Assembly: GCF_000430705.1 (NCBI RefSeq) | Contig: NZ_AUMN01000001.1 | Span: 124,001-188,000 of the forward strand | Length of the DNA stretch: 64,000 nt | Direction of reading: 5' to 3' | Source of the DNA: Arthrobacter castelli DSM 16402 | GTDB taxonomy: Bacteria > Actinomycetota > Actinomycetes > Actinomycetales > Micrococcaceae | In this document: in pieces, positions 1 to 64,000 of the stretch | Layout: each line of letters opens with the position of its first letter | Numbering within the stretch: the stretch's first letter is position 1 | Translations under genes and position numbers: made by a program | The notes under the pieces: model-generated | What the model saw: the letters and a program-made list of their open reading frames with translations, nothing else | Database searches by the model: none | Told to the model about the DNA's origin: nothing

Positions 1-173
1 TTCGTGCGGTGGGATCGGCGAACGGCAGAAATCCCATCAGTATTATTGTTCCGTGCCATCGAGTCATTGGCGCTGACGGTTCGCTGACCGGTTACGGCGG
101 GGGACTGGAGAGGAAAAGGTTCCTGCTGGATTTGGAGAACCCCGCACGTACACATGAACCGGCGCTCTTCTAA
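1..173 (+). CDS. ogt: Methylated-DNA-protein cysteine methyltransferase, 3' end only
   Basis: This is the C-terminal 56 codons of a suicide O6-alkylguanine-DNA alkyltransferase; the 5' part lies outside the window. The reading frame begins at base 3 with R-A-V-G-S-A-N, followed by the active-site PCHR motif (Cys codon at 54-56) and the glycine-rich G-Y-G-G-G-L-E segment that follows it in the family. It ends with TAA at 171-173. The enzyme transfers an alkyl group from guanine O6 to its own cysteine and is then spent. It overlaps the start of the sigma factor gene, and a second full-length paralogue follows, so the operon encodes two of these enzymes. Family assignment is secure; its activity cannot be judged from a fragment. 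Confidence 0.9.
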
Positions 174-711
174 CCGCATGGAGCCATCGCATATACCCAC
201 GACGCCATCGCAGGCACCTACCGCGGCTGGTCTCGAGCCGTTCGAACACGTGGTCGCGGAGCACGGACGCACCGTCCTGCGTGTTTGCCGGGCGATCCTT
301 GGACCGCACGAGGCGGAGGATGCCTGGTCGGAAACTTTCCTCGCGGCACTGCGCGCCTACCCTGAGCTCGATCCGAGCACGAATGTTCAGGCGTGGCTGG
401 TCACTATTGCCAAGCGGAAGGCGATTGACCAGCGCCGCGCAGCGGCGCGGAACCCTGTACCGGTGAATTCTTTGCCCGATCAGCCCGGAGGCGCCGGAAT
501 CCCGGATTCTCCTGACGGGCAGCTCTGGAAGGCCGTGGGCGCATTACCGCGAAAGCAACGGGAAGCGATCGCATATCACTATTTGGCGGGCATGCCTTAC
601 ATCGAGGTGGCCGGACTGCTCGGCAACTCCGAGTCGGCCGCCCGGCGTGCCGCAGCCGATGGAATGAAGAATCTTCGAAGCAGTTACCAGGGAGCCAGAG
701 ACGATGAGTGA
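154..711 (+). CDS. RNA polymerase sigma factor, ECF/sigma-70 family
   Basis: A 185-residue sigma factor. Region 2 spans roughly residues 31-100, including the [16 protein letters not shown] stretch typical of region 2.4. A region 4 helix-turn-helix lies at about 125-178 (LPRKQREAI, then [12 protein letters not shown]). There is no anti-sigma gene with a zinc-finger signature beside it. The ATG at 154 lies inside the upstream ogt gene (20-bp overlap); the in-frame ATG at 178 is the alternative start and would remove eight residues. Its stop overlaps the start of the next ogt by 8 bp, so the two are probably translationally coupled. Being embedded between two alkyltransferase genes and alkB suggests that it controls alkylation-damage genes (inference). 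Confidence 0.88.
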
Positions 712-1339
712 CTTAGACGGTACCGCTAGGGACAGCTGGCAGGACCCTGACAGCGCAATCATCCGCCAATTGAGCGAGGACGACGACGTCAGCCGCCTCC
801 ACGAGCGGCTGGCAGCCGCGGCCCAAAGCGCCGGTGTACTCGATGTTGCCTACGACACTGTTGATACACCTGTCGGCACACTTCTGCTGGCAACTACGGA
901 AGAGGGGTTGGTCCGGGTTGCCTACCCGATCCAGGGCCATGATGCGGTGCTGGCACAACTGGCCTCGGACATCAGTCCACGGATTCTGCATGCCCCTGAG
1001 CAGCTCAGGGAGCCGACTCGCCAACTGGATGAGTACTTTGCGGGCCGCCGGAGACAGTTCGATTTGCAGCTGGACAACCGGCTCTCCCCGGGCTTCCGCC
1101 GGAGCGTGCTGTCGCAATTGCCGGGGATCGGCTATGGCAGCACTGTCAGTTATGGAGAGTTGGCGGCCATGGCGGGAAATCCCAAGGCGGCGCGCGCCGT
1201 CGGCACGGCCTGCGGCGCTAACCCGCTGCCCGTCGTCGTGCCCTGTCACAGGGTTGTCCGCTCTGACGGGTCAGCAGGCGGGTACGCCGGGGGGCCTGAA
1301 GCCAAGGAAGCCCTGCTGAAACTGGAAGGAGCTGCCTAG
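704..1339 (+). CDS. ogt: Methylated-DNA-protein cysteine methyltransferase with N-terminal extension
   Basis: A full-length 211-residue alkyltransferase. The catalytic core occupies about residues 47-207, with R-A-V-G-T-A-C ahead of the PCHR active site (nucleophile Cys181) and the G-G-Y-A-G-G loop after it. The first 45 or so residues (acidic, then a predicted helix around LHERLAAAAQ) are an extension absent from minimal Ogt proteins. There is an additional cysteine at 170, eleven residues before the nucleophile. The gene overlaps the sigma gene by 8 bp and is followed after 1 bp by alkB, so the three form one transcription unit. The extension could contact the sigma factor; that is inference, not visible in the sequence. 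Confidence 0.92.
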   Translation: MSDLDGTARDSWQDPDSAIIRQLSEDDDVSRLHERLAAAAQSAGVLDVAYDTVDTPVGTLLLATTEEGLVRVAYPIQGHDAVLAQLASDISPRILHAPEQLREPTRQLDEYFAGRRRQFDLQLDNRLSPGFRRSVLSQLPGIGYGSTVSYGELAAMAGNPKAARAVGTACGANPLPVVVPCHRVVRSDGSAGGYAGGPEAKEALLKLEGAA

Positions 1340-1340
1340 G

Positions 1341-2000
1341 ATGAGCGGCATGCTGTTACCACGCGAACACAACGAGGTCGCACCAGGCGCGGTGCACGTG
1401 CCGGACTGGCTTGATGGCGCGGAACAACGACGGATCGTTGAGGCGTGCCGCCGCTGGGCGGTTGGCCCGGTACCGATGCGTTCCGCCCGTCTGCCAGGTG
1501 GCCGCCGGATGTCGGTCCAGACTGTTTGCCTGGGCTGGCATTGGCAACCGTACAAGTACAGCAGGACGGCCGACGACGCCGGGGGAGGGCAGGTTGCCGA
1601 GCTGCCGGAATGGATGGCTGAACTGGGGCGCAGGGCCGTGAGCGCCGCCTACCGGGACGAGGATGCGGGACGGGAATATTGTCCGGACACTGCCCTGATT
1701 AACTACTACGACGACGCGGCTGCCATGGGGATGCACCAGGACAAGGACGAGAAAACCGATGCCCCAGTCGTTTCGCTCAGCATCGGTGACAATTGCGTGT
1801 TCAGGTTCGGAAACACAGAAACGCGGACCAAGCCATACACCGACGTCGAACTCCACTCCGGAGACCTGTTCGTGTTCGGCGGGCCCAGCCGGTTCGCCTA
1901 CCATGGCGTGCCGAAAACGTACCCGGGGACGTCGGATCCGGAGTGCGGGATGAAACAAGGGAGGATCAATATCACCATGCGCAGAACCGGCATGGAGTGA
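1341..2000 (+). CDS. alkB: AlkB-type 2-oxoglutarate/Fe(II) dioxygenase
   Basis: A 219-residue DNA/RNA alkylation-repair dioxygenase that oxidatively removes methyl groups such as 1-methyladenine and 3-methylcytosine. The iron ligands are visible as H132-x-D134 (MHQDKDE) and H188 (AYHGV). The 2-oxoglutarate-binding arginines lie in R208-I-N-I-T-M-R214. The N-Y-Y-D motif at 121-124 is also characteristic. The ATG follows the upstream ogt stop after a single base, so it is the last gene of the alkylation-repair operon. Length fits the family. Together with the two Ogt proteins the operon covers both direct-reversal chemistries. Confidence 0.93.
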   Translation: MSGMLLPREHNEVAPGAVHVPDWLDGAEQRRIVEACRRWAVGPVPMRSARLPGGRRMSVQTVCLGWHWQPYKYSRTADDAGGGQVAELPEWMAELGRRAVSAAYRDEDAGREYCPDTALINYYDDAAAMGMHQDKDEKTDAPVVSLSIGDNCVFRFGNTETRTKPYTDVELHSGDLFVFGGPSRFAYHGVPKTYPGTSDPECGMKQGRINITMRRTGME

Positions 2001-2001
2001 A

Positions 2002-2077
2002 TGGTGCCCTCGATAGGATTCGAACCTACGACTTTCTGCTCCGGAGGCAGACGCTCTATCCCCTGAGCTACGAGGGC
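2002..2077 (-). tRNA. tRNA-Arg (anticodon CCG)
   Basis: The minus strand reads as a complete cloverleaf. The 7-bp acceptor stem GCCCTCG/CGAGGGC lies at 2071-2077 and 2006-2012. The D arm contains AGCTCAGGGGATAGAGC. The anticodon loop is CTCCGGA with anticodon CCG. The T arm contains GGTTCGAATCC. The discriminator base is A, and the CCA end is encoded (2002-2004). It reads CGG arginine codons. It lies antisense just beyond the end of alkB. Confidence 0.97.
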
Positions 2078-2247
2078 CCGACGCGGAAACTTCCACATCA
2101 ATTGGGAACTAAAAAAGCTTAGCAGGTCATCGGCGTTGAGTCGTAACCGGGCCTGGCCCGACGCCGTTAAGGTCTTGCTGCGAAACCGCTGCGGGTAGGA
2201 TGAGCGTCTACATAGGTCCTGACGAGTTGGAGCTTGGGGGAACGGGA

Positions 2248-2517
2248 ATGAATCCGGTCGTACCGATGTGGTTTGAAGTGGCTGCGCTGCTTCCGGTGAT
2301 CGTGCACTTGGTGCTGTTCGTGCTGGCACTGATCAGTATTGGACGCAGCCGTCGCCATACCTCCACGGCGAAGGGTGTGTGGGTACTCGTCAGCATTCTC
2401 ATACCGCTTCTTGGCCCGGTTCTATGGTTCCTGATCGGCCGTAATGCGCCGTCGGGTCTCGAAGTCGACCACGCTGCGGGGGTAAATAGCCGTCCGCGGG
2501 AGGGCTCAAGCGAGTAA
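2248..2517 (+). CDS. Small membrane protein, PLDc_N-type
   Basis: About 89 residues with two transmembrane segments (WFEVAALLPVIVHLVLFVLAL and GVWVLVSILIPLLGPVLWFLIG). The second ends in the P-x-x-W-F-L-I-G-R pattern of the phospholipase D nuclease N-terminal (PLDc_N) membrane module found as a stand-alone protein in many actinobacteria. No catalytic HKD motif is present, so no enzymatic role is claimed. The start at 2248 is preferred over the upstream in-frame ATG at 2200 because GGGGGAACGGGA lies immediately before it. Confidence 0.75.
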   Translation: MNPVVPMWFEVAALLPVIVHLVLFVLALISIGRSRRHTSTAKGVWVLVSILIPLLGPVLWFLIGRNAPSGLEVDHAAGVNSRPREGSSE

Positions 2518-2558
2518 GCAGCCGCAATATTTCAACTGGCACGACAGGCGGCTGTAAG

Positions 2559-3998
2559 GTGCTGGATGTGTCCACGCTGCCTGCTTCCCGCCTGCCAGTA
2601 GGAGAGGCGGGACGCTTCCGCGGGCGGCTTCTGGTGCTCGCCGGGATCCTGCTGTTCGGCATTACGCTGAGGATGGCCGTGACGGCCGTTTCGCCGCTGA
2701 TCAGCCGGATCGGCGAGGACATCACCTTGTCCGCGGCCACCATCGGCCTGCTGGGGACCTTGCCCACTGCCACATTCGCCGTTTTCGGCTTCATGACGCC
2801 CTACGTGATCCGGTGGGCGAGCCTTGAGCGGCTGCTCGGGATTTTTATTGCCGCGGCGGTGCTGGGGCAGGTCGGGCGTGCTTTGGTGACCGGGACCGTG
2901 CCATTCATGGTGCTCAGCGTGGTGGCGCTGGCGGGCCTTGGCGCCGGCAATGTGCTGCTTCCACCGTTGGTTAAGAAGTACTTTCCGGACAAGATCGGCC
3001 TGCTGACCGCGCTGTATTCAACGTCGTTGGCCCTGGGAACTGCATTGCCGCCGCAATTCGCGGTGCCGGTGGCCGGTTCGGTGGGCTGGCGGTTCTCCAT
3101 CGCCATGTGGGCTGCGTTCAGTCTGCTGGCTGCCGTCCCCTGGGTCTCTCTGGTGTGGGGACAACGACGGCGGGACGATGGCGGCGGTCTGCAAGAACCG
3201 GGAGGGCCGGCCGGGTCCGCAGCTGATGCGTCCACCGCATCCGGTGAAGGCTCCGCCGATGAACGGTCGACTGCTGAAGGCTCCGCTATTAAGGGGCGAG
3301 GTGCTGAAGAGGCCGACGTGGCCCGCGCCGGTGCGGCGGATCCGGATACCGGAACCACCGGAACCACCGGATCAACCGCTTCGGGCAGCGAAGCCCGGAT
3401 GCGGATCAACCTGTGGAAGTCCCCGCTCGCGCTGGGGCTGACGTTCATGTTCGGCTGCACCTCGTTGCAGACGTACGCTATGTTCGCTTGGCTGCCGCAG
3501 ATGCTGACCGAGGCCGGGTTGTCCGCGGGCCAGGCTGGCAGCATGCTCGCCCTGTTCGGCATTCTGGGTCTGCCGCTGAGCTTGCTGGTGCCGATCATTG
3601 CCGCCCGGATGCGCAATCCCTTTCCGGTGGTGATGATCTTCCTGAGCTGCTTCGTCGCCGGCTACACCGGGCTGCTGCTGGTTCCGGAACAGACCACCTG
3701 GCTCTGGGTGGTACTGGTGGGGCTTGGGCCCGGAACATTCCCGATGGCGCTGGTGATGATCAACCTGCGGACCCGCACGCACGTCGGCGCCGGCGCGCTG
3801 TCGGGATTCGGCCAGGGCGTCGGCTATGCGCTTGCGTGTTCCGGGCCGTTACTGTTCGGCATTCTGGAGGCGGCCACGGGCAGTTGGTTGGCCTCGTTCG
3901 CCTTCCTGGGCGGGACGTTGGTGCTGCTGGGGATTGGCTCCTTCATCGCTTGCCGGCCGGCGATGCTCGAAGACGGACCGGGAGTGTCCTGGCGTTAG
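2559..3998 (+). CDS. MFS transporter, CynX/NimT (cyanate/nitroimidazole) type
   Basis: A 479-residue, roughly 12-helix major facilitator protein. The first half starts at GRLLVLAGILLFGITLRMAV, where the R-x-A-V-T-A-V-S-P-L pattern after the first helix is characteristic of the CynX/NimT subfamily. The start is GTG at 2559, or possibly the next GTG at 2568. Between helices 6 and 7 (about residues 203-283) sits a roughly 80-residue hydrophilic linker of Gly, Ala, Ser, Thr and Glu with short repeats, longer than usual for this family. The substrate cannot be deduced. It converges on the monooxygenase pair downstream. Confidence 0.85.
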   Translation: MLDVSTLPASRLPVGEAGRFRGRLLVLAGILLFGITLRMAVTAVSPLISRIGEDITLSAATIGLLGTLPTATFAVFGFMTPYVIRWASLERLLGIFIAAAVLGQVGRALVTGTVPFMVLSVVALAGLGAGNVLLPPLVKKYFPDKIGLLTALYSTSLALGTALPPQFAVPVAGSVGWRFSIAMWAAFSLLAAVPWVSLVWGQRRRDDGGGLQEPGGPAGSAADASTASGEGSADERSTAEGSAIKGRGAEEADVARAGAADPDTGTTGTTGSTASGSEARMRINLWKSPLALGLTFMFGCTSLQTYAMFAWLPQMLTEAGLSAGQAGSMLALFGILGLPLSLLVPIIAARMRNPFPVVMIFLSCFVAGYTGLLLVPEQTTWLWVVLVGLGPGTFPMALVMINLRTRTHVGAGALSGFGQGVGYALACSGPLLFGILEAATGSWLASFAFLGGTLVLLGIGSFIACRPAMLEDGPGVSWR

Positions 3999-4032
3999 CC
4001 GGTCTTGTTGGGCTGAAGGAACGTCGGGCACG

Positions 4033-4311
4033 TCAGGCACTGTCGGGGCGGGTGAGCAACCGGATCTGCGTTCCGGGTCTGACAGCCGCCCGCTCCCAGG
4101 CCTGCTCAAGTTGCGGGCTTTGGATATACCGCCGGGCCCGGTCGAGGTCTTCGAACTCGAACAGGATGACCAGTTCGTTGGGATCCGCCGAACCCTGCAG
4201 CACGAGAGCGCTGACGCAGCCCGCTTCCGCCCGCATCTCAGCGGCACTATCGAACGTCTGCTTCCATTGGTGGTAGTTGTCCGTGGCTTGCTGGACGAGC
4301 ACATACGGCAT
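4033..4311 (-). CDS. Dimeric alpha/beta-barrel (antibiotic monooxygenase/cyclase-like) protein
   Basis: A 92-residue protein starting M-P-Y-V-L-V-Q-Q-A, with the beta-alpha-beta-beta pattern of small ferredoxin-like dimeric barrel proteins and the F-E-F-E-D-L-D-R-A-R strand-helix junction common in them. The start at 4311 is chosen because its ATG shares one base with the TGA stop of the upstream monooxygenase (TGATG), a coupled arrangement; a longer reading to 4350 would overlap that gene. Pairing with a FAD monooxygenase suggests that it acts on or protects the same substrate, or serves as an accessory cyclase or monooxygenase (inference). Confidence 0.7.
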   Translation of the reverse strand: MPYVLVQQATDNYHQWKQTFDSAAEMRAEAGCVSALVLQGSADPNELVILFEFEDLDRARRYIQSPQLEQAWERAAVRPGTQIRLLTRPDSA

Positions 4312-5816
4312 CAGTAACGTTCCTGGCTTCCTTGATGGTTCCCGTCCCAATGGGCGAGTGCTTCATGCACGCCGACCTCCAACGCACGCGGATCGGCCTC
4401 ATTACTGGCCCACGCCACATACCCATCCGGACGCACCAGCACGGCGTTGGCAGGAACGGTGTCTTCAACCGTCACTGAGATGACACGGTCGCGCCAGAAT
4501 TCGGGTAATCCGGGCAGGCGATGGTGGCTGAGGAGCACGAACTTCCCCGGGCGCAGTGCCTCATACAGACGGCGTGGCCCCTGTCCGGACTGCACCAACG
4601 GCAGATCGGGTGCCCGGTGGCCGACGAGCCGATGTTCACCGGCAGCTGCCGGGTAGGAGATGGCGATGCCGGACACGGCCGCCGCTGCTTGCGGCTGGAC
4701 CAATCCGAGTCGTCCGGCAGTGCCTTTCAGCAGCGTGCGGAGCAGCCGGCTGGCCCAGGAGCGGGCGAGTGCGAGACGAAGTAACAGGCCGCTGCCGCGC
4801 AGAACGGCCCGGCCCACCGGATGCCGCTCTGACTGATAACTATCCAGCAGGGCTTCCGGCCCCCGCCCGTGCACCGCGGCGGCGAGCTTCCAACCAAGAT
4901 TAGCGGCGTCCTGCATGCCGGTATTCATTCCCTGTCCGCCTGCGGGAGAGTGCACATGCGCGGCGTCACCGGCCAGGAGCACTCGCCCCTGCCGGTAACT
5001 GGTGACCTGGCGTTCGTCGCTGTGGAAGCGGGACATCCAGCGCGCTTCGTGCATCCCGTAGTCGGTCCCAAGGACCGACTTGACGATGTGCTGGATTTCG
5101 TCGAGGTCAACCGGTGAAGTGTCGGGCAACTGCCGGCGCCTGTTCCAGGCAATGACCCGGTACCAGCCATCGCCGAACGGTGCCAGGAAAGCGAATCCGT
5201 CACCGGCGGCGTCGACGGTCAACACCTCTGCAGGCTGTGTGCGCAGGCGGACATCGGCGAGAATGACTGACTGTACTGCCGATTTTCCGGGAAACGAGAG
5301 GTTCATCGCCTTCCGCACCGTACTGCCGACACCGTCGGCGCCGACGACGTATGCTGCCCGGCGGGCAGAGCGGTCACCATCATTGCCGCGGATGTCGACC
5401 TCGACGCCGTCGGCGTCCTGATGTAAACCGACGACGTCCGCATTGGACACTATTTCGACGCCAAGCTGTTGCGCCCGGGCTGCGAGCACCCGCTCGGTGT
5501 TGTACTGCGGCGTCACCAACACGTAGGGATACCGGGTGGTCAGCCGTGACAGGTCAATCTCGAGCCGGCCGAAGAGGCGCAGTCCGCCCACCTGGGCGCC
5601 GGTGGCGGCCAGGTCATCACCGACGCCGCGGGCGTCCAGTATCTCCAGCGTGCGGGCGTGAACGGCGAACGCCCGGGTGAGATTCGATTCCTCCCCGCGG
5701 CGTTCGAGAACCTGGCAGGACACACCTGCCCGGGCAAGATCACCGGCCAGCAGCAATCCTGTAGGTCCGGCGCCCACGATGATCACATCGGCGTCGCTAC
5801 CCGTCTGTTGCTCCAT
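4311..5816 (-). CDS. FAD-dependent aromatic monooxygenase (PheA/TfdB family)
   Basis: A 501-residue flavoprotein hydroxylase. It has an N-terminal Rossmann dinucleotide-binding motif (VIIVGAGPTGLLLAG, from residue 11) and the second FAD motif G-D-A-A-H-V-H-S-P at about 283, followed by G-Q-G-M-N-T-G-M-Q-D-A. The C-terminal thioredoxin-like domain typical of phenol and polyketide hydroxylases is present but short. Such enzymes use NAD(P)H and O2 to hydroxylate aromatic rings; the substrate is unknown. The ATG at 5816 is preceded by GGAGGTATTGCA on the minus strand, a good ribosome site. It is translationally coupled to the small barrel protein downstream. Confidence 0.88.
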   Translation of the reverse strand: MEQQTGSDADVIIVGAGPTGLLLAGDLARAGVSCQVLERRGEESNLTRAFAVHARTLEILDARGVGDDLAATGAQVGGLRLFGRLEIDLSRLTTRYPYVLVTPQYNTERVLAARAQQLGVEIVSNADVVGLHQDADGVEVDIRGNDGDRSARRAAYVVGADGVGSTVRKAMNLSFPGKSAVQSVILADVRLRTQPAEVLTVDAAGDGFAFLAPFGDGWYRVIAWNRRRQLPDTSPVDLDEIQHIVKSVLGTDYGMHEARWMSRFHSDERQVTSYRQGRVLLAGDAAHVHSPAGGQGMNTGMQDAANLGWKLAAAVHGRGPEALLDSYQSERHPVGRAVLRGSGLLLRLALARSWASRLLRTLLKGTAGRLGLVQPQAAAAVSGIAISYPAAAGEHRLVGHRAPDLPLVQSGQGPRRLYEALRPGKFVLLSHHRLPGLPEFWRDRVISVTVEDTVPANAVLVRPDGYVAWASNEADPRALEVGVHEALAHWDGNHQGSQERY

Positions 5817-6207
5817 TGCAATACCTCCGGCACAGGGGACGCATCACTTGGAGTCTAGGTGCCAGTGGGACTGCACTCAACGGTACGGTGGCTTGGAACC
5901 CGCCTCAATCGTCATCCCTGCAGGCCGCTGACCGGTAGCTTTGCTTTGCATCCTCAAGCCGAAATTCCGCGCTTCGTGTCATATTCCTACAGCCGGTCCA
6001 CGCGTTATTAATCTGACCGTCGTCGAAGCACCTTCCCCAGTCAACAGTCCTTCGATACATAATTATTCGGCCGGGACCACCCTCCTGGGAAGTGTAAGCG
6101 GAATCGGCGCCGCGCCCACGGTCATACCCATCACTGGCCGGCAACGTGTATAAGTTGAGGATCCTCAACGGTCATTTGCACCTATGCCATGTCGAACGCA
6201 AGTAGAA
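5817..6207. other. Gene-free stretch of 391 bp with a perfect palindrome
   Basis: No convincing coding sequence on either strand. An 87-codon minus-strand frame at 5905-6168 has no recognisable features. Base composition is more AT-rich than the flanking genes. It must carry the promoter of the monooxygenase gene. A perfect 16-bp palindrome lies at 6154-6169. Confidence 0.5.
6154..6169. promoter_or_regulatory. Perfect 16-bp palindrome, candidate operator
   Basis: GTTGAGGATCCTCAAC is completely self-complementary. It sits about 340 bp upstream of the monooxygenase start and 40 bp beyond the stop of the membrane protein gene. It could be a dimer-binding site or chance; no paired regulator gene is nearby. 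Confidence 0.3.
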
Positions 6208-6783
6208 TCACTGTGTTTGCTGCAGCTTACGGTCTGATGCGACCGCGTAGAACTCGTTGGATTCCCTGCGCCATAACAGGGTCAGGATCACGATGGCCAA
6301 CAGCAGGTTGAGCACGGTAAGAATCATCGCAATTACCGTCTGATTAGCGATGAAGATGCCGTTGAGCGTGGAAAGAAAATTGAGAGCACCAAGCACCGTG
6401 GCGACAATCCGGGCCCACGCACGGCCCTGGCCGTTCTTCCAAGCCATCCAAATCCATAAAAGGACAGTAACGACGGAAGTGCCAATTGCGGTGCCAATTG
6501 CAAAGCCATAGGTGGCAAACTCCTGGCCACTCTGCTGCAATTGTGCGCTGACCTGGTTCTCCGACGTGCCCATGAGCACCAAGGAGGCGATCAATGAAAC
6601 TAAGCTGATGACAGCTCCTATCCGCATCATCAGGACAGCTGTCCTGACGGATTGCGGCTGCGGGATATCCTGCCTGACGGGTTGGTCCTGGCCTGCGTTT
6701 TGATGCCATCGTCCAGGCCCTTCTTCTCCAGTGTGTTGGGAGCGATTGTCCGAGTCGTCCGCCGGTGGAGGCATGCTGCTCAT
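6208..6783 (-). CDS. Four-helix membrane protein of unknown function
   Basis: A 191-residue protein. An N-terminal hydrophilic segment of about 45 residues (rich in Asp, Gln and Pro) is followed by four predicted transmembrane helices: near residues 47-70 (VLMMRIGAVISLVSLIASLVL), 92-113, 124-145 and 148-167. The helix pattern resembles small DUF4064/DoxX-like membrane proteins, but I do not recognise the family firmly. A GAGGAAG ribosome site precedes the ATG at 6783. It lies in the lower-GC region and has no operon partner. Confidence 0.7.
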   Translation of the reverse strand: MSSMPPPADDSDNRSQHTGEEGPGRWHQNAGQDQPVRQDIPQPQSVRTAVLMMRIGAVISLVSLIASLVLMGTSENQVSAQLQQSGQEFATYGFAIGTAIGTSVVTVLLWIWMAWKNGQGRAWARIVATVLGALNFLSTLNGIFIANQTVIAMILTVLNLLLAIVILTLLWRRESNEFYAVASDRKLQQTQ

Positions 6784-7247
6784 GAATGCTTCCTCACATC
6801 GAGTGCCAATTCATCTTGGGAGACTTTGAGCCTTCCAGACCCGACGTTACGGGCGGAGCACGCCGGCCCGCTAGGGCATCCCCAACTGACGGGGACAAAC
6901 AGGGACGCTCGGAACAGCCCGATGATCATTGCAAGATATTCCATTGCCCCTCTTGCGGATCAGACTTCGTAGAAGGTCTGTCTGACGAGCCTACCGGCTC
7001 CACTGAATTCCTCTTCCGACAAGGAACTGAGACGACGTCGACAACCCACCCCCCGGCTTGCAGCGTCACTTGAGGATCGGCTTGCGGTCGCCTCGCAGGG
7101 TCTGGAGTATGGACGTAGAAGGGTCGCCGTATGCCGCCTGTTGTGGCAATGGACTAACCCCGGTAAAGTCTTAATTGCGAGGGACAGTAGTCCTGAGAAG
7201 TAAGTCTGGCAGTCTTCCGGATGGTACGACGAGCCAGGCTTGCGTAT
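6784..7247. other. Gene-free stretch of 464 bp
   Basis: No supported gene. A 95-codon plus-strand frame (6786-7073) contains a CPSCG knuckle but otherwise looks like random translation. The stretch must hold the promoter of the minus-strand membrane protein. Nothing else is recognised. Confidence 0.5.
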
Positions 7248-7803
7248 TTAAAGGGTGCGCACTTCTGCCACCAGCGGTGCGGCCTGCTCGATCCAGGAAC
7301 CGCCGCGCTGATGGCACCACGCGACGGCGTCGCTCACCCAGAGCGGGGGCTCGTCGTTTCGTCTCATGGGCGTGTACTCAAGTGCGGCGCCATGGTGGTT
7401 CCGCAATTGCGCGGCGATCACCTGCCTGTCCGCTTTGGCCAGCGAGTCATCCTGCTCCAGGATCAGCTTGCCAGCGTCGGCGTCGCAAAGATCGTCGATG
7501 AGGGCATTAAGACATGCGGGGCGGGCCGCCTTGTCAGGTAGACCACGGATCACACATACACCAGTGTTTGCACTTCTATGCTTGCCGCACCGGCAAGGAA
7601 AGCTTTACGCACTGCATCCTTCTCGCTCTTGAAGTGCACTGCGGCCGAGTTCTTGTGCCGAAGTCCGCGAAGGATGCGGCGCGAAGGATGCGGGGGGCCT
7701 CAGCGACATCGCTGGGGGAAATGACAGCGGCTGCGATGTAGTATCTCTTTGCCTTCGACTCGTCGACGAAGACCTGAGCGTGGCTGGGAATCGCAAAATC
7801 CAT
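7248..7803 (-). pseudogene. Frameshifted DUF3800-like protein
   Basis: The minus strand encodes one protein split over three frames. The start at 7803 reads MDFAIPSHAQVFVDESK, then YYIAAAVISPSDV, the Asp-Glu-Ser opening seen in DUF3800 proteins. It continues in a second frame as R-G-L-R-H-K-N-S-A-A-V-H-F-K-S-E-K-D and then in a third frame to the TAA at 7248 (ending VSDAVAWCHQRGGSW, like the C-terminal Asp helix of DUF3800). The first shift coincides with a perfect 14-bp tandem duplication (7666-7693). The second is at about 7548-7556, where TATGTGTGATC looks like a 2-bp TG expansion. DUF3800 proteins are predicted RNase H-fold enzymes often found in mobile or defence contexts. The family call is tentative; the broken frame is clear. 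Confidence 0.65.
7666..7693. repeat. 14-bp perfect tandem duplication that breaks a gene
   Basis: Two adjacent identical copies of CGCGAAGGATGCGG. Removing one copy restores the reading frame from the first to the second segment of the DUF3800-like pseudogene, so this is the probable inactivating event. Confidence 0.85.
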
Positions 7804-7955
7804 GCATTCGAACCTATCCGGACTGGCTGAAATGGCATGGATCTAACCGGCAACCATGGGAGGCGACCCGACGCCTCCAGCGTGAGTTGAGGCCAGTTCC
7901 GACCATCCACCAGCGAAATCAATTCTGAGCAACAAGGAGTCCCACAGCGGATGCT

Positions 7956-8486
7956 CTATTGCGCGGTTGCCGCAGATTCCAGCTGGTGGACTACTGCATC
8001 TGCTGCTGTATCGACGCTCATCGTGGACAGTAAGCGGCCCTCGCGGACAAAACGGAGCGGTTGCCAGCCGTGATACCACGCCCGCATCTCTTCTGCCCCA
8101 AATTTTGCGGCTTGTGGGCGGGTTCGATGACGTGCCAGCGTTTCTTCGAAGGTCAGGTCGTAAGCGAAGAAGCCCGTGCGTCCCGCATGGTCGCGAGCCA
8201 ACTTCTCCAACATTCTTCCGTAACGGGATGCATTGAAAATTCCTTCAAGAATGACGTTTCTACCTCGGCTGAGGCAAAAACGGGTTACCTCGTCGATGAG
8301 AGAAATATTATCGGCGGTGGCACTTTCACGTTCGCTGAGAACTACCCGTCGCAGATAGTCCTGTTGGATAAGCGCGGCGCCTGAATCAAAGCGATCCCTA
8401 AGAGATGCAGCGAGCGCTGACTTACCGGATCCTGAATTACCGCGTAGCACCACCAGTCGTGTGTTCGCAGTCCCAATTCTGTCCAT
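7956..8486 (-). CDS. P-loop kinase / AAA ATPase-like protein
   Basis: A 176-residue protein with a clear Walker A motif G16-N-S-G-S-G-K-S near the N-terminus (RLVVLRGNSGSGKSALA). A downstream ILEGIF segment and a lid-like F-E-E-T-L-A-R-H-R-T-R-P follow. This is the layout of small nucleotide or zeta-toxin-type kinases that phosphorylate a small molecule. The reading frame is intact although its neighbours on both sides are decayed. G+C is low here: bases 8221-8280 contain 25 G or C of 60. That contrasts with about two thirds in neighbouring core genes and suggests acquisition by transfer. The substrate is unknown. Confidence 0.75.
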   Translation of the reverse strand: MDRIGTANTRLVVLRGNSGSGKSALAASLRDRFDSGAALIQQDYLRRVVLSERESATADNISLIDEVTRFCLSRGRNVILEGIFNASRYGRMLEKLARDHAGRTGFFAYDLTFEETLARHRTRPQAAKFGAEEMRAWYHGWQPLRFVREGRLLSTMSVDTAADAVVHQLESAATAQ

Positions 8487-8632
8487 TCATCCGACAATAT
8501 CGCTGTTGTCTCGCGGAGTGTTGACTTGGCGTGCGGAAGATCAGTCGTCTCCGCAATTCAACGTCGCCGTAGATCCACCAACTTAGTGCCCGTTGGGAGG
8601 GTGCTGCTGATTGGCGCGGGGCTGCCATGTAC

Positions 8633-8945
8633 TCAGGCTCGATGACTGGCTCTCATTTCTTCGACTTGTATGATGCCGTCAATATTTGGGGTCTCGATGA
8701 TGAGTGCTTCCTGAAATGCGCCACATCGATTCCGGCTGCTCGCACGAGATCAGCGTCGATGGGAATGACAACGTCGAATGCGACACACTCCGCTTCCGGT
8801 CAGAAGCAATTCCGCACAATGCTCAGCAAGGCAGGGCCGGTCGTAGATGAGGTATGCGGAGGCTTTGATGGCGAGCCAGTCGGACAAGGCATCGGCAGTC
8901 CGGTCATAACCGCACGCAAACCTTAACGGCGACCTGAGCCGACAT
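8633..8945 (-). pseudogene. Decayed small gene with several frameshifts, family unknown
   Basis: Protein-like sequence continues on the minus strand across frames. One frame reads YDRTADALSDWLAIKASAYL and on to AELLLTGSG. The next reads ECVAFDVVIPIDADLV and on to GIDVAHF. The third reads QEALIIETPNIDGIIQVEEM and ends at TGA 8633-8635. Each piece has normal amino-acid composition up to the point where the next frame takes over. A possible start is the ATG at 8945, which would need one more shift; the frame is also open to a TTG at 8950. I do not recognise the family. Sequencing error would be an alternative explanation for the shifts. Confidence 0.4.
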
Positions 8946-9328
8946 CCCAACGAAGGACCGCATTTTCTTAGGGAGCGGATGCGCTAAAGGCGCAGACTGC
9001 TCGCTCCCGTTAAGAGGAACCCCACGGTCACACGTCGCCCTGACCTGCGACGATGGGGCCGCGGTGGGTCGTGTCCCTTTAGTGGGGCCGCTGAAGAATC
9101 CCGCTGGGGTACCTGCGGAACACCCGCTGCGGTGCCATGAAACCGGATGGCCCGCACAATTGCCGGTGGAACACAGTCCCGCCGATACAGAACTCGGATG
9201 ATGCAAAACAGCGGATACGCAATCCGAAAATTGACACGTTAACGCGGAACCTCCAGGTGCCGTGACACTGGCTGTCACACTGTGCCGGCGATTCTGTGGC
9301 GTCCCTGCACCACGGGTACGCTTGGACA
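8946..9328. other. Intergenic region upstream of argS with two inverted repeats
   Basis: There is no gene. It contains a stem-loop at 8971-9008 (outer arms GGGAGCG/CGCTCCC, inner arms TGCGC/GCGCA) and a GTGACA-N5-TGTCAC inverted repeat at 9262-9278. TACGCT at 9317-9322 is a possible -10 box six bases before the GTG of argS. Confidence 0.45.
9262..9278. promoter_or_regulatory. Inverted repeat upstream of argS, candidate operator
   Basis: GTGACA CTGGC TGTCAC, two perfect 6-bp arms with a 5-bp spacer, 50 bp before the argS start. It loosely resembles CRP/GlxR-type half-sites (GTGA/TCAC), but the spacing is not the GlxR consensus. Confidence 0.3.
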
Positions 9329-10987
9329 GTGACCCCAGAAGAGTTATCCATCGCCATTACTTCATGCCTGAACGACGCGATCAGCGCCGGTGAAATCACC
9401 GTGCCCGCCGACGCGGTTCCCGCCCGGGTGCGGGTGGAGCGACCGAAGAATCGCGCGCATGGTGACTGGGCCACCAATATCGCCATGCAGTTGGCCAAGC
9501 CCGCCGGCGTGCCGCCACGGACCATCGCCGAAACCTTGAGCACCAAGCTCAAGGGAATCGACGGTGTCGCCTCGGTCGAAGTCGCCGGCCCGGGTTTCCT
9601 GAACATCACCGTCGACGCTGCTGCGGCCGGAACGCTGGCCAAGACGATCCTGGAGCAGGCCGAGGTATTCGGTACCAGCTCTGCGCTGTCCGGACAGCAG
9701 ATCAACCTCGAGTTCGTCTCAGCCAACCCCACCGGGCCGATCCATTTGGGCGGAACCCGCTGGGCCGCCGTCGGCGATTCACTGGCGCGGATCTTCTCTG
9801 CCCAGGGCGCCGAGGTGACTCGCGAGTACTACTTCAACGACCACGGGGCGCAGATTGACCGGTTTGCGTCGTCGCTGTTGGCCCGGGCCAAGGGCGAGCC
9901 GGCCCCCGACGGCGGGTATGCCGGCCAATACATCAGCGACATTGCTGACCGTGTGCTGGCTGCCGAGCCGGGAGTGCTGGATCGGGAGCCGGACGCGGTG
10001 CAGGAGCATTTCCGGGCTGCCGGCGTGAAACTGATGTTTGACGACATCAAGCAGTCGCTGCACGACTTTGGAGTCGACTTCGATGTCTACTTCCACGAGG
10101 ACTCGCTGCACAACGATGGTGCGGTGTCGGTCTTGCTGGACAAGCTGAAGACCTCCGGCAGCCTGTATTTCGCCGATGGTGCCTGGTGGCTCAAGTCCAC
10201 TGACTTTGGCGACGACAAGGACCGTGTGGTGATCAAGTCCGACGGTTCGGCCGCCTACATCGCCGGCGATATCGCCTATTACGCCGATAAGCGCAGCCGC
10301 GGATTCGACCTGGCCGTGTACATGCTCGGCGCCGATCACCACGGTTACATTGCACGCCTGAAGGCCGCCGCGGCGGCCCTGGGCGACGATCCGGACACCG
10401 TCGAGGTGCTCATCGGGCAGATGGTGAACCTGGTCAAGGACGGCGTGCCGGTGCGGATGTCCAAGCGCGCCGGAACCGTCGTCACCCTCGAGGATCTGGT
10501 CGGTGCAGTGGGCGTCGACGCCGCCCGGTATGCGTTGACCCGCTTCTCGGTGAATTCGAATATCGACATTGACCTGGATCTGCTGACCCGGCACACCAAC
10601 GAGAACCCGGTGTTCTACGTCCAGTACGCCCATGCCCGCACCACGGCGGTGGGTCGCAATGCTGCCGATGCCGGCGTCGACCGTTCCGCCTTTGACGCCG
10701 GTGCGCTTGACCATCCGACGGAGTCGGAGCTGCTGGCACATCTGGGTGCGTATCCGTCAGTGGTCGCTCACGCGGCCAGTTTCCGGGAACCGCACCGGGT
10801 GGCGCGGCATCTCGAGGTGATTGCCGGTTCCTACCACCGCTGGTATGACTCCTGCCGGGTGGTGCCGATGGGCGATCAGCCGGTGACCGATGTGAACCGC
10901 ACCCGACTGTGGCTCAACGACGCCACCCGCCAGGTGCTGGCCAACGGGCTGGGCCTGCTCGGTGTCTCGGCTCCACACCGGATGTGA
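9329..10987 (+). CDS. argS: Arginyl-tRNA synthetase
   Basis: A class I aminoacyl-tRNA synthetase charging tRNA-Arg. It has the HIGH-equivalent signature in [17 protein letters not shown]-like loop V-R-M-S-K-R-A-G-T lies about two thirds in. The C-terminal DALR anticodon-binding domain ends the protein. I prefer GTG 9329 (V/M-T-P-E-E-L), giving 552 residues, over the longer GTG at 9296, because Arg synthetases of this group begin at that motif. A possible -10 box lies 6 bp before it, so the mRNA may be leaderless. It heads the argS-lysA-hom-thrC-thrB run of amino-acid genes. Confidence 0.96.
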
Positions 10988-10995
10988 GTGGCTCA

Positions 10996-12471
10996 ATGAG
11001 TGAAGACACAAGGACCGGCCCGGCGCTGGCGCCGGCGTGGTTGAGCCTGCCCGACGACGTCAACCGGCTGGATGCCAAGCTCTGGGCCCGGGACGTGGCC
11101 CGCGACGACTCCGGCGAACTGGCCGTCGCCGGGGTCAGCGCCTCCCGCCTGGCCGGCGACTTCGGCACACCGCTGATGGTGGTCTCCGAGGCGGACTTCC
11201 GCGCCCGCGCGCGTTCCTTCAAGCAAGCGTTCGACGCCGCCTTCGCCGACCTGTGCGGGGGTGTGGACGTGTACTACGCCGGCAAGTCGTTCCTGTGCAC
11301 CGAGGTGGCCCGCTGGGTCCAGCAGGAGGGACTGCACCTGGACACCTGCACCGGCGGCGAACTGGCCGTCGCGTCCCGTGCGGACATTCCCGGTCGACTG
11401 CTGGGGTTGCACGGCAACAACAAGTCCGACGCCGAGATCCACCGTGCCCTCGACATGGACGTCGGGCGGATCATTGTGGACAGCCTTGATGAACTTGAGC
11501 GGTTGGCTGCCATTGCCGCGCAGCGGGGTGCCACGGCTCAAGTGATGCTGCGGTTGACACCCGGCGTTCACGCCTCGACCCATGAGTTCATCGCCACCGC
11601 CCATGAAGACCAGAAGTTCGGCCTGTCACTGGCCGACGACGGCGGCACGTCCCCGGCCGCGCGGGCAGTCGCCGCGGCGCTGGCGGCCGGGTCGATCGAG
11701 CTGCGGGGCGTGCATTGCCACATAGGTTCGCAGATCTTCGAACCGGAAGGCTTTGCCGTGGCGGCGGAGCGGCTGCTCGGATTCCTCGCCGACGTGCAGG
11801 CCGAGCATGGGACGGCGCTGCCGGAACTGGACCTCGGCGGTGGCTACGGGATTGCCTACACCGAAGCCGACACACCGCGGCCACCCGCCGATATCGCCGG
11901 CGCGATGGCCGCGGTCGTCCGCGATACCTGTGCCAGCCTGCAGCTGGCGGTGCCGAGGATTTCCATTGAACCCGGCCGGGCGATATCCGGACCGGCAGGT
12001 TTCACGCTTTACCGTGCCGGGACCACCAAGACTGTCCAGGTGGACGCGGTCGACACAGCGGCCGTCCCTCAGTCCGGGGCAGTGCAGTCCGAGGCCGTGC
12101 AGCCCGGGCCGGCGGGCCGGCGGTATATTTCGGTCGACGGCGGCATGAGCGACAATGCCAGGCCGGTGCTCTACGATGCCGACTACTCGGCAGTGCTGGC
12201 CCGCGCCTCATCCAGCCGGCCGGAGCTGTCCCGCGTGGTGGGCAAGCACTGCGAAAGCGGGGATATCGTGGTCCGCGACGCCTACCTTCCGGCCGATACC
12301 ACCCGTGACGATCTCATCGCGGTGCCGGCCACCGGTGCGTACTGCTGGGCGCTGGCGAGCAACTACAACTATGTGCCACGGCCGCCGGTGGTTGCGGTGG
12401 CCGATGGGGCCGCCCGGCTCATCATCCGGGGCGAGACCGAGGACGACCTGCTGGCGCGGGACTGCGGATAG
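10996..12471 (+). CDS. lysA: Diaminopimelate decarboxylase
   Basis: A PLP-dependent fold-III decarboxylase that converts meso-diaminopimelate to lysine. The PLP lysine lies in V-Y-Y-A-G-K-S-F-L-C near residue 93. The G-V-H-C-H-I-G-S-Q strand, the glycine-rich D-L-G-G-G-Y-G phosphate loop and the E-P-G-R-A-I motif follow in order. The start may be ATG 10996 (491 residues) or the in-frame GTG at 10984 that overlaps the argS stop as GTGA. The protein carries a small Ala/Gln/Ser/Pro-rich insertion near residues 358-372. It is followed 9 bp later by hom, linking lysine and threonine branches of aspartate-family biosynthesis. Confidence 0.95.
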   Translation: MSEDTRTGPALAPAWLSLPDDVNRLDAKLWARDVARDDSGELAVAGVSASRLAGDFGTPLMVVSEADFRARARSFKQAFDAAFADLCGGVDVYYAGKSFLCTEVARWVQQEGLHLDTCTGGELAVASRADIPGRLLGLHGNNKSDAEIHRALDMDVGRIIVDSLDELERLAAIAAQRGATAQVMLRLTPGVHASTHEFIATAHEDQKFGLSLADDGGTSPAARAVAAALAAGSIELRGVHCHIGSQIFEPEGFAVAAERLLGFLADVQAEHGTALPELDLGGGYGIAYTEADTPRPPADIAGAMAAVVRDTCASLQLAVPRISIEPGRAISGPAGFTLYRAGTTKTVQVDAVDTAAVPQSGAVQSEAVQPGPAGRRYISVDGGMSDNARPVLYDADYSAVLARASSSRPELSRVVGKHCESGDIVVRDAYLPADTTRDDLIAVPATGAYCWALASNYNYVPRPPVVAVADGAARLIIRGETEDDLLARDCG

Positions 12472-12480
12472 GAGCTGAAC

Positions 12481-13818
12481 ATGAAAACACTCAAAGTAGC
12501 GCTGCTGGGATGCGGCAACGTCGGCTCCCAAGTGGCCCGGATTCTCACCGAAGACGCCGACGCTCTCGCCGAACGGGTGGGGGCGCGGCTTCAACTGGCC
12601 GGTATCGCGGTGCGGAACCCGGATACGCCGCGGGAAGTGGAGCTGGATCCGGCGCTGTTCACCACCGATGCGGACACGCTGGTAAGCGAAGCGGACCTGG
12701 TGATTGAGCTGATGGGCGGAGTGGAGCCGGCCCGCAGCCTGATGCTGTCCGCCATCGGTCACGGCGCCTCGGTTATCACGGGCAATAAGGCCCTGCTGGC
12801 AGAGGACGGGCCCACCCTCTATGAGAAGGCTGACGCCGCAGGCGTGCAGCTGTCTTTCGAGGCCGCCGTCGCCGGAGCTATTCCGATCCTGCGTCCGATC
12901 CGGGACAGCCTCGCCGGCGACCGGATCACCCGGGTGCTGGGGATCGTGAACGGCACCACCAACTACGTCCTCGACCAGATGGACACCACCGGCGCCCAGT
13001 TCGACGATGCGCTCGCCGACGCCAAGGCACTGGGCTACGCCGAGGCGGATCCCACGGCGGATATCGAGGGCTACGACGCGGCGGCGAAGGGCGCGATCCT
13101 CGCATCGCTGGCCTTCCACACCCGGTTCCCCCGTTCTGAAGTGCACTGCGAAGGCATCACGTCAGTGACGGCGGAGGACATCGCGGCCGCGCGCGACGCC
13201 GGTTATGTGATCAAGCTGCTGTCCATCTGCGAACTGCAGGACGACGACGACGGCGGCGGAGTGGCTGTGCGCGTCCACCCCACCCTGTTGCCGCGCGAAC
13301 ACCCGCTGGCGGCCGTCCACGGTGCCTTCAACGCGGTGTTCGTCGAGGCCGAGTCGGCCGGTGAGCTGATGTTCTACGGCCAGGGCGCCGGGGGCACGCC
13401 GACGGCTTCGGCCGTGCTCGGCGATCTGGTGACCGCGGCGCGCAGGATTGTCCTCGGTGGCCCGGGCAGGACCGAAAGCGCTTCGTCCCAGCTGCCGGTG
13501 CGGGGCATCGGCACCGCTGAAACCAGTTACTATGTCGGACTGGATGTGGCCGACGAGTCCGGCGTGCTGGCGAAGATCGCCCAGGTGTTTGCCGATCACG
13601 GGGTGTCAATTGAAACCATGCGGCAGACCACTCACCTGGACCTGGTCCGCCCGGCCGAGCGTGCAGCCGACGAGGACGCGACGCCTCCGGCCTCGGCCGA
13701 ACTGCGCATCGTCACCCACCGGGGTGCCGAGGATGCGCTGGCCCGGACCGTCGAGGCCGTCAAGAAGCTGGAACCGGTCAATTCCGTGACGTCCGTGTTG
13801 CGGGTCGAAGGAGTCTAA
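12481..13818 (+). CDS. hom: Homoserine dehydrogenase
   Basis: A 445-residue NAD(P)-dependent enzyme reducing aspartate semialdehyde to homoserine, the branch point to threonine and methionine. The N-terminal Rossmann motif is L-L-G-C-G-N-V-G-S-Q. The catalytic core contains N-G-T-T-N-Y-V-L and the Y-A-E-A-D-P segment. A C-terminal ACT domain (from about residue 350, YYVGLDVADESGVLAKIAQVF) is the usual site of threonine feedback inhibition. A 20-residue polar insert interrupts the ACT domain. The stop is immediately followed by the thrC start with no spacer. Confidence 0.96.
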   Translation: MKTLKVALLGCGNVGSQVARILTEDADALAERVGARLQLAGIAVRNPDTPREVELDPALFTTDADTLVSEADLVIELMGGVEPARSLMLSAIGHGASVITGNKALLAEDGPTLYEKADAAGVQLSFEAAVAGAIPILRPIRDSLAGDRITRVLGIVNGTTNYVLDQMDTTGAQFDDALADAKALGYAEADPTADIEGYDAAAKGAILASLAFHTRFPRSEVHCEGITSVTAEDIAAARDAGYVIKLLSICELQDDDDGGGVAVRVHPTLLPREHPLAAVHGAFNAVFVEAESAGELMFYGQGAGGTPTASAVLGDLVTAARRIVLGGPGRTESASSQLPVRGIGTAETSYYVGLDVADESGVLAKIAQVFADHGVSIETMRQTTHLDLVRPAERAADEDATPPASAELRIVTHRGAEDALARTVEAVKKLEPVNSVTSVLRVEGV

Positions 13819-14919
13819 GTGGCCCATCAGTGGCGCGGAGTCATTCGCGAATATGCCCAACGCCTGCCCGTGACCGAACAGACCCGGGTGATCACCCTCG
13901 GGGAGGGCGGCACGCCGCTGGTGCCCGCGCCGGCCCTGTCGGAACTGACCGGCTCGGATGTCTATTTGAAGGTCGAGGGGATGAATCCCACCGGATCCTT
14001 CAAGGACCGGGGCATGACCATGGCAATTACGGCAGCCCTGGAGTCAGGGGCCCAGGCCGTGGTCTGCGCGTCCACAGGCAATACCTCGGCGTCGGCGGCC
14101 GCGTATGCCACCCAGGCGGGCCTGACCTGCGCCGTGCTGGTGCCCGAAGGCAACATCGCCATGGGCAAGCTGAGCCAGGCTATCGCCCACGGGGCAACAC
14201 TGCTGCAGGTCAAGGGCAACTTCGACAACTGCCTGGAAGTGGCCCGCAAACTGTCCGAGGCCTACCCGGTGTTCCTGGTCAATTCCGTCAATCCGGCCCG
14301 GATCGAGGGGCAGAAAACCGCCGCATTCGAGGTCGTTGACCGGCTGGGCGATGCCCCGGATATCCATGTGCTTCCCGTCGGCAACGCCGGCAACATCACC
14401 GGCTATTGGAGGGGCTACCGCGAATACGCCCGGCCCACCGAGTCGACCGACGGGCGGATGCTCGATGCCGTCTCCACCAAGACTCCGACCCTCTGGGGTT
14501 TCCAGGCGGCCGGCTCGGCGCCGCTGGTGCTGGGACATCCGGTCACCGAACCGGACACCATCGCCACCGCCATCAGGATCGGCAACCCTGCCTCCTGGGA
14601 AAGTGCGGTCGCCGCACGGGACGAGTCCGGCGGGCTGATCGACTCGGTCAGCGACGAGGAAATCCTGGCCGCCCACCGTTGGCTCTCCTCCAGGGAAGGC
14701 GTTTTCGTCGAACCCGGTTCCGCCGCCTCGGTTGCCGGACTGCTGAAGCAGCATGAGGCCGGTGAAGTCCCGTCGTCGAAGACCATCGTGGTGACGGTGA
14801 CCGGTCACGGTCTCAAGGACCCGCAGTGGGCGCTGCGCAATGCTGACGGCAGTGACGTGGAGCCGGTGCGTGTGGATTTCGACGTCTTTAGCGTTGCCTC
14901 GGCCCTGGGCCTGGAATGA
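13819..14919 (+). CDS. thrC: Threonine synthase
   Basis: A 366-residue fold-II PLP enzyme converting O-phosphohomoserine to threonine. The PLP lysine is in the G-S-F-K-D-R-G-M-T motif near residue 59. A-S-T-G-N-T-S-A-S is the substrate/phosphate loop. The length fits the short actinobacterial form. GTG start directly after the hom stop; the end overlaps the thrB start (ATGA). Co-transcription with hom and thrB is strongly implied. Confidence 0.96.
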
Positions 14920-15914
14920 GAGGTATCAGGCCGGTGGAAGAAAGCGTGCCAGGCGACACCACGACGCCGCCGCAGATCCGTGCCGGTCAATATGTGTCCG
15001 TGCGGGTGCCCGGCAGCAGCGGCAATGTCGGTCCGGGTTTCGACACGATGGGACTGGCGCTGGGGCTGTACGACACACTGACGGTGACCACAGGTGAGGG
15101 GCTCGGAACTGTCGAGGTCTCGGTCACCGGTGAGGGCGCCGGTAAGGTCCCGGCCGACGACACCCACCTGATCATCCAAGTGATGAAGAAGGTCTGGCAC
15201 TGGGCGGGCGCAACTGCCTGCGGTCTCGGCCTGCGGGCGGACAACGCGATTCCCCATGGCCGAGGTCTGGGCTCCTCGGCTGCCGCTATAGTGTCCGGGG
15301 CCTTGGCCGCCAATGCACTGCTGCCGGATGAAGTGCGGCTCGACGACGATACATTGTTCCAGCTCTGTGTGGACATGGAAGGGCACCCGGATAACGTGGC
15401 CCCGTCTCTGTACGGAGGACTGTCCGTCTCCTGGCACGCTGGTTCGCGGTTCCGCACCGCCCGGATTGATGTGCTCAGGCAGATTGTCCCGGTGGTGGCT
15501 ATTCCCGACACACCGTTGTCCACTGATGCGGCGCGTTCACTGCTGCCGCAGTCTGTGTCGCACCTGAGCGCCGCAGCCAACGCCGGACGGACGGCGCTGC
15601 TGGTCCACGCGTTCACATCCGATCCTTCTTATCTGTTGGAAGGAACCGACGACAGCCTGCACCAGGGATACCGCGCTTCAGCCATGCCGGACAGTGCCAT
15701 GCTGATCAATCACATGCGCGCCGCGGGCTTCGCCGCGGTCGTCTCGGGCGCCGGACCGACCGTGCTGGTCCTTGCTGCAGACGGGAGCGAGGCGCAGGCG
15801 GCGCAGGATAAACTGGCCGATTTGCTGGCAGATGCCGGAATAGAAAACTCCTGGCGTGTGCTGAACCTGAAAGTTGCCCCCGAAGGTGCTAAAGTGGAAG
15901 TGCACCAACGGTAA
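14916..15914 (+). CDS. thrB: Homoserine kinase
   Basis: A 332-residue GHMP-superfamily kinase phosphorylating homoserine. An N-terminal [13 protein letters not shown] motif and the ATP-binding [11 protein letters not shown] motif are both present. The C-terminal S-G-A-G-P-T glycine loop completes the family pattern. The first 25 residues are an extension; the in-frame start at 14916 overlaps thrC by 4 bp. It is the last gene of the threonine operon and is followed by the rho leader. Confidence 0.96.
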
Positions 15915-16185
15915 TAACTGTCAGTCGCCATCAAACGTGGAGTAGCCACTAGAGTAACCACAGGGTGACCCAGGTGCCACCTTTTCCGGGCCTGTCATGG
16001 AACGCGTAATCATCAGATCTGTGCTGATTGCGCCGCTGCAGGCAACCGCCTTCGGCAAGGTGTTATGAATCCATCGGCTTTGTAATGCAAACCTGAACTC
16101 TGGTGCGCATATCTGACCGGTGCCAGAGCATACAATCCGCGGTCCGTCTCTCAAGGACCGCCCATCGAGGGGGAAGGAATCCTTC
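15915..16185 (+). promoter_or_regulatory. rho 5' leader with two stem-loops
   Basis: A 271-bp gene-free region between thrB and rho. A perfect 7-bp stem with a 9-nt loop (GCGGTCC/GGACCGC, 16139-16161) ends 8 bp before the rho ribosome site GGGGGAAGGA (16169-16178). A second hairpin (CTCTGG/CCAGAG, 16098-16128) lies just upstream. Long structured leaders allow Rho autoregulation in other bacteria, so these are candidates for that role (inference). Confidence 0.45.
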
Positions 16186-18462
16186 GTGACAGAAACCACT
16201 GACCTGACTGCAGGTGTGGACAAAGACCCAGCCGCCGCTGATGGCAACAAGAGCAATGGTTTATCCGGGCTGAAGCTTGCGCAGCTGCAGGCACTAGCCG
16301 GCCAGCTCGGCATCACCGGCGGATCCAGGATGCGCAAGAGCGACCTGGTGGCGGCAATTTCCAACCATCAGCGCGGGGGTGCGGTCGCAGACCGCGAGGC
16401 CGGCGCGAAGAACCAGGACGACGGTAAGCAGGAGGCCGGTAAGCAGGAGGCCGGTAAGCAAGAGGCCGGTAAACAACGCGGCGGCAAGCAGGGTGCCCGT
16501 AGTGCCGGTGCTGAAGACACCACCGGCAGCAACGGTGCCCAGGCTTCATCCGACCAGGCCGCTGGCAGCCAGGCCCCTGGCAGCCAGGGCGAAGGCTCCG
16601 GCAACGCTGCGGCAGAATCCGCCGCCTCCGACGGCAAAAAGGATGACGGCGGCAAGCCTTCGCGGTCCCGCAATCGCAACCGCAGGGCAGTCAGCGACGG
16701 AAACGTCGACCAGACGGCCCAGGAGCAGCCGGCCACCGCATCCGATGATGAGGCCTCTTCCGACGGAAAGAAGGACGACGGCGGCAAGAAGGACGACGGC
16801 GGCAATCGCCGCGGCCGGTCTCGCGGCTCGGACAACCGTGGGGACAACCGCGGCTCGGACAACCGTGGGGACAACCGGGAGGGCGGCGATACCAGCGGAG
16901 CCGGCCAGCCCCAGGACGGCGCCAAGCCTGCAGCCGACGGCGACCAGGCACAGGAGCAGAAGCGCTCCAGCGACTCGGCAGAACGCGATAACCGCAATAA
17001 CCGGGGCGGCCGCACCGACGACCGTGAGTCGGATAACCGCGACGGTGGCGACACCCGGGACAACCGCGGCGGCGGCGATAACCGAGACGGTGGCGACACC
17101 CGGGACAACCGCAATAACCGGGATAAGAACCGCAACCGGAACCGTAACGACAATGACGACAACGACGGTGGCAACCGGAACCGCAACCGCCGCAACCGGA
17201 ACCGCAATGACCGCTTCCGTGACCGCAATGACCGAAACGACCGCAACGACCGCCGCGGCCGCCGCAATCAGGGTCCGGCGGTCGACGAAACCGAAATCAC
17301 CGAGGACGATGTCCTGGTGCCGGTTGCCGGCATTCTGGACGTGCTGGAGAACTACGCATTCGTGCGCACCAGCGGTTACTTGCCCGGCCCCCACGACGTC
17401 TACGTCTCGCTGGCCCAGGTCAAGAAGTACAGCCTGCGCAAGGGCGATGCCGTCACCGGCTCCATCCGCGCTCCGCGGGACAACGAAAACCAGGGCGGCA
17501 ACAGCCGGCAGAAGTTCAATGCACTGGTGAAGCTCGATACGGTCAACGGGCAGGAAGCCGAAGCGCAGAAGACGCGCATCGACTTCTCCAAACTTACCCC
17601 GCTGTACCCGACGGAACGGTTGCGCCTGGAAACCGAGCCCACCAAGATCGGCCCCCGGGTCATCGATCTGGTCTCGCCCATCGGCAAGGGCCAGCGTGGA
17701 CTGATCGTGTCCCCGCCCAAGGCGGGCAAGACCCTGATTCTGCAGGCCATCGCCAACGCGATCACCATCAATAATCCCGAGGTCCACCTGATGATGGTCC
17801 TCGTCGATGAGCGGCCCGAAGAAGTCACCGACATGCAGCGCACGGTGAAGGGCGAGGTTGTCGCCTCCACCTTCGACCGCCCGGCAGACGACCACACCAC
17901 CGTGGCGGAGCTGTCCATCGAACGCGCCAAGCGGCTGGTGGAAATGGGCATGGACGTGGTCGTGCTGCTCGACTCGATGACCCGTTTGGGGCGCGCGTAC
18001 AACCTGTCCGCTCCGGCATCGGGCCGCATCCTCTCCGGCGGTGTTGATTCCGCCGCGCTGTACCCGCCGAAGCGATTCTTCGGCGCGGCACGCAACATCG
18101 AGAACGGCGGTTCGCTCACCATCCTGGCCACCGCCTTGGTGGAGACCGGGTCGAAGATGGACGAAGTTATCTTCGAGGAGTTCAAGGGCACCGGCAACAT
18201 GGAACTGCGTCTGTCCCGCACTCTGGCGGACAAGCGCATCTTCCCGGCCGTGGACGTCAATGCTTCCAGCACCCGCCGCGAGGAGGCTTTGCTCTCGCCG
18301 GATGAAATCAAGATCATGTGGAAGCTGCGCCGGGTGCTGTCCGGGCTGGAGCTCCAGCAAGGTCTTGAACTGCTGACCAACAAGATCAAGGACACGCAGT
18401 CCAACGTCGAGTTCCTGATGCAGGTCCAAAAGACCACGCTGGGATCCAAGAACGACAATTAG
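16186..18462 (+). CDS. rho: Transcription termination factor Rho, long-insert form
   Basis: A 758-residue hexameric RNA helicase. The order is a Rho_N SAP-like motif (LAQLQALAGQLGITG, within the first 70 residues); about 300 residues of low-complexity sequence rich in Asn, Arg, Asp and Gly, with KQEAG and DNR/GGDNRD repeats; a cold-shock-like RNA-binding domain; and the ATPase core. The core shows Walker A (SPPKAGKT), Walker B (MMVLVDERPEEV), the D-S-M-T-R-L-G-R-A-Y-N segment of the bicyclomycin pocket, and the R-loop Y-P-P-K-R-F-F-G-A. The GTG at 16186 follows a strong ribosome site. The insert is typical of high-GC actinobacteria and is thought to widen RNA targets (family knowledge). Confidence 0.96.
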   Translation: MTETTDLTAGVDKDPAAADGNKSNGLSGLKLAQLQALAGQLGITGGSRMRKSDLVAAISNHQRGGAVADREAGAKNQDDGKQEAGKQEAGKQEAGKQRGGKQGARSAGAEDTTGSNGAQASSDQAAGSQAPGSQGEGSGNAAAESAASDGKKDDGGKPSRSRNRNRRAVSDGNVDQTAQEQPATASDDEASSDGKKDDGGKKDDGGNRRGRSRGSDNRGDNRGSDNRGDNREGGDTSGAGQPQDGAKPAADGDQAQEQKRSSDSAERDNRNNRGGRTDDRESDNRDGGDTRDNRGGGDNRDGGDTRDNRNNRDKNRNRNRNDNDDNDGGNRNRNRRNRNRNDRFRDRNDRNDRNDRRGRRNQGPAVDETEITEDDVLVPVAGILDVLENYAFVRTSGYLPGPHDVYVSLAQVKKYSLRKGDAVTGSIRAPRDNENQGGNSRQKFNALVKLDTVNGQEAEAQKTRIDFSKLTPLYPTERLRLETEPTKIGPRVIDLVSPIGKGQRGLIVSPPKAGKTLILQAIANAITINNPEVHLMMVLVDERPEEVTDMQRTVKGEVVASTFDRPADDHTTVAELSIERAKRLVEMGMDVVVLLDSMTRLGRAYNLSAPASGRILSGGVDSAALYPPKRFFGAARNIENGGSLTILATALVETGSKMDEVIFEEFKGTGNMELRLSRTLADKRIFPAVDVNASSTRREEALLSPDEIKIMWKLRRVLSGLELQQGLELLTNKIKDTQSNVEFLMQVQKTTLGSKNDN

Positions 18463-18475
18463 CGACTGACCCTCA

Positions 18476-18535
18476 TCTCCGGTGGCGGCCGGTGCTGTCA
18501 TGAGACAATCATGCAGCGCTGGCGGCCGCCGGAGA
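18476..18535 (+). promoter_or_regulatory. Inverted repeat between rho and prfA
   Basis: The 11-base arms at 18476-18486 (TCTCCGGTGGC) and 18525-18535 (GCCGCCGGAGA) pair fully in RNA with one G-U. The loop is 38 nt, and TTTGT follows. It may form a read-through terminator or a leader structure ahead of prfA. Confidence 0.4.
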
Positions 18536-18582
18536 TTTGTCGGTTAACTGATCTTGTCCAGCAGAAGAATGAGGAAAAGAAG

Positions 18583-19665
18583 ATGTTTGAGTCAGTCCAG
18601 ACCCTGCTTACCGAACACGCCGACCTGCAGGTTCAGATGTCCGACCCGGCAGTGCACGCGGACCAGGCGAAGGCAAAAAAGCTGGGGCGACGGTACTCCG
18701 AGCTGAACGGCATTGTCGAGGCTTACCATCGGTGGCACCGGCTGGAAGAGGATCTGGCGGCGGCGCGGGAAATGGCCGGCGAAGACCCCGAGTTCGCCGC
18801 CGAGGTCCCCGTGTTGGAGGCGCAGCTGACTCAAGCGCAGGAACGGTTGCGCCGACTGCTGATTCCGCGCGATCCCGACGACGGCCGCGACATCATCATC
18901 GAAATCAAGGCCGGCGAGGGCGGTGACGAATCCGCGTTGTTCGCCGGGGACCTGCTGCGGATGTACAGCCGGTACGGTGAGCAGCGCGGCTGGAAGAGCG
19001 AAATCATCTCCTCCACCGAATCCGATCTGGGCGGCTTCAAGGATGTGCAGATGGCCATCAAGGGATCGTCCAATGACCCGGCCGAAGGTGTCTACGCCCG
19101 GTTGAAGTTCGAGGGCGGAGTCCACCGGGTGCAGCGGGTGCCGGTGACTGAATCCCAGGGCCGGATCCACACCTCGGCCGCCGGCGTGCTGGTGCTGCCT
19201 GAAGTGGACGAACCCGAAGAGGTCGAAATCAGCCAGAACGACCTGAAGATCGACGTCTACCGTTCGTCCGGACCGGGTGGCCAGTCAGTGAACACCACCG
19301 ATTCGGCGGTGCGAATCACCCACCTTCCCACCGGCATCGTGGTGGCCATGCAGAACGAAAAGTCCCAGTTGCAGAACCGTGAAGCCGGCATGCGGGTGCT
19401 GCGGGCACGGATCCGCGCCGCGCAGCAGGAAGAGCTGGACGCGGCCAATGACGCCGTCCGCAAGTCGCAGGTGCGCACGATGGACCGGTCGGAGCGGATC
19501 CGCACGTACAACTTCCCGGAAAACCGGATCGCCGATCACCGCACCGGCTATAAGGCCTACAACCTGGACCATGTGATGGGCGGGGAACTCGAGCCGGTGG
19601 TCCAATCGGTCATCGAAATGGACGAGCAGGAGCGGCTCAGCACTCTGGGCGAGGACGCGTCCTGA
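18583..19665 (+). CDS. prfA: Peptide chain release factor 1
   Basis: A 360-residue class I release factor recognising UAA and UAG. The catalytic GGQ motif is at 232-234 ([10 protein letters not shown]). The RF1-type tripeptide anticodon P187-V-T189 is present, distinguishing it from RF2 (SPF). ATG 18583 is chosen because GAGGAAAAG lies 6-12 bp upstream and M-F-E-S-V is the usual RF1 N-terminus; an upstream in-frame start at 18511 would add 24 atypical residues. Its methyltransferase PrmC is encoded immediately downstream. Confidence 0.97.
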
Positions 19666-19667
19666 CG

Positions 19668-20537
19668 GTGAACGGGTCCTTGACCCACCAGTCCCTGTCC
19701 GACGCACTGGCCTCGGGCGCCCGGCGGCTGGCCGCCGCTGCCGTGCCATCGCCGGCGGTGGACGCGGAATTGCTGGCCGCCCATCTGCTGCAGGTGCCCC
19801 GCGGCCGGGTGCGCGCGCTGGCACTGGCCGACGCGCCGGCGCCGCCCGGATTCGACGACTTGATTGACGAGCGTGCCCGCCGCATTCCGCTGCAGCACCT
19901 CACCGGCACGGCACACTTCCGCTATGTGGAGCTCGCCGTGGGCCCCGGCGTTTTCGTCCCGCGTCCGGAGACGGAGACGGTGGCGCAGTTGGTGATCGAC
20001 CGCGGCCGTGAGCTGGAGGCCCAGGGGACCGAAGCTCCACGAATCGTGGATCTGGGCACCGGCTCCGGGGCGATCGCCGCCGCCGTGGCGCAGGAGGTGC
20101 CGGCGGCCGAGGTCTTCGCCGTCGAGCTCAGCCCGCTGGCCTATGGCTGGGCGGAACAGAATCTGGCCGCGTGGCCGGTGACGCTGCTGGCCGGGGATAT
20201 GGCAGAGGCGCTGGCGGCCGACAACGGCACCTTCGACGTCGTCGTCTCCAATCCCCCGTACATTCCGGCCGATTCGATGCCGCAGGAGCCTGAAGTATCA
20301 GAGCATGACCCGGCCATTGCGCTGTACGGCGGGGGAGCGGACGGTATGGCGATGCCGGCTACGGCAGTCGCAGCGGCCGCACGGCTGCTGAAGCCCGGTG
20401 GCTGGTTCGTGATGGAACACGCTGAGGTGCAGGCTGCCGCCGTCGTTCGGCTTTTGCAGGGCGGGCAGTGGACCGTCGTGACTACCCATCAGGATCTGAC
20501 CGGGCGGGATCGGGCGACCAGTGCCGTGCTGCAGTGA
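19668..20537 (+). CDS. prmC: Release factor glutamine methyltransferase
   Basis: A 289-residue SAM-dependent N5-glutamine methyltransferase that modifies the GGQ glutamine of release factors. The SAM-binding loop V-D-L-G-T-G-S-G is at 127-134, and the catalytic N-P-P-Y motif at 195-198 orients the glutamine amide. The N-terminal helical domain is typical. GTG start two bases after the prfA stop: enzyme and substrate are co-transcribed. Confidence 0.96.
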   Translation: MNGSLTHQSLSDALASGARRLAAAAVPSPAVDAELLAAHLLQVPRGRVRALALADAPAPPGFDDLIDERARRIPLQHLTGTAHFRYVELAVGPGVFVPRPETETVAQLVIDRGRELEAQGTEAPRIVDLGTGSGAIAAAVAQEVPAAEVFAVELSPLAYGWAEQNLAAWPVTLLAGDMAEALAADNGTFDVVVSNPPYIPADSMPQEPEVSEHDPAIALYGGGADGMAMPATAVAAAARLLKPGGWFVMEHAEVQAAAVVRLLQGGQWTVVTTHQDLTGRDRATSAVLQ

Positions 20538-20589
20538 CCAGCAAGCACAGATGCACGATTCCGCAATCGATAGATGAAAGAATGTTGCC

Positions 20590-21273
20590 GTGACCACCAG
20601 CTACAACTGCGCCGTGGACGCCGAGCGGAGCGAGGGTCTGGCCGATGCTCAGCGCGCCATTGGCCATCAGCAATGCATCGTGCTTCCCACGGATACCGTC
20701 TACGGCATCGCCGCGGATGCCTTCTCCTCCCAGGCGGTCGCCACCCTGCTGGCCGCCAAAGGACGGAGCCGGGACATGCCGCCGCCGGTGCTGATCCCAA
20801 GGGCCGGGACCATGGACGGGCTGGCGAGCGACATTCCCTCCGGCGCCCGTCAGCTGGCCGAAGCGTTCTGGCCCGGCGCCCTGACCCTGATCTTCCACGC
20901 ACAGCCATCGCTGAGCTGGGACCTGGGCGAAACCAAGGGAACTGTGGCGCTGCGGATGCCCGACGACGCGCTGGCCATTGACCTGTTGGCTCAGACCGGC
21001 CCGCTGGCCGTCTCTTCGGCCAACCGGAGCGGGCAGCGGGCCGCGCAAACCGCGGCCGAAGCCCGGGCTCAATTGGCCGAGTCGGTTCAGGTGTATCTCG
21101 ACGACGGCCCCCGTCCCGCCGGCCCGGCGGCCGACGGCGTGCCATCCACCATCATCGACGCCACCGGTGAGAGGCTGACCGTCGTGAGGCCCGGCGCATT
21201 GTCGATCGAGGAATTGCGTGCGGTGGTGCCTGAAATCGATGCTCCCGACGATCCGGCGGTGACAGACGGCTAA
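20590..21273 (+). CDS. tsaC: L-threonylcarbamoyladenylate synthase (Sua5/YrdC family)
   Basis: A 227-residue YrdC-domain enzyme making threonylcarbamoyl-AMP, the first step of the universal t6A37 tRNA modification. It has the conserved P-T-D-T-V-Y-G-I motif and K-G-R-S-R-D (nucleotide/bicarbonate site). The S-S-A-N-R-S-G segment precedes the C-terminal S-T-I-I-D motif. It is the short form without a Sua5 C-terminal domain. Its TAA overlaps the next ATG by one base, coupling it to the WecA-like gene. Confidence 0.95.
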   Translation: MTTSYNCAVDAERSEGLADAQRAIGHQQCIVLPTDTVYGIAADAFSSQAVATLLAAKGRSRDMPPPVLIPRAGTMDGLASDIPSGARQLAEAFWPGALTLIFHAQPSLSWDLGETKGTVALRMPDDALAIDLLAQTGPLAVSSANRSGQRAAQTAAEARAQLAESVQVYLDDGPRPAGPAADGVPSTIIDATGERLTVVRPGALSIEELRAVVPEIDAPDDPAVTDG

Positions 21274-22388
21274 TGAGGAATTACCTGCTGTTGATGATGA
21301 TCGCCGGCGCCGTCGCTTATCTGTGCACACCGATGGCACGCAGCCTGGCCCAGCGGCTGAGGGTGTTCACTCCCATTCGTACGCGTGACATCCACAGCCA
21401 ACCGGTGCCCCGGCTCGGCGGCATTGCCATGTTTATCGCCATCGCCCTGGCTCTGATGGTGGCCACGCAAATGACCTTCCTGCGCGGGATCTTCGAGGGC
21501 TCCGGCGCCATCTGGGGCATCCTGCTGGGCGCGACAATTGTCACGTTTGTGGGCGTGGTCGACGACGTGTGGGACCTGCATTGGACCCTCAAGCTGGGCG
21601 GCCAGATACTGGCCGCGGCAACGGTGGCATGGTTGGGCGTGCGTATCGTGATGCTGCCGGTGGGCGGACTGGTGATCGACTCGGTGTTCCTGCAGTACAT
21701 CGTGACCATTTTCCTGATCGTGCTGACCATGAACGCAATCAACTTCGTCGACGGGCTGGACGGGCTGGCCGCCGGGGTGGCGGTGATCGGCGGGGGAGCG
21801 TTCTTCCTCTGCACGTACTGGGTCACCCGCTTCGCATTCCCCACGGACTACTCCAACATGGCCACTTTGATCATGGCGGTGATGATCGGTGCCTGCGTGG
21901 GGTTCCTGCCTCACAATTTCTTTCCCGCGAAGATTTTCATGGGCGATTCAGGATCCATGCTGATCGGGCTGCTGCTCTCCTCATCCGCGATAGCGGCCAC
22001 GACGCAGATCGGCGGCGATATGTTCAACCGGGCCAATGGCCTGCCCACCTTCATGCCGATTCTGCTGCCGCTGGCGGTGATGCTGCTGCCGTTGCTGGAC
22101 CTGACGCTGGCCGTGCTGCGCCGCACCGCCCGGCTGCGTTCGCCCTTCAGCGCCGATCGTGGACACCTGCACCACAAGCTGATTGATGCCGGATACAGCC
22201 ACCCCAAGGCCGTGTTGATGATGTATCTGTGGTCCAGTGTGGTCGCCTTCGGCGTGGTTGCCTTCGCCTTCTTCCCCTGGCGCTGGGTGCTGGCGGTGGA
22301 CAGTGTCGCCGTCGTCGTTGCTCTTGCCTTGACGCTGCACCCCTGGGTTGCCCGGCCCGGAGAGGACGAGCCGCTGGAGCGGCATTGA
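21273..22388 (+). CDS. Polyprenyl-phosphate GlcNAc-1-phosphate transferase (WecA/MraY family)
   Basis: A 371-residue, roughly 11-helix membrane enzyme that transfers a sugar-1-phosphate from a UDP-sugar to a polyprenyl phosphate carrier. Signature blocks: D-V-W-D-L-H-W after D-D (VVDDVWDLHW), N-F-V-D-G-L-D-G-L-A (catalytic acidic loop), M-G-D-S-G-S-M-L-I-G, and the cytoplasmic R-S-P-F-S-A-D-R-G-H-L-H-H-K-L loop, which marks the WecA rather than MraY branch. It likely starts a cell-wall arabinogalactan- or teichoic acid-like linkage unit. Its place between tsaC and atp genes is conserved in actinobacteria. Confidence 0.92.
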   Translation: MRNYLLLMMIAGAVAYLCTPMARSLAQRLRVFTPIRTRDIHSQPVPRLGGIAMFIAIALALMVATQMTFLRGIFEGSGAIWGILLGATIVTFVGVVDDVWDLHWTLKLGGQILAAATVAWLGVRIVMLPVGGLVIDSVFLQYIVTIFLIVLTMNAINFVDGLDGLAAGVAVIGGGAFFLCTYWVTRFAFPTDYSNMATLIMAVMIGACVGFLPHNFFPAKIFMGDSGSMLIGLLLSSSAIAATTQIGGDMFNRANGLPTFMPILLPLAVMLLPLLDLTLAVLRRTARLRSPFSADRGHLHHKLIDAGYSHPKAVLMMYLWSSVVAFGVVAFAFFPWRWVLAVDSVAVVVALALTLHPWVARPGEDEPLERH

Positions 22389-22460
22389 GGATCCAACGCC
22401 GGCCTGCGCCCCGCCACCTCCGGCTGCGATCGCACCCGATTCCGCCGCCGCCGGGACGAT

Positions 22461-22490
22461 TCTGTCCGCTCTTCTATCTCATGTAGAATT
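22461..22490 (+). promoter_or_regulatory. Candidate promoter of the ATP synthase operon
   Basis: TTCTGT (22461-22466) and TAGAAT (22485-22490) are separated by 18 bp. They lie about 50 bp before the GTG of the first gene of the operon and after the end of the WecA-like gene. The -10 matches TANNNT well; the -35 is weak. Confidence 0.45.
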
Positions 22491-22540
22491 TGTGTGCGGC
22501 GACCACGCTGTACAGCCGCTCACCCACGACGAGGATATCT

Positions 22541-23029
22541 GTGACTGCATCCAGTGCCGGCGCCCCGGCCGGCCGCGGAACCGGGCCGGGAGGAACCACT
22601 CCTGCCTCGGGCGAGACGCCGTCCCCGTGGATGAAAATCCTGGGAACGTGCTCGGCCATGAGCGGCGCGGCGTTGGTCCTGGCCGCGGTGGCAGCATGGC
22701 TGCTGACCGGTCCGGCCGCCTCCGGCAGCGCCCTGTTCGGCGGCGTTCTGGTGATCGCTTTCTTCGGGGTCAGCCTGCTGCTCGGGCACTTCGTGGGCCG
22801 GAAGAATCCGTCCGGTGCCCTGGGAGTGTTCGTGGTCACTTATGTCATCAAGGTGGTGGGTTTTGCGGTGGCGCTGTTCGCCGTCGGCCAGCCGGCCTGG
22901 CTGGCCGGGGCCTGGTTCTTCGGGGCCGCCGTCGGAACTGTGCTGGTCTGGCAAGTTGCCGAGATCGTCGCTTTCTCGCGCACCCGATACCTGCTGTACG
23001 GTTCGGACTCGGAAGGTGTGCCGCGATGA
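22541..23029 (+). CDS. Membrane protein leading the atp operon
   Basis: A 162-residue protein. A 25-residue Ala/Gly/Thr-rich start is followed by four hydrophobic segments (from ILGTCSAMSGAALVLAAVAA to AWFFGAAVGTVLVWQVAEIV) and a C-terminal R-Y-L-L-Y-G tail. The gene occupies the position where actinobacteria encode an AtpI-like or small membrane protein. It ends in an ATGA overlap with the next gene, so it belongs to the operon. I prefer GTG 22541, which has GAGG nine bases upstream. A role in assembly of the F0 ring is plausible but unproven. Confidence 0.75.
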   Translation: MTASSAGAPAGRGTGPGGTTPASGETPSPWMKILGTCSAMSGAALVLAAVAAWLLTGPAASGSALFGGVLVIAFFGVSLLLGHFVGRKNPSGALGVFVVTYVIKVVGFAVALFAVGQPAWLAGAWFFGAAVGTVLVWQVAEIVAFSRTRYLLYGSDSEGVPR

Positions 23030-23328
23030 TGGCAGAGCCGAACCATCGACGACGCCGGTCTTCGGCGGACGAATCCGACCTCAGCAATCAAGGACCCTAT
23101 AACGCCGGACTCGCCGTCTTCAGCTACATCGTTGGGGGGATCATTGTCTGGACTTTGATAGGGTGGGGTCTGGACAATCTGTTGGGAACCAGCTGGATCG
23201 TTCTGGCCGGTGCAATTCTTGGCGCCGCCGGAGGTTTCTATTTGGCGTATGCCCACGGTCTCACCCGCCACACGGCCACGCATGGTGACAGCCGGTCTTC
23301 TGATCGGACTGAGAGGCCACACCAGTGA
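23026..23328 (+). CDS. AtpI/AtpZ-like small membrane protein
   Basis: A 100-residue protein with a charged N-terminus (NHRRRRSS) and two hydrophobic helices (AVFSYIVGGIIVWTLIGWGL and WIVLAGAILGAAGGFYLAYA). The G-x-x-x-G pattern and size match the AtpZ/AtpI family that assists assembly of the ATP synthase c-ring. It overlaps the upstream gene by 4 bp and precedes atpB. Confidence 0.75.
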   Translation: MMAEPNHRRRRSSADESDLSNQGPYNAGLAVFSYIVGGIIVWTLIGWGLDNLLGTSWIVLAGAILGAAGGFYLAYAHGLTRHTATHGDSRSSDRTERPHQ

Positions 23329-23413
23329 AGTCGAACAACTTAACATGTCGGTGCGCTGGATCTGTGCCCGGTAATGAACTGCCCAATGATGGACACTGCA
23401 GAGAGGAAACGCG

Positions 23414-24217
23414 TTGATCGCGCTTGCGCTCCCCGCCACAACACAGGACGAGGGCGGATTTTCTCCCCCGACAATCGCGGATATGCACCTGCCTCCGCTG
23501 TTCTCCATTGGAAGTTTCGATTTCTCCAAGCACACCGCGCTGGTGCTGCTGTCCGTGGTGATCATTGCCGGGTTCTTCATGTACGCCGCACGCAAGGGCA
23601 GCCTGGTGCCGTCCAAGATGCAGTTCCTGGGTGAGTTCGGCTACGGCTTCGTGCGCAATTCCATCGGCAAGGACATCATCGGCGGCCGGGACTTCATGAA
23701 GTATGTTCCGCTGCTGTTCGCGATTTTCTTCTTCGTGCTGGTGAACAACATCTACGGGGCCATCCCGATCCTCCAGCTGCCGACGTTTTCGCACGTTGGC
23801 GGTGCCTACTTCATTGCCGCCATGGTCTGGGTCATCTGGATCGCACTCGGCTTCAAGAAGCACGGCATCCGCTACCTCAAACTGGCCACCGTTCCTTCGG
23901 GCGTGCCGTGGTACCTGCTGCCGCTGATTATCCCGATCGAAATCATCTCCAACTTCCTGGTCCGCCCGATTACTCACAGTCTTCGTTTGTTCGCCACTAT
24001 GCTGTCCGGACACTTGATCGTGATGGTCGCGGGCTCGGGTATCGAGTTCCTGGTCATGCAGGAGAACATCCTGCTGCAGGGCACGTCCCTGCTGGTACTG
24101 GCCGGGGCCATTGCAATGTACTTCCTGGAGGCGCTGATCATGGTGCTGCAGGCGTACATCTTCGTACTGTTGACCGCAATTTACATCGAAGGCGCACTCC
24201 ACGCCGACGCCCACTAG
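23414..24217 (+). CDS. atpB: ATP synthase F0 subunit a
   Basis: A 267-residue membrane subunit forming the proton half-channels. The essential arginine is R191 in T-H-S-L-R-L-F-A-T-M-L-S-G-H. Five to six transmembrane segments are visible. The start codon is TTG at 23414, seven bases after a GAGAGG ribosome site. A second in-frame choice further in would lose the conserved amphipathic N-terminal segment. Confidence 0.97.
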   Translation: MIALALPATTQDEGGFSPPTIADMHLPPLFSIGSFDFSKHTALVLLSVVIIAGFFMYAARKGSLVPSKMQFLGEFGYGFVRNSIGKDIIGGRDFMKYVPLLFAIFFFVLVNNIYGAIPILQLPTFSHVGGAYFIAAMVWVIWIALGFKKHGIRYLKLATVPSGVPWYLLPLIIPIEIISNFLVRPITHSLRLFATMLSGHLIVMVAGSGIEFLVMQENILLQGTSLLVLAGAIAMYFLEALIMVLQAYIFVLLTAIYIEGALHADAH

Positions 24218-24254
24218 AAAAGACTTCCCCGCCGGGGATGATCCCAAACAACCT

Positions 24255-24269
24255 GCCGCACCCTGCGGC
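24255..24269 (+). promoter_or_regulatory. Stem-loop between atpB and atpE
   Basis: GCCGCA CCC TGCGGC is a perfect 6-bp stem with a triloop. It lies about 6 bp before the GAAAGGA ribosome site of atpE. It may set mRNA processing or the high translation rate needed for the multicopy c subunit (inference). Confidence 0.45.
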
Positions 24270-24286
24270 ATCTTGAAAGGAACATA

Positions 24287-24496
24287 ATGGAAGGCTCTAT
24301 CAATCTCGTCGGTTACGGTCTCTCGGCCATCGGTGGTGGTATCGGTGTTGGTCTCGTCTTCGCCGCATACATCAACGGTGTCGCCCGTCAGCCGGAAGCG
24401 CAGCGCGTGCTGCAGCCGATTGCATTCCTTGGCCTGGCACTGACCGAGGCGCTGGCCATTCTCGGCCTGGTGTTCGCATTCGTCCTGCCTGTCTAA
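24287..24496 (+). CDS. atpE: ATP synthase F0 subunit c
   Basis: A 69-residue hairpin of two transmembrane helices. The first helix carries the G-G-G-I-G-V-G packing motif. The polar loop is A-R-Q-P-E. The proton-carrying glutamate is E54 in [11 protein letters not shown]. The ribosome site GAAAGGA is well placed. Many copies form the rotor ring. Confidence 0.97.
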
Positions 24497-24542
24497 CCAG
24501 CGCCTGACTCAAGCAGCAGACGGAAAGTAATAGGACGGGTGA

Positions 24543-25099
<557 letters not shown>

Positions 25100-25100
<1 letters not shown>

Positions 25101-25918
25101 TGGCAGGCGTATCGAGTGAATCGCTGGCCGCAGCCCGGGAGCGGCTGGCCGCTGTGCTGCCGGACGCCACGCTGGGCCTGGCTGAAGAATTGTTCGGCGT
25201 GCTCGACACGTTGGACGGCTCAGCCGGCCTGCGCCGGTCCATCACTGATCCTTCCCGTCCGGGCAAGGATAAAGAGGCGCTGGCCCGCAAGCTGTTTGGC
25301 GGCAAGGTCTCTGCTGACGCTGAATCCATCATGGCCGCGCTGGCTTCCTCCCGCTGGTCACGGGCCCGGGACATCGGGGACGCTGTCGAAACGCTGGCCG
25401 CAACGGTGGTTGCCGCCGTGGCCGAACGGGCATCAGGCGGCGGACTTGACGGCCTGGAACGGCTCGAGAACGACCTGTTTGCGTTTAACCAGGTGGTTGG
25501 CGCAAGCCACGAGGTGCAGCGGGCCTTCGACGATCCGCAGGCAGGTGACGAGGCGAAATCCACCCTGGCGTTGAAGCTCGTCCCTCAAGCGGGTGAACCG
25601 GCCCGGGCGCTGATCCGGCAGGCTGTGTCCAACCCCCGGGGGCTGAAGCCGACGGCGCTGGTCGAACGCTTTGTGGAATTGGTGGCCGAGCGGCAACAAC
25701 GGTGGATTGCCTATGTCACGACCAGCCGTCCGCTCAGCGGGCAGCAGCTTGACCGGCTGCAGACCGGACTGGACCGCCTCTACGGACGCCGACTGAAACT
25801 CACCGTCGACGTTGACCCGCAGCTGGTCGGCGGTGTACGTGTGAAAGTTGGTGACGAGGTCATGGACGCCTCAGTCACTACCCGGCTTGGCGAACTGCGT
25901 CGGCAAATGGCCGGCTGA
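25100..25918 (+). CDS. atpH: ATP synthase F1 subunit delta
   Basis: A 272-residue delta subunit, longer than the roughly 180 residues of E. coli, as is usual in actinobacteria. The N-terminal half is helical. The conserved C-terminal block (GRRLKLTVDVDPQLVGGVRV) that contacts subunit b and alpha closes the protein. It is coupled to atpF by a 1-bp overlap, and a 125-bp gap separates it from atpA. Confidence 0.94.
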
Positions 25919-26043
25919 TAACTGAGAACTTGAAGGACGAGGCAGCGGGGACCGGCCAACGACCGGAACCGCCCGAGGCCGGTAAACCCAGGTCACCGCA
26001 ATAGATCCGTGGTGATCACGAAACAGGAGAGCAGGGACTGCAG

Positions 26044-27681
26044 ATGGCCGATTTGACCATCAATGCCGATGACGTCCGCGACGCATTGAATGAGTTCGCG
26101 GCGTCCTACGAGCCCGGCACCGCCGAGCGCGTAGAGGTCGGCCGTGTGACAACAGCCAGTGACGGTATTGCCAAGGTCGAGGGACTGCCCTCGGTCATGG
26201 CTAACGAGTTGCTGCGATTTGAAGACGGGACGTTGGGGCTGGCCCAGAACCTCGACGTCCGCGAGATCGGTGTAATCGTCCTCGGCGGCTACACCGGCAT
26301 CGAAGAAGGCCAGGAGGTGCACCGCACCGGCGAGATTCTCTCCGTTCCGGTCGGCGACGAATTCCTTGGTCGCGTCGTTGATCCGCTGGGCGATCCCATC
26401 GACGGCCGTGGCGAGGTCAAGTCCGAAACATCCCGTGCCCTCGAGGTGCAGGCGCCCAGCGTGACCCAGCGCCAGGAGGTCAACGAGCCGCTGCAGACCG
26501 GCCTGAAGGCCATCGATGCGATGATCCCGATCGGTCGTGGACAGCGCCAGCTGATCATTGGCGACCGTAAGACCGGCAAGACCGCTATCGGCGTCGACAC
26601 CATCCTGAACCAGAAGGACAATTGGGAGTCCGGCGACGTCAGTAAGCAGGTCCGCTGCATTTACGTCGCGGTCGGACAGAAGGCATCCACGATTGCCGAG
26701 GTGCGCCAGACCCTTGAGGACCACGGCGCCATGGATTACACCACCATCGTCGCCTCACCGGCCTCCGACCCCGCCGGGTTCAAGTACTTGGCTCCGTACG
26801 CCGGATCGGCGATCGGGCAGCATTGGATGTACCAGGGCAAGCACGTGCTGGTGATCTTCGACGATCTGTCCAAGCAGGCCGAGGCCTACCGTGCCGTGTC
26901 GCTGCTGTTGCGTCGTCCGCCGGGACGTGAAGCCTACCCGGGCGATGTGTTCTACCTGCATTCCCGACTGCTGGAGCGTTGCGCCAAGCTGTCCGACGAC
27001 TTGGGAGGCGGTTCGATGACCGGCCTGCCGATCATCGAAACCAAGGCGAACGACGTCGGCGCGTTCATTCCGACCAACGTCATCTCCATTACCGACGGGC
27101 AGATCTTCCTGCAGTCCGACTTGTTCAACGCGAACCAGCGTCCGGCCGTGGATGTGGGTATTTCGGTGTCCCGTGTCGGTGGGTCCGCGCAGGTCAAGGC
27201 GATGAAGAAGGTCGCTGGTACCTTGAAGCTCGACCTGGCTCAGTACCGCGACATGCAGGCCTTCGCCATGTTCGCTTCGGACCTGGATCCGGCCTCGCGC
27301 CAGCAGCTCACCCGCGGCGAACGGCTGATGGAACTGCTCAAGCAGGGCCAGTACAGTCCCTACCCGGTGGAGGACCAGATCATCTCCATGTGGGCCGGCA
27401 GCAACGGACACTTGGACGACGTACCGGTCGAAGACATCCGGCGCTTCGAATCAGAGTTCCTGGATCACCTGAAGCACTCCAGTTCGCTGCTGACCACCAT
27501 CCGTGAGACGGGCAAGCTTGACGATGACACGCTCGCCGCGATGACCGAGGCAGTGCAGGAATTCAAGAAGGGCTTCTTCGGCCAGGGCGACAGCCATCTG
27601 GTGTCGGCGGGCCACGAGGAGCACGAGCCGCTGGAAGAAGACGCAGTGGATCAGGAAAAGATCGTCAAGCAGAAGCGCTAG
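26044..27681 (+). CDS. atpA: ATP synthase F1 subunit alpha
   Basis: A 545-residue non-catalytic nucleotide-binding subunit. An N-terminal beta-barrel is followed by Walker A G173-D-R-K-T-G-K-T180. V-S-R-V-G-G-S-A-Q, which places the arginine finger, and the C-terminal helical domain come next. ATG 26044 follows AGGAGAGCAGGG. Confidence 0.98.
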
Positions 27682-27690
27682 TACTTCCTT

Positions 27691-27719
27691 CCCCCTTGCC
27701 GGAACGGTCCGGGAGGGGG
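27691..27719 (+). promoter_or_regulatory. Strong stem-loop between atpA and atpG
   Basis: CCCCCTT(G)CCGGA, loop ACGG, TCCGG GAGGGGG: about 12 bp with a single bulge. No U tract follows, so it is not an intrinsic terminator for the operon. It may be an mRNA stability or processing element. Confidence 0.5.
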
Positions 27720-27744
27720 AGGGGCAGTATGTGAAAGGAAAAGT

Positions 27745-28635
27745 ATGGGAGCCCAGCTTCGGGTCTACCGCCAGAAGATCAATTCGACCAAGTCGATGCG
27801 GAAGCTCTTCAAGGCGATGGAACTGATCGCTGCTTCGCGCATCACGAAGGCTCGTTCGCGCGTCGCTGCCTCACTGCCGTACGCCAACGCCATCACCCGC
27901 GCGGTGTCGGCTGTTGCTTCGCAGACAGAGATCGACCACCCCCTGACCACGGAACCGGATCAAGTGCGCCGGGCCGCCGTCGTCCTCCTCAGCTCAGATC
28001 GCGGACAGGCCGGAGCCTACTCCACCAACGTGATCAAGCAGGCCGAGCAGCTCAATGAGCTGCTGCACAGCGAGGGCAAGGACATTAAGACGTACCTGGT
28101 GGGGAACAAATCCCAGCTGTACTACCAGTTCCGGGATCGTCCCTTTGAGCGGTCCTGGCTGGGGAATACTGACGCACCTGTCTTCGAGACCGCCCAGGAA
28201 ATTGCGCAGACGTTGCTGCAGGACTTCAGCACCGAATACGAGGAAGGGGGAGTGGACGAGATCCATATCGTCTACACCCGCTTTCAGTCGATGGTGACTC
28301 AGGTCCCGACGGTCGTCCGCCTGTTGCCGCTGGAGGTGGTGGAGGAAGAGGTCACCGCGAGTTCGGAGACGCTGCCGCTCTACGACTTCGAACCGGAGAC
28401 CGAACAGGTCCTCGATGCTTTGCTTCCCCGGTACATCGAATCGCGCATCTTCGCTGCGATGCTGCAGGCAGCGGCCAGCGAACTGGCTTCTCGGCAGAAG
28501 GCGATGAAGGCTGCCACCGACAATGCCGACGACTTGGTGGATAAGTACACGCGCTTGTCCAATACCGCCCGGCAGGCGGAAATCACCCAGGAACTGTCGG
28601 AGATTGTTGCCGGGGCCGATTCGCTCGGCGCCTAG
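27745..28635 (+). CDS. atpG: ATP synthase F1 subunit gamma
   Basis: A 296-residue central-stalk subunit. The N-terminal helix ([20 protein letters not shown]) and the C-terminal helix ending in [16 protein letters not shown] form the rotating coiled coil. The S-S-D-R-G-Q-A-G segment is the family marker. GAAAGGAAAA precedes the ATG. Confidence 0.97.
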
Positions 28636-28674
28636 CGGCACCTGTCCACCTGGCCACTAAATCCAATAAACTAA

Positions 28675-30177
<1,503 letters not shown>

Positions 30178-30179
30178 CC

Positions 30180-30473
30180 ATGGCAAACGGAGCAGAGCTC
30201 GAAGTCGAGATAGTCGCCGCGGACCACTTCGTGTGGTCCGGGGCGGCGACCATGGTCAAGGGCCGTACCACCGACGGCGAGATCGGCATCCTGCCGGGTC
30301 ACTCGCCGGTGCTGGCCGTACTGGCCGAAGGCGAGCTGGCTATTGAGCCGGTCAGCGGGTCCCGGATCAGCGTGCAGGTTGACGGGGGATTCTTCTCAGT
30401 GGACAGCAACCGCGTGGTGATCGTCGCCGACAACGCGCAGGTGGAAGAGTCCGCTACATCAGGAACCAACTAA
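30180..30473 (+). CDS. atpC: ATP synthase F1 subunit epsilon, short form
   Basis: A 97-residue subunit. The beta-sandwich domain is complete (G-E-I-G-I-L-P-G-H-S-P-V-L), but the C-terminal helical hairpin that inhibits ATP hydrolysis in E. coli is missing, as in many actinobacteria. It starts two bases after the atpD stop and closes the synthase genes. Confidence 0.95.
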   Translation: MANGAELEVEIVAADHFVWSGAATMVKGRTTDGEIGILPGHSPVLAVLAEGELAIEPVSGSRISVQVDGGFFSVDSNRVVIVADNAQVEESATSGTN

Positions 30474-30483
30474 CCGGACCTTG

Positions 30484-30915
30484 ATGGACGAGGCGGGGAT
30501 TGCGTTTATCACGCTGGCGGTCGTATTCGCGCTGCTGGCGTTTGCGCTCTTTGCCCTCGGCCTGCGCCGCTACCAACTGCGGCGCGCCCTCGGTACCTTC
30601 GATGCCTCCATGCGCCAGCGCTCTGCCCGCTGGCGCATGGGGGTTTGTCGTTATACAGACAGACATCTTGAATGGCTCAGGCTCTTCTCGCTGAGCCCCC
30701 GCCCCCGCCGCCGGTTTGTGCGCAGTTCGCTGGTGATGCAGGGATGGCGGAACCCCACCGAGTCAGAGCGGGTTAAGATTCAGCCCGGGGCCATCATTGT
30801 GATGCTGACCTATCGTGGCGAAGAACTGCTGCTGGCCATGAATCACGAGGCCTACACCGGTCTGTGCTCCTGGCTGGAGGCCGGACCGGTGATTGGTATC
30901 GGGACCTGGCGTTGA
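30484..30915 (+). CDS. DUF2550 membrane protein
   Basis: A 143-residue protein with one N-terminal transmembrane helix (FITLAVVFALLAFALFALGL) followed by a basic cytoplasmic domain containing R-W-R-M-G-V-C-R-Y and a C-terminal E-A-G-P-V-I-G-I-G-T-W. This is the DUF2550 pattern found downstream of atpC throughout actinobacteria. No biochemical function is known to me. It starts 10 bp after atpC and ends before a bidirectional terminator. The ATG at 30484 is preferred over the TTG immediately before it. Confidence 0.88.
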   Translation: MDEAGIAFITLAVVFALLAFALFALGLRRYQLRRALGTFDASMRQRSARWRMGVCRYTDRHLEWLRLFSLSPRPRRRFVRSSLVMQGWRNPTESERVKIQPGAIIVMLTYRGEELLLAMNHEAYTGLCSWLEAGPVIGIGTWR

Positions 30916-30972
30916 GCGCCGGCGTGAGATCCCGTCGTCGTCAACGGCGCCCTATACCCGCCCTGGACGCAG

Positions 30973-31009
30973 AAAAGTCCCCCGCCTCCAATGGAGGAGA
31001 GGGACTTTT
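30973..31009. terminator. Bidirectional intrinsic terminator
   Basis: AAAAGTCCC (30973-30981) pairs with GGGACTTTT (31001-31009), with an inner GCCTCC/GGAGGA stem. The T tract on either strand lets it serve the atp-DUF2550 operon (plus) and the convergent cold-shock gene (minus). Confidence 0.85.
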
Positions 31010-31053
31010 CCTGTATCACACCGGCCGGAACCGGTTACGCGCCTCTGAGAAGA

Positions 31054-31257
31054 CTAGACGATGGTGACACCGGTGGCCTGGGGGCCCTTGGCGCCCTGAC
31101 CGATCTCGAAGCTTACGCGCTGGTTCTCGTCCAGCGTCTTGAAGCCACCAACCTGAATTTCGGAATAGTGGACGAAAACATCGCCTTCGGAATCATCCGG
31201 AGTGATGAAACCAAATCCCTTTTCGGCATTGAACCATTTGACGGTTCCCTGAGCCAT
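31054..31257 (-). CDS. Cold-shock domain protein
   Basis: A 67-residue single-domain nucleic-acid chaperone of the CspA family. RNP1 (K-G-F-G-F-I) and RNP2 (V-F-V-H-Y) are both intact, and it begins with the usual [27 protein letters not shown] ribosome site lies before the ATG on the minus strand. The 248-bp leader up to nagA contains a perfect hairpin, so regulation at mRNA level is likely. Confidence 0.96.
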
Positions 31258-31371
31258 TTATTTCTCCTCTTAATGGAACTTTACTAATCCCGATACACCT
31301 CGTACCGGGGTGTTACTTCGCGGGAAGTTCCATCCGGATCCGCCGATGGCGGTTCCTTAGGGGAGCTTCAC

Positions 31372-31394
31372 GCTCGCAACTGCGTCTTGCGAGC
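31372..31394 (-). promoter_or_regulatory. Hairpin in the cold-shock gene leader
   Basis: GCTCGCAA and TTGCGAGC form a perfect 8-bp stem with a 7-nt loop, 115 bp before the csp start. No U tract follows on either strand, so it is more likely a leader structure than a nagA terminator. Confidence 0.5.
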
Positions 31395-31505
31395 ATGAAA
31401 AATACACGTACACAAAGACTGCGTTAAGCATGGCACGGCCTCCGGTTCAGGTCAACGGCACCGGGGATACAAAAGGTTAATGTCGCGTGAAATTCTCACG
31501 GTGCT

Positions 31506-32840
31506 TTAGCCGGGGGTGTTGGATGGGAGCTGCTTGAGCCACTGACCATTGCGCAGCACGTGCTGCAATTGCCAGCTGTCCGAGACGATTAAGGCATCGG
31601 CCCGGTAGCCCGCTTGCAGCCGTCCGACGTCGTTACCGCAGCCGATCACACCGGCCGGAACTTCGGTGGCGGCGGTGACCGCATCGGGGAGGGGGACACC
31701 CGCCTCCACAGTGCGCTGCAGCACCTGAAGCAGCGTGGCGGTTCCGCCGGCAATTGAACCGCCGGCCAGGGTGGCCACCCCGTCGCTGACCGTGATTTCG
31801 GAGGGGCCGAGCCAATACTGCCCGTCGCTCAAGCCTGCTGCCGCCATGGAATCGGACACCAGCGCGACGTTGGCTGCCCCTGCCAACTCGAAGACGCTCA
31901 ACACCGTCTGCGGCGCAAGGTGAATGTTGTCGGCAATGAGTTCGACGACGGCGCGGCCTGCCTTGGCGGCCCGCAGGCAGACCGGAACCGGGCCGGGCAA
32001 GCGGTGATGGGCGGGCGGCATGCCGTTGAACAAGTGGGTGGCCGTGGGACGGCGGACCGGGCCGGAACCTGCGGCCGGTGCCTCCATGTGCCCGGCCAGT
32101 GCAGCCTCGGCTGACTCCAGGGCGGAAGCTGCCGTGTCGGCGTCGCAGTCGGTATGGCCCAGGGACGGCACGACGCCGGACGAAGCCAGTGCGGCAACCA
32201 AGTCATTCGCCCCGGGCAATTCGGGTGCGTAGGTCATGGTGCTGATAGTCCCGCCGGCGGCATCGAGCAGCCGGGCGGTGAACTCCAGGTCGGGGTCCGT
32301 TAGCCAGCGTGGATTCTGTGCGCCGCAGCGGCTGTGGGAGAGGAACGGACCCTCCAGGTGAATACCTGCCAGCAGACCCTCGGCGGCCAGTCGCCTCAAC
32401 GTCCTGACACCATGCAGCAGGTCCGGATGGGACGCGGTCACCATGCTGGCCAGCAGCGAGGTGGTGCCGCTTCGGTGCAGGAAATCGATGGCGCCACGGG
32501 CTTGCTCTTCGTCACCGGAAGGGAAATCGCCACCATGGGCCCCATGGCAATGCATATCCACCAGCCCGGGCAGGATCATCGACCCGGGAGGCAGTGAGAC
32601 ACTGTGGACGAACTCCGAGGCCGGGGCGAAGGCATTGTCCCGGACGGCGCCGCCATCGGGCAGGCCGCCCGCGCCGCCGTCGGGCACACCATTAGCGCCG
32701 CGGCTTTCAAAGAAGTCGGCCGCGGGCCCGCAGTAGACAATCCGTCCCCGGCGGAAGGCAAGCAGGCCGTCATCGATCACTGTGCCGTTGGTGACGATGC
32801 GGCCGGTGATGTATTGGGCGTCGTCGGGCTGTTCGCTCAT
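31506..32840 (-). CDS. nagA: N-acetylglucosamine-6-phosphate deacetylase
   Basis: A 444-residue amidohydrolase-fold enzyme converting GlcNAc-6-P to GlcN-6-P in amino-sugar and cell-wall recycling. Metal and substrate motifs: M-H-C-H-G-A-H-G-G-D, H-L-E-G-P-F-L-S, L-G-H-T-D-C-D, T-H-L-F-N-G-M-P-P and L-V-S-D-S-M. A 25-residue insert with two G-x-P-D-G-G-A repeats (about residues 48-70) precedes the barrel. NagB, the next enzyme, is encoded 13 kb away rather than beside it. Confidence 0.95.
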   Translation of the reverse strand: MSEQPDDAQYITGRIVTNGTVIDDGLLAFRRGRIVYCGPAADFFESRGANGVPDGGAGGLPDGGAVRDNAFAPASEFVHSVSLPPGSMILPGLVDMHCHGAHGGDFPSGDEEQARGAIDFLHRSGTTSLLASMVTASHPDLLHGVRTLRRLAAEGLLAGIHLEGPFLSHSRCGAQNPRWLTDPDLEFTARLLDAAGGTISTMTYAPELPGANDLVAALASSGVVPSLGHTDCDADTAASALESAEAALAGHMEAPAAGSGPVRRPTATHLFNGMPPAHHRLPGPVPVCLRAAKAGRAVVELIADNIHLAPQTVLSVFELAGAANVALVSDSMAAAGLSDGQYWLGPSEITVSDGVATLAGGSIAGGTATLLQVLQRTVEAGVPLPDAVTAATEVPAGVIGCGNDVGRLQAGYRADALIVSDSWQLQHVLRNGQWLKQLPSNTPG

Positions 32841-32861
32841 GGGCCGATTCTATGCACAACC

Positions 32862-32882
32862 GGTGGTCGAGCTTGCGAGACC
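32862..32882. repeat. Short copy of the GGTGGTCGAG/GAGACC palindromic repeat
   Basis: GGTGGTCGAG, then CTTG, then CGAGACC between nucS and nagA. The ends match those of the larger palindromes at 49490-49526 and 49932-49968, with a minimal centre. It belongs to the same dispersed family. Confidence 0.6.
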
Positions 32883-33578
32883 CTAGAACAGCCTGGATTC
32901 GCTGTCGTCCACCCCGCGCATGGCGTCATAGTCGAGGGTGAGGCAGCTGATGCCCCGGTCTTCGGCCAGTACCTTTGCCTGTGGTTTGATCTGCTGGGCC
33001 GCGAACACGCCGCGCACGGGCGCCATCAGCGGGTCGCGGTTGAGCAGCTCCAGATAGCGGGTCAGCTGTTCCACGCCGTCGATATCGCCACGGCGTTTGA
33101 GCTCGATCGCGACAGTGGCGCCGTCGGCATCGCGGGCCAGGATATCGACCGGGCCGATGGCGGTCATGTACTCCCGGCGCACCAAGGTGTAACCCGCGCC
33201 TAGGGTGTCGATCTGCTCGGCCAGCAGCCGCTGCAGGTCGGATTCCACGCCGTCCTTGACCAGGCCGGGATCCACGCCGAGCTCATGCTCCGAGTCGTGC
33301 AGCTGCTCGTGGATGTTGATCACCAGATGGTCATCGCTCTTGGAACTCTGCACCGTCCAGACTTGCTGCACGCCAACTCCGGCGGCATCTTCCTCTGGCT
33401 CGGCCACACGGATCGTAGCCGGTGCACTCATCCAGTTCAGGGGCTTATACGAGCCGCCGTCGGAATGCACCAGCACGGAACCGTCCGCCTTAACCAGCAG
33501 CAATCGTGTGGCCAGGGGCAGATGGGCACGCAGCCGGCCGACGTAATCAACAGAGCATTGGGCAATCACTAATCGCAC
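32883..33578 (-). CDS. nucS: Mismatch-specific endonuclease NucS
   Basis: A 231-residue NucS/EndoMS protein, which replaces MutS/MutL in actinobacteria and cuts both strands at mismatches. An N-terminal dimerisation half ([20 protein letters not shown]) is followed by a PD-(D/E)XK nuclease domain with D145 (G-P-V-D-I-L) and E159-L-K161. The C-terminus D-S-E-S-R-L-F resembles the terminal clamp-interacting tail of the family. The GTG at 33578 is chosen because M/V-R-L-V-I-A is the family start; the open frame extends further upstream without homology. Confidence 0.95.
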
Positions 33579-33672
33579 ATGGAGCACTCTACCGCCGCCG
33601 GGCATGACAGCGCGCACCGGCGTCGTCATGTTCCGGGACGCTGTCACTGATGCCGGCTGGCACAATGGAACC

Positions 33673-34002
33673 ATGCCCCGTTCCAACCGTCCCCGTCGTC
33701 CGCCAAAGGGCCGGCGGAACAAGCACCAGCAGGAGCCGGCAGAAATCGATCTGGAACGGGCTCGTTCCGGTTTTGCCCGTCGGGAGAATGCACCCGACGG
33801 CGCCTGGATGATCCGTCCCATCCGGCCATCCAACGCCGTGAAGGAATACGTCTGTCCGGGATGCGGGCAACTGATCCAGCCGGGCACCGCTCATCTGGTG
33901 GTCTGGCAGGAGGACTCGCTGCTGGGCAAGGAGGCGGCGGTGATCGACCGCAGGCACTGGCACAGCCGCTGCTGGAAGTCCCGCACCTACCGCTACCGGT
34001 GA
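33673..34002 (+). CDS. Small zinc-ribbon-like protein
   Basis: A 109-residue protein. The first 30 residues are very basic ([18 protein letters not shown]). A C-P-G-C-G knuckle at about 69-73 and a later R-H-W-H-S-R-C-W supply two further potential zinc ligands. The pattern is conserved beside nucS in actinobacteria and is sometimes mislabelled an ATP/GTP-binding protein; I see no P-loop. Function is unknown; a nucleic-acid or ribosome-linked role is a guess. CACAAT lies 6 bp before the ATG. Confidence 0.75.
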
Positions 34003-34104
34003 GCCTGCCGCCGGCGCCGGTCTGCCGCTGCGTTGCCGGCCGGTCCTGGGTGGCAGTGCAGGCCCCGGGTTTCGGCTCTGTCGTGATTGTGCTGGAATGT
34101 AGTC

Positions 34105-34836
34105 ATGATCGACTTTGCCGGCAAGCCCTTCTTCGGTGATGTAGAGCCGGCGCGGCGTGATCGCCAGGACCTCCTTGAGGTGCACACCAGCCAGGAGGCC
34201 GACGGCGGACGAAAGCCTGCCGTCGTATTTGTGCACGGCGGCCCTGTACCCGAAGCGCAGCAGCCACGGCCCAGGGACTGGGAGGGCTTCATCGGCTACG
34301 GCGCGCTTGCCGCGGCGTCCGGCCTGGTCGGGGTCACATTCAACCACCGGCTCCACGACTTGGAGTCGTCCTACCCGGTCGCCGCGGACGACGTGGCGGA
34401 GGCCGTCGAGCAGACCCGGGCCCTCGACTCCGTTGACCCGGACCGGATTGGTCTCTGGTTCTTCTCCAGCGGCGGGGGACTGGCCGCGGACTGGCTCGTC
34501 AAGCGCCCGGACTGGCTATCCTGCATCGCCTGGACATATCCGTTACTCGTGCCTCCGCCCGACTGGCCGGGCGACCGTGCCCGCTTTGACACGCTTGCCG
34601 CGGCGTCCGAAGCTGCCACCCTGCCTAAACTTCTGCTCCGGGTCGGCGGCGAACATGAGTACTTCGCGCAGAACCAGGACGATCTGGTCGCCGCCGCCCG
34701 TGCACATGACAGCACGCTGGACGTCATCGAATTGCCGGAGGCGGAACACGGATTCGAGTACTCCGGCTATGACGAGCCATCGCGGGCAGCGGTGGACCGG
34801 GCCATGCGGTGGGTCGCGGGCACCTTGCTCGGCTGA
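34105..34836 (+). CDS. Alpha/beta-hydrolase
   Basis: A 243-residue dienelactone-hydrolase-like protein. The oxyanion loop is V-F-V-H-G-G-P. The nucleophile elbow is G-L-W-F-F-S-S-G-G-G, with serine at the central position. An acid around G-G-E-H-E-Y and the catalytic H-G-F near residue 217 (EAEHGFEY) complete the triad. The substrate is unknown. The start may be ATG 34105 or 34087. Confidence 0.8.
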   Translation: MIDFAGKPFFGDVEPARRDRQDLLEVHTSQEADGGRKPAVVFVHGGPVPEAQQPRPRDWEGFIGYGALAAASGLVGVTFNHRLHDLESSYPVAADDVAEAVEQTRALDSVDPDRIGLWFFSSGGGLAADWLVKRPDWLSCIAWTYPLLVPPPDWPGDRARFDTLAAASEAATLPKLLLRVGGEHEYFAQNQDDLVAAARAHDSTLDVIELPEAEHGFEYSGYDEPSRAAVDRAMRWVAGTLLG

Positions 34837-34898
34837 CCAGCGGAAACTCGAGGGGCGGTGGCGGCTGTCACTGGGTCTTGGCGCGGTTTCCTGTCGTC

Positions 34899-36446
34899 CT
34901 AGTGCCGGTCCTGGCGGGCGATGTACAACTCCTGCAGCAGCAACAGGATCGCTGCCGCCGTCGGAATAGCCATCAGCGCACCCAGCACTCCCAGCAGGCT
35001 GCCACCGGCGATGACGGCGATCACCGCGACGGCACCGGGAACCGCCACCGCTTTCTGCATGATCCTGGGCGAGATGAAGTACGCCTCGAACTGCAGGTAG
35101 GCGATGTAGAGCACCGCGAAAATCAATGTCGTTTGCCAGCCCACCGTCAGGGCGATCAATGAGACCAGAATGCCGGCGATCATGCCGCCGACCAGGGGCA
35201 CAAAAGCCAGCAGCGCCACCATGAAGGCCAGCAGCAAGGCGAAGGGCACGTCGAGGATCGACATCAGGATGAACGCGTAGGTGGCATTGAGCACCGCGAC
35301 GCAGGCCTGGCCGATGACATAATTGCCTACGCTGCGGGTGATGGCCTCCGAGAGCAGCTCCACCCGCTTGCGGCGGCTGCGCGGTGCCAGCCGGTACGCC
35401 CAGCGCTTCATGGTGGGCAGGGACGCCAGGAAGTAAAGGGTCAACACCAGCACGATCAACGTGCCAAACAGGCTATTGGCGATCACCTGGCCGACATTGA
35501 CCACGCCGCCGAAGATGCCGCCGAGCGACTCCGAGTCCCGGAAGAAGTTCTGTACCTCGTCGACCACCCGTTCCCGGACATCGAACTGCTGGTCGATGGA
35601 GACGAAAAACGGTGAATTCAGGAAATCTTCCGCAAAACCGGGTGCCCGCCTGACCAGCTGGGTGGTTTGCTCCACGATAGTTGGAATCAGGGTGCTGATG
35701 AACGCAGCTGCGATCCCGCCGAGCATCAGCAGCGAGATCAGGATGCCGGCCGGGCGGGGGAACTGGCGCTTTTCCAGCCACCGCACCACCGGATCCAGGC
35801 CGAGGGCGATGAACAGGGCAGCGGCGATCCAGCCCAGCAGCTGGCCGACGTGGGTGACGATGTAATACATCAGCAGGGCGAACCCGACGCCGACGGTCCC
35901 CATGAAACCAAGGTAAATGGGGTTGCGGCTGGACAGCCGTGGCCCTGGCTCGCCAAAGCGGGGCCGGCCCGACTCGTCCCATTCCGGGTCGCCGTTCGGC
36001 CCGCCGCCGTTTATCCCCCCGCCATGGGCACCGCCGCCATTTGTCCCCCCACCATGGGGCCCGTCCGAGGGCGCCTCGGATCGGTCTTCGTCCGCAGCGG
36101 CGGACTCTTCCGGGCCGACGATAGACTCCGGTGGCCATTCAAACCTGCGCCGCGGTTTCGCGCCGGGCAGCGGCCGCCTGGCCCGGGCGACCAGGGCGGC
36201 CACCCGGGATTTTCGGGATCCAGCGGCCTGTTTCTGCGGCGCCGGCGTTTCGCCGGTCGGCGGCTGCGGCGCGGCAGCGGCTGCCGGGTCCGCCTCTCCC
36301 GGGGCGGGAGGCCCGGCGTCAGCGCCGGTGCCCGATGATGCCTGCTCGCCGGCGTTGCTTTCGGCAGAACCTGGCGCTCCGCTGCGCCTGCGGGGCCGCT
36401 CGTCGTCGCTGGTCACGGTGGATTCGTTGCCTTCGTTCGCCGTCAA
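34899..36446 (-). CDS. AI-2E family transporter with disordered N-terminus
   Basis: A 515-residue membrane protein. The first 165 or so residues are low complexity (Ala, Pro, Gly, Glu; a G-G-G-x-N-G-G repeat run near 135-150). About eight helices of the AI-2E/PerM permease family follow, with the family's P-T-I-V-E-Q-T region and a final A-I-P-T-A-A-A-I-L-L-L-L-Q-E. Members export diverse small molecules or act as Na+/H+ antiporters, so the substrate is open. The frame begins with TTG at 36446; the in-frame GTG ten codons later is an alternative. Confidence 0.85.
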   Translation of the reverse strand: MTANEGNESTVTSDDERPRRRSGAPGSAESNAGEQASSGTGADAGPPAPGEADPAAAAAPQPPTGETPAPQKQAAGSRKSRVAALVARARRPLPGAKPRRRFEWPPESIVGPEESAAADEDRSEAPSDGPHGGGTNGGGAHGGGINGGGPNGDPEWDESGRPRFGEPGPRLSSRNPIYLGFMGTVGVGFALLMYYIVTHVGQLLGWIAAALFIALGLDPVVRWLEKRQFPRPAGILISLLMLGGIAAAFISTLIPTIVEQTTQLVRRAPGFAEDFLNSPFFVSIDQQFDVRERVVDEVQNFFRDSESLGGIFGGVVNVGQVIANSLFGTLIVLVLTLYFLASLPTMKRWAYRLAPRSRRKRVELLSEAITRSVGNYVIGQACVAVLNATYAFILMSILDVPFALLLAFMVALLAFVPLVGGMIAGILVSLIALTVGWQTTLIFAVLYIAYLQFEAYFISPRIMQKAVAVPGAVAVIAVIAGGSLLGVLGALMAIPTAAAILLLLQELYIARQDRH

Positions 36447-36675
36447 TTCCTTGTATTCAGCTGTACATTATCAGCCGCCCGCCTGCAGCAGCGGCTGCCA
36501 TGCGCGCCCGACCGGTGGGAATTTTGCCTCCGCAAACCGTTATCATTGAGCTATTCTCCCGTACCGCCCCATGATGGAATCGCCTGCGCCGGGCTGCGCC
36601 GGGCTGCGCCGGTCGGGCGATGGTGCGGTGCCAGGACCGGGCAACGACGGCGGAATTGATGGATAGGTATTTTTA

Positions 36676-38391
36676 GTGCGTTTGAAGATTGCGGCCACAC
36701 TGGTCATCCTTGGTCTGCTTGCCATGGGAGCCGGCGTCGGCCAGCGGACCTTCTGGGCACCCGAAGAAACGGTCACGGCCTCGGTGGCCGGCGACGTCGA
36801 GGACGCGCCGCTGACGGTGCTCGACCATAGCCTCAATGACGCCGATGGCGAAGTCCAGGTGACGGTCAAGGGCGAGGGCGAGTTGATGCTGGCCGTTGGC
36901 AGGGCCGACGACGTCGAAGCCTGGGTCGGCGACGCGGCGCACGTGGAGGTGGTGGAGCGGGAAGGTCGGCAGCTGGTGGCCGAGCGCGCCGATGGAGCAA
37001 TGAATGTTCCTGATCCGCGCGGTTCGGATATGTGGCAGAGCGTCAAAACCGGCGAAGGCGAAATCAACTACACGTGGGCCGATCCGGCCCCGGGACAGTG
37101 GGCCATCCTGCTGGCCACCGACGGGACCAAGCCTGCCCCCACCACCGTGAGCGTGACGGTGCCGAATACGGCAGCAACACCGTGGGCCATCCCGCTGATC
37201 GTGATTGGAGCCTTGTTGACTGTACTGGGACTGGCCCTGCTGTTCGGCCCCACAAGGGGAAACCGGCGCGGGCGCTCAGTCGAACCGGCGCCGGGCACCC
37301 GTGCCGCACGTCGACAGAGCGAGAGGCGCGGTGGCCGTGCCAAGCTCGGTGCCATGCGGCGCTCGCTGCAGGCCGGAACAGCCGGTGTCCTGGCACTGCT
37401 GCTCGCAGGCGGAGTTTCCGGCGCTGCAGTGGCGACCGACGGTCCAACCGGGCCGGGCAGCGCCTCCGACAGCGGCGAAACTGCCGGTGCGCCGACGCGT
37501 CCAGGCGGGTACCCCGTGCTGCTGGAGGGCCAGCTGCAGCAGATTGTGGAATCGGTGGCCGGCACGGTCAAGGAGGCCGACGCCGGCAAGGACGCCCGAC
37601 AACTGCGCCAGCGGGTGGCCGGTCCGGCGCTGGAACTGCGGGCCACCGCCTACAAGATCGGGGAGAAGAAATCAGCTGACGGAGCTCCGGCACCGATTTC
37701 GGGCGGGCCGATCATGGCCTCGGTCATCACCTCCAGCTTCGAATGGCCGCGCACGGTCGTGGCGGTCACCCAGAGCGAAGCCAGCGAGGTGCCCCAGGCC
37801 ATGGTGCTCGTCCAGGATAAGCCGCGCCGGAACTACAAGCTCAGGTCCATCGTCGCGATGCTTCCGGGCACCACCTTCCCGCAGGTGTCCGACGATCCCT
37901 CGAACGTCAAGACGCTGCGGCCGGACCAAGCCGGCCCGCTGGTGACGTCGCCGGAGGCGGCACTGGACGGGTTGGCCGATGTGCTGACCGAAAAGAAGAG
38001 CAAATTCGCGTCACGACTGGCGAAGAACACCTTCGTTGAGCAGATCACCGCCTTCCAAAAGGAGCAGATCAAAGCCAACAAGAGTGCGGACATCACGTTC
38101 AGCCACACCGTGGTGGAGGACAACACCCGGGCGCTGCGGACAGCCGACGGCGGGGCGCTGGTGTTCGGCTACCTCTCCAACAGCATGGTCAGCAAGCCCG
38201 CCGAAGATGGCGGGACCGTCAAGCTGGATGAGAACTATGCAGCCCTGGCGGGAGGCGACAGCAGCTCGAAGGGAGTCAGCATAACCTTCGGCGAATCCAT
38301 CATGCTCTACGTGCCCCCGGCCGGAAGCGACGAGCGGGTGCAGGTCATTGGCGCAGCGGAGAATCTGGTCGACGCGAAGCTGATGAAGTAA
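36676..38391 (+). CDS. Large exported membrane-anchored protein of unknown function
   Basis: A 571-residue protein with three hydrophobic segments: an N-terminal signal anchor (IAATLVILGLLAMGAGVG), one near residues 172-192 (WAIPLIVIGALLTVLGLALL), and one near 232-250 (AGTAGVLALLLAGGVSGAAV) after a basic cytoplasmic stretch. The remainder, about 320 residues, is predicted outside the membrane; it has no cysteines I can see and no catalytic motif I recognise. GTG 36676 is chosen because the hydrophobic signal starts at once after it. It sits alone between the AI-2E transporter and the TPR-thioredoxin gene. Confidence 0.7.
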   Translation: MRLKIAATLVILGLLAMGAGVGQRTFWAPEETVTASVAGDVEDAPLTVLDHSLNDADGEVQVTVKGEGELMLAVGRADDVEAWVGDAAHVEVVEREGRQLVAERADGAMNVPDPRGSDMWQSVKTGEGEINYTWADPAPGQWAILLATDGTKPAPTTVSVTVPNTAATPWAIPLIVIGALLTVLGLALLFGPTRGNRRGRSVEPAPGTRAARRQSERRGGRAKLGAMRRSLQAGTAGVLALLLAGGVSGAAVATDGPTGPGSASDSGETAGAPTRPGGYPVLLEGQLQQIVESVAGTVKEADAGKDARQLRQRVAGPALELRATAYKIGEKKSADGAPAPISGGPIMASVITSSFEWPRTVVAVTQSEASEVPQAMVLVQDKPRRNYKLRSIVAMLPGTTFPQVSDDPSNVKTLRPDQAGPLVTSPEAALDGLADVLTEKKSKFASRLAKNTFVEQITAFQKEQIKANKSADITFSHTVVEDNTRALRTADGGALVFGYLSNSMVSKPAEDGGTVKLDENYAALAGGDSSSKGVSITFGESIMLYVPPAGSDERVQVIGAAENLVDAKLMK

Positions 38392-38454
38392 AGCGGCCTC
38401 TTTGGGCCGGCGAATTATTAAGCCCGAGACGATAGAAACAGATACGGTATTTGT

Positions 38455-39453
38455 ATGACTACACCAAGTTCGAGTCCCGATGGCGCACCGTCGATGAACC
38501 TGCGCGGAGCAGTGGACCTGTCGGGACTGAAAAAGAACAACTCAACAGCCCCGACAGCGCCCTCAGCACCGGGCGGCCCGGGCGCGGGTGGCCCTGGCAG
38601 CGGCGCTGGCGGCGCTGTAAAACCGGGGTCGACGTCGGGAAACCGGTTCATCCTGAACGTCACCGAGGAGTCCTTCGGCCAGGTCGTTCAGCTTTCCCAG
38701 CAGGTTCCCGTGGTGGTGGACCTGGGGTCATCGCGCAGCGACGCCAGTGTGCAGCTCTCCGGCGTGCTTGAGAAGCTGGCCGTGGAATACAACGGTAAAA
38801 TTCTGCTGGCCCACGTCGATGCCGACGCCAGCGCCCAGATTGCCCAGGCCTTCCAGGTCCAGTCGGTGCCCGCCGTCGTCGCCGTGCTGAAGGGCCAGCC
38901 GGTACCGCTGTTTGAGGGAGCGCAGCCCGAAGAGCAGATCCGCAGCTTCCTCGAGGAACTGCTCAAGGTCGCCGAAGCCAACGGCGTGACCGGAACCCTC
39001 GATGGCGAAGAAGGTGAGCAGGAAGAGGCCGAAAAGCCGCTGCCCCCGTTGCACCAGGAAGCCTACGACGCCATTGAGGCCGGCGATTACGCTGCCGCCA
39101 GCGCGGCATACCAGAAGGCACTGGCCGAACAGCCGGCCGATGCGGAAGCCAAGGCCGGGCTGGCGCAGGTCCAGCTGATGCAGCGGGTCCAGGACATGGA
39201 CGGCAACAAGGTGCGGCAGGAAGCCGCCGACGCGCCGGACTCTGTGCCCGCCCAGCTGGCGGTGGCGGACCTGGATGTGGTCGGCGGCCATGTCGAAGAC
39301 GCGTTCTCCCGGCTGGTGAAGCTGGTGGGACGGACCGCCGGCGATGAGCGTGAGACGGTCCGGGCGCGGATGGTGGAGCTGTTCGACGTCGTCGGCAATT
39401 CCGATCCGCGGGTCAGCAAGGCACGCTCCGCCTTGGCGCGGGCCCTCTTTTAG
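38455..39453 (+). CDS. Thioredoxin-fold TPR protein, CnoX/YbbN-like, without active cysteines
   Basis: A 332-residue protein. A Gly/Pro-rich linker (residues 30-60) precedes a thioredoxin fold (VVVDLGSSRSDASVQLSGVL to the cis-proline segment Q-S-V-P-A-V-V-A). Tetratricopeptide-like helices rich in Ala and Gln follow to the end. The CxxC active site is replaced by S-S-R-S, so it cannot do dithiol exchange. That fits the CnoX/YbbN holdase co-chaperones rather than thioredoxins. It lies just upstream of a DUF1992 gene. Confidence 0.88.
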   Translation: MTTPSSSPDGAPSMNLRGAVDLSGLKKNNSTAPTAPSAPGGPGAGGPGSGAGGAVKPGSTSGNRFILNVTEESFGQVVQLSQQVPVVVDLGSSRSDASVQLSGVLEKLAVEYNGKILLAHVDADASAQIAQAFQVQSVPAVVAVLKGQPVPLFEGAQPEEQIRSFLEELLKVAEANGVTGTLDGEEGEQEEAEKPLPPLHQEAYDAIEAGDYAAASAAYQKALAEQPADAEAKAGLAQVQLMQRVQDMDGNKVRQEAADAPDSVPAQLAVADLDVVGGHVEDAFSRLVKLVGRTAGDERETVRARMVELFDVVGNSDPRVSKARSALARALF

Positions 39454-39474
39454 CCCGGATCACTGCCTCAGGCC

Positions 39475-39936
39475 ATGAACGCCACCGATCCGGACAAGCG
39501 GAACGAGTCGCTGCGCAAGGCGGCTCATTACCGCGACGCGAGGGACGCCGTCGTCGACGGCACCTACGATCCGGACTGGTGGCTGAAGAGCCTCATCGAG
39601 CGGGAGAAGATCACCGGACTGGGGCCGGAAGCCTTATTGCTGAGGACCGAGGACGCACAGCTCGATGGGAAGCTCGCCGCCTGCCGGTCGGAACAGGAAG
39701 TGCGGAACATGCTCGCCGAGTTCAACCGCCGGGTGATCGAGGCCCGGCGACAACTGGAGGGCGGACCACCGGTGGTGACGCCGTTGCGTGACGTAGAGCA
39801 GGCCGTCGGCCGGTGGAGGGCCGGGTATCCCCGTGGCCGCGGCGGCAACGCCGACGACGACGACGGGCACCATCGCCGTCGGCGGACCGGCCGCTGGATC
39901 GCCCGGTTGAAACGCCGTGTGAAGGGCCGCCATTGA
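39475..39936 (+). CDS. DUF1992 (DnaJ C28-like) protein
   Basis: A 153-residue protein. The core (ERKITG-type segment, then V-R-N-M-L-A-E-F-N-R-R-V-I-E-A-R) is the conserved DUF1992 region also found in eukaryotic DNAJC28; there is no J domain here. The C-terminal 35 residues are strongly basic. The end overlaps the next gene by 4 bp (TTGA). Neighbouring chaperone-like genes suggest a protein-quality role, which is inference. Confidence 0.8.
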   Translation: MNATDPDKRNESLRKAAHYRDARDAVVDGTYDPDWWLKSLIEREKITGLGPEALLLRTEDAQLDGKLAACRSEQEVRNMLAEFNRRVIEARRQLEGGPPVVTPLRDVEQAVGRWRAGYPRGRGGNADDDDGHHRRRRTGRWIARLKRRVKGRH

Positions 39937-41036
39937 CCACATCCGAACTCTTCTCACCCCTGACGTTGCGTGGTGTGGAATTGAGCCATCGGGGATGGGT
40001 CTCTCCGATGTGCCAGTACTCCGCCGACCCGGCCACCGCGCCCGGCGTGCCCAATGACTGGCACCTGGCGCACCTGGGATCGTTCGCCGTCGGCGGCGCG
40101 GCCCTGGTGATGACCGAGGCCACCGCGGTGAACCCTGTCGGGATGATCAGCCCGCGTGACACCGGACTGTACAACGACGAGCAGGTCGACGCCTGGCGCC
40201 GGATCACCCGTTTCATCCACACCCATGGCGCGGCCGGGGCGAAGGCCGGGGTGCAGCTGGCCCATGCCGGGCGGAAAGCCTCGGCCTATTGGCCCTTCTC
40301 CGGTCAGTCTGGCAGTGTGGCGGCCTCCGACGGCGGCTGGCAGACCGTGGGGCCGACGACGGCGGCGTTTGGCACCTTGGCGCCGCCGCAGGCGATGACC
40401 GCAAGCGATATTGCCGGCGTCGTCAGGGACTTCGCCGATGCCGCATCCCGGGCAGTGGAGGCCGGATTCGACACCATCGAGATCCACGCCGCCCATGGAT
40501 ACCTGCTGCACCAATTCCGTTCGCCGCTGGTCAACACCCGCACCGACGACTGGGGAGGCGACGAAGCCGGACGGGCCAGGCTGACCCTCGACGTCATCGA
40601 CGCCGTCCGCTCCCGGGTGCCGGACGATTTTCCCGTACTGCTGCGGATCTCCGCATCCGACTGGGCCGACGGCGGGGTGGATATCGACGATTCCGTCCGG
40701 CTGGCCCGAAAAGTGAAGGAACGCGGTGTCGACCTGATCGACGTCTCCAGCGGGGGAGCGGTGGCCGACGCCCGCATGCGGATCGGGCCCGGGTACCAGA
40801 CCGGCTTCGCCGCCCGGATCCGGGCAGAAGCCAAGATTCCGGTCGGTGCGGTCGGGCTCATCGGCTCCGCCGACCAGGCCGAACATATCATCGCCACCGG
40901 CCAGGCGGACGGGGTGCTCATCGCCCGCGCCGCGCTGCGCGACCCGCACTGGTGGCAGCGGGCCGCACACGCCCTCGACCAACCCGTTTCGTGGGCTCCG
41001 CAGTACGAACGGGCCGCCCCGCGCGGGAGCTTCTAA
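39933..41036 (+). CDS. NADH:flavin oxidoreductase, Old Yellow Enzyme (YqjM-like)
   Basis: A 367-residue FMN TIM barrel reducing activated C=C bonds with NADPH. The thermophilic-like OYE signature S-P-M-C-Q-Y-S-A near residue 27 carries the flavin-tuning Cys. The substrate-binding pair H-A-A-H-G-Y-L (His-x-x-His) is at about 181, and Q-L-A-H-A-G-R-K is present. TTG 39933, overlapping the DUF1992 stop, is chosen because homologues start 4-6 residues before L-F-S-P-L; the longer open frame upstream runs antiparallel in meaning through DUF1992. Confidence 0.93.
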   Translation: MTTSELFSPLTLRGVELSHRGWVSPMCQYSADPATAPGVPNDWHLAHLGSFAVGGAALVMTEATAVNPVGMISPRDTGLYNDEQVDAWRRITRFIHTHGAAGAKAGVQLAHAGRKASAYWPFSGQSGSVAASDGGWQTVGPTTAAFGTLAPPQAMTASDIAGVVRDFADAASRAVEAGFDTIEIHAAHGYLLHQFRSPLVNTRTDDWGGDEAGRARLTLDVIDAVRSRVPDDFPVLLRISASDWADGGVDIDDSVRLARKVKERGVDLIDVSSGGAVADARMRIGPGYQTGFAARIRAEAKIPVGAVGLIGSADQAEHIIATGQADGVLIARAALRDPHWWQRAAHALDQPVSWAPQYERAAPRGSF

Positions 41037-41174
41037 GCGTTCGCTTGCCCTTGGCGGGCACGGGGTAAAATCCGAGCCGCACCGCCGCAGGTCAGGATGG
41101 GGTGTGGCCGTAAGAACCCAAGGTAGGTCATACGGGACGGCGCGCGCACAGTGTCATGTATCCTCTTTCGCCCC

Positions 41175-41232
41175 TTGTCATTTCGCTACTACTCGGTGTT
41201 ACTATGTACTGGTAATAAGCATTACTGAGTAG
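41175..41232 (+). promoter_or_regulatory. Promoter and imperfect inverted repeat before the PadR gene
   Basis: TTGTCA (41175-41180) and TACTAT (41200-41205) could serve as -35 and -10. CTACTCGGT (41189-41197) and ACTGAGTAG (41224-41232) form an inverted repeat with 8 of 9 matches spanning the start point, 15 bp before the regulator gene. This is a likely autorepression operator. Confidence 0.5.
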
Positions 41233-41247
41233 CAGGAGATCGTACTT

Positions 41248-41577
41248 GTGGGCAAACAAACGACGGAGATGCTCAAGGGAGTCCTCGAGGGCGTCGTCCT
41301 GGCGATCTTGTCCGGCAGTCCGGCGTATGGCTATGAGATCACTGGGTGGTTGCGGGAGTGGGGCTTCTCAGACATCGCCGAAGGCACCGTCTATGCCCTG
41401 CTGGTCAGGATTGAGCAGCGCGGCCTCGTCGACGTGGAGAAGGTGCCGTCCGAGAAGGGGCCTCCGCGCAAGGTGTTCACACTCAACGCCCAGGGACGGG
41501 AATACCTTGAAGAGTTTTGGAAGACCTGGAGCTTTCTCACAGAACGACTTGAACAGCTCCGCGAAGGAGGTAATTAG
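41248..41577 (+). CDS. PadR-family transcriptional regulator
   Basis: A 109-residue winged-helix repressor. The PadR hallmark is clear: A-I-L-S-G-S-P-A-Y-G-Y-E-I, then E-G-T-V-Y-A-L-L-V-R-I-E-Q-R-G-L-V, and R-K-V-F-T-L-N-A-Q-G in the wing. GTG 41248 follows AGCAGGAG. It is the first gene of an exporter operon and probably represses it until a ligand binds, via the adjacent inverted repeat. Confidence 0.92.
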   Translation: MGKQTTEMLKGVLEGVVLAILSGSPAYGYEITGWLREWGFSDIAEGTVYALLVRIEQRGLVDVEKVPSEKGPPRKVFTLNAQGREYLEEFWKTWSFLTERLEQLREGGN

Positions 41578-41579
41578 AC

Positions 41580-41969
41580 ATGGCCACAAAGTGGGTCGAG
41601 CACCTCACAGGGTCGCTCGAGGACAAGAAGCGCTACCGGCGGAATAAGGCGCGTATCAAACAGCTTCCCGAAAACTATCGCACGGCGGCCGAGGCCCTGG
41701 AACGGTATTTGATGTACTTCGGGGCGATAACGAAGGGCGGCATCCTGGTTTCGATGCTGGATGATCTTGCCGAATTGTTCGAGCAGAGCGCCGCGGACGG
41801 AATCCAGATCCGCGAGATCGTCGGTCAGGATCCTGTGGAGTTCGCTGAGGCGTTCCTGCAGAACTACTCAGAGGGTCAGTGGATCAACAAAGAGCGCGAA
41901 CGGCTGACGCAGGTCATCGACCGTGCTGCTGTGGGCGACGCCGGAAACGATGATGAAAGGCGCATTTGA
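41580..41969 (+). CDS. DUF1048 protein
   Basis: A 129-residue protein with the DUF1048 sequence pattern (W-V-E-H-L-T-G-S-L-E-D-K-K-R-Y-R and G-Q-D-P-V-E-F-A-E-A-F). DUF1048 proteins are mostly encoded next to PadR regulators and ABC transporters, as here. It is helical and has no membrane segment. Its TGA overlaps the ATP-binding-protein start (TGATG). The function is unknown; a role in sensing or regulating the exporter is plausible. Confidence 0.85.
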   Translation: MATKWVEHLTGSLEDKKRYRRNKARIKQLPENYRTAAEALERYLMYFGAITKGGILVSMLDDLAELFEQSAADGIQIREIVGQDPVEFAEAFLQNYSEGQWINKERERLTQVIDRAAVGDAGNDDERRI

Positions 41970-42799
41970 TGAGAACACAGCAGCCACCGGCGATCGTTGT
42001 GAGGGGTCTGGAGAAGTCATATCAGGATCTGCAGGTTCTGTGCGGTGTGGATCTCGACGTGGAGAAGGGCAGCATTTTTGCCTTGCTCGGATCGAACGGA
42101 GCGGGAAAGACCACGGCAGTGAAAATATTGTCGACGCTGCTGAGGGCAGACGCGGGCACTGCGAGCGTCGGCGGCTTCGACGTGGCCACACAACCGGACA
42201 ACGTGCGAGAAGCCATCAGCCTGACCGGACAGTTCGCCGCCGTCGATGAAATCCTCAGCGGGCGGGAGAACCTCGTGCTGGTCGCCCGGCTGCGACACCT
42301 CAAAGGCACGGGAGCGATCGCGGATGACTTGCTGGAGCGGTTTTCGCTGACCGATGCGGGAGCGAGGAGGGTGTCCACGTACTCGGGCGGGATGCGCCGC
42401 CGGCTCGACATCGCGATGAGCCTGATCGGAAACCCGCCGGTCATATTCCTGGACGAACCGACCACCGGGCTCGACCCGGAGGCCCGCATCGAGGTGTGGA
42501 AAGCGACGAAGGAGCTCGCCGGGCGCGGTACCACGGTGCTGCTGACCACGCAGTATCTCGAGGAGGCCGAGCAGCTCGCCGACCGGATCGCGATCCTGCA
42601 CCAGGGGAAAATCATCGTCAACGACACCCTGGCGGAACTCAGGCAACTGCTGCCGCCTGCCGAAGTCGAATACGTGGAGAAGCAACCCTCCCTCGAAGAG
42701 ATCTTCTTCGCCGTCGTCGGCGAGACAGGAGAAGACGACAAATACAGTGCGGCCGAGCAGCCCAACGCAAAACGCAAAACCAAGTCGAACAAGGGGTAA
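41969..42799 (+). CDS. ABC transporter ATP-binding protein (DrrA-like)
   Basis: A 276-residue ABC ATPase. Walker A is G-S-N-G-A-G-K-T-T, the signature is Y-S-G-G-M-R-R-R-L-D, and Walker B is P-V-I-F-L-D-E-P-T-T-G-L-D. The tail contains the DrrA-type C-terminal region of drug exporters, ending in a Lys/Asn-rich stretch. The start overlaps DUF1048. It pairs with the permease immediately downstream. Confidence 0.94.
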   Translation: MRTQQPPAIVVRGLEKSYQDLQVLCGVDLDVEKGSIFALLGSNGAGKTTAVKILSTLLRADAGTASVGGFDVATQPDNVREAISLTGQFAAVDEILSGRENLVLVARLRHLKGTGAIADDLLERFSLTDAGARRVSTYSGGMRRRLDIAMSLIGNPPVIFLDEPTTGLDPEARIEVWKATKELAGRGTTVLLTTQYLEEAEQLADRIAILHQGKIIVNDTLAELRQLLPPAEVEYVEKQPSLEEIFFAVVGETGEDDKYSAAEQPNAKRKTKSNKG

Positions 42800-42809
42800 G
42801 GAAACGACC

Positions 42810-43571
42810 ATGGCCACGCATTTCTTCGCCGACACCGCCGCCCTGACAGGCCGGTCCCTGCGCCATGTCACCCGCAGCCTGGACACGATCATCACCACCG
42901 CAGTCACCCCGGTCGCTCTGATGCTGCTATTCGTCTATGTGTTCGGCGGCGCGATCGATACCGGGTCGGATTCGTATGTGAGCTACATGCTGCCCGGCAT
43001 CCTGCTCATCACGATCGCCTCAGGCATCGCCTACACTGCCCATCGGCTATTCATGGATATGCAGAGCGGTGTCTTCGAACGCTTCCAATCCATGCCGATT
43101 GTCCGGTCCGGGGTGCTGTGGGCACACGTGCTTACATCAGTGACCGCCAATCTGATCTCACTTTTGATCGTTGTCGGCGTTGCGATCCTGATGGGCTTCC
43201 GTACAGGAGCCGGTGTGATGGCGTGGCTGGTGGTGGTCGGCATCCTGGTTTTGTTCACCCTGGCGTTGACATGGCTGGCCGTCATCGCGGGACTATCCGC
43301 GAAGACCGTGGATGGGGCAACTGCATTCTCCTACCCGCTTATCTTCCTGCCGTTCATCAGCTCAGCCTTCGTGCCCACCGAGACAATGCCCGGCCCGGTG
43401 CGTGCCTTCGCCGAGCACCAACCGGTCACCTCCATCGTCAACACGATCCGCGACCTGTTCACGCAGCAGCCAATCGGCGACGATATGTGGATCGCACTCG
43501 GCTGGTGCGTCGGTATCCTGCTTGCTGGGTACGGCCTCGCCATGGGCGCCTACCGCCGCAAAATCGCCTAA
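42810..43571 (+). CDS. ABC-2 type transporter permease (DrrB-like)
   Basis: A 253-residue permease with six hydrophobic segments and the ABC-2 pattern near the C-terminus (F-L-P-F-I-S-S-A-F-V-P-T-E-T-M-P), usual for daunorubicin-type exporters. ATG 42810 lies after AAGGAAACG. It ends the PadR-DUF1048-ABC operon. Confidence 0.92.
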   Translation: MATHFFADTAALTGRSLRHVTRSLDTIITTAVTPVALMLLFVYVFGGAIDTGSDSYVSYMLPGILLITIASGIAYTAHRLFMDMQSGVFERFQSMPIVRSGVLWAHVLTSVTANLISLLIVVGVAILMGFRTGAGVMAWLVVVGILVLFTLALTWLAVIAGLSAKTVDGATAFSYPLIFLPFISSAFVPTETMPGPVRAFAEHQPVTSIVNTIRDLFTQQPIGDDMWIALGWCVGILLAGYGLAMGAYRRKIA

Positions 43572-43737
43572 CCGGGCCCGGGCTCCACATGCCGAGCTCG
43601 GTTCGTTCCTCCAGGCCCAACAGCTCTGCGTCCTTGCGCAACTGAGCGGCACTCATCCCGCAGGACCCATGCAGGTCCGGCAATTTTACTCCGCAAGGAT
43701 GAGCCCCGCCGGCAGGACTGCTTGCTAGCGTTGAAGC

Positions 43738-44604
43738 ATGACCCAAGACCCATTCGCCCCACGTACGGACGATGTACCCGAACCCGGGCTGTATCCCGGT
43801 GTGCCGGCCGACGCCGACAGGGAAGCCGCCCGCCCCGCTGCAGCGAACGCGCCCGGTGCCCTGAGCATCCGCGGACTGGCCAAGCGGTTCGGGGAGAAGA
43901 TCGCCGTCAACGGAATCAACCTCGACGTCCCGGCCGGATCGTTCTATGGGCTGGTCGGGCCCAACGGGGCCGGCAAGACGACGTCGTTATCCATGGCCAC
44001 CGGCCTGCTGCGCCCGGACTACGGCCAGGTGCTGATCCACGACGTCGACGTGTGGGGCCAGCCGCTGGAAGCCAAGAAACTGATGGGGATCCTGCCGGAC
44101 GGCGTGAGGCTCTTCGACCGCCTCAGCGGCGAGCAGCTGGTGACCTACGCCGGCCTGCTGCGCGGGATGGACCGCAATACCGTGGCCAGCCGCGTCGCGG
44201 ACCTGCTGCAGGCCCTCGACCTGACCAACGACGCCGGAACATTGGTTGTCGACTACTCGGCAGGCATGACCAAGAAGATCGCGCTCGCGTCGGCGTTGAT
44301 CCATGCGCCGAAGCTGCTGGTGCTTGACGAGCCGTTCGAATCGGTCGACCCCATCTCGGCCGCGAACATCCGCGATATTCTGCACAGTTATGTTGGATCG
44401 GGCGGCACAGTGATCGTCTCCAGCCATGTGATGGACCTGGTGCAGCGGATGTGCGATCACGTGGCCGTGATCGCCGGTGGCAACGTGCTGGCAGCGGGCA
44501 CCGTGGACGAAGTGCGCGGAGACTCCAGCCTGGAGGACCGTTTCGTGGAACTGGTGGGCGGACGCAATCAGACGGAGGGGCTCGAATGGTTGCGCACCTC
44601 GTAA
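43738..44604 (+). CDS. ABC transporter ATP-binding protein
   Basis: A 288-residue ABC ATPase. A 40-residue polar N-terminal extension precedes the core. Walker A is G-P-N-G-A-G-K-T-T, the degenerate signature is Y-S-A-G-M-T-K-K-I, and Walker B is L-L-V-L-D-E-P-F-E-S-V-D. The ABC motif begins S-A-G rather than S-G-G, seen in several exporter families. It overlaps the next permease gene by 19 bp. Confidence 0.92.
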   Translation: MTQDPFAPRTDDVPEPGLYPGVPADADREAARPAAANAPGALSIRGLAKRFGEKIAVNGINLDVPAGSFYGLVGPNGAGKTTSLSMATGLLRPDYGQVLIHDVDVWGQPLEAKKLMGILPDGVRLFDRLSGEQLVTYAGLLRGMDRNTVASRVADLLQALDLTNDAGTLVVDYSAGMTKKIALASALIHAPKLLVLDEPFESVDPISAANIRDILHSYVGSGGTVIVSSHVMDLVQRMCDHVAVIAGGNVLAAGTVDEVRGDSSLEDRFVELVGGRNQTEGLEWLRTS

Positions 44605-46148
44605 GGCTGAAGGTCCAGCTGCTGTTCAACTCGCTGCGCCGCAGCACGTGGCAGCTCGTTGGAGTCATCATCGGCGGCCTCTACGGGCTCGGGGTGATGA
44701 CCGGTGTCGTCGCCGGGCTGGTGGCGCTGAGCTTCGCTGACGTCGAATTGGCGCGCACCGTCGTCGTGCTCGGCGGCTCGGCACTGTTCCTGGGCTGGAT
44801 GGTGATTCCGCTGGTCGCCGGAGGCGTCGATATGACGCTGGATCCGGCACGATTCGTCACCTTCGCCGTTCCGATGAACAAGCTGCTGGCAGGTATGATG
44901 CTGGCGGGCCTGGTCGGTGTTCCGGGCTTCATCACGCTGCTGGCAGCCCTGGCCACTGTGGGAACCTGGTGGCAACGCCCGGTGTCCCTGGTGGCTGCGC
45001 TGGTGTGCGCCGTCATCGCCGTCTTCACCTGTATTGTGCTCTCCAGGCTGGTCACCTCCGCCACCACCAGTCTGGCCTCCTCGCGCCGCTTCAAGGACGT
45101 CAGCGGAATCATCGCGTTCATTCCTCTGATCCTGCTGGGGCCGATTATGGGCACGGTGGCAACCGGATTGGAGAATGCACAGTCGTTCCTGCCGGAACTG
45201 GCGGCGGCATTGTCCTGGACCCCCTTGGGCGCCGTGTGGTCGGTTCCTGCGGATCTGGCCTTGGGGTCCTACGGCTCCGCGGCATTGAAGTTTCTGATCG
45301 CGGCGGCCACCCTCGCGCTGCTTGCCTGGCTGTGGAAGCTGGCGCTGGCCAGCGCACTTGTCACTCCCGCTCACAGCGCGGTGACGCGCAAGCAGGCGGG
45401 GGACCTGGGGTTCTTTGCCCGTTTCCCGGCGAACCCGACGGGAGCCGTGGCTGCGCGTGCGCTGACGTACTGGATCCGCGACCCGCGGTACGGTGCCTCG
45501 CTGATCATGGTTCCTGTGCTGCCGGTGCTGCTGCTCTTTATCGGCGATGGCCTCGGCGCGCTCAACTACCTGGGACCCATTACCGCTGTATTGCTGGCCT
45601 GGTCGATTTCCGCCGACGTGTCCTACGACAACACAGCTTTCTGGACTCACCTCACCACTGGTGTCAGCGGCTGGGCGGACCGGGCGGGACGAGTGCTGGC
45701 GTGCCTGGTGTTCGCCCTGCCGGTGTCGCTGTTGTTCGTCGTCGTGCCGTTGTGGATCAATGCCGACTGGGCGCTGTTGCCGCCAATCCTGGGACTCACT
45801 GTCGGAGCGCTGTTCACCGGGCTGGGGCTGTCCAGCGTCATCTCAGCCCGTTACACCTACGCTGTTCCGCCGCCCGGGGAGAGCCCGTTCAAGACCCCGC
45901 CGGGTTCGGGCGCCCGGACGGTGGTCGTCCAGCTCGTTGGCTGGCTGGTGATGGCCGCGCTGATTATCCCCGAACTGGTGCTGGCACTGATCGCCATCCT
46001 GGGGGACCGGGAACTGTTTGGCTGGTTGACGCTGGCCTGCGGCCTGGTGCTGGGCGTGGCGCTTTTGCTGCTGGGGGTCCGGTTGGGTGGAAAATGGTAC
46101 GACAAACGCGCCCCGGAACTGCTGTTGGCGGTGACCCGGAACCAGTAG
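44586..46148 (+). CDS. Multi-spanning ABC exporter permease
   Basis: A 520-residue protein with about twelve hydrophobic segments, without classical ABC-2 motifs but paired with the upstream ATPase. ATG 44586 is inside the ATPase gene, so coupling is likely. The cytoplasmic loop after P-P-P-G-E-S-P-F-K-T-P-P-G-S-G-A is Pro/Gly-rich. The substrate is unknown; the size and layout match actinobacterial transport permeases annotated simply as transporter. Confidence 0.82.
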   Translation: MVAHLVRLKVQLLFNSLRRSTWQLVGVIIGGLYGLGVMTGVVAGLVALSFADVELARTVVVLGGSALFLGWMVIPLVAGGVDMTLDPARFVTFAVPMNKLLAGMMLAGLVGVPGFITLLAALATVGTWWQRPVSLVAALVCAVIAVFTCIVLSRLVTSATTSLASSRRFKDVSGIIAFIPLILLGPIMGTVATGLENAQSFLPELAAALSWTPLGAVWSVPADLALGSYGSAALKFLIAAATLALLAWLWKLALASALVTPAHSAVTRKQAGDLGFFARFPANPTGAVAARALTYWIRDPRYGASLIMVPVLPVLLLFIGDGLGALNYLGPITAVLLAWSISADVSYDNTAFWTHLTTGVSGWADRAGRVLACLVFALPVSLLFVVVPLWINADWALLPPILGLTVGALFTGLGLSSVISARYTYAVPPPGESPFKTPPGSGARTVVVQLVGWLVMAALIIPELVLALIAILGDRELFGWLTLACGLVLGVALLLLGVRLGGKWYDKRAPELLLAVTRNQ

Positions 46149-46179
46149 GCGCCGGCGGCGACCATGAGAGCGAGGACAG

Positions 46180-46962
46180 GTGGAGGTTGTAGTACTTCCC
46201 GGCAGCGGAGCGATGGGGACAGCGGCGGCGGACGCCGTCGAAGCGTTATTGCATGACAAACCCGACGCCGTGCTCGGCCTTGCCACCGGTTCGTCGCCGC
46301 TGCCTGTCTATGACGAGCTCGCCAGACGTCACACCAGCGAAAGACTTGAGTTCTCGTCTGCTTCGGCTTTCACTCTTGATGAATACGTCGGGCTGTCGGC
46401 CGGGCACCCGCAGTCATACCGCGAAGTCATCCGCCGCGAATTCACCAACCGCGTGGATATCGATCCGGACCGGGTGCACGGGCCCGACGGCGGCGCCACC
46501 GACATCCCGGCCGCGTGCGCCGCATATGAGCGGGCCATGGTCAGTGCCGGAGGGGTGGATCTGCAGCTGCTGGGGGTGGGAACTGACGGGCATCTGGCGT
46601 TCAACGAACCCACGTCATCGCTGGCCTCCCGCACCAGGATCAAGACTTTGACTGAGCAGACCCGCAAGGACAATGCGCGGTTCTTCGACCACCCGGATGA
46701 AGTCCCCGGTCATGTCATCACCCAAGGCCTGGGCACCATTATGGAAGCCCGGCATGTGATACTGCTCGCCGCCGGAGGACAGAAGGCCGAGGCGGTGCGC
46801 GACCTGGTGGAAGGCCCAGTGGCGGCTCGCTGCCCGGCGTCGTTATTGCAATTCCACTCCCATGCCACCATTCTCGTGGACGAGGCCGCGGCTTCGGCCC
46901 TCAAGCTGGCCGATTATTACCGCTACACTTATGATCACAAGCCGGCCTGGCAGGGACTCTAG
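46180..46962 (+). CDS. nagB: Glucosamine-6-phosphate deaminase
   Basis: A 260-residue isomerase/deaminase turning GlcN-6-P into fructose-6-P and ammonia, the step after NagA. Family motifs are present: L-A-T-G-S-S-P, F-T-L-D-E-Y-V-G (catalytic acid), G-V-G-T-D-G-H-L-A-F-N-E-P and the late A-G-G-Q-K-A-E-A. GTG 46180 is preceded by GAGGACAGG. It is not linked to nagA but to the exporter genes upstream. Confidence 0.95.
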   Translation: MEVVVLPGSGAMGTAAADAVEALLHDKPDAVLGLATGSSPLPVYDELARRHTSERLEFSSASAFTLDEYVGLSAGHPQSYREVIRREFTNRVDIDPDRVHGPDGGATDIPAACAAYERAMVSAGGVDLQLLGVGTDGHLAFNEPTSSLASRTRIKTLTEQTRKDNARFFDHPDEVPGHVITQGLGTIMEARHVILLAAGGQKAEAVRDLVEGPVAARCPASLLQFHSHATILVDEAAASALKLADYYRYTYDHKPAWQGL

Positions 46963-47011
46963 CGACGTCGACTTGCATCGGGAGCAGCGCGCATCGAACA
47001 CCATCAGCGGT

Positions 47012-47017
47012 TAGAAT
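47012..47017 (+). promoter_or_regulatory. -10 box of the DUF3039 gene
   Basis: TAGAAT six bases before the ATG at 47024. A transcript starting at the usual distance would begin at or next to the start codon, that is, a leaderless mRNA. Confidence 0.5.
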
Positions 47018-47023
47018 AGGACT

Positions 47024-47383
47024 ATGAGTATGCCCTCCGATCCCTTCGAAACAGATCCCTCCCGGGAGGGATCCGGCCCAGGTGGTTCAACAGCCACTAT
47101 CGAGCGCGAGGAACTGCGCGAGGAGGTTGAACCGGGCGACAGCGAACGGTTTGCCCACTACGTCCGCAAGGAAAAGATCATGGAGTCGGCGATGTCCGGT
47201 GACGCGGTGATCGCTCTCTGCGGGAAGGTGTGGACTCCCGGCCGCGACCCGGAGAAATTCCCGGTGTGTCCCGAATGCAAGGACATCTATGACGGTCTTC
47301 GCCCCGGCAAGGACGGCAAAGGCAAGGGCGGCAAAGGTGGCAAAGGCGGCGACCAGGACGGCGGCGGAGACTCCGGCAAGTAG
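47024..47383 (+). CDS. DUF3039 protein
   Basis: A 119-residue actinobacterial protein. The conserved core reads R-F-A-H-Y-V-R-K-E-K-I-M-E-S-A, then A-L-C-G-K-V-W and C-P-E-C-K, so cysteines from two knuckles may bind zinc. The C-terminal 25 residues are a Gly/Lys repeat (G-K-G-G-K). DUF3039 genes usually lie beside a helicase-like gene, as here. Function is unknown. Confidence 0.88.
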   Translation: MSMPSDPFETDPSREGSGPGGSTATIEREELREEVEPGDSERFAHYVRKEKIMESAMSGDAVIALCGKVWTPGRDPEKFPVCPECKDIYDGLRPGKDGKGKGGKGGKGGDQDGGGDSGK

Positions 47384-47688
47384 CCGGTCCGTGGTCGGTC
47401 TTTAGCCGTCAGCCTTGGGCGCGGGCCCGCAGCGCCACCCGCAGGTGCTTGGACCGCAGGTGCCGGCCCGCGCGTGCGTCACCGCGTTTTGTAGCTGCCG
47501 CACAAGCCCGCCGCACAGCGGCAAGCCCGCGTGAAGCCGTGCTCGCTGCGGCGGTCATGATGAGCAACACAGGAGTATTTTTTGCCGTTTGGACGATCGC
47601 GTCTGTCCGCAGTGCCGATGACAGTAGCCGGAACCCGGATCTGCGCGCCGTACCGGCAGACCGGAAGAGCAGGAATGGGGGCACGATC
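47384..47688. other. Gene-free stretch of 305 bp
   Basis: It lies between DUF3039 and the helicase. The helicase frame is open through part of it (from 47449), but that part encodes an Arg/Ala-rich sequence without homology. It presumably holds the helicase promoter; I see no clear -35/-10. Confidence 0.5.
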
Positions 47689-49455
47689 GTGAACGACACA
47701 TTGTTCAGCGCCGGCTCCTCCATGCCTCCGGCGTACCCGGACCGGGCCGCCTGGGGCACCGCTCAAAAGCTGCGTGCCTGGCAGGCCGAGGCGCTGGAGC
47801 AGTACTTCCAAGCCGCCCCCCGGGACTTCCTGGCGGTGGCGACGCCCGGATCCGGCAAGACAACTTTCGCCCTGCGTGCCGCCGCCGAACTCATCGAACG
47901 CGGAACCGTCAACCGTGTCACCGTTGTCACGCCCACCGACCACCTGAAGCAGCAGTGGGCCGACGCGGCGGCACGGATCGGCATCGCCATCGATCCGAAC
48001 TTCAAGAATGCCGACGGGCGGCACGGCCAAGGCTTTATCGGCGTCGCCGTGACCTACGCCCAGGTGGCCAACAAACCGATGCTGCACCGGGCCAAGACCG
48101 AGGCCGCCAAGACCCTGGTCATCCTCGACGAAATCCACCATGGCGGCGACGCGCTGTCTTGGGGCGATGGCATCGCCGAGGCCTTCGACCCGGCCGCCCG
48201 GCGGCTGGCACTGACCGGTACGCCCTTCCGCTCCGACACGGCTGCCATCCCGTTCGTGGAGTATGTCGAGGATTCCGACGGCATCCGGCGTTCCCGCGCG
48301 GATTACACCTACGGCTACGGCGAGGCGTTGAAGGACCATGTGGTCCGGCCCGTCATCTTCATGGCCTACTCAGGGGAGATGCGGTGGCGCACCAGCGCCG
48401 GCGATGAAATCGCCGCGAATCTGGGCGGGGCAGCCACCAAGGACATCACCGCCCAGGCATGGCGGACTGCGCTCAACCCGCAGGGCGAATGGATTCCCTC
48501 GGTGCTGGCCGCAGCGGACCGGAGGCTCACCGAGGTGCGCCACACGGTGCCCGACGCCGGTGCTCTGGTGATTGCCACCGATCACGAGGATGCCCGTGCC
48601 TACGCTGGACAGCTGAAGAAGATCACCGGCGAATCCCCCACGGTGATCCTGTCCGACGATCCGAAGGCATCATCCAGGATTGAAAAGTTCTCCGACGGTG
48701 AGAGCCGTTGGATGATCGCCGTGCGGATGGTCTCCGAAGGGGTCGACGTGCCGCGGCTGGCCGTCGGCGTGTACGCCACCTCCACCTCCACGCCGTTGTT
48801 CTTCGCCCAGGCCGTGGGCCGCTTCGTCCGTGCCCGCAAGCGGGGGGAGACGGCGTCGATATTCCTGCCGTCCGTGCCGATCCTGATGGAACTGGCGAAC
48901 CAGCTGGAACTGGAGCGCGACCATGCGCTGGACCGGCCGCAGTCCGACGAAGAGGAAGCGTTCTCCGAGGAAGACGAGGAGATGCTGGCGGCCAACCGGG
49001 AGGAGAAGGCCTCCGACGAGCTGTCCCGTACTCCGTTCGAGGCATTGGAATCCCAGGCGTCCTTCGACCGAGTGCTGTACGACGGCGGCGAGTTCGGTGC
49101 CGGGGGAGACCTCGGCAGCGAGGACGAGCTCGACTTCCTGGGGATCCCGGGACTGCTTGACGCCGAGCAGGTGGGGACCCTGCTGCGGCAGCGCCAAGCC
49201 GAGCAACAGTCGCGCCGGAGCAAGCCCGCCCAGGAAACGGAAACTCAGGTACCCGACCATCGGCAGTTGAAGGATTTGCGTAACGAACTGGCGCGCAATG
49301 TCTCGGCGTGGTCGGCACGTTCGGGCACGCCGCACGGGGTGGTGCACAGTGAGTTGCGTCGGATCTGCGGCGGACCTCCCGTGGCGCAGGCCGATGAGGA
49401 GCAGTTGACCCAGCGTCTGAAGAAACTGCAGAACTGGTTCGTCGGCCGGAAATAG
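47689..49455 (+). CDS. DEAD/DEAH box superfamily 2 helicase
   Basis: A 588-residue helicase. Motif I is A51-T-P-G-S-G-K-T58, motif II is D-E-I-H (147-150), motif III is L-T-G-T-P-F, and motif VI is Q-A-V-G-R-F-V-R-A. The C-terminal third has an acidic segment (S-E-E-D-E-E) and a Gln/Arg-rich tail. It is the family encoded next to DUF3039 in actinobacteria, probably a DNA or RNA translocase of unknown pathway. GTG 47689 follows AGGAATGGGGG, giving an N-terminus that begins directly before the helicase fold. Confidence 0.9.
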   Translation: MNDTLFSAGSSMPPAYPDRAAWGTAQKLRAWQAEALEQYFQAAPRDFLAVATPGSGKTTFALRAAAELIERGTVNRVTVVTPTDHLKQQWADAAARIGIAIDPNFKNADGRHGQGFIGVAVTYAQVANKPMLHRAKTEAAKTLVILDEIHHGGDALSWGDGIAEAFDPAARRLALTGTPFRSDTAAIPFVEYVEDSDGIRRSRADYTYGYGEALKDHVVRPVIFMAYSGEMRWRTSAGDEIAANLGGAATKDITAQAWRTALNPQGEWIPSVLAAADRRLTEVRHTVPDAGALVIATDHEDARAYAGQLKKITGESPTVILSDDPKASSRIEKFSDGESRWMIAVRMVSEGVDVPRLAVGVYATSTSTPLFFAQAVGRFVRARKRGETASIFLPSVPILMELANQLELERDHALDRPQSDEEEAFSEEDEEMLAANREEKASDELSRTPFEALESQASFDRVLYDGGEFGAGGDLGSEDELDFLGIPGLLDAEQVGTLLRQRQAEQQSRRSKPAQETETQVPDHRQLKDLRNELARNVSAWSARSGTPHGVVHSELRRICGGPPVAQADEEQLTQRLKKLQNWFVGRK

Positions 49456-49458
49456 CTC

Positions 49459-49540
49459 GGTGGTCGAGTAAGGCGCGCAGCAACACCCCGGTGGTCGAGT
49501 AAGGCGCGCAGCGCCGCACCGAGACCCCGCACCGAGACCG
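49459..49540 (+). repeat. Palindromic repeat cluster left of the GIY-YIG gene
   Basis: Two direct copies of GGTGGTCGAGTAAGGCGCG plus CAGC (49459-49481 and 49490-49512). The second extends into a full palindrome that ends CCGCACCGAGACC (to 49526). A second CACCGAGACC follows at 49530-49539. The internal arms are GGCGC/GCGCC, so it folds as a hairpin. The mirror copy is at 49932-49968. Confidence 0.85.
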
Positions 49541-49624
49541 CGACTTATCCACAATTGCGCCAGGCACCATTTACCCACTGGTCCGCTTCGGAGAACCTTC
49601 GTTCAAGAGATAACGGAGGGCGCC

Positions 49625-49903
49625 ATGCCGCATATGTACATCCTCGAATGTGGAGACAGCAGCTTCTACGTGGGAAGCACGTGGGATATCGAACGTAGAT
49701 TGGCCCAGCACCAAGCGGGGGCAGGCGCCCGCTATACAGCCAGGCGTCTGCCGGTAAAGCTGGTCTATTGCGAGGAATTCACCCGAATCAGGGATGCCTT
49801 CGTGCGGGAGAAGCAGGTGCAGAACTGGAGCAGAGCGAAACGGCAGACTCTGATCGGTGGACGTCCAGACGCGATCCGCAGCAACATGAAACGGGCACAG
49901 TAG
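49625..49903 (+). CDS. Small GIY-YIG nuclease-domain protein
   Basis: A 92-residue stand-alone GIY-YIG domain of the UvrC/YhbQ superfamily. The Y-I-L (5-7) and Y-V-G-S-T (15-19) pair is present. Conserved arginines 24-25 (I-E-R-R-L-A-Q-H), the R-E-K-Q-V-Q-N-W motif with catalytic Glu62, and the S-R-A-K-R-Q-T-L-I helix complete the fold. There is no fused DNA-binding domain. The gene starts about 85 bp after one palindromic repeat cluster, and its stop is followed at once by the inverted copy. That suggests a link between the protein and the repeats. Confidence 0.9.
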   Translation: MPHMYILECGDSSFYVGSTWDIERRLAQHQAGAGARYTARRLPVKLVYCEEFTRIRDAFVREKQVQNWSRAKRQTLIGGRPDAIRSNMKRAQ

Positions 49904-49968
49904 CGGTCTCGATGGCGGGGTCTCGATGCCGGGTCTCGGTGCGGCGCTTCGCGCCTTACTCGACCACC
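49904..49968 (-). repeat. Inverted palindromic repeat right of the GIY-YIG gene
   Basis: GGTCTCGGTGCGGCG through TTACTCGACCACC at 49932-49968 is the reverse complement of the left copy (49490-49526), with 36 of 37 matching bases; the one difference is in the loop. Two degenerate GGTCTCGATG units (49905 and 49919) precede it, mirroring the extra unit on the left. Confidence 0.85.
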
Positions 49969-49977
49969 GGGTTGGGG

Positions 49978-50595
49978 CTATTTCAGGTCGACGCCGGCCG
50001 ACTCCATGTCTTCGAGCGCCCGGTCCGTGGTGTCCGGTGAAACTCCGGCGGTGAGGCCGACCAGCACCGCGGTGGCGTAGCCGGCCTGCACTGCGTCGAG
50101 GACCGTGGCCTTCACACAATAGTCGGTGGCGATGCCCGCGATCTCGACCTCATCGACTTCGTTCTGCCGCAGCCAGTCGTCGAGGCTTATCTTCTCGTCG
50201 TCATCCGGCACTTCCTCGGTGGGCTCCCGGTCGCCGGTGGGCACCACCACATCGGGGGCAGCGACGCCGTCGAACCCCGAATACCCCGAGTCGTACTGAC
50301 CCTTGCGGAAGAAGGCGTCCACTTGCTCGGTGTCGAACCCCGGGTGGGGTTGTGCCCCCTCGGTTCCGGCGACGCAGTGCACCGGCCAGCTGTCCACAAA
50401 ATCCGGCGTCTGAGAGAAATGTGAACCCGGGTCGATGTGCCAGTCCTGTGTGGCGACGATGAAGTCGTACCGGTCGAAATTCTGCTCAATGAAATCGCTG
50501 ATTGCGGCGGCGGTGTCGGCTCCGCCATCGGTGGCGAGAGAGCCGCCCTCGCAGAAGTCGTTCTGCACGTCGACAATGATCAGTGCGCGCGTCAT
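49978..50595 (-). CDS. pncA: Nicotinamidase / isochorismatase family
   Basis: A 205-residue amidase turning nicotinamide into nicotinic acid for NAD salvage. The catalytic triad is visible as D9 (V-D-V-Q-N-D-F), K98 (F-R-K-G-Q) and C160 (A-T-D-Y-C-V). Metal ligands are D51-W-H53. An acidic insertion of about 20 residues (118-138, GDREPTEEVPDDDEK) lies between the lysine and the cysteine and is not in the compact form of the enzyme. The next gene in the NAD salvage pathway, pncB, lies 2 bp upstream on the same strand. Confidence 0.94.
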   Translation of the reverse strand: MTRALIIVDVQNDFCEGGSLATDGGADTAAAISDFIEQNFDRYDFIVATQDWHIDPGSHFSQTPDFVDSWPVHCVAGTEGAQPHPGFDTEQVDAFFRKGQYDSGYSGFDGVAAPDVVVPTGDREPTEEVPDDDEKISLDDWLRQNEVDEVEIAGIATDYCVKATVLDAVQAGYATAVLVGLTAGVSPDTTDRALEDMESAGVDLK

Positions 50596-50597
50596 TC

Positions 50598-51911
50598 TTA
50601 CTCCTCGAATTCAGTGGGGATGACTGCCTCGCCCCGCTGCAGGCGCAGGGCTTCGGCCGGAAGTTCTGCCATAGTTTCATTATGCCGCCGTGCGGCCCGC
50701 GCCACAGCATCGGGGCCGGTCCAGCCGGTCACGATTTCGCCGTCGGCGACGAACTGTTCCAGCAGCGGCCGCCCTCCGTCGTCGTCCTCGGCTTGCCCGT
50801 CGATGCGGATCACTTCGGACGTCGCGGTGCCGTTCCGGTCCTGGCGCCGTACGGCGTGCTTGCGCCCGCCCACGGACACCTTGTTTTTGCTGGTTTTGGC
50901 CACCGGGACGAAATTGCCGTCGTCGTCTTCGCGGCTGACCAGTTTGTATACCATGCTCGCCGTTGGCGCGCCTGAACCTGTCACCAGTGAGGTCCCGACA
51001 CCGTAGGAATCCACCGGAGCGGAGGCAAGCGCGGCGATGGCGAATTCGTCCAGATCGGAGGTGACGGTGATTTTCGTGTGGTGGTTGCCCAGCGAGTCCA
51101 GCAGCAAGCGGACGTCCCGTGCCTGGGTCAGCAGGTCCCCGGAGTCCAGCCGGACGGCGCCCAGCTGATTGCCGGCCAGCTCCACGGCATTGCGTACGGC
51201 CGTGTCGACGTCGTAGGTGTCCACCAGCAGGGTCGTGTCACGGCCCAGCGATTCCAGCTGGGCGGTGAAAGCATCCTGCTCGGAGTCGTGCAGCAGCGTG
51301 AAGGAATGGGCGGCGGTGCCCATGGTCGGCACGCCGTACTGCTGCCCGGCGGCCAGGTTGGAGGTCCCGGCGAATCCGCCGATCACAGCGGCGCGGGACG
51401 CGGCGACGGCGGCGGACTCATGGGTGCGACGCGACCCCATCTCCACACACGGGCGACCCGCGGCCGCTGACGTCATCCGGCTGGCCGCCGAAGCGATGGC
51501 ACTGTCGTGATTGAGCACCGAGAGAATATAGGTTTCCAGCAGGCACGCCTCGGCGAAGGTCGATTCCACAGTAAGGATGGGGGAGCCGGCGAAGTAGGCG
51601 TCTCCCTCCGCATAACCGTAAATGTTGCCGGAAAACTTGAAGTCGGCCAACCAGGAGATCGTGGCGTCGTCGACGACTTTGGCCCGGGCGAGGAAGTCCA
51701 GTTCCTGCTGCCCGAAGCGGAAATCGGCCAGCCCTTCCAGCAGCCGGCCGGTGCCGGCGACGATCCCGTACCGGCGTCCCTCCGGCAGCCGCCGGGAAAA
51801 TGTCTCGAAGACTGAGCGGCGGTGTGCGGCGCCCGAATGCAGGGCTGCCTGGAGCATGGTCAGTTCGTAGTGGTCGGTGAAAAGCGAGGTGTTGGATCCA
51901 GGGGTGCTCAC
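50598..51911 (-). CDS. pncB: Nicotinate phosphoribosyltransferase
   Basis: A 437-residue enzyme joining nicotinate and PRPP. Family features: Y-E-L-T-M-L-Q-A near the N-terminus, F-E-T-F-S-R-R-L-P, H-E-S-A-A-V, and the R-L-D-S-G-D-L phosphate-binding strand. The start is GTG; TAGAGT lies six bases upstream on the minus strand, so the mRNA is probably leaderless. Three or four 13-bp direct repeats lie further upstream and could be operators for NAD-responsive control (inference). It precedes pncA by 2 bp. Confidence 0.95.
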   Translation of the reverse strand: MSTPGSNTSLFTDHYELTMLQAALHSGAAHRRSVFETFSRRLPEGRRYGIVAGTGRLLEGLADFRFGQQELDFLARAKVVDDATISWLADFKFSGNIYGYAEGDAYFAGSPILTVESTFAEACLLETYILSVLNHDSAIASAASRMTSAAAGRPCVEMGSRRTHESAAVAASRAAVIGGFAGTSNLAAGQQYGVPTMGTAAHSFTLLHDSEQDAFTAQLESLGRDTTLLVDTYDVDTAVRNAVELAGNQLGAVRLDSGDLLTQARDVRLLLDSLGNHHTKITVTSDLDEFAIAALASAPVDSYGVGTSLVTGSGAPTASMVYKLVSREDDDGNFVPVAKTSKNKVSVGGRKHAVRRQDRNGTATSEVIRIDGQAEDDDGGRPLLEQFVADGEIVTGWTGPDAVARAARRHNETMAELPAEALRLQRGEAVIPTEFEE

Positions 51912-51917
51912 ACCAAG

Positions 51918-51923
51918 ACTCTA
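51918..51923 (-). promoter_or_regulatory. -10 box of pncB
   Basis: TAGAGT on the minus strand, six bases before the GTG start of pncB, consistent with a leaderless transcript. Confidence 0.5.
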
Positions 51924-51942
51924 ATGGCCCAGTGCCATGTTT

Positions 51943-51993
51943 AGTACCCGCGTTGAGTGCCCGCGTTGGGATCAGCGTTGAGTACCCGCGTTG
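51943..51993. repeat. 13-bp direct repeats upstream of pncB
   Basis: AGTACCCGCGTTG at 51943-51955 and 51981-51993. The one-mismatch copy AGTGCCCGCGTTG is at 51956-51968, and a partial copy (AGCGTTG) is at 51974-51980. They occupy the pncB-clpS intergenic region, immediately upstream of the pncB -10 box. Confidence 0.75.
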
Positions 51994-52037
51994 GCACCCT
52001 CCGCCGTGGTCCGTCCCGCAAACCGGCCGCGGCAATT

Positions 52038-52043
52038 TATAAT
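52038..52043 (+). promoter_or_regulatory. Perfect -10 box of clpS
   Basis: TATAAT seven bases before the clpS ATG (52051). Transcription would start at the start codon, so the clpS mRNA is predicted to be leaderless. No clear -35. Confidence 0.65.
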
Positions 52044-52050
52044 AGAAGTC

Positions 52051-52353
52051 ATGACTGTCATCGCCGGCTCCACCCCCGACACTGACCAGCAGACGGACGT
52101 CGAGCAACTCATTGATACCGATATTCCCTGGGTGGTCATTGTCTGGAACGACCCCGTGAACCTGATGAGCTACGTCAGCTTCGTCTTCCAGAGTTACTTC
52201 GGATATTCGGATGCCAAGGCCCACCGGCTGATGATGGAGGTCCATGAGCAGGGCAAGTCCGTGGTGGCCAACGGGGCCAAGGAAAAGATGGAACAACACA
52301 CCACGGCCATGCATTCGTACGGGCTGTGGGCAACCTACCAGAAAGCGGACTAA
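52051..52353 (+). CDS. clpS: ATP-dependent Clp protease adaptor ClpS
   Basis: A 100-residue N-end-rule adaptor delivering substrates to ClpAP/ClpCP. It has the canonical I-P-W-V-V-I-V-W-N-D-P-V-N-L-M core, with the Asn-Asp substrate-contact residues, and V-H-E-Q-G-K. ATG 52051 directly follows the promoter. It is followed after 5 bp by DUF2017. Confidence 0.95.
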   Translation: MTVIAGSTPDTDQQTDVEQLIDTDIPWVVIVWNDPVNLMSYVSFVFQSYFGYSDAKAHRLMMEVHEQGKSVVANGAKEKMEQHTTAMHSYGLWATYQKAD

Positions 52354-52358
52354 TCGAC

Positions 52359-52955
52359 GTGGCCAAAGCTTTCCGTAACACGCGCAAGGGTATCGCCGGC
52401 TATCTTGAGCCGGGCGAGCGGGACCTGGTCCGCAAGCTCTTTGGCGACATCATCACCATGCTGGAGCCGGACGAGGTTGCCAACGAGGACCCGTTGGCAG
52501 CCATGGTTGGTCTCGACGAGAAGGCCGAAACGCCGTCGGACCCGGCGCTGTTCCGGCTGCTGCCCAACGCGGTAAATAATGACGACGACGAGGCGCTGGA
52601 ATTCCGCCGCCTCACCGAGCGCTCGCTGCGGGAAACGAAGGTCGGCGCACTGCGTGCAGCGTCCCTGGCGTTGGACAGCAGCCGACTGCTGTTGGACTAC
52701 GAACAGGGCCAGATCTTCTCGCGGGCGTTGAACGATGTGCGGCTGGTGCTGGCGCAGCGGCTGGAGATCGAAAGCACCGAAGACGCCGACCGCATCCACG
52801 AGGTGCTGGAGCCGTCGCAGGCCGAAGACGTCGAACAATACCTCGCCCTGGTGTACAACTTCACCACCTGGTTGCAGGAGTCGCTGATGCAGGCCTTGGT
52901 GGACCAGCTGGACCAGAGGGGACAGCAACCGCCTGAACCGCCGGGCGATCAGTGA
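52359..52955 (+). CDS. DUF2017 protein
   Basis: A 198-residue soluble protein with the DUF2017 pattern (A-K-A-F-R-N-T-R-K-G-I, L-E-P-G-E-R-D-L-V-R-K-L) and an acidic middle (NNDDDEALEF). It is nearly always next to clpS and murI in actinobacteria, as here. Function is not known. GTG 52359 is five bases after the clpS stop. Confidence 0.88.
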   Translation: MAKAFRNTRKGIAGYLEPGERDLVRKLFGDIITMLEPDEVANEDPLAAMVGLDEKAETPSDPALFRLLPNAVNNDDDEALEFRRLTERSLRETKVGALRAASLALDSSRLLLDYEQGQIFSRALNDVRLVLAQRLEIESTEDADRIHEVLEPSQAEDVEQYLALVYNFTTWLQESLMQALVDQLDQRGQQPPEPPGDQ

Positions 52956-52968
52956 CGCCGGTACCAGC

Positions 52969-52990
52969 CGGAACGGAGGCCTCCGTCCCG
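52969..52990. other. Stem-loop after DUF2017
   Basis: ACGGAGG/CCTCCGT is a perfect palindrome (52973-52986), extended by CGG/CCG on both sides. There is no U tract. It may be a structured terminator or an operator before murI. Confidence 0.4.
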
Positions 52991-53069
52991 GGGGGTCGGC
53001 TAAATGTGATTAAGGGAACGCCGTCTCAAGTTCACCTTCGGCGAGGCGAACAACTATGGTCGGTAGATC

Positions 53070-54056
53070 ATGAGCTCCGCACCGGATGAGAATTCAACGA
53101 AGAATCTGACGTCGGCTCCGATCGGCATCTTTGATTCAGGGGTGGGTGGCCTGACCGTCGCCCGCGCTGTGATTGACCAGCTTCCCAATGAGTCGATCCT
53201 GTACGTCGGCGATACCGCCAACGGGCCTTACGGCCCGCTGCCCATCGCCCAGGTACGCGCCAACGCTTTGGGCGTGATGGACGAGTTGGTTGATTCGGGG
53301 GTCAAACTGCTGGTGATCGCGTGCAACTCCGCGTCGGCGGCCGTGTTGCGCGATGCCCGGGAACGCTACACCGCCCGGTATGGCATCCCGGTGGTTGAGG
53401 TTATCCAGCCAGCCGTGCGCCGCGCCGTCGCCTCCACCCGCAGCGGGCAGGTCGGCGTGATCGGAACCGCCGCGACCGTCAGCTCCAGAGCTTACGAGGA
53501 CGCATTCGCCGCCGCGCCCCAGCTGGGCATTACCTCAGCGGCGTGCCCGGACTTCGTGAGGTTTGTCGAGGCCGGTGTCACCGCCGGAGACGAAGTGGTT
53601 GCCACCGCCGAAGAGTACCTGCAGCCGTTGCAGCAGTCCGGCGTCGACACCTTGATTCTTGGCTGCACCCACTATCCGCTGCTCACCGGAGTCATTTCGC
53701 TGGTGATGGGCGACGGCGTCACGCTGGTCTCCAGTGCCGAGGAAACCGCCAAGGACGTCTACCGCGCGTTGACCACCCACAACCTGCTGCGCACCGAAGA
53801 CTCCCCGCCGTCGCACACCTTCATGGCAACCGGACGCGGCACCCAGTTCGAGGAATTGGCCCGGCGGTTCCTGGGACCGGAGGTGCTCAGCGTGCAGCAC
53901 GTCGATCATGTCTCGGCCCAGTATCCGACCGGGAGCCTGGCCAGGATCACTCCGGAGATGATTGCCGCGGCGCAGGCCGGCGCCTCCCGGACAGCCGGCG
54001 ACGGCGCCAAGCGGCCGGCGCGTGTCCCGGCAGGAGGGGGCAGCGAATGGAACTGA
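53070..54056 (+). CDS. murI: Glutamate racemase
   Basis: A 328-residue enzyme supplying D-glutamate for peptidoglycan. The two catalytic cysteines are C85 (I-A-C-N-S-A-S-A) and C199 (L-G-C-T-H-Y-P-L). The N-terminal F-D-S-G-V-G-G-L-T is typical. The last 25 residues are a basic extension and overlap the next gene by 10 bp. Confidence 0.96.
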
Positions 54057-54829
54057 CGATTATTGGATGTACAGGTTCCTTCCCCGGGCCGAACTCGCCG
54101 GCGTCGTGCTACCTGTTGACCGCCGACGACGCCGACGGGCGCACCTGGCGCGTGTTGCTCGACCTGGGCAGCGGGGCGCTGGGGACCCTGCAGCAGCACA
54201 TCGACCTGACCCAGATCGATGCCGTGCTGCTGACACACCTGCATGCGGACCATTGCCTGGACCTGTGCGGGCTGCACGTGGCGATCAAGTGGTGCCCCTC
54301 CGGTTGGCCGGTACCCCGGATCCCGGTCTACGGCCCGCAAGGCACCAACGAGCGGATGGCCCTGGCCTACGGGCTGGAGTCGGACCCCGGGATGACCGGC
54401 GAGTTCGACTTCGCGGCCTGGCAGACCGGTCGACCGGTCCAGGTCGGGCCGTTCACTGTGACACCGTCCCCGGCGAACCACCCGACCGATGAGGCCTACG
54501 CCCTGCGGGTGCAGACAACCGACGACGACGGCACGCACACGCTGGCCTACTCCGGAGACACCGATTCCTGCCCCGGGTTGGTGGAGGCTGCCGGCTCGGC
54601 GGATCTCTTCCTGTGCGAAGCGGCCTTCCACGAAGGCCGGGACGAGGTGCGCGACGTGCACCTCACCGGGCGCCGCGCAGGAGAGGCGGCTGCCGAAGCC
54701 AACGCGGCGCGGCTGGTGCTGACCCACCTGCCGATTTGGAACGACCCGGAACGTTCGGCTGCCGAGGCCCGCGAAGTCTTCTCCGGCGAGCTGGAAGTCG
54801 TCGTCCCGGGCGCCACCTACAAGGTCTGA
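54047..54829 (+). CDS. Metallo-beta-lactamase-fold hydrolase (RNase Z-like)
   Basis: A 260-residue MBL protein. The zinc motif [10 protein letters not shown] (H-x-H-x-D-H) is intact, and L-A-Y-S-G-D-T-D and L-T-H-L-P supply the other ligands. It is of the small RNase Z/elaC-like type but lacks the extended exosite arm of tRNase Z, so the substrate is uncertain. It lies between murI and rph in a conserved actinobacterial cluster, which hints at RNA metabolism. It overlaps murI by 10 bp. Confidence 0.85.
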
Positions 54830-54959
54830 GGCCGCAGCACAGCAACATGGCGGGCCGTGGCGGCGCAGCGAAGGGCCGTGGGCAGCCTCACGCCCCAATC
54901 GGGCACGCGCGCCGGTTTGTATCGGCCGCCATTGACGCGGCGGGCGATAGGGTGGAGGC

Positions 54960-55703
54960 ATGACAGACACCCGCGCAGATGGCCGCACTCCAGAGACGCT
55001 ACGACCGATTAACATCACCCGCGGGTGGTCCAAGCAGGCCGAGGGATCGGCACTGATTGAATTCGGCCAGACCAACGTGCTCTGCACCGCCTCGCTGACC
55101 CCCGGAGTGCCGCGTTGGCTGAAGGGCGAAGGCCGCGGATGGGTCACCGCCGAGTACGCCATGCTGCCGCGCGCCACCAACACCCGCTCGGACCGGGAAT
55201 CGGTCAAAGGCAAGATCGGCGGCCGCACCCACGAAATCTCCCGGCTGATCGGCCGGTCGCTGCGTTCGATCGTGAACATGAAGTCGCTGGGGGAAAACAC
55301 CATCGTGCTGGACTGCGATGTACTGCAGGCCGACGGCGGCACCCGGACCGCGGCGATCACCGGAGCCTACGTCGCGCTCGCCGAGGCCATCCGCTATGGC
55401 CAAAGCCGCAAGATGATCAGTGCCGGCAACCCGCTGGTCGACACCGTGTCGGCGGTCAGCGTTGGCATTATCGATGGCGTCCCGATGCTGGACCTGCCGT
55501 ACGAGGAAGACGTGCGGGCCGAGACGGACATGAACGTGGTGGTCACAGGCGCCGGTAAGTTTATCGAGGTGCAGGGCACCGCCGAAGGTGCACCATTCGA
55601 CAGGGATGAACTGAACGCGCTGCTCGACCTTGCCGTACAGGGCACGGCCGAATTGGCTCAAATCCAGCGGACCACACTGGCAGAGGAGATCACCCGTGAC
55701 TGA
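54960..55703 (+). CDS. rph: Ribonuclease PH
   Basis: A 247-residue phosphorolytic 3' exoribonuclease trimming tRNA 3' ends. The family core is present ([10 protein letters not shown][16 protein letters not shown], [12 protein letters not shown]). TAGGGT lies six bases before the ATG, suggesting a leaderless transcript. It overlaps rdgB by 8 bp. Confidence 0.96.
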
Positions 55704-56409
55704 ACAGGCACATGCCGCCGCAGAGACCGGCGGAAGCGGGCACCCGGACGAATACCAGCCACGACCGCGCTTGGTGCTGGCCACCCGGAACCAGGGCAAA
55801 CTCGCCGAACTGCGTGACCTGTTGCGCGGACAGGTGACCGGGCTCGACGTCGACACCCAGGTCATCGACGCGGCAACGGCAGGGGCACCCGACGTCGTCG
55901 AATCCGAAGTCACCTTCGCCGGCAATGCGCGGCTGAAGGCGCTCGCCGTGGCGGAAGCGACCGGCGTGGCCGCTATCGCCGACGATTCCGGACTCGCCGT
56001 CGACGTGCTCGGCGGTGCCCCTGGCATCTTTTCCGCACGCTGGTCGGGCGCCCATGGCGACGACGCCGCCAACCTGAAGCTGCTGCTGGACCAATTGGCC
56101 GACGTCGGCGCTGAACACCGTTCCGCCGCCTTCGTCTGTGCGGCAGTGCTCGCGGTGCCCGGCGCCGGAGAGCGCCCGGCCTCCGCCGTCGTCGAAGAAG
56201 GACGGCTGCCGGGGACATTGCTGACCGAGCCGCGCGGCGAGGGCGGATTCGGCTACGACCCGATCCTGCAGCCCGAGGGCGAGGAGCGCAGCTGCGCGGA
56301 ATTGAGCAGCGAGGAAAAGAACGCCATCAGCCACCGCGGCCAGGCGTTCAGAGCGCTGCTGCCTTCCATCGTTAAGGCGCTGGCCGGCGGACGGCGCGAT
56401 GCGGAGTAA
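55696..56409 (+). CDS. rdgB: Non-canonical purine NTP pyrophosphatase (RdgB/HAM1)
   Basis: A 237-residue enzyme hydrolysing dITP/XTP to prevent their incorporation. Motifs: [11 protein letters not shown], the N-A-R-L-K-A-L-A segment, [15 protein letters not shown] and F-G-Y-D-P-I. A 25-residue polar N-terminal extension precedes the core. The GTG at 55696 overlaps rph. Confidence 0.95.
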
Positions 56410-56440
56410 TCGATCGGTGTAGGGCAGACTTAAGACCAAT

Positions 56441-57127
56441 ATGACGAATACGATTGCGGCCGCTCAGACGTCCGACCCCGCCGCGAACCTGTCCGGGATC
56501 GCCGGGTGGGCGGTCGATCTGATGGAAGCCATCGGTGCGCCCGGCGCGGGGCTGGCCATCGCCCTGGAGAACCTGTTTCCGCCGCTGCCCAGCGAAATCA
56601 TCCTCCCGCTGGCAGGCTTTACCGCCAGCCGGGGCAATTTCAGCCTGTTTGAAGCCATTTTCTGGACCACCCTCGGCTCGATCGTCGGTGCCCTGGCGCT
56701 GTACGGGGTGGGGGCTGCACTGGGCCGGCGCCGCATGCGGGTGCTGGTGGGCAAGGTGCCGCTGGTCGACATCGACGACATCGACCGGGTGGAGGCATGG
56801 TTTGCCCGGCATGGCTACAAGGCGGTGTTCTTCGGGCGGATGATCCCGCTGTTCCGCTCGCTGATCTCGGTACCGGCCGGCATTGAACGAATGCCGCTGG
56901 GCATATTCATGCTGCTGACGACGGCGGGAAGCCTGATCTGGAACGTCATCTTCGTACTGGCGGGCTTCTATCTCGGTGAGAATTGGCACATCGTGGAGCA
57001 ATACTCCGGGGTGTTCAAGAAGATCGTGATCGTCGCCGTCGTGCTTTTTGTGGTGTATTGGTTGGCGTCGAAGACCGTGAAGTACCGGAAGAACCGTGCC
57101 GGACGGACCGACGGCCCGCCGTCGTAA
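56441..57127 (+). CDS. DedA family membrane protein
   Basis: A 228-residue SNARE-associated/DedA protein with the hallmark E-N-L-F-P-P-L-P-S-E-I-I-L-P near residue 45 and F-G-R-M-I-P-L-F-R-S-L-I-S-V-P-A-G mid-protein. Members act as lipid scramblases or carrier-lipid recyclers, including undecaprenyl phosphate flippases, which would fit the cell-wall genes nearby. The ATG at 56441 starts four bases after TAAGAC. Confidence 0.92.
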   Translation: MTNTIAAAQTSDPAANLSGIAGWAVDLMEAIGAPGAGLAIALENLFPPLPSEIILPLAGFTASRGNFSLFEAIFWTTLGSIVGALALYGVGAALGRRRMRVLVGKVPLVDIDDIDRVEAWFARHGYKAVFFGRMIPLFRSLISVPAGIERMPLGIFMLLTTAGSLIWNVIFVLAGFYLGENWHIVEQYSGVFKKIVIVAVVLFVVYWLASKTVKYRKNRAGRTDGPPS

Positions 57128-57168
57128 ATAACCGTGAGCCATGCGCTCCCGGTAGTAACCTTGTGGGC

Positions 57169-58170
57169 GTGCCACTGGACTTCACCGCGATCGACTTCGA
57201 AACTGCCAATGGATTTCGCGGCTCTCCGTGCGCGGTGGGGTTGAGCAAAGTCCGGGGCGGGCGGATTGTCGAGGAGGCCTCCTGGTTGATGCGGCCTCCG
57301 GCCGGGCATGACCATTTCGACCCCCGCAATGTTCGTATCCACGGCATCGAAGAGCACATGGTGGCCCACGAACCGCGTTTCGCGGATCTCTTCGACCAGA
57401 TCGGCGGGTTCATCGGTTCAGATCCGCTGGTGGCCCACAACGCCGCGTTCGATATGGGCGTGATCCGTTCAGCACTGGAAGTCTCCGAACTGGCCGGGCC
57501 TGCCTACGAGTACGCTTGTACAGTCATTCTGTCCCGCCGCAGCTACAGCCTGGTGTCGCATTCGCTGCCCTTTGCCGCGGAAGCCGCCGGCGTGCCGCTG
57601 ATCAACCATCACGACGCCGTCGAGGATGCCAGGGCCTGCGCCGGCATCATGATTGACGTGGCGGCCCGGAACGAGGCCTCAAGCCTCCATGGCCTGTATG
57701 CAACACTCGGGCTGCAGCTCCCCGCGTCGGAGGCCTATATCCCCGGCGTGGTGCCGCTGTCCAAGCACACCCGCACGGCGGCCGAACGGCTGGCCAATGG
57801 AACGGCCCTCAATGGCTGGGTGAGCTGGCCCACCGAAGGCGACAATCCGCCGCCTAATCCGGACGCCGAGAGCACCCATCCATTGTTTGGCCAGACGGTC
57901 GTCTTTACCGGCAACCTGGGCATGAGCCGGCCCGAAGCGAAGCAGCGGGCGGCCGAACTCGGGGCGCAGCCGGCCAGCCGAGTGACCCGCGGGACGACGG
58001 TGCTGGTGGTTGGTGACGGATTCGTCGCCGATGATTTGGTCTCCGGACGAGTGACCGCGAAGGCCGGGCGGGTGATGGAACTGCATCAGCGCGGACAGCA
58101 GATCGAGGTGTTGTCGGAGGCCGAGTTCCTCCAAATGACCGGTGGACGGTGGCCCGCCGCCGCGGTTTAA
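57169..58170 (+). CDS. DEDDh exonuclease with C-terminal BRCT domain
   Basis: A 333-residue protein. The N-terminal DnaQ-like 3'-5' exonuclease fold shows D9-F-E11 (motif I), H-N-A-A-F-D (motif II) and H-H-D-A-V-E-D-A (motif III, DEDDh type). A linker of about 50 residues leads to a BRCT domain (L-F-G-Q-T-V-V-F-T-G-N-L). This architecture is common in actinobacterial DNA-repair or replication-associated exonucleases. GTG 57169 begins V-P-L-D-F-T-A-I-D-F-E; TAACCT seven bases earlier suggests leaderless transcription. Confidence 0.9.
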   Translation: MPLDFTAIDFETANGFRGSPCAVGLSKVRGGRIVEEASWLMRPPAGHDHFDPRNVRIHGIEEHMVAHEPRFADLFDQIGGFIGSDPLVAHNAAFDMGVIRSALEVSELAGPAYEYACTVILSRRSYSLVSHSLPFAAEAAGVPLINHHDAVEDARACAGIMIDVAARNEASSLHGLYATLGLQLPASEAYIPGVVPLSKHTRTAAERLANGTALNGWVSWPTEGDNPPPNPDAESTHPLFGQTVVFTGNLGMSRPEAKQRAAELGAQPASRVTRGTTVLVVGDGFVADDLVSGRVTAKAGRVMELHQRGQQIEVLSEAEFLQMTGGRWPAAAV

Positions 58171-58219
58171 ACACGGCGATTGTTCGGAACAGAGGGGGCG
58201 AACCGGTGCGTCGCCGGGC

Positions 58220-59743
58220 TCAGAAGTTTGTCTGCCGCGCCGCGTGGTCGACGTCGGAGAACAGCTCTTCGAAACGGTTCTCGATATCCGAGGCACGGCG
58301 TTGCTCTTCGGCGTGTAGCAGACCGTACGTGAAGGTGCTCTCGCCGGCGGCGTCCGCTTCCTTCGCCAGGCCGACCAGTTGCGGCATGGTCACCAGAGCA
58401 TCCTGCCGCACGCCGAGAATTGAGGCCATCCGTTTCGCGGGCTTGGCCACTGCCTTAGCTTCCCTGCCCCACACCGGCTGCAGGGTCTCCGCGGCGTATC
58501 GAAGCCGCTTGGCGGTCCGGCGGGCGGCATGGATGGCACTGTCCCGCTGCGCCGGATCGTCACTGCTCCGGACACGGCGGACGCGCTTGCGGAGCCGCTT
58601 CAGGTCCTTGCGCAGGCACCGCGGCAGCACATCCCTCGCATCGTCTTCGGCGCGGGCGGTCCACGGCGGCTCGGCGGCCAGCCGGTCGAGATCCTCCCGC
58701 AGCGCGAAGTACCGCTCGGAGGCGAGGGCCTCCCGGGCCCGGGCATGGGCGGCCTTGCGAAGCGGAGTATGAGTACGCTCGATGCGGCGGCGCACCGGAC
58801 CCATCACCAGGGAAGGAGCCACGTCGTCGGCCAGTCCCCGGAGCCGGTCGTGGGCGACGTCGAGGTCGCGGGCCTCGGCCAGCGCGTGAGCCAGCCAGCG
58901 CAGTTCGGCCCGGATCGGTTCGGTCACTTCCCGATCAAGTACCGGCCGGAACGTCCCCAGTGCTCCCCGCAACCGGCGGCACGCCAGCCGCGCCTTGTGC
59001 ACGCCCTCGGGCTTCCCGCGCCGGATCTCGCTGTCCCGCCGACCGAGTTCGGTCACTTGCCCGGCGATCCTTGCGTGCACCAAAAGCCGCGCCGGTTTGC
59101 GCCTTTTCGGCTGCGGAAGCACCGGATGCGGCGGCATCGGTACGCCAAGTAAGTGCTCCAGCCGGCTTTCGTATTCGCTGCCATTGTTGCCGCCATCGCC
59201 GCCGGCAGCTGCCAGCAGCTTGTCGGCGGCGGCAAGGAGCTTCGGATTCCCACCGACGAGCTCGAAGTGCCATTCGCTCCAGCAGACCGGCTCCGTTGCG
59301 TCTTCCGCGAGTCGAACACCCTCGATGTCGGCGTCGGCGAAGCGTGCCAGCACGGTGCCGTGCTGGTCGAGCAGGTTGAGGTCCGTGCGCCGTGTGGTGA
59401 GCGTGGCAACTGCCCCGAGCGTAGTCCCGCGTGTCCAGCCCGTCACGGCCTCACGCATCGGCTTCGGCGGCAACTTCCGCGCCCGGGACAGCGGAAGCCT
59501 CACCTCGTCGTGGGCGCTGCCGGCCGGCAGGTGGAGGCGCCATCCTTCGTCGTCGCCGCCTGCGAGCCGCCGCAGCGTCACCCCTGCCCGCGGCAGTGCC
59601 GAGTCCGGAGTGTCGAAGTAGGCCTCGGTCAACTCGACATCCCCGGCCACCATCGCCCGGGCAACACCTTCCAGCCCAGTCAGGTCAGGCCGCGTGGCTT
59701 CATCAGGTGGTGTATAGCTACGCTGCATCTCGATGTCGGCCAT
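58220..59743 (-). CDS. CYTH-CHAD domain protein
   Basis: A 507-residue two-domain protein. The N-terminal 190 residues form a triphosphate tunnel (CYTH) fold, but the canonical E-x-E-x-K opening is replaced by M-A-D-I-E-M-Q-R. The C-terminal 280 residues are a CHAD helical bundle rich in His and Arg (V-H-K-A-R-L-A-C-R-R-L-R, A-I-H-A-A-R-R-T-A-K-R-L-R) that binds polyphosphate. The ATG at 59743, preceded by AGGGTGAG on the minus strand, gives this start; a longer open frame to 59944 lacks homology. The weak CYTH motif suggests polyphosphate binding rather than hydrolysis (inference). Confidence 0.88.
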   Translation of the reverse strand: MADIEMQRSYTPPDEATRPDLTGLEGVARAMVAGDVELTEAYFDTPDSALPRAGVTLRRLAGGDDEGWRLHLPAGSAHDEVRLPLSRARKLPPKPMREAVTGWTRGTTLGAVATLTTRRTDLNLLDQHGTVLARFADADIEGVRLAEDATEPVCWSEWHFELVGGNPKLLAAADKLLAAAGGDGGNNGSEYESRLEHLLGVPMPPHPVLPQPKRRKPARLLVHARIAGQVTELGRRDSEIRRGKPEGVHKARLACRRLRGALGTFRPVLDREVTEPIRAELRWLAHALAEARDLDVAHDRLRGLADDVAPSLVMGPVRRRIERTHTPLRKAAHARAREALASERYFALREDLDRLAAEPPWTARAEDDARDVLPRCLRKDLKRLRKRVRRVRSSDDPAQRDSAIHAARRTAKRLRYAAETLQPVWGREAKAVAKPAKRMASILGVRQDALVTMPQLVGLAKEADAAGESTFTYGLLHAEEQRRASDIENRFEELFSDVDHAARQTNF

Positions 59744-59807
59744 CTCACCCTTTTTAGCAGGTTGGGGTGAACAAGCACCGGGCCGCGGCACCGCGTAACG
59801 TCGTAGC

Positions 59808-60701
59808 ATGGCACACGTCGAGCTCCCGTCGACCGCCCGTAACCGGCTCCTCGATCGATTCGGTACCGGCGCCCGGGCCTGGATCGACGACTTCCCCGCG
59901 ATCGTCAGCGAGCTCTGTCGAAAGTGGACACTCGAGCCACACACCGTTCACACGGGCGGAACGGGTGCCATTATCGAGTGCGCCGCGCGCGTGGACGGAA
60001 CACGGTACGCGCTCAAGCTCTCGCCCGAGCGCACGGTGACGGAGGAAGAAGCCGCCGCGCTGACATATTGGGCACACGCGCACACGGTGGTCGATCTGGT
60101 GGACACGGACACCACCCGCAGCGCGCTCTTGCTCGAGTGGCTTCCCGACGCCTCCACGCTGACCCTCGACACCGGCGTCGACGTGGAGGTCACAGGCCTC
60201 ATCGCTGATCTCTTCGGACGGCAGCGAGTACCGCCGTCCAATGTTCCCTCCGGCCGTGAGCGCGTGGACTTTGTATTCGAGTTGTGGGACCGGCGCCGAC
60301 GGGCTCTCGCGGATCCGCCGATCAGCACGGAAGTGTGGCACCGATGCCACACGGCTGCCCGCGACATGGCAGGCGACGGCGATTCACTTCTCCACGGCGA
60401 CCTTCACCCGGGGAACATTCTGCGGGTGGGCGATGGGCGAGGGATCGTGGCCATCGACCCACGCCCCTGCATCGGCGATCCGGCGATGGATCTCGTCGAT
60501 CTCGCCATGACCGGAACGACCAGTGAAACCCAGATCCGCAGCCGATGCCGGCAGTTGGCCGGGATTGCCGATCCGATAGACGCAGATCGGATATGGTCCT
60601 GGTGCCGCAGCTTCGCGCCGCTGATGGCAGTCTCACTCGCCCGTCGCGACATCGGGACGGACGCTGTCGCCCTGATGCGCAACCTCGCCACTGTCCGCTG
60701 A
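59808..60701 (+). CDS. Aminoglycoside/hydroxyurea phosphotransferase-like kinase
   Basis: A 297-residue protein-kinase-like-fold enzyme. ATP-binding K70 (Y-A-L-K-L) and the catalytic loop L-L-H-G-D-L-H-P-G-N-I (D198) are visible. The metal-binding loop A-I-D-P-R-P-C-I-G-D follows. The pattern matches the streptomycin 6-kinase/hydroxyurea kinase family; whether it confers resistance cannot be told. TAACGT lies six bases before the ATG, again consistent with a leaderless start. It diverges from CYTH-CHAD. Confidence 0.85.
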   Translation: MAHVELPSTARNRLLDRFGTGARAWIDDFPAIVSELCRKWTLEPHTVHTGGTGAIIECAARVDGTRYALKLSPERTVTEEEAAALTYWAHAHTVVDLVDTDTTRSALLLEWLPDASTLTLDTGVDVEVTGLIADLFGRQRVPPSNVPSGRERVDFVFELWDRRRRALADPPISTEVWHRCHTAARDMAGDGDSLLHGDLHPGNILRVGDGRGIVAIDPRPCIGDPAMDLVDLAMTGTTSETQIRSRCRQLAGIADPIDADRIWSWCRSFAPLMAVSLARRDIGTDAVALMRNLATVR

Positions 60702-60813
60702 GCGGGGGCGTGCAGGTAGAGACCGAAATGCGGAGCGCGGCCCTCAACCGGGGCGAACGGTATGATTCCAGAACGAAGGACAATCCTCCGCCAACGAGCA
60801 AAGGGGCAAGGTT

Positions 60814-61641
60814 GTGGCGAATGTTTCTTCAACCGTCACTTCATATCGCCAACTCCTAGACTGGGAGGAGGGCGAACCACGAAGGAGGGCTTGGACCGAC
60901 GTATACGAGGCCTCTCACCCGGAAATCTTCGCGAAATACTATGAGGGCTGGGGTGACCCGGAATTCCGGCACGATGCCGCAGATTCAGTTGCCGGACTAG
61001 CCCCAAAGGTCTCGCGCCGGGAAATGAGGGCTCGGGCGCTTGTCAGTGCTGCCGGGCAGAATTTTGTCGACGTGGGGCTATTTGCTGAACCAGACATCCC
61101 CACAGTGCTCCTCGTCGGTGGACATACCTCAAATGGCTGGGTGGCTGAATTCAACGGGCAGGCAACGCTGTTTTTGGCTCTGGAGATGCTCGGGCCGGCA
61201 CCGTACGACGACATACTCGTGGTCCACGAATCTCTCCATGTTGCCCATGCCCAATATTCCATGCCGCAGTGGCCGGCCACAGTAGCCGCCAATCTATTTT
61301 TGGAAGGACTCGCTGTCGCCATGTCCCGGAGGCTGCGACCGGGGTTAATGGATTCTGCCTACCTCTGGTTCGGCAACTCGAATTCGAGATGGGTCGCAGA
61401 CTGCCAGGGCGAGGAGCACCGCATCCGCGCGTATGTACTGGACGATCTGGAAAGCACCTCTGCTGAAAAGCGCCAGTCCTATTTCAGCATCTCCAATGAA
61501 TCCACCCTTCCGAGCCGCTGTGGATACTGGTTGGGGGACAAAATAATTACTGATCTCATCGATGATGGAACTGATCCAAAGGACCTTCTGCAATGGGGGT
61601 ACGAGGAGACCCTGGTGTTTCTCCAAGACTGCTTGCTGTGA
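60814..61641 (+). CDS. DUF2268-like zinc metalloprotease
   Basis: A 275-residue protein with a gluzincin-type active site H138-E-S-L-H142 (LVVHESLHVAHAQ) and a downstream Glu164 (LFLEGLAVAM). This is the arrangement of the DUF2268 predicted Zn-proteases. There is no signal peptide, so it should be cytoplasmic. The base composition is lower in G+C than the surrounding genes, which suggests transfer. The start is GTG at 60814. The physiological substrate is unknown. Confidence 0.78.
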   Translation: MANVSSTVTSYRQLLDWEEGEPRRRAWTDVYEASHPEIFAKYYEGWGDPEFRHDAADSVAGLAPKVSRREMRARALVSAAGQNFVDVGLFAEPDIPTVLLVGGHTSNGWVAEFNGQATLFLALEMLGPAPYDDILVVHESLHVAHAQYSMPQWPATVAANLFLEGLAVAMSRRLRPGLMDSAYLWFGNSNSRWVADCQGEEHRIRAYVLDDLESTSAEKRQSYFSISNESTLPSRCGYWLGDKIITDLIDDGTDPKDLLQWGYEETLVFLQDCLL

Positions 61642-61833
61642 ATGACCCGTTCCGGAGTCCCGGCCATTTGGTGGCTCTCGCAGCAGTATGGCCAAGGCTG
61701 GAATGGAGCAAAGCGTCCTATCACCACGGCGCCTTGCACCATGTCGCGGTGTTGGGAAAATCAGCCGTCATCCGTGTCGCGTTCAATGTTTGCAGCCAGC
61801 CCAGCGGGGCGTCTCGACTCCACCTATCGCTAT

Positions 61834-61861
61834 AAGTACAAGTGTACATTTGTGCTATAGT
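61834..61861 (+). promoter_or_regulatory. Promoter and operator of the ArsR-type operon
   Basis: TATAGT (61856-61861) is a good -10. AAGTACA AG TGTACAT (61834-61849) is an imperfect inverted repeat just upstream, where the -35 should be. ArsR-type repressors bind such palindromes, so this is a likely autoregulatory site. Confidence 0.5.
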
Positions 61862-61887
61862 GGAGCGCAACCGACGACAGGACTGCA

Positions 61888-62223
61888 ATGGCATCCCAAT
61901 CTGCCCCCGATCCCGACCTGGCCTTCCGTGCGCTGGTGGATGCGAATCGGCGTGCGATTTTGAAGGCGATCCGGTCTGAGCCGTGCTCTGTGGGGTTCAT
62001 TGCCGGCGAGGTCGGTCTGTCGCAGCAAACGACATCACACCATCTGGGCGTGCTTCGTGACGCAGGCTTGGCGGTCGGGACCCGGGACGGGACGCGCCAT
62101 CTGTTCGCCGTCAAAACTGACGGGCTCGCTGCCGTCCGAAGCTATTTGGACGACTTTTGGCCTGCGAAATTGTCGGCGCTGAAATCGGCTGTCGAATCGC
62201 GTCAGGGGAGCGGCCGTGGCTGA
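61888..62223 (+). CDS. ArsR-family helix-turn-helix regulator
   Basis: A 111-residue winged-helix regulator. D-A-N-R-R-A-I-L-K-A-I and the recognition helix L-S-Q-Q-T-T-S-H-H-L-G-V-L-R-D-A-G-L-A are typical. There are no clustered cysteines, so it is not a metal sensor of the SmtB type. It is coupled by an 8-bp overlap to an SRPBCC protein, a widespread pairing whose ligand is unknown. Confidence 0.92.
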   Translation: MASQSAPDPDLAFRALVDANRRAILKAIRSEPCSVGFIAGEVGLSQQTTSHHLGVLRDAGLAVGTRDGTRHLFAVKTDGLAAVRSYLDDFWPAKLSALKSAVESRQGSGRG

Positions 62224-62650
62224 GTATGCGACATCGATCGAAATCGACGCGGAGCCAGCCACGGTTTTCGACTACCTGGTCACTGAGGCGGGCATGACGG
62301 GGTGGATGGGCCAGCATGCTGACCTCGACCCGCGTCCGGGCGGGGGTTTCGCCGTCGATATCGCCGGGTATGCGATCCGAGGCCAGTATCTTCACGTCGA
62401 ACGGCCCACTCGCGTGGTCGTCTCATGGGGCGTCGCAGGCAGCACCGGCCTGCCGTCCGGTACGTCCACGGTCGAGTTCACCCTCACGTCCACTGAAGGC
62501 GGCACCCGCGTCGACCTGCTCCATTCAGACCTTCCCGAGACCGAATTGGAAGGTCATGCGGATGGGTGGGTCCACTTTCTGGTCCGGTTGAGCGTTGCCG
62601 CACCAGGAGGCGACCCCGGACCAGACGATTGGCGCCCTATCGACGACTAA
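62216..62650 (+). CDS. SRPBCC (AHSA1-like) domain protein
   Basis: A 144-residue START-like protein. I-E-I-D-A-E-P-A-T-V-F-D-Y at the start and G-G-T-R-V-D-L-L-H in the C-terminal strand are family markers; the fold binds hydrophobic ligands. The GTG at 62216 overlaps the regulator gene, which it may accompany as a ligand-binding or effector partner. Confidence 0.88.
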   Translation: MAEYATSIEIDAEPATVFDYLVTEAGMTGWMGQHADLDPRPGGGFAVDIAGYAIRGQYLHVERPTRVVVSWGVAGSTGLPSGTSTVEFTLTSTEGGTRVDLLHSDLPETELEGHADGWVHFLVRLSVAAPGGDPGPDDWRPIDD

Positions 62651-62684
62651 GCCGGTCTAAACCAGCAATGTGAAGGAGTGAACC

Positions 62685-63044
62685 ATGGCACAGCGAACCG
62701 CTCTCGCGATCGTGCAGGACTACCACCGCGCTTGGACGGGCGGCGCCGTCGACCGGGCGATGGCGTGGGTGGCCGACGACATCGTCTGCCGCGCTCCGGG
62801 GGAAGACCTCACCGGCAAAGAGGCGTATCGCCGGTTTCTGGCAGGTTTCGCCCCCGCTCTGACCGGCCTGGCCGACATTGCGACCTTTGTCGATGGCGAC
62901 CGTGTTGCGCTGTTTTACTACCCGCAGACGGCCACGACCACCACGGCTGTCGCTGCTGAATGCTTCACAGTCCGGGACGAAAAGATCGTCGAGAACGTGC
63001 TGATTTTCGACCGGCTCTCCTATGGGCCGCCAAGTGACACCTGA
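62685..63044 (+). CDS. SnoaL/NTF2-like protein
   Basis: A 119-residue nuclear-transport-factor-2 fold protein (A-L-A-I-V-Q-D-Y-H-R-A-W-T-G at the start, then a cone-shaped pocket). The family includes polyketide cyclases and stress-related ligand binders; no catalytic residues can be assigned. AAGGAGTGA precedes the ATG. Confidence 0.82.
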   Translation: MAQRTALAIVQDYHRAWTGGAVDRAMAWVADDIVCRAPGEDLTGKEAYRRFLAGFAPALTGLADIATFVDGDRVALFYYPQTATTTTAVAAECFTVRDEKIVENVLIFDRLSYGPPSDT

Positions 63045-63051
63045 GCGGGGT

Positions 63052-63405
63052 ATGACAGTGAAGCAGGGACAAGCAGCGCTGGTCGAACGTCTGCGCGCAT
63101 CGCTGGCGGACGAACCGTCGACGCGTGAGGTCTCGATGTTCGGTGGCCGGTCATTCATGGTCAACGACAAGATGATCGTCAGCGCGCAGGGAAACGGAGA
63201 TCTACTGGTCCGCGTGGCCCCTGAACGGGACGGGGACTTAATTGAGAGCACTGGAGCTTCACGGGCCGAGATGGGAGCCGGCCGGTCCATGGGCCAAGGC
63301 TGGATATCCGTCGGCGCGGATTCGATCACCAGCGAAGAGCAACTGTCCTACTGGGTCGGCGTCACTCTGGAATACAACCAGCGGGCCGGACCGGGCAGTA
63401 GCTGA
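63052..63405 (+). CDS. TfoX N-terminal domain protein
   Basis: A 117-residue stand-alone TfoX_N domain (R-E-V-S-M-F-G-G-R-S-F-M-V-N-D-K-M, then a W-I-S-V pattern). In actinobacteria such single-domain proteins accompany ArsR-type clusters rather than natural competence. The ATG at 63052 is eight bases after the SnoaL stop. Confidence 0.85.
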   Translation: MTVKQGQAALVERLRASLADEPSTREVSMFGGRSFMVNDKMIVSAQGNGDLLVRVAPERDGDLIESTGASRAEMGAGRSMGQGWISVGADSITSEEQLSYWVGVTLEYNQRAGPGSS

Positions 63406-63421
63406 GCAGTTTTCGTGATTC

Positions 63422-64000
63422 CTACGGACCGAACGTTGCGTCGATCAGGGAATCAGCCAGGGTGTGGATTACCTCCCGCCCCTGCAGGGCCTCAAGCCAT
63501 TCGGCCGGCAGCACATGGTCGCCGTATCTGGTGCCCAGCAGGTTGCCGGCGATGGAACCGGCAGCGTCGCATTTGCCGTCGTGATGGATGGCGGTTCCGA
63601 CACCGTAACGGAACCGCGTGCCGGCTTCTTCCGCATCTGTGGCGTGGCCGCCCACCGTCTCGGCGTCTGCCGCTTCGGCGCTGAGCGCCGCATAGAGCCC
63701 GATGCCCAGGACGTCGACTGCCGAGGTTCCGCCCTCGAACTGCGGTGCCAAATCTTCGGGAGCCACCGGCGGACCGCCGGCCAGTTCGACGACGGCGGCA
63801 AGCATCCTCACCACCTCCTGTTTGGCATCATGTTCAGCCCGTAACCGGGCGAGAACTGTTGCGGCAGCCCCGGCCAGGCTGCCGCCGTCGTGCATCAGGT
63901 GGTGGACAATCAGGCTGAATGCCTCAGCGCCGTGTATCGCGGAGGGATGGCCATGGGTTAACGCCGCCGTGTCGCGGCTGAGCTTGGAGACTGTCTCGGC
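63422..64000 (-). CDS. ADP-ribosylglycohydrolase family protein, 3' part
   Basis: The C-terminal part of an ADP-ribosylglycohydrolase (DraG-like) enzyme; the gene continues beyond the window, and the frame is open to base 64000. The readable end shows A-L-T-H-G-H-P, the metal-binding H-H-D-G-K-C-D-A-A-G-S-I-A-G-N-L-L-G and the closing T-R-Y-G motif. These enzymes remove ADP-ribose from proteins or other targets. In typical members the motif reads G-D-(C/T)-D-S; here G-K-C-D-A is a mild variation. Confidence 0.85.
   Translation of the reverse strand, partial: AETVSKLSRDTAALTHGHPSAIHGAEAFSLIVHHLMHDGGSLAGAAATVLARLRAEHDAKQEVVRMLAAVVELAGGPPVAPEDLAPQFEGGTSAVDVLGIGLYAALSAEAADAETVGGHATDAEEAGTRFRYGVGTAIHHDGKCDAAGSIAGNLLGTRYGDHVLPAEWLEALQGREVIHTLADSLIDATFGP

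Follow-up and report, generated by a model that had tools for sequence, protein, structure and literature searches.

The stand-alone GIY-YIG nuclease gene of the window (the whole stretch of 64,000 nucleotides analysed here) lies between inverted copies of a short palindrome, and hairpins built to the same design flank related genes and are scattered over the genomes concerned. The explanation that we consider probable is that the nuclease is structure-specific and has a palindrome family of its own as its target, making the pair a REP partner system parallel to that of RAYT. From this framing, as read in the genome sequences of very different bacteria, enzyme and repeats look like long-standing partners.

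The nuclease gene and its palindromes in the window

The gene occupies 49625-49903 on the forward strand and encodes 92 amino acids. PF01541, the sole domain detected in a domain search, matches the protein at E = 3.3e-16 with 59.8 bits against a curated cut-off of 22.6, placing it in the GIY-YIG superfamily and bearing out the initial annotation of a stand-alone GIY-YIG domain of 92 residues. A group I intron endonuclease identity was discarded, as the corresponding model scores 14.6 bits against the protein, under its curated cut-off of 56.05. The catalytic residues are conserved: across 58 aligned relatives, Y15, G17, R25, H29, and E62 are invariant, and Y5 is conserved in at least 90% of the rows. 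Searching its own genome with the protein returned a single full match; a second match (E 0.05, two stops) was rejected as a copy, and the gene is present once. The predicted structure (pLDDT 89.5) is closest among solved folds to UPF0213 (YazA/YhbQ; 1zg2, E 6.3e-6; 1ywl), followed, past the usual threshold, by SLX1 (6seh, E 0.012; 7cq3) and I-TevI (E 0.46), and the sequence search agrees on UPF0213 and SLX1 as the nearest solved relatives. SLX1, a nuclease acting on branched DNA, is larger and works with SLX4, and B. subtilis yazA (plasmid record L189) differs from the window gene in having no flanking hairpin by a generic test.

The left neighbour is a helicase-like gene (ResIII/DEAD) at 47449-49455 on the forward strand, counted from its predicted start, and the right neighbour is an isochorismatase-like gene at 49978-50595 on the reverse strand, with its stop at 49978; both were identified by open reading frame and domain match. 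A 19-nt direct repeat, 84% alike, occurs in the 3′ end of the helicase gene (49419-49437) and in the GIY-YIG gene (49810-49828), probably by chance.

Between these neighbours, the two palindromes stand in opposite orientation, the left one at 49490-49526 on the forward strand and the right one at 49932-49968 on the reverse strand. Both are 37 bp long and of a GA-hairpin type (GGTC-GA-G ... C-GA-GACC), and alignment confirms that 36 of 37 bases are equal after reverse complementation, as had been noticed in the initial annotation. Their extended arms (49479-49542 and 49916-49979) are 64 nt long and 89% complementary. The right palindrome starts 29 bases after the last base of the GIY-YIG stop codon, within the 30 bp first given. 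The word palindrome stands as far as inverted pairing is concerned but does not hold for perfect pairing, since the stem is imperfect and contains a GA/GA mismatch. The extra partial units in mirror order that had been described on both sides were also located: on the left, a 5′-half repeat at 49451-49481, of which 49459-49481 (forward) forms a direct repeat with 49490-49512, and a second copy of the 3′ half at 49527-49539 (forward; direct repeat of 49514-49526), and on the right, mirroring these, two partial 3′-half units at 49905-49918 and 49919-49932 (reverse), seen as direct and inverted repeats. A short palindrome of this type (GGTC-GAG-CTTG-CGA-GACC) that stands by itself, first placed at 32862-32882, is real and lies at 32865-32882 on the forward strand.

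The predicted single-strand folding energies are unremarkable, with z-scores of -1.18 and -1.25 for the left and right palindromes and +0.41 for the short element, and with such ordinary values a strong hairpin by standard DNA energies is unsupported. The palindrome does recur: the whole-genome scan that the initial annotation had proposed found its core, with up to three mismatches, at 13 places in its own genome and a reversed-pattern control at none, while a looser pattern gave 18 + 12 matches, overlaps included, against 1 + 1 for the control. Plain inverted repeats that span the gene, with a score of at least 15, were found at 43 of the 90 related loci described below but at only 1 of 418 displaced control pairs, which together with the recurrence in its own genome rules out a chance inverted repeat.

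GA hairpins beside related genes and across genomes

Relatives of the gene were fetched from genome contigs by protein sequence alone; the best 80 of the 87 found, together with 10 Micrococcaceae loci, make up 90 loci, among which L016 and L096 are the same gene. The record titles of the relatives name actinobacteria, Anaerolineae and other Chloroflexi, cyanobacteria, Bacteroidota, Rickettsiales, Fibrobacteres, and others. Under a general hairpin rule (a stem of at least 4 bp, GA, an inner pair, a loop, the paired base, GA, and the stem), 88 of the 90 loci have a hairpin beside the gene on at least one side and 73 on both sides, counts in which, as in that of the spanning inverted repeats above, the five minus-strand loci L096 and L101-L104 were left unturned and therefore have their up- and downstream sides or gene ends wrong; the same rule finds no hairpin beside the gene at L091 and L092. 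Hairpin density is 7.7 per kb near the genes (479 in 62,276 bases) versus 0.98 per kb far from them (317 in 324,831 bases), a far rate indicating that some matches are due to chance, as the rule allows 4-bp stems. The layout suggested in the initial annotation, that of REP sequences with a GIY-YIG nuclease replacing the RAYT transposase, is thus strongly supported, and genes of this type are repeatedly flanked by such repeats.

Other GIY-YIG genes are mostly bare. Among 11 other stand-alone paralogues detected with PF01541 in 13 other genomes, 8 lack such a hairpin and the remaining 3 show a single weak match apiece, and all 4 UvrC-like genes in the same genomes are without one. Six hairpins stand beside the second window-type copy of Microbacterium sp. 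SS28 (L169); three further candidate copies of the window's subfamily, L155, L166, and L170, turned out to be the same places as L049, L077, and L052, leaving only L169 as an extra copy.

The hairpins share a design, as counted at 89 loci (L096 left out, also for the tag counts below). When stems of at least 5 bp are followed by any 2 × 2 mismatch, GA/GA, which is TC/TC on the other strand, is found 174 times near the genes (1413 per Mb) versus 88 times (136 per Mb) in the far set, which has five times as many bases, and the next commonest kind of mismatch near genes is counted 21 times. In the 146 hairpins with stems of at least 5 bp, from 66 of the 89 loci, the base outside GA is a pyrimidine (forming a pyrimidine:purine pair) in 145 and the inner base after GA is a purine in 144. 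At the other stem positions the letters vary but remain paired, and GA/GA is constant; pairing of the stem was a condition of the search for these hairpins, whereas the letters were not. The setting 5′-pyrimidine-GA-purine-3′ is that in which tandem sheared G·A pairs are most stable in DNA. By number of loci, the outer stems are GGTC (28), GGTT (10), CCCT (6), GGCT (4), and others. Of 266 near hairpins, 133 have a 5′ tag, CGNT, ahead of the stem; for stems other than GGTC, GGTT, and GATC, the counts are 32 of 120 near versus 13 of 100 far hairpins, which is only suggestive of a tag that belongs to the hairpin design.

In two actinobacterial families, genomes with the gene tend to have more palindromes, although exceptions exist. 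In the Micrococcaceae, the gene is present in 10 of 245 genomes and in 6 of 32 genera. Within one genus (g24), the four genomes with the gene have 53, 174, 28, and 45 palindromes versus 0-11 in the eleven without it (p = 7e-4, kinship ignored); a second genus (g1) has 30 with the gene versus 4 without, and a third (g28) 107 versus 1, 2, 3, and 5. This first pattern is noisy over the family, reaching 32 in G224, a genome without the gene, and 4 of the 10 gene-bearing genomes, G007, G103, G134, and G163, are unremarkable by it, with 3, 17, 18, and 8 palindromes, the count for G007 leaving out palindromes with a GATC stem. G103, G134, and G163 have GGTT-type hairpins at the gene, and with a GGTT pattern at least 9 palindromes are found in 8 of the 10 Micrococcaceae with the gene versus 6 of the 235 without (p = 4.5e-10, kinship ignored), G000 and G007 having none of this type. 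The gene is present in 59 of 249 Microbacteriaceae genomes, in up to three copies each, and a two-stem pattern occurs at least 9 times in 20 of these 59 versus 8 of the 190 without the gene (p = 1.3e-8, kinship ignored); the other 39 gene-bearing genomes have fewer than 9 palindromes of the one pattern used. Palindrome-rich genomes in which no gene was detected exist in both families: G480 (107), G346 (88), G418 (34), and G557 (23) among Microbacteriaceae, and G009 (34), G122 (18), and G216 (18) among Micrococcaceae. These genomes could have lost the gene, or their gene could be too diverged or unassembled.

A second GIY-YIG clade and comparison with known systems

Hairpins of another class accompany a second group of GIY-YIG genes. 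Of the alphaproteobacterial plasmid genes, 15 of 46 matching records were examined: those of Shinella, Sinorhizobium meliloti, and Novosphingobium sit between perfect hairpins of the CGTC kind, and most of the other 12 do not. Genes between tagged repeats were also found in Rhizobium CIAT894, Azospirillum lipoferum, and a further S. meliloti locus, and the gonococcal homologue (L227) is flanked on either side by CGTCATTCCCGC..GCGGGAATC repeats. In an order of MAGs centred on G264, such a gene is present in 27 of 55 genomes, in up to five copies. Among 30 loci fetched from this order, 23 have a perfect-stem hairpin next to the gene, 14 of them on both sides, at a density of 2.52 per kb near versus 0.39 far; some of these hairpins are rich in AT and are probably terminators. 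GTC-tagged hairpins occur at 15 of the 30 loci, and the tag points outward in 26 of 36. Among the roughly 135 scored candidates listed for a covariance model, the median element count is 34 in genomes of this order with the gene and 0 in those without, and at least 5 elements occur in 23 of 27 versus 7 of 28 genomes, kinship being ignored; the model was built from perfect-stem hairpins beside genes of the very genomes searched, so its pairing is 100% by construction and its counts lean to gene-bearing genomes.

In a tree of 59 proteins, built from few columns, the two REP-bearing groups separate, with support of 98/90 for clade W, which contains the window protein, and 93/95 for clade C, which contains the gonococcal homologue. 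Bridging forms exist: a (C/T)GTC tag is combined with a GA/GA stem in the hairpins of a Planktothrix locus (L195) placed next to clade C, where the tag is GTC, and in those of L210 and L217, two loci of clade C that add to the 15 above. The Planktothrix locus had passed for bare in the perfect-stem test until the GA test found its hairpins. Its gene, on a plasmid, lies between genes annotated as an MmeI-like restriction enzyme and DISARM drmA. These two clades, tied to GA/GA and to CGTC hairpins, respectively, may represent a second REP system that extends through the bacteria, is independent of RAYT, and has pyrimidine-GA/GA-purine as its recognition mark, a reading that is about as likely as not. 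An enzyme that reads the tandem sheared G·A structure and no fixed sequence would, on that reading, allow stems to drift while the partnership persists.

The window locus resembles the REP/RAYT arrangement (REPtrons, in which GTAG REPs accompany TnpA-REP) in its short imperfect palindromes scattered over the genome, in one gene or a few genes with inverted copies of a recurring palindrome at either side, and in a gene that is patchy but long kept. It differs in the enzyme, which is a GIY-YIG protein with PF01541 only and not an HUH tyrosine transposase. An ordinary insertion sequence is improbable, as the protein has a GIY-YIG domain only and no target duplication was noticed at sites that are too diverged for exact ends. 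CGTC REPs share with the present system the GIY-YIG genes of clade C that lie between them; the window palindromes differ in being preceded by CGGT and not by the (C/T)GTC tag of CGTC REPs, although the weaker 5′ tag CGNT is possible. Di Nocera and others (2013, PMC3733652) describe CGTC REPs as having no dedicated transposase. The preferred explanation would offer an enzyme for palindromic repeat families to which none had been assigned, CGTC REPs among them (PMC3733652). For the GA-hairpin repeats of actinobacteria, Chloroflexi, Bacteroidota, and others, no partner is named in the literature that we reached, and a search covering few subscription papers or preprints brought up nothing that we recognised as joining GIY-YIG genes to such repeats.

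Chenal, Veyrier and others reportedly described, in Nature Communications in 2025, Ssn GIY-YIG nucleases that cut single-stranded DNA at a repeat; this repeat (NTS) is said to occur in hundreds of copies in Neisseria, and many homologues are said to have sites of their own. The window locus is like Ssn/NTS in its small GIY-YIG protein, its genome-wide palindromic repeats, and the repeats adjoining the gene, and it shows a mark reported for Ssn, a genome-wide cognate repeat that is also found beside the gene. If that description holds, the kind of system is already known. The window protein differs in belonging to clade W, whereas the Neisseria and alphaproteobacterial proteins belong to clade C, although the Ssn family may be defined more widely, and the window hairpins differ in having GA/GA in the stem and no CGTC tag. 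Clade W, the GA/GA hairpins, and the link between clade C and CGTC REPs may be covered by the 2025 study.

A possible mechanism and its alternatives

Under the explanation that we favour, the palindrome would be recognised by the enzyme in its folded, hairpin form, probably within single-stranded DNA, which could be the lagging strand, incoming DNA, or an extruded cruciform. Recognition would proceed through the stem with its tandem GA/GA mismatch and be followed by nicking. Repair of the nick by copying or recombination between repeats could, over long times, seed new palindromes, alter how many units surround the gene, and invert the gene cassette that lies between the inverted repeats. With a protein of 92 residues and short oligonucleotides, the origin of REP-like repeats thereby becomes open to direct testing, and the system suggests a minimal GIY-YIG enzyme that recognises DNA shape.

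Flipped cassettes are found in the slot between the helicase and isochorismatase genes. This same slot holds the gene in G000, G007, G095, G181, and G220, which belong to three genera; the gene runs in the direction of the helicase gene in G000 and G181 and opposite to it in G007, G095, and G220, and the palindromes keep their outside-in order in the flipped cassettes (window slot compared with L126, L143, L144, and L145). In G181 (L145, reverse complement of 4150-4950), the GIY and YIG stretches are lost from the gene, the frame continues, and the palindromes remain. The palindromes in the slot of G007 are of another type, with a GATC..GATC stem. This genome, Arthrobacter sp. CAU 1506, also has an unrelated 47-bp inverted repeat outside the palindromes (L126, about 424-470 and about 1070-1120). 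In the sister species G001, some 0.9 kb of different sequence fills the slot, and in nine other relatives that were viewed neither the gene nor such a palindrome is present there. G103 and G134 have the gene in one common slot, different from that of the window. In the family of the window, the gene tends to keep to one slot, where it is flipped or absent, as would be expected of a long-lived partner more than of an active hopper.

The same slot bears on a true transposon-like unit, in which the GIY-YIG enzyme would move palindrome, gene, and palindrome together and leave lone palindromes as remnants. Mirror-image ends, the patchy distribution (10 of 245 Micrococcaceae), and several copies in some genomes (up to three in Microbacteriaceae and up to five in the order of G264) are in its favour, as is a filled site in Shinella HZN7, where gene and repeats stand at a place at which its relatives L233 and L234 have neither. 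We nevertheless consider such a unit unlikely, since a genome often has just a single copy and the slot is conserved across three genera. No target site duplication was noticed, the empty slots of relatives, like the filled and empty Shinella sites, being too diverged for exact ends. Moreover, GIY-YIG enzymes are hydrolytic nickases, for which we know of no joining step.

Less probable still is selfish homing, in which the gene would cut palindromes already present and insert copies of itself by way of homology of the flanking repeats. It would account for a site in Sinorhizobium M103 that has only a repeat doublet (L231, about 1900-2010) where S. meliloti Ak57 has gene and repeats (L226, 2091-2980). 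The left hairpin of this doublet is chimeric, as if a left half had been fused to a right half in mirror image, with the tag at both ends; the doublet may equally be a deletion scar, and excision or recombination is possible. Another pair of loci from the same strains (L187 and L230) was rejected as filled versus empty, as alignment shows the gene in both, with a differing number of repeat doublets before it. In Shinella HZN7 and Ak57, the left repeats come after copies of the gene's own 3′ end (about 1775-1810 in L193 and about 2201-2300 in L226), an order that homing could explain; these copies are remnants of tandem duplication. Against homing, the window slot shows no palindrome where the gene is absent (10 loci viewed), and gene copies are few compared with the many repeats.

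Finally, the gene could be a passenger that merely shares intergenic hot spots with palindromes acting as terminators or attenuators, in keeping with the position of the window palindromes between convergent genes and with palindromes that persist without the gene in some genomes, but this is very improbable in view of the mostly bare stand-alone GIY-YIG genes of the same genomes, the contrast between near and far densities, the link of copy number to the gene, and the separate hairpin class of each of the two GIY-YIG clades.

A DnaA-box-like site, TTATCCACA, lies at 49545-49553 on the forward strand, between the left palindrome and the GIY-YIG gene. Within 200 bp upstream of the genes, TTWTNCACA occurs 12 times in 17.8 kb, versus once in 17.8 kb downstream and 23 times in 366 kb of far sequence. 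The 12 loci with the site (the window, L017, L028, L031, and L097-L104, of 89) are all actinobacterial, and the site may hint at control by replication.
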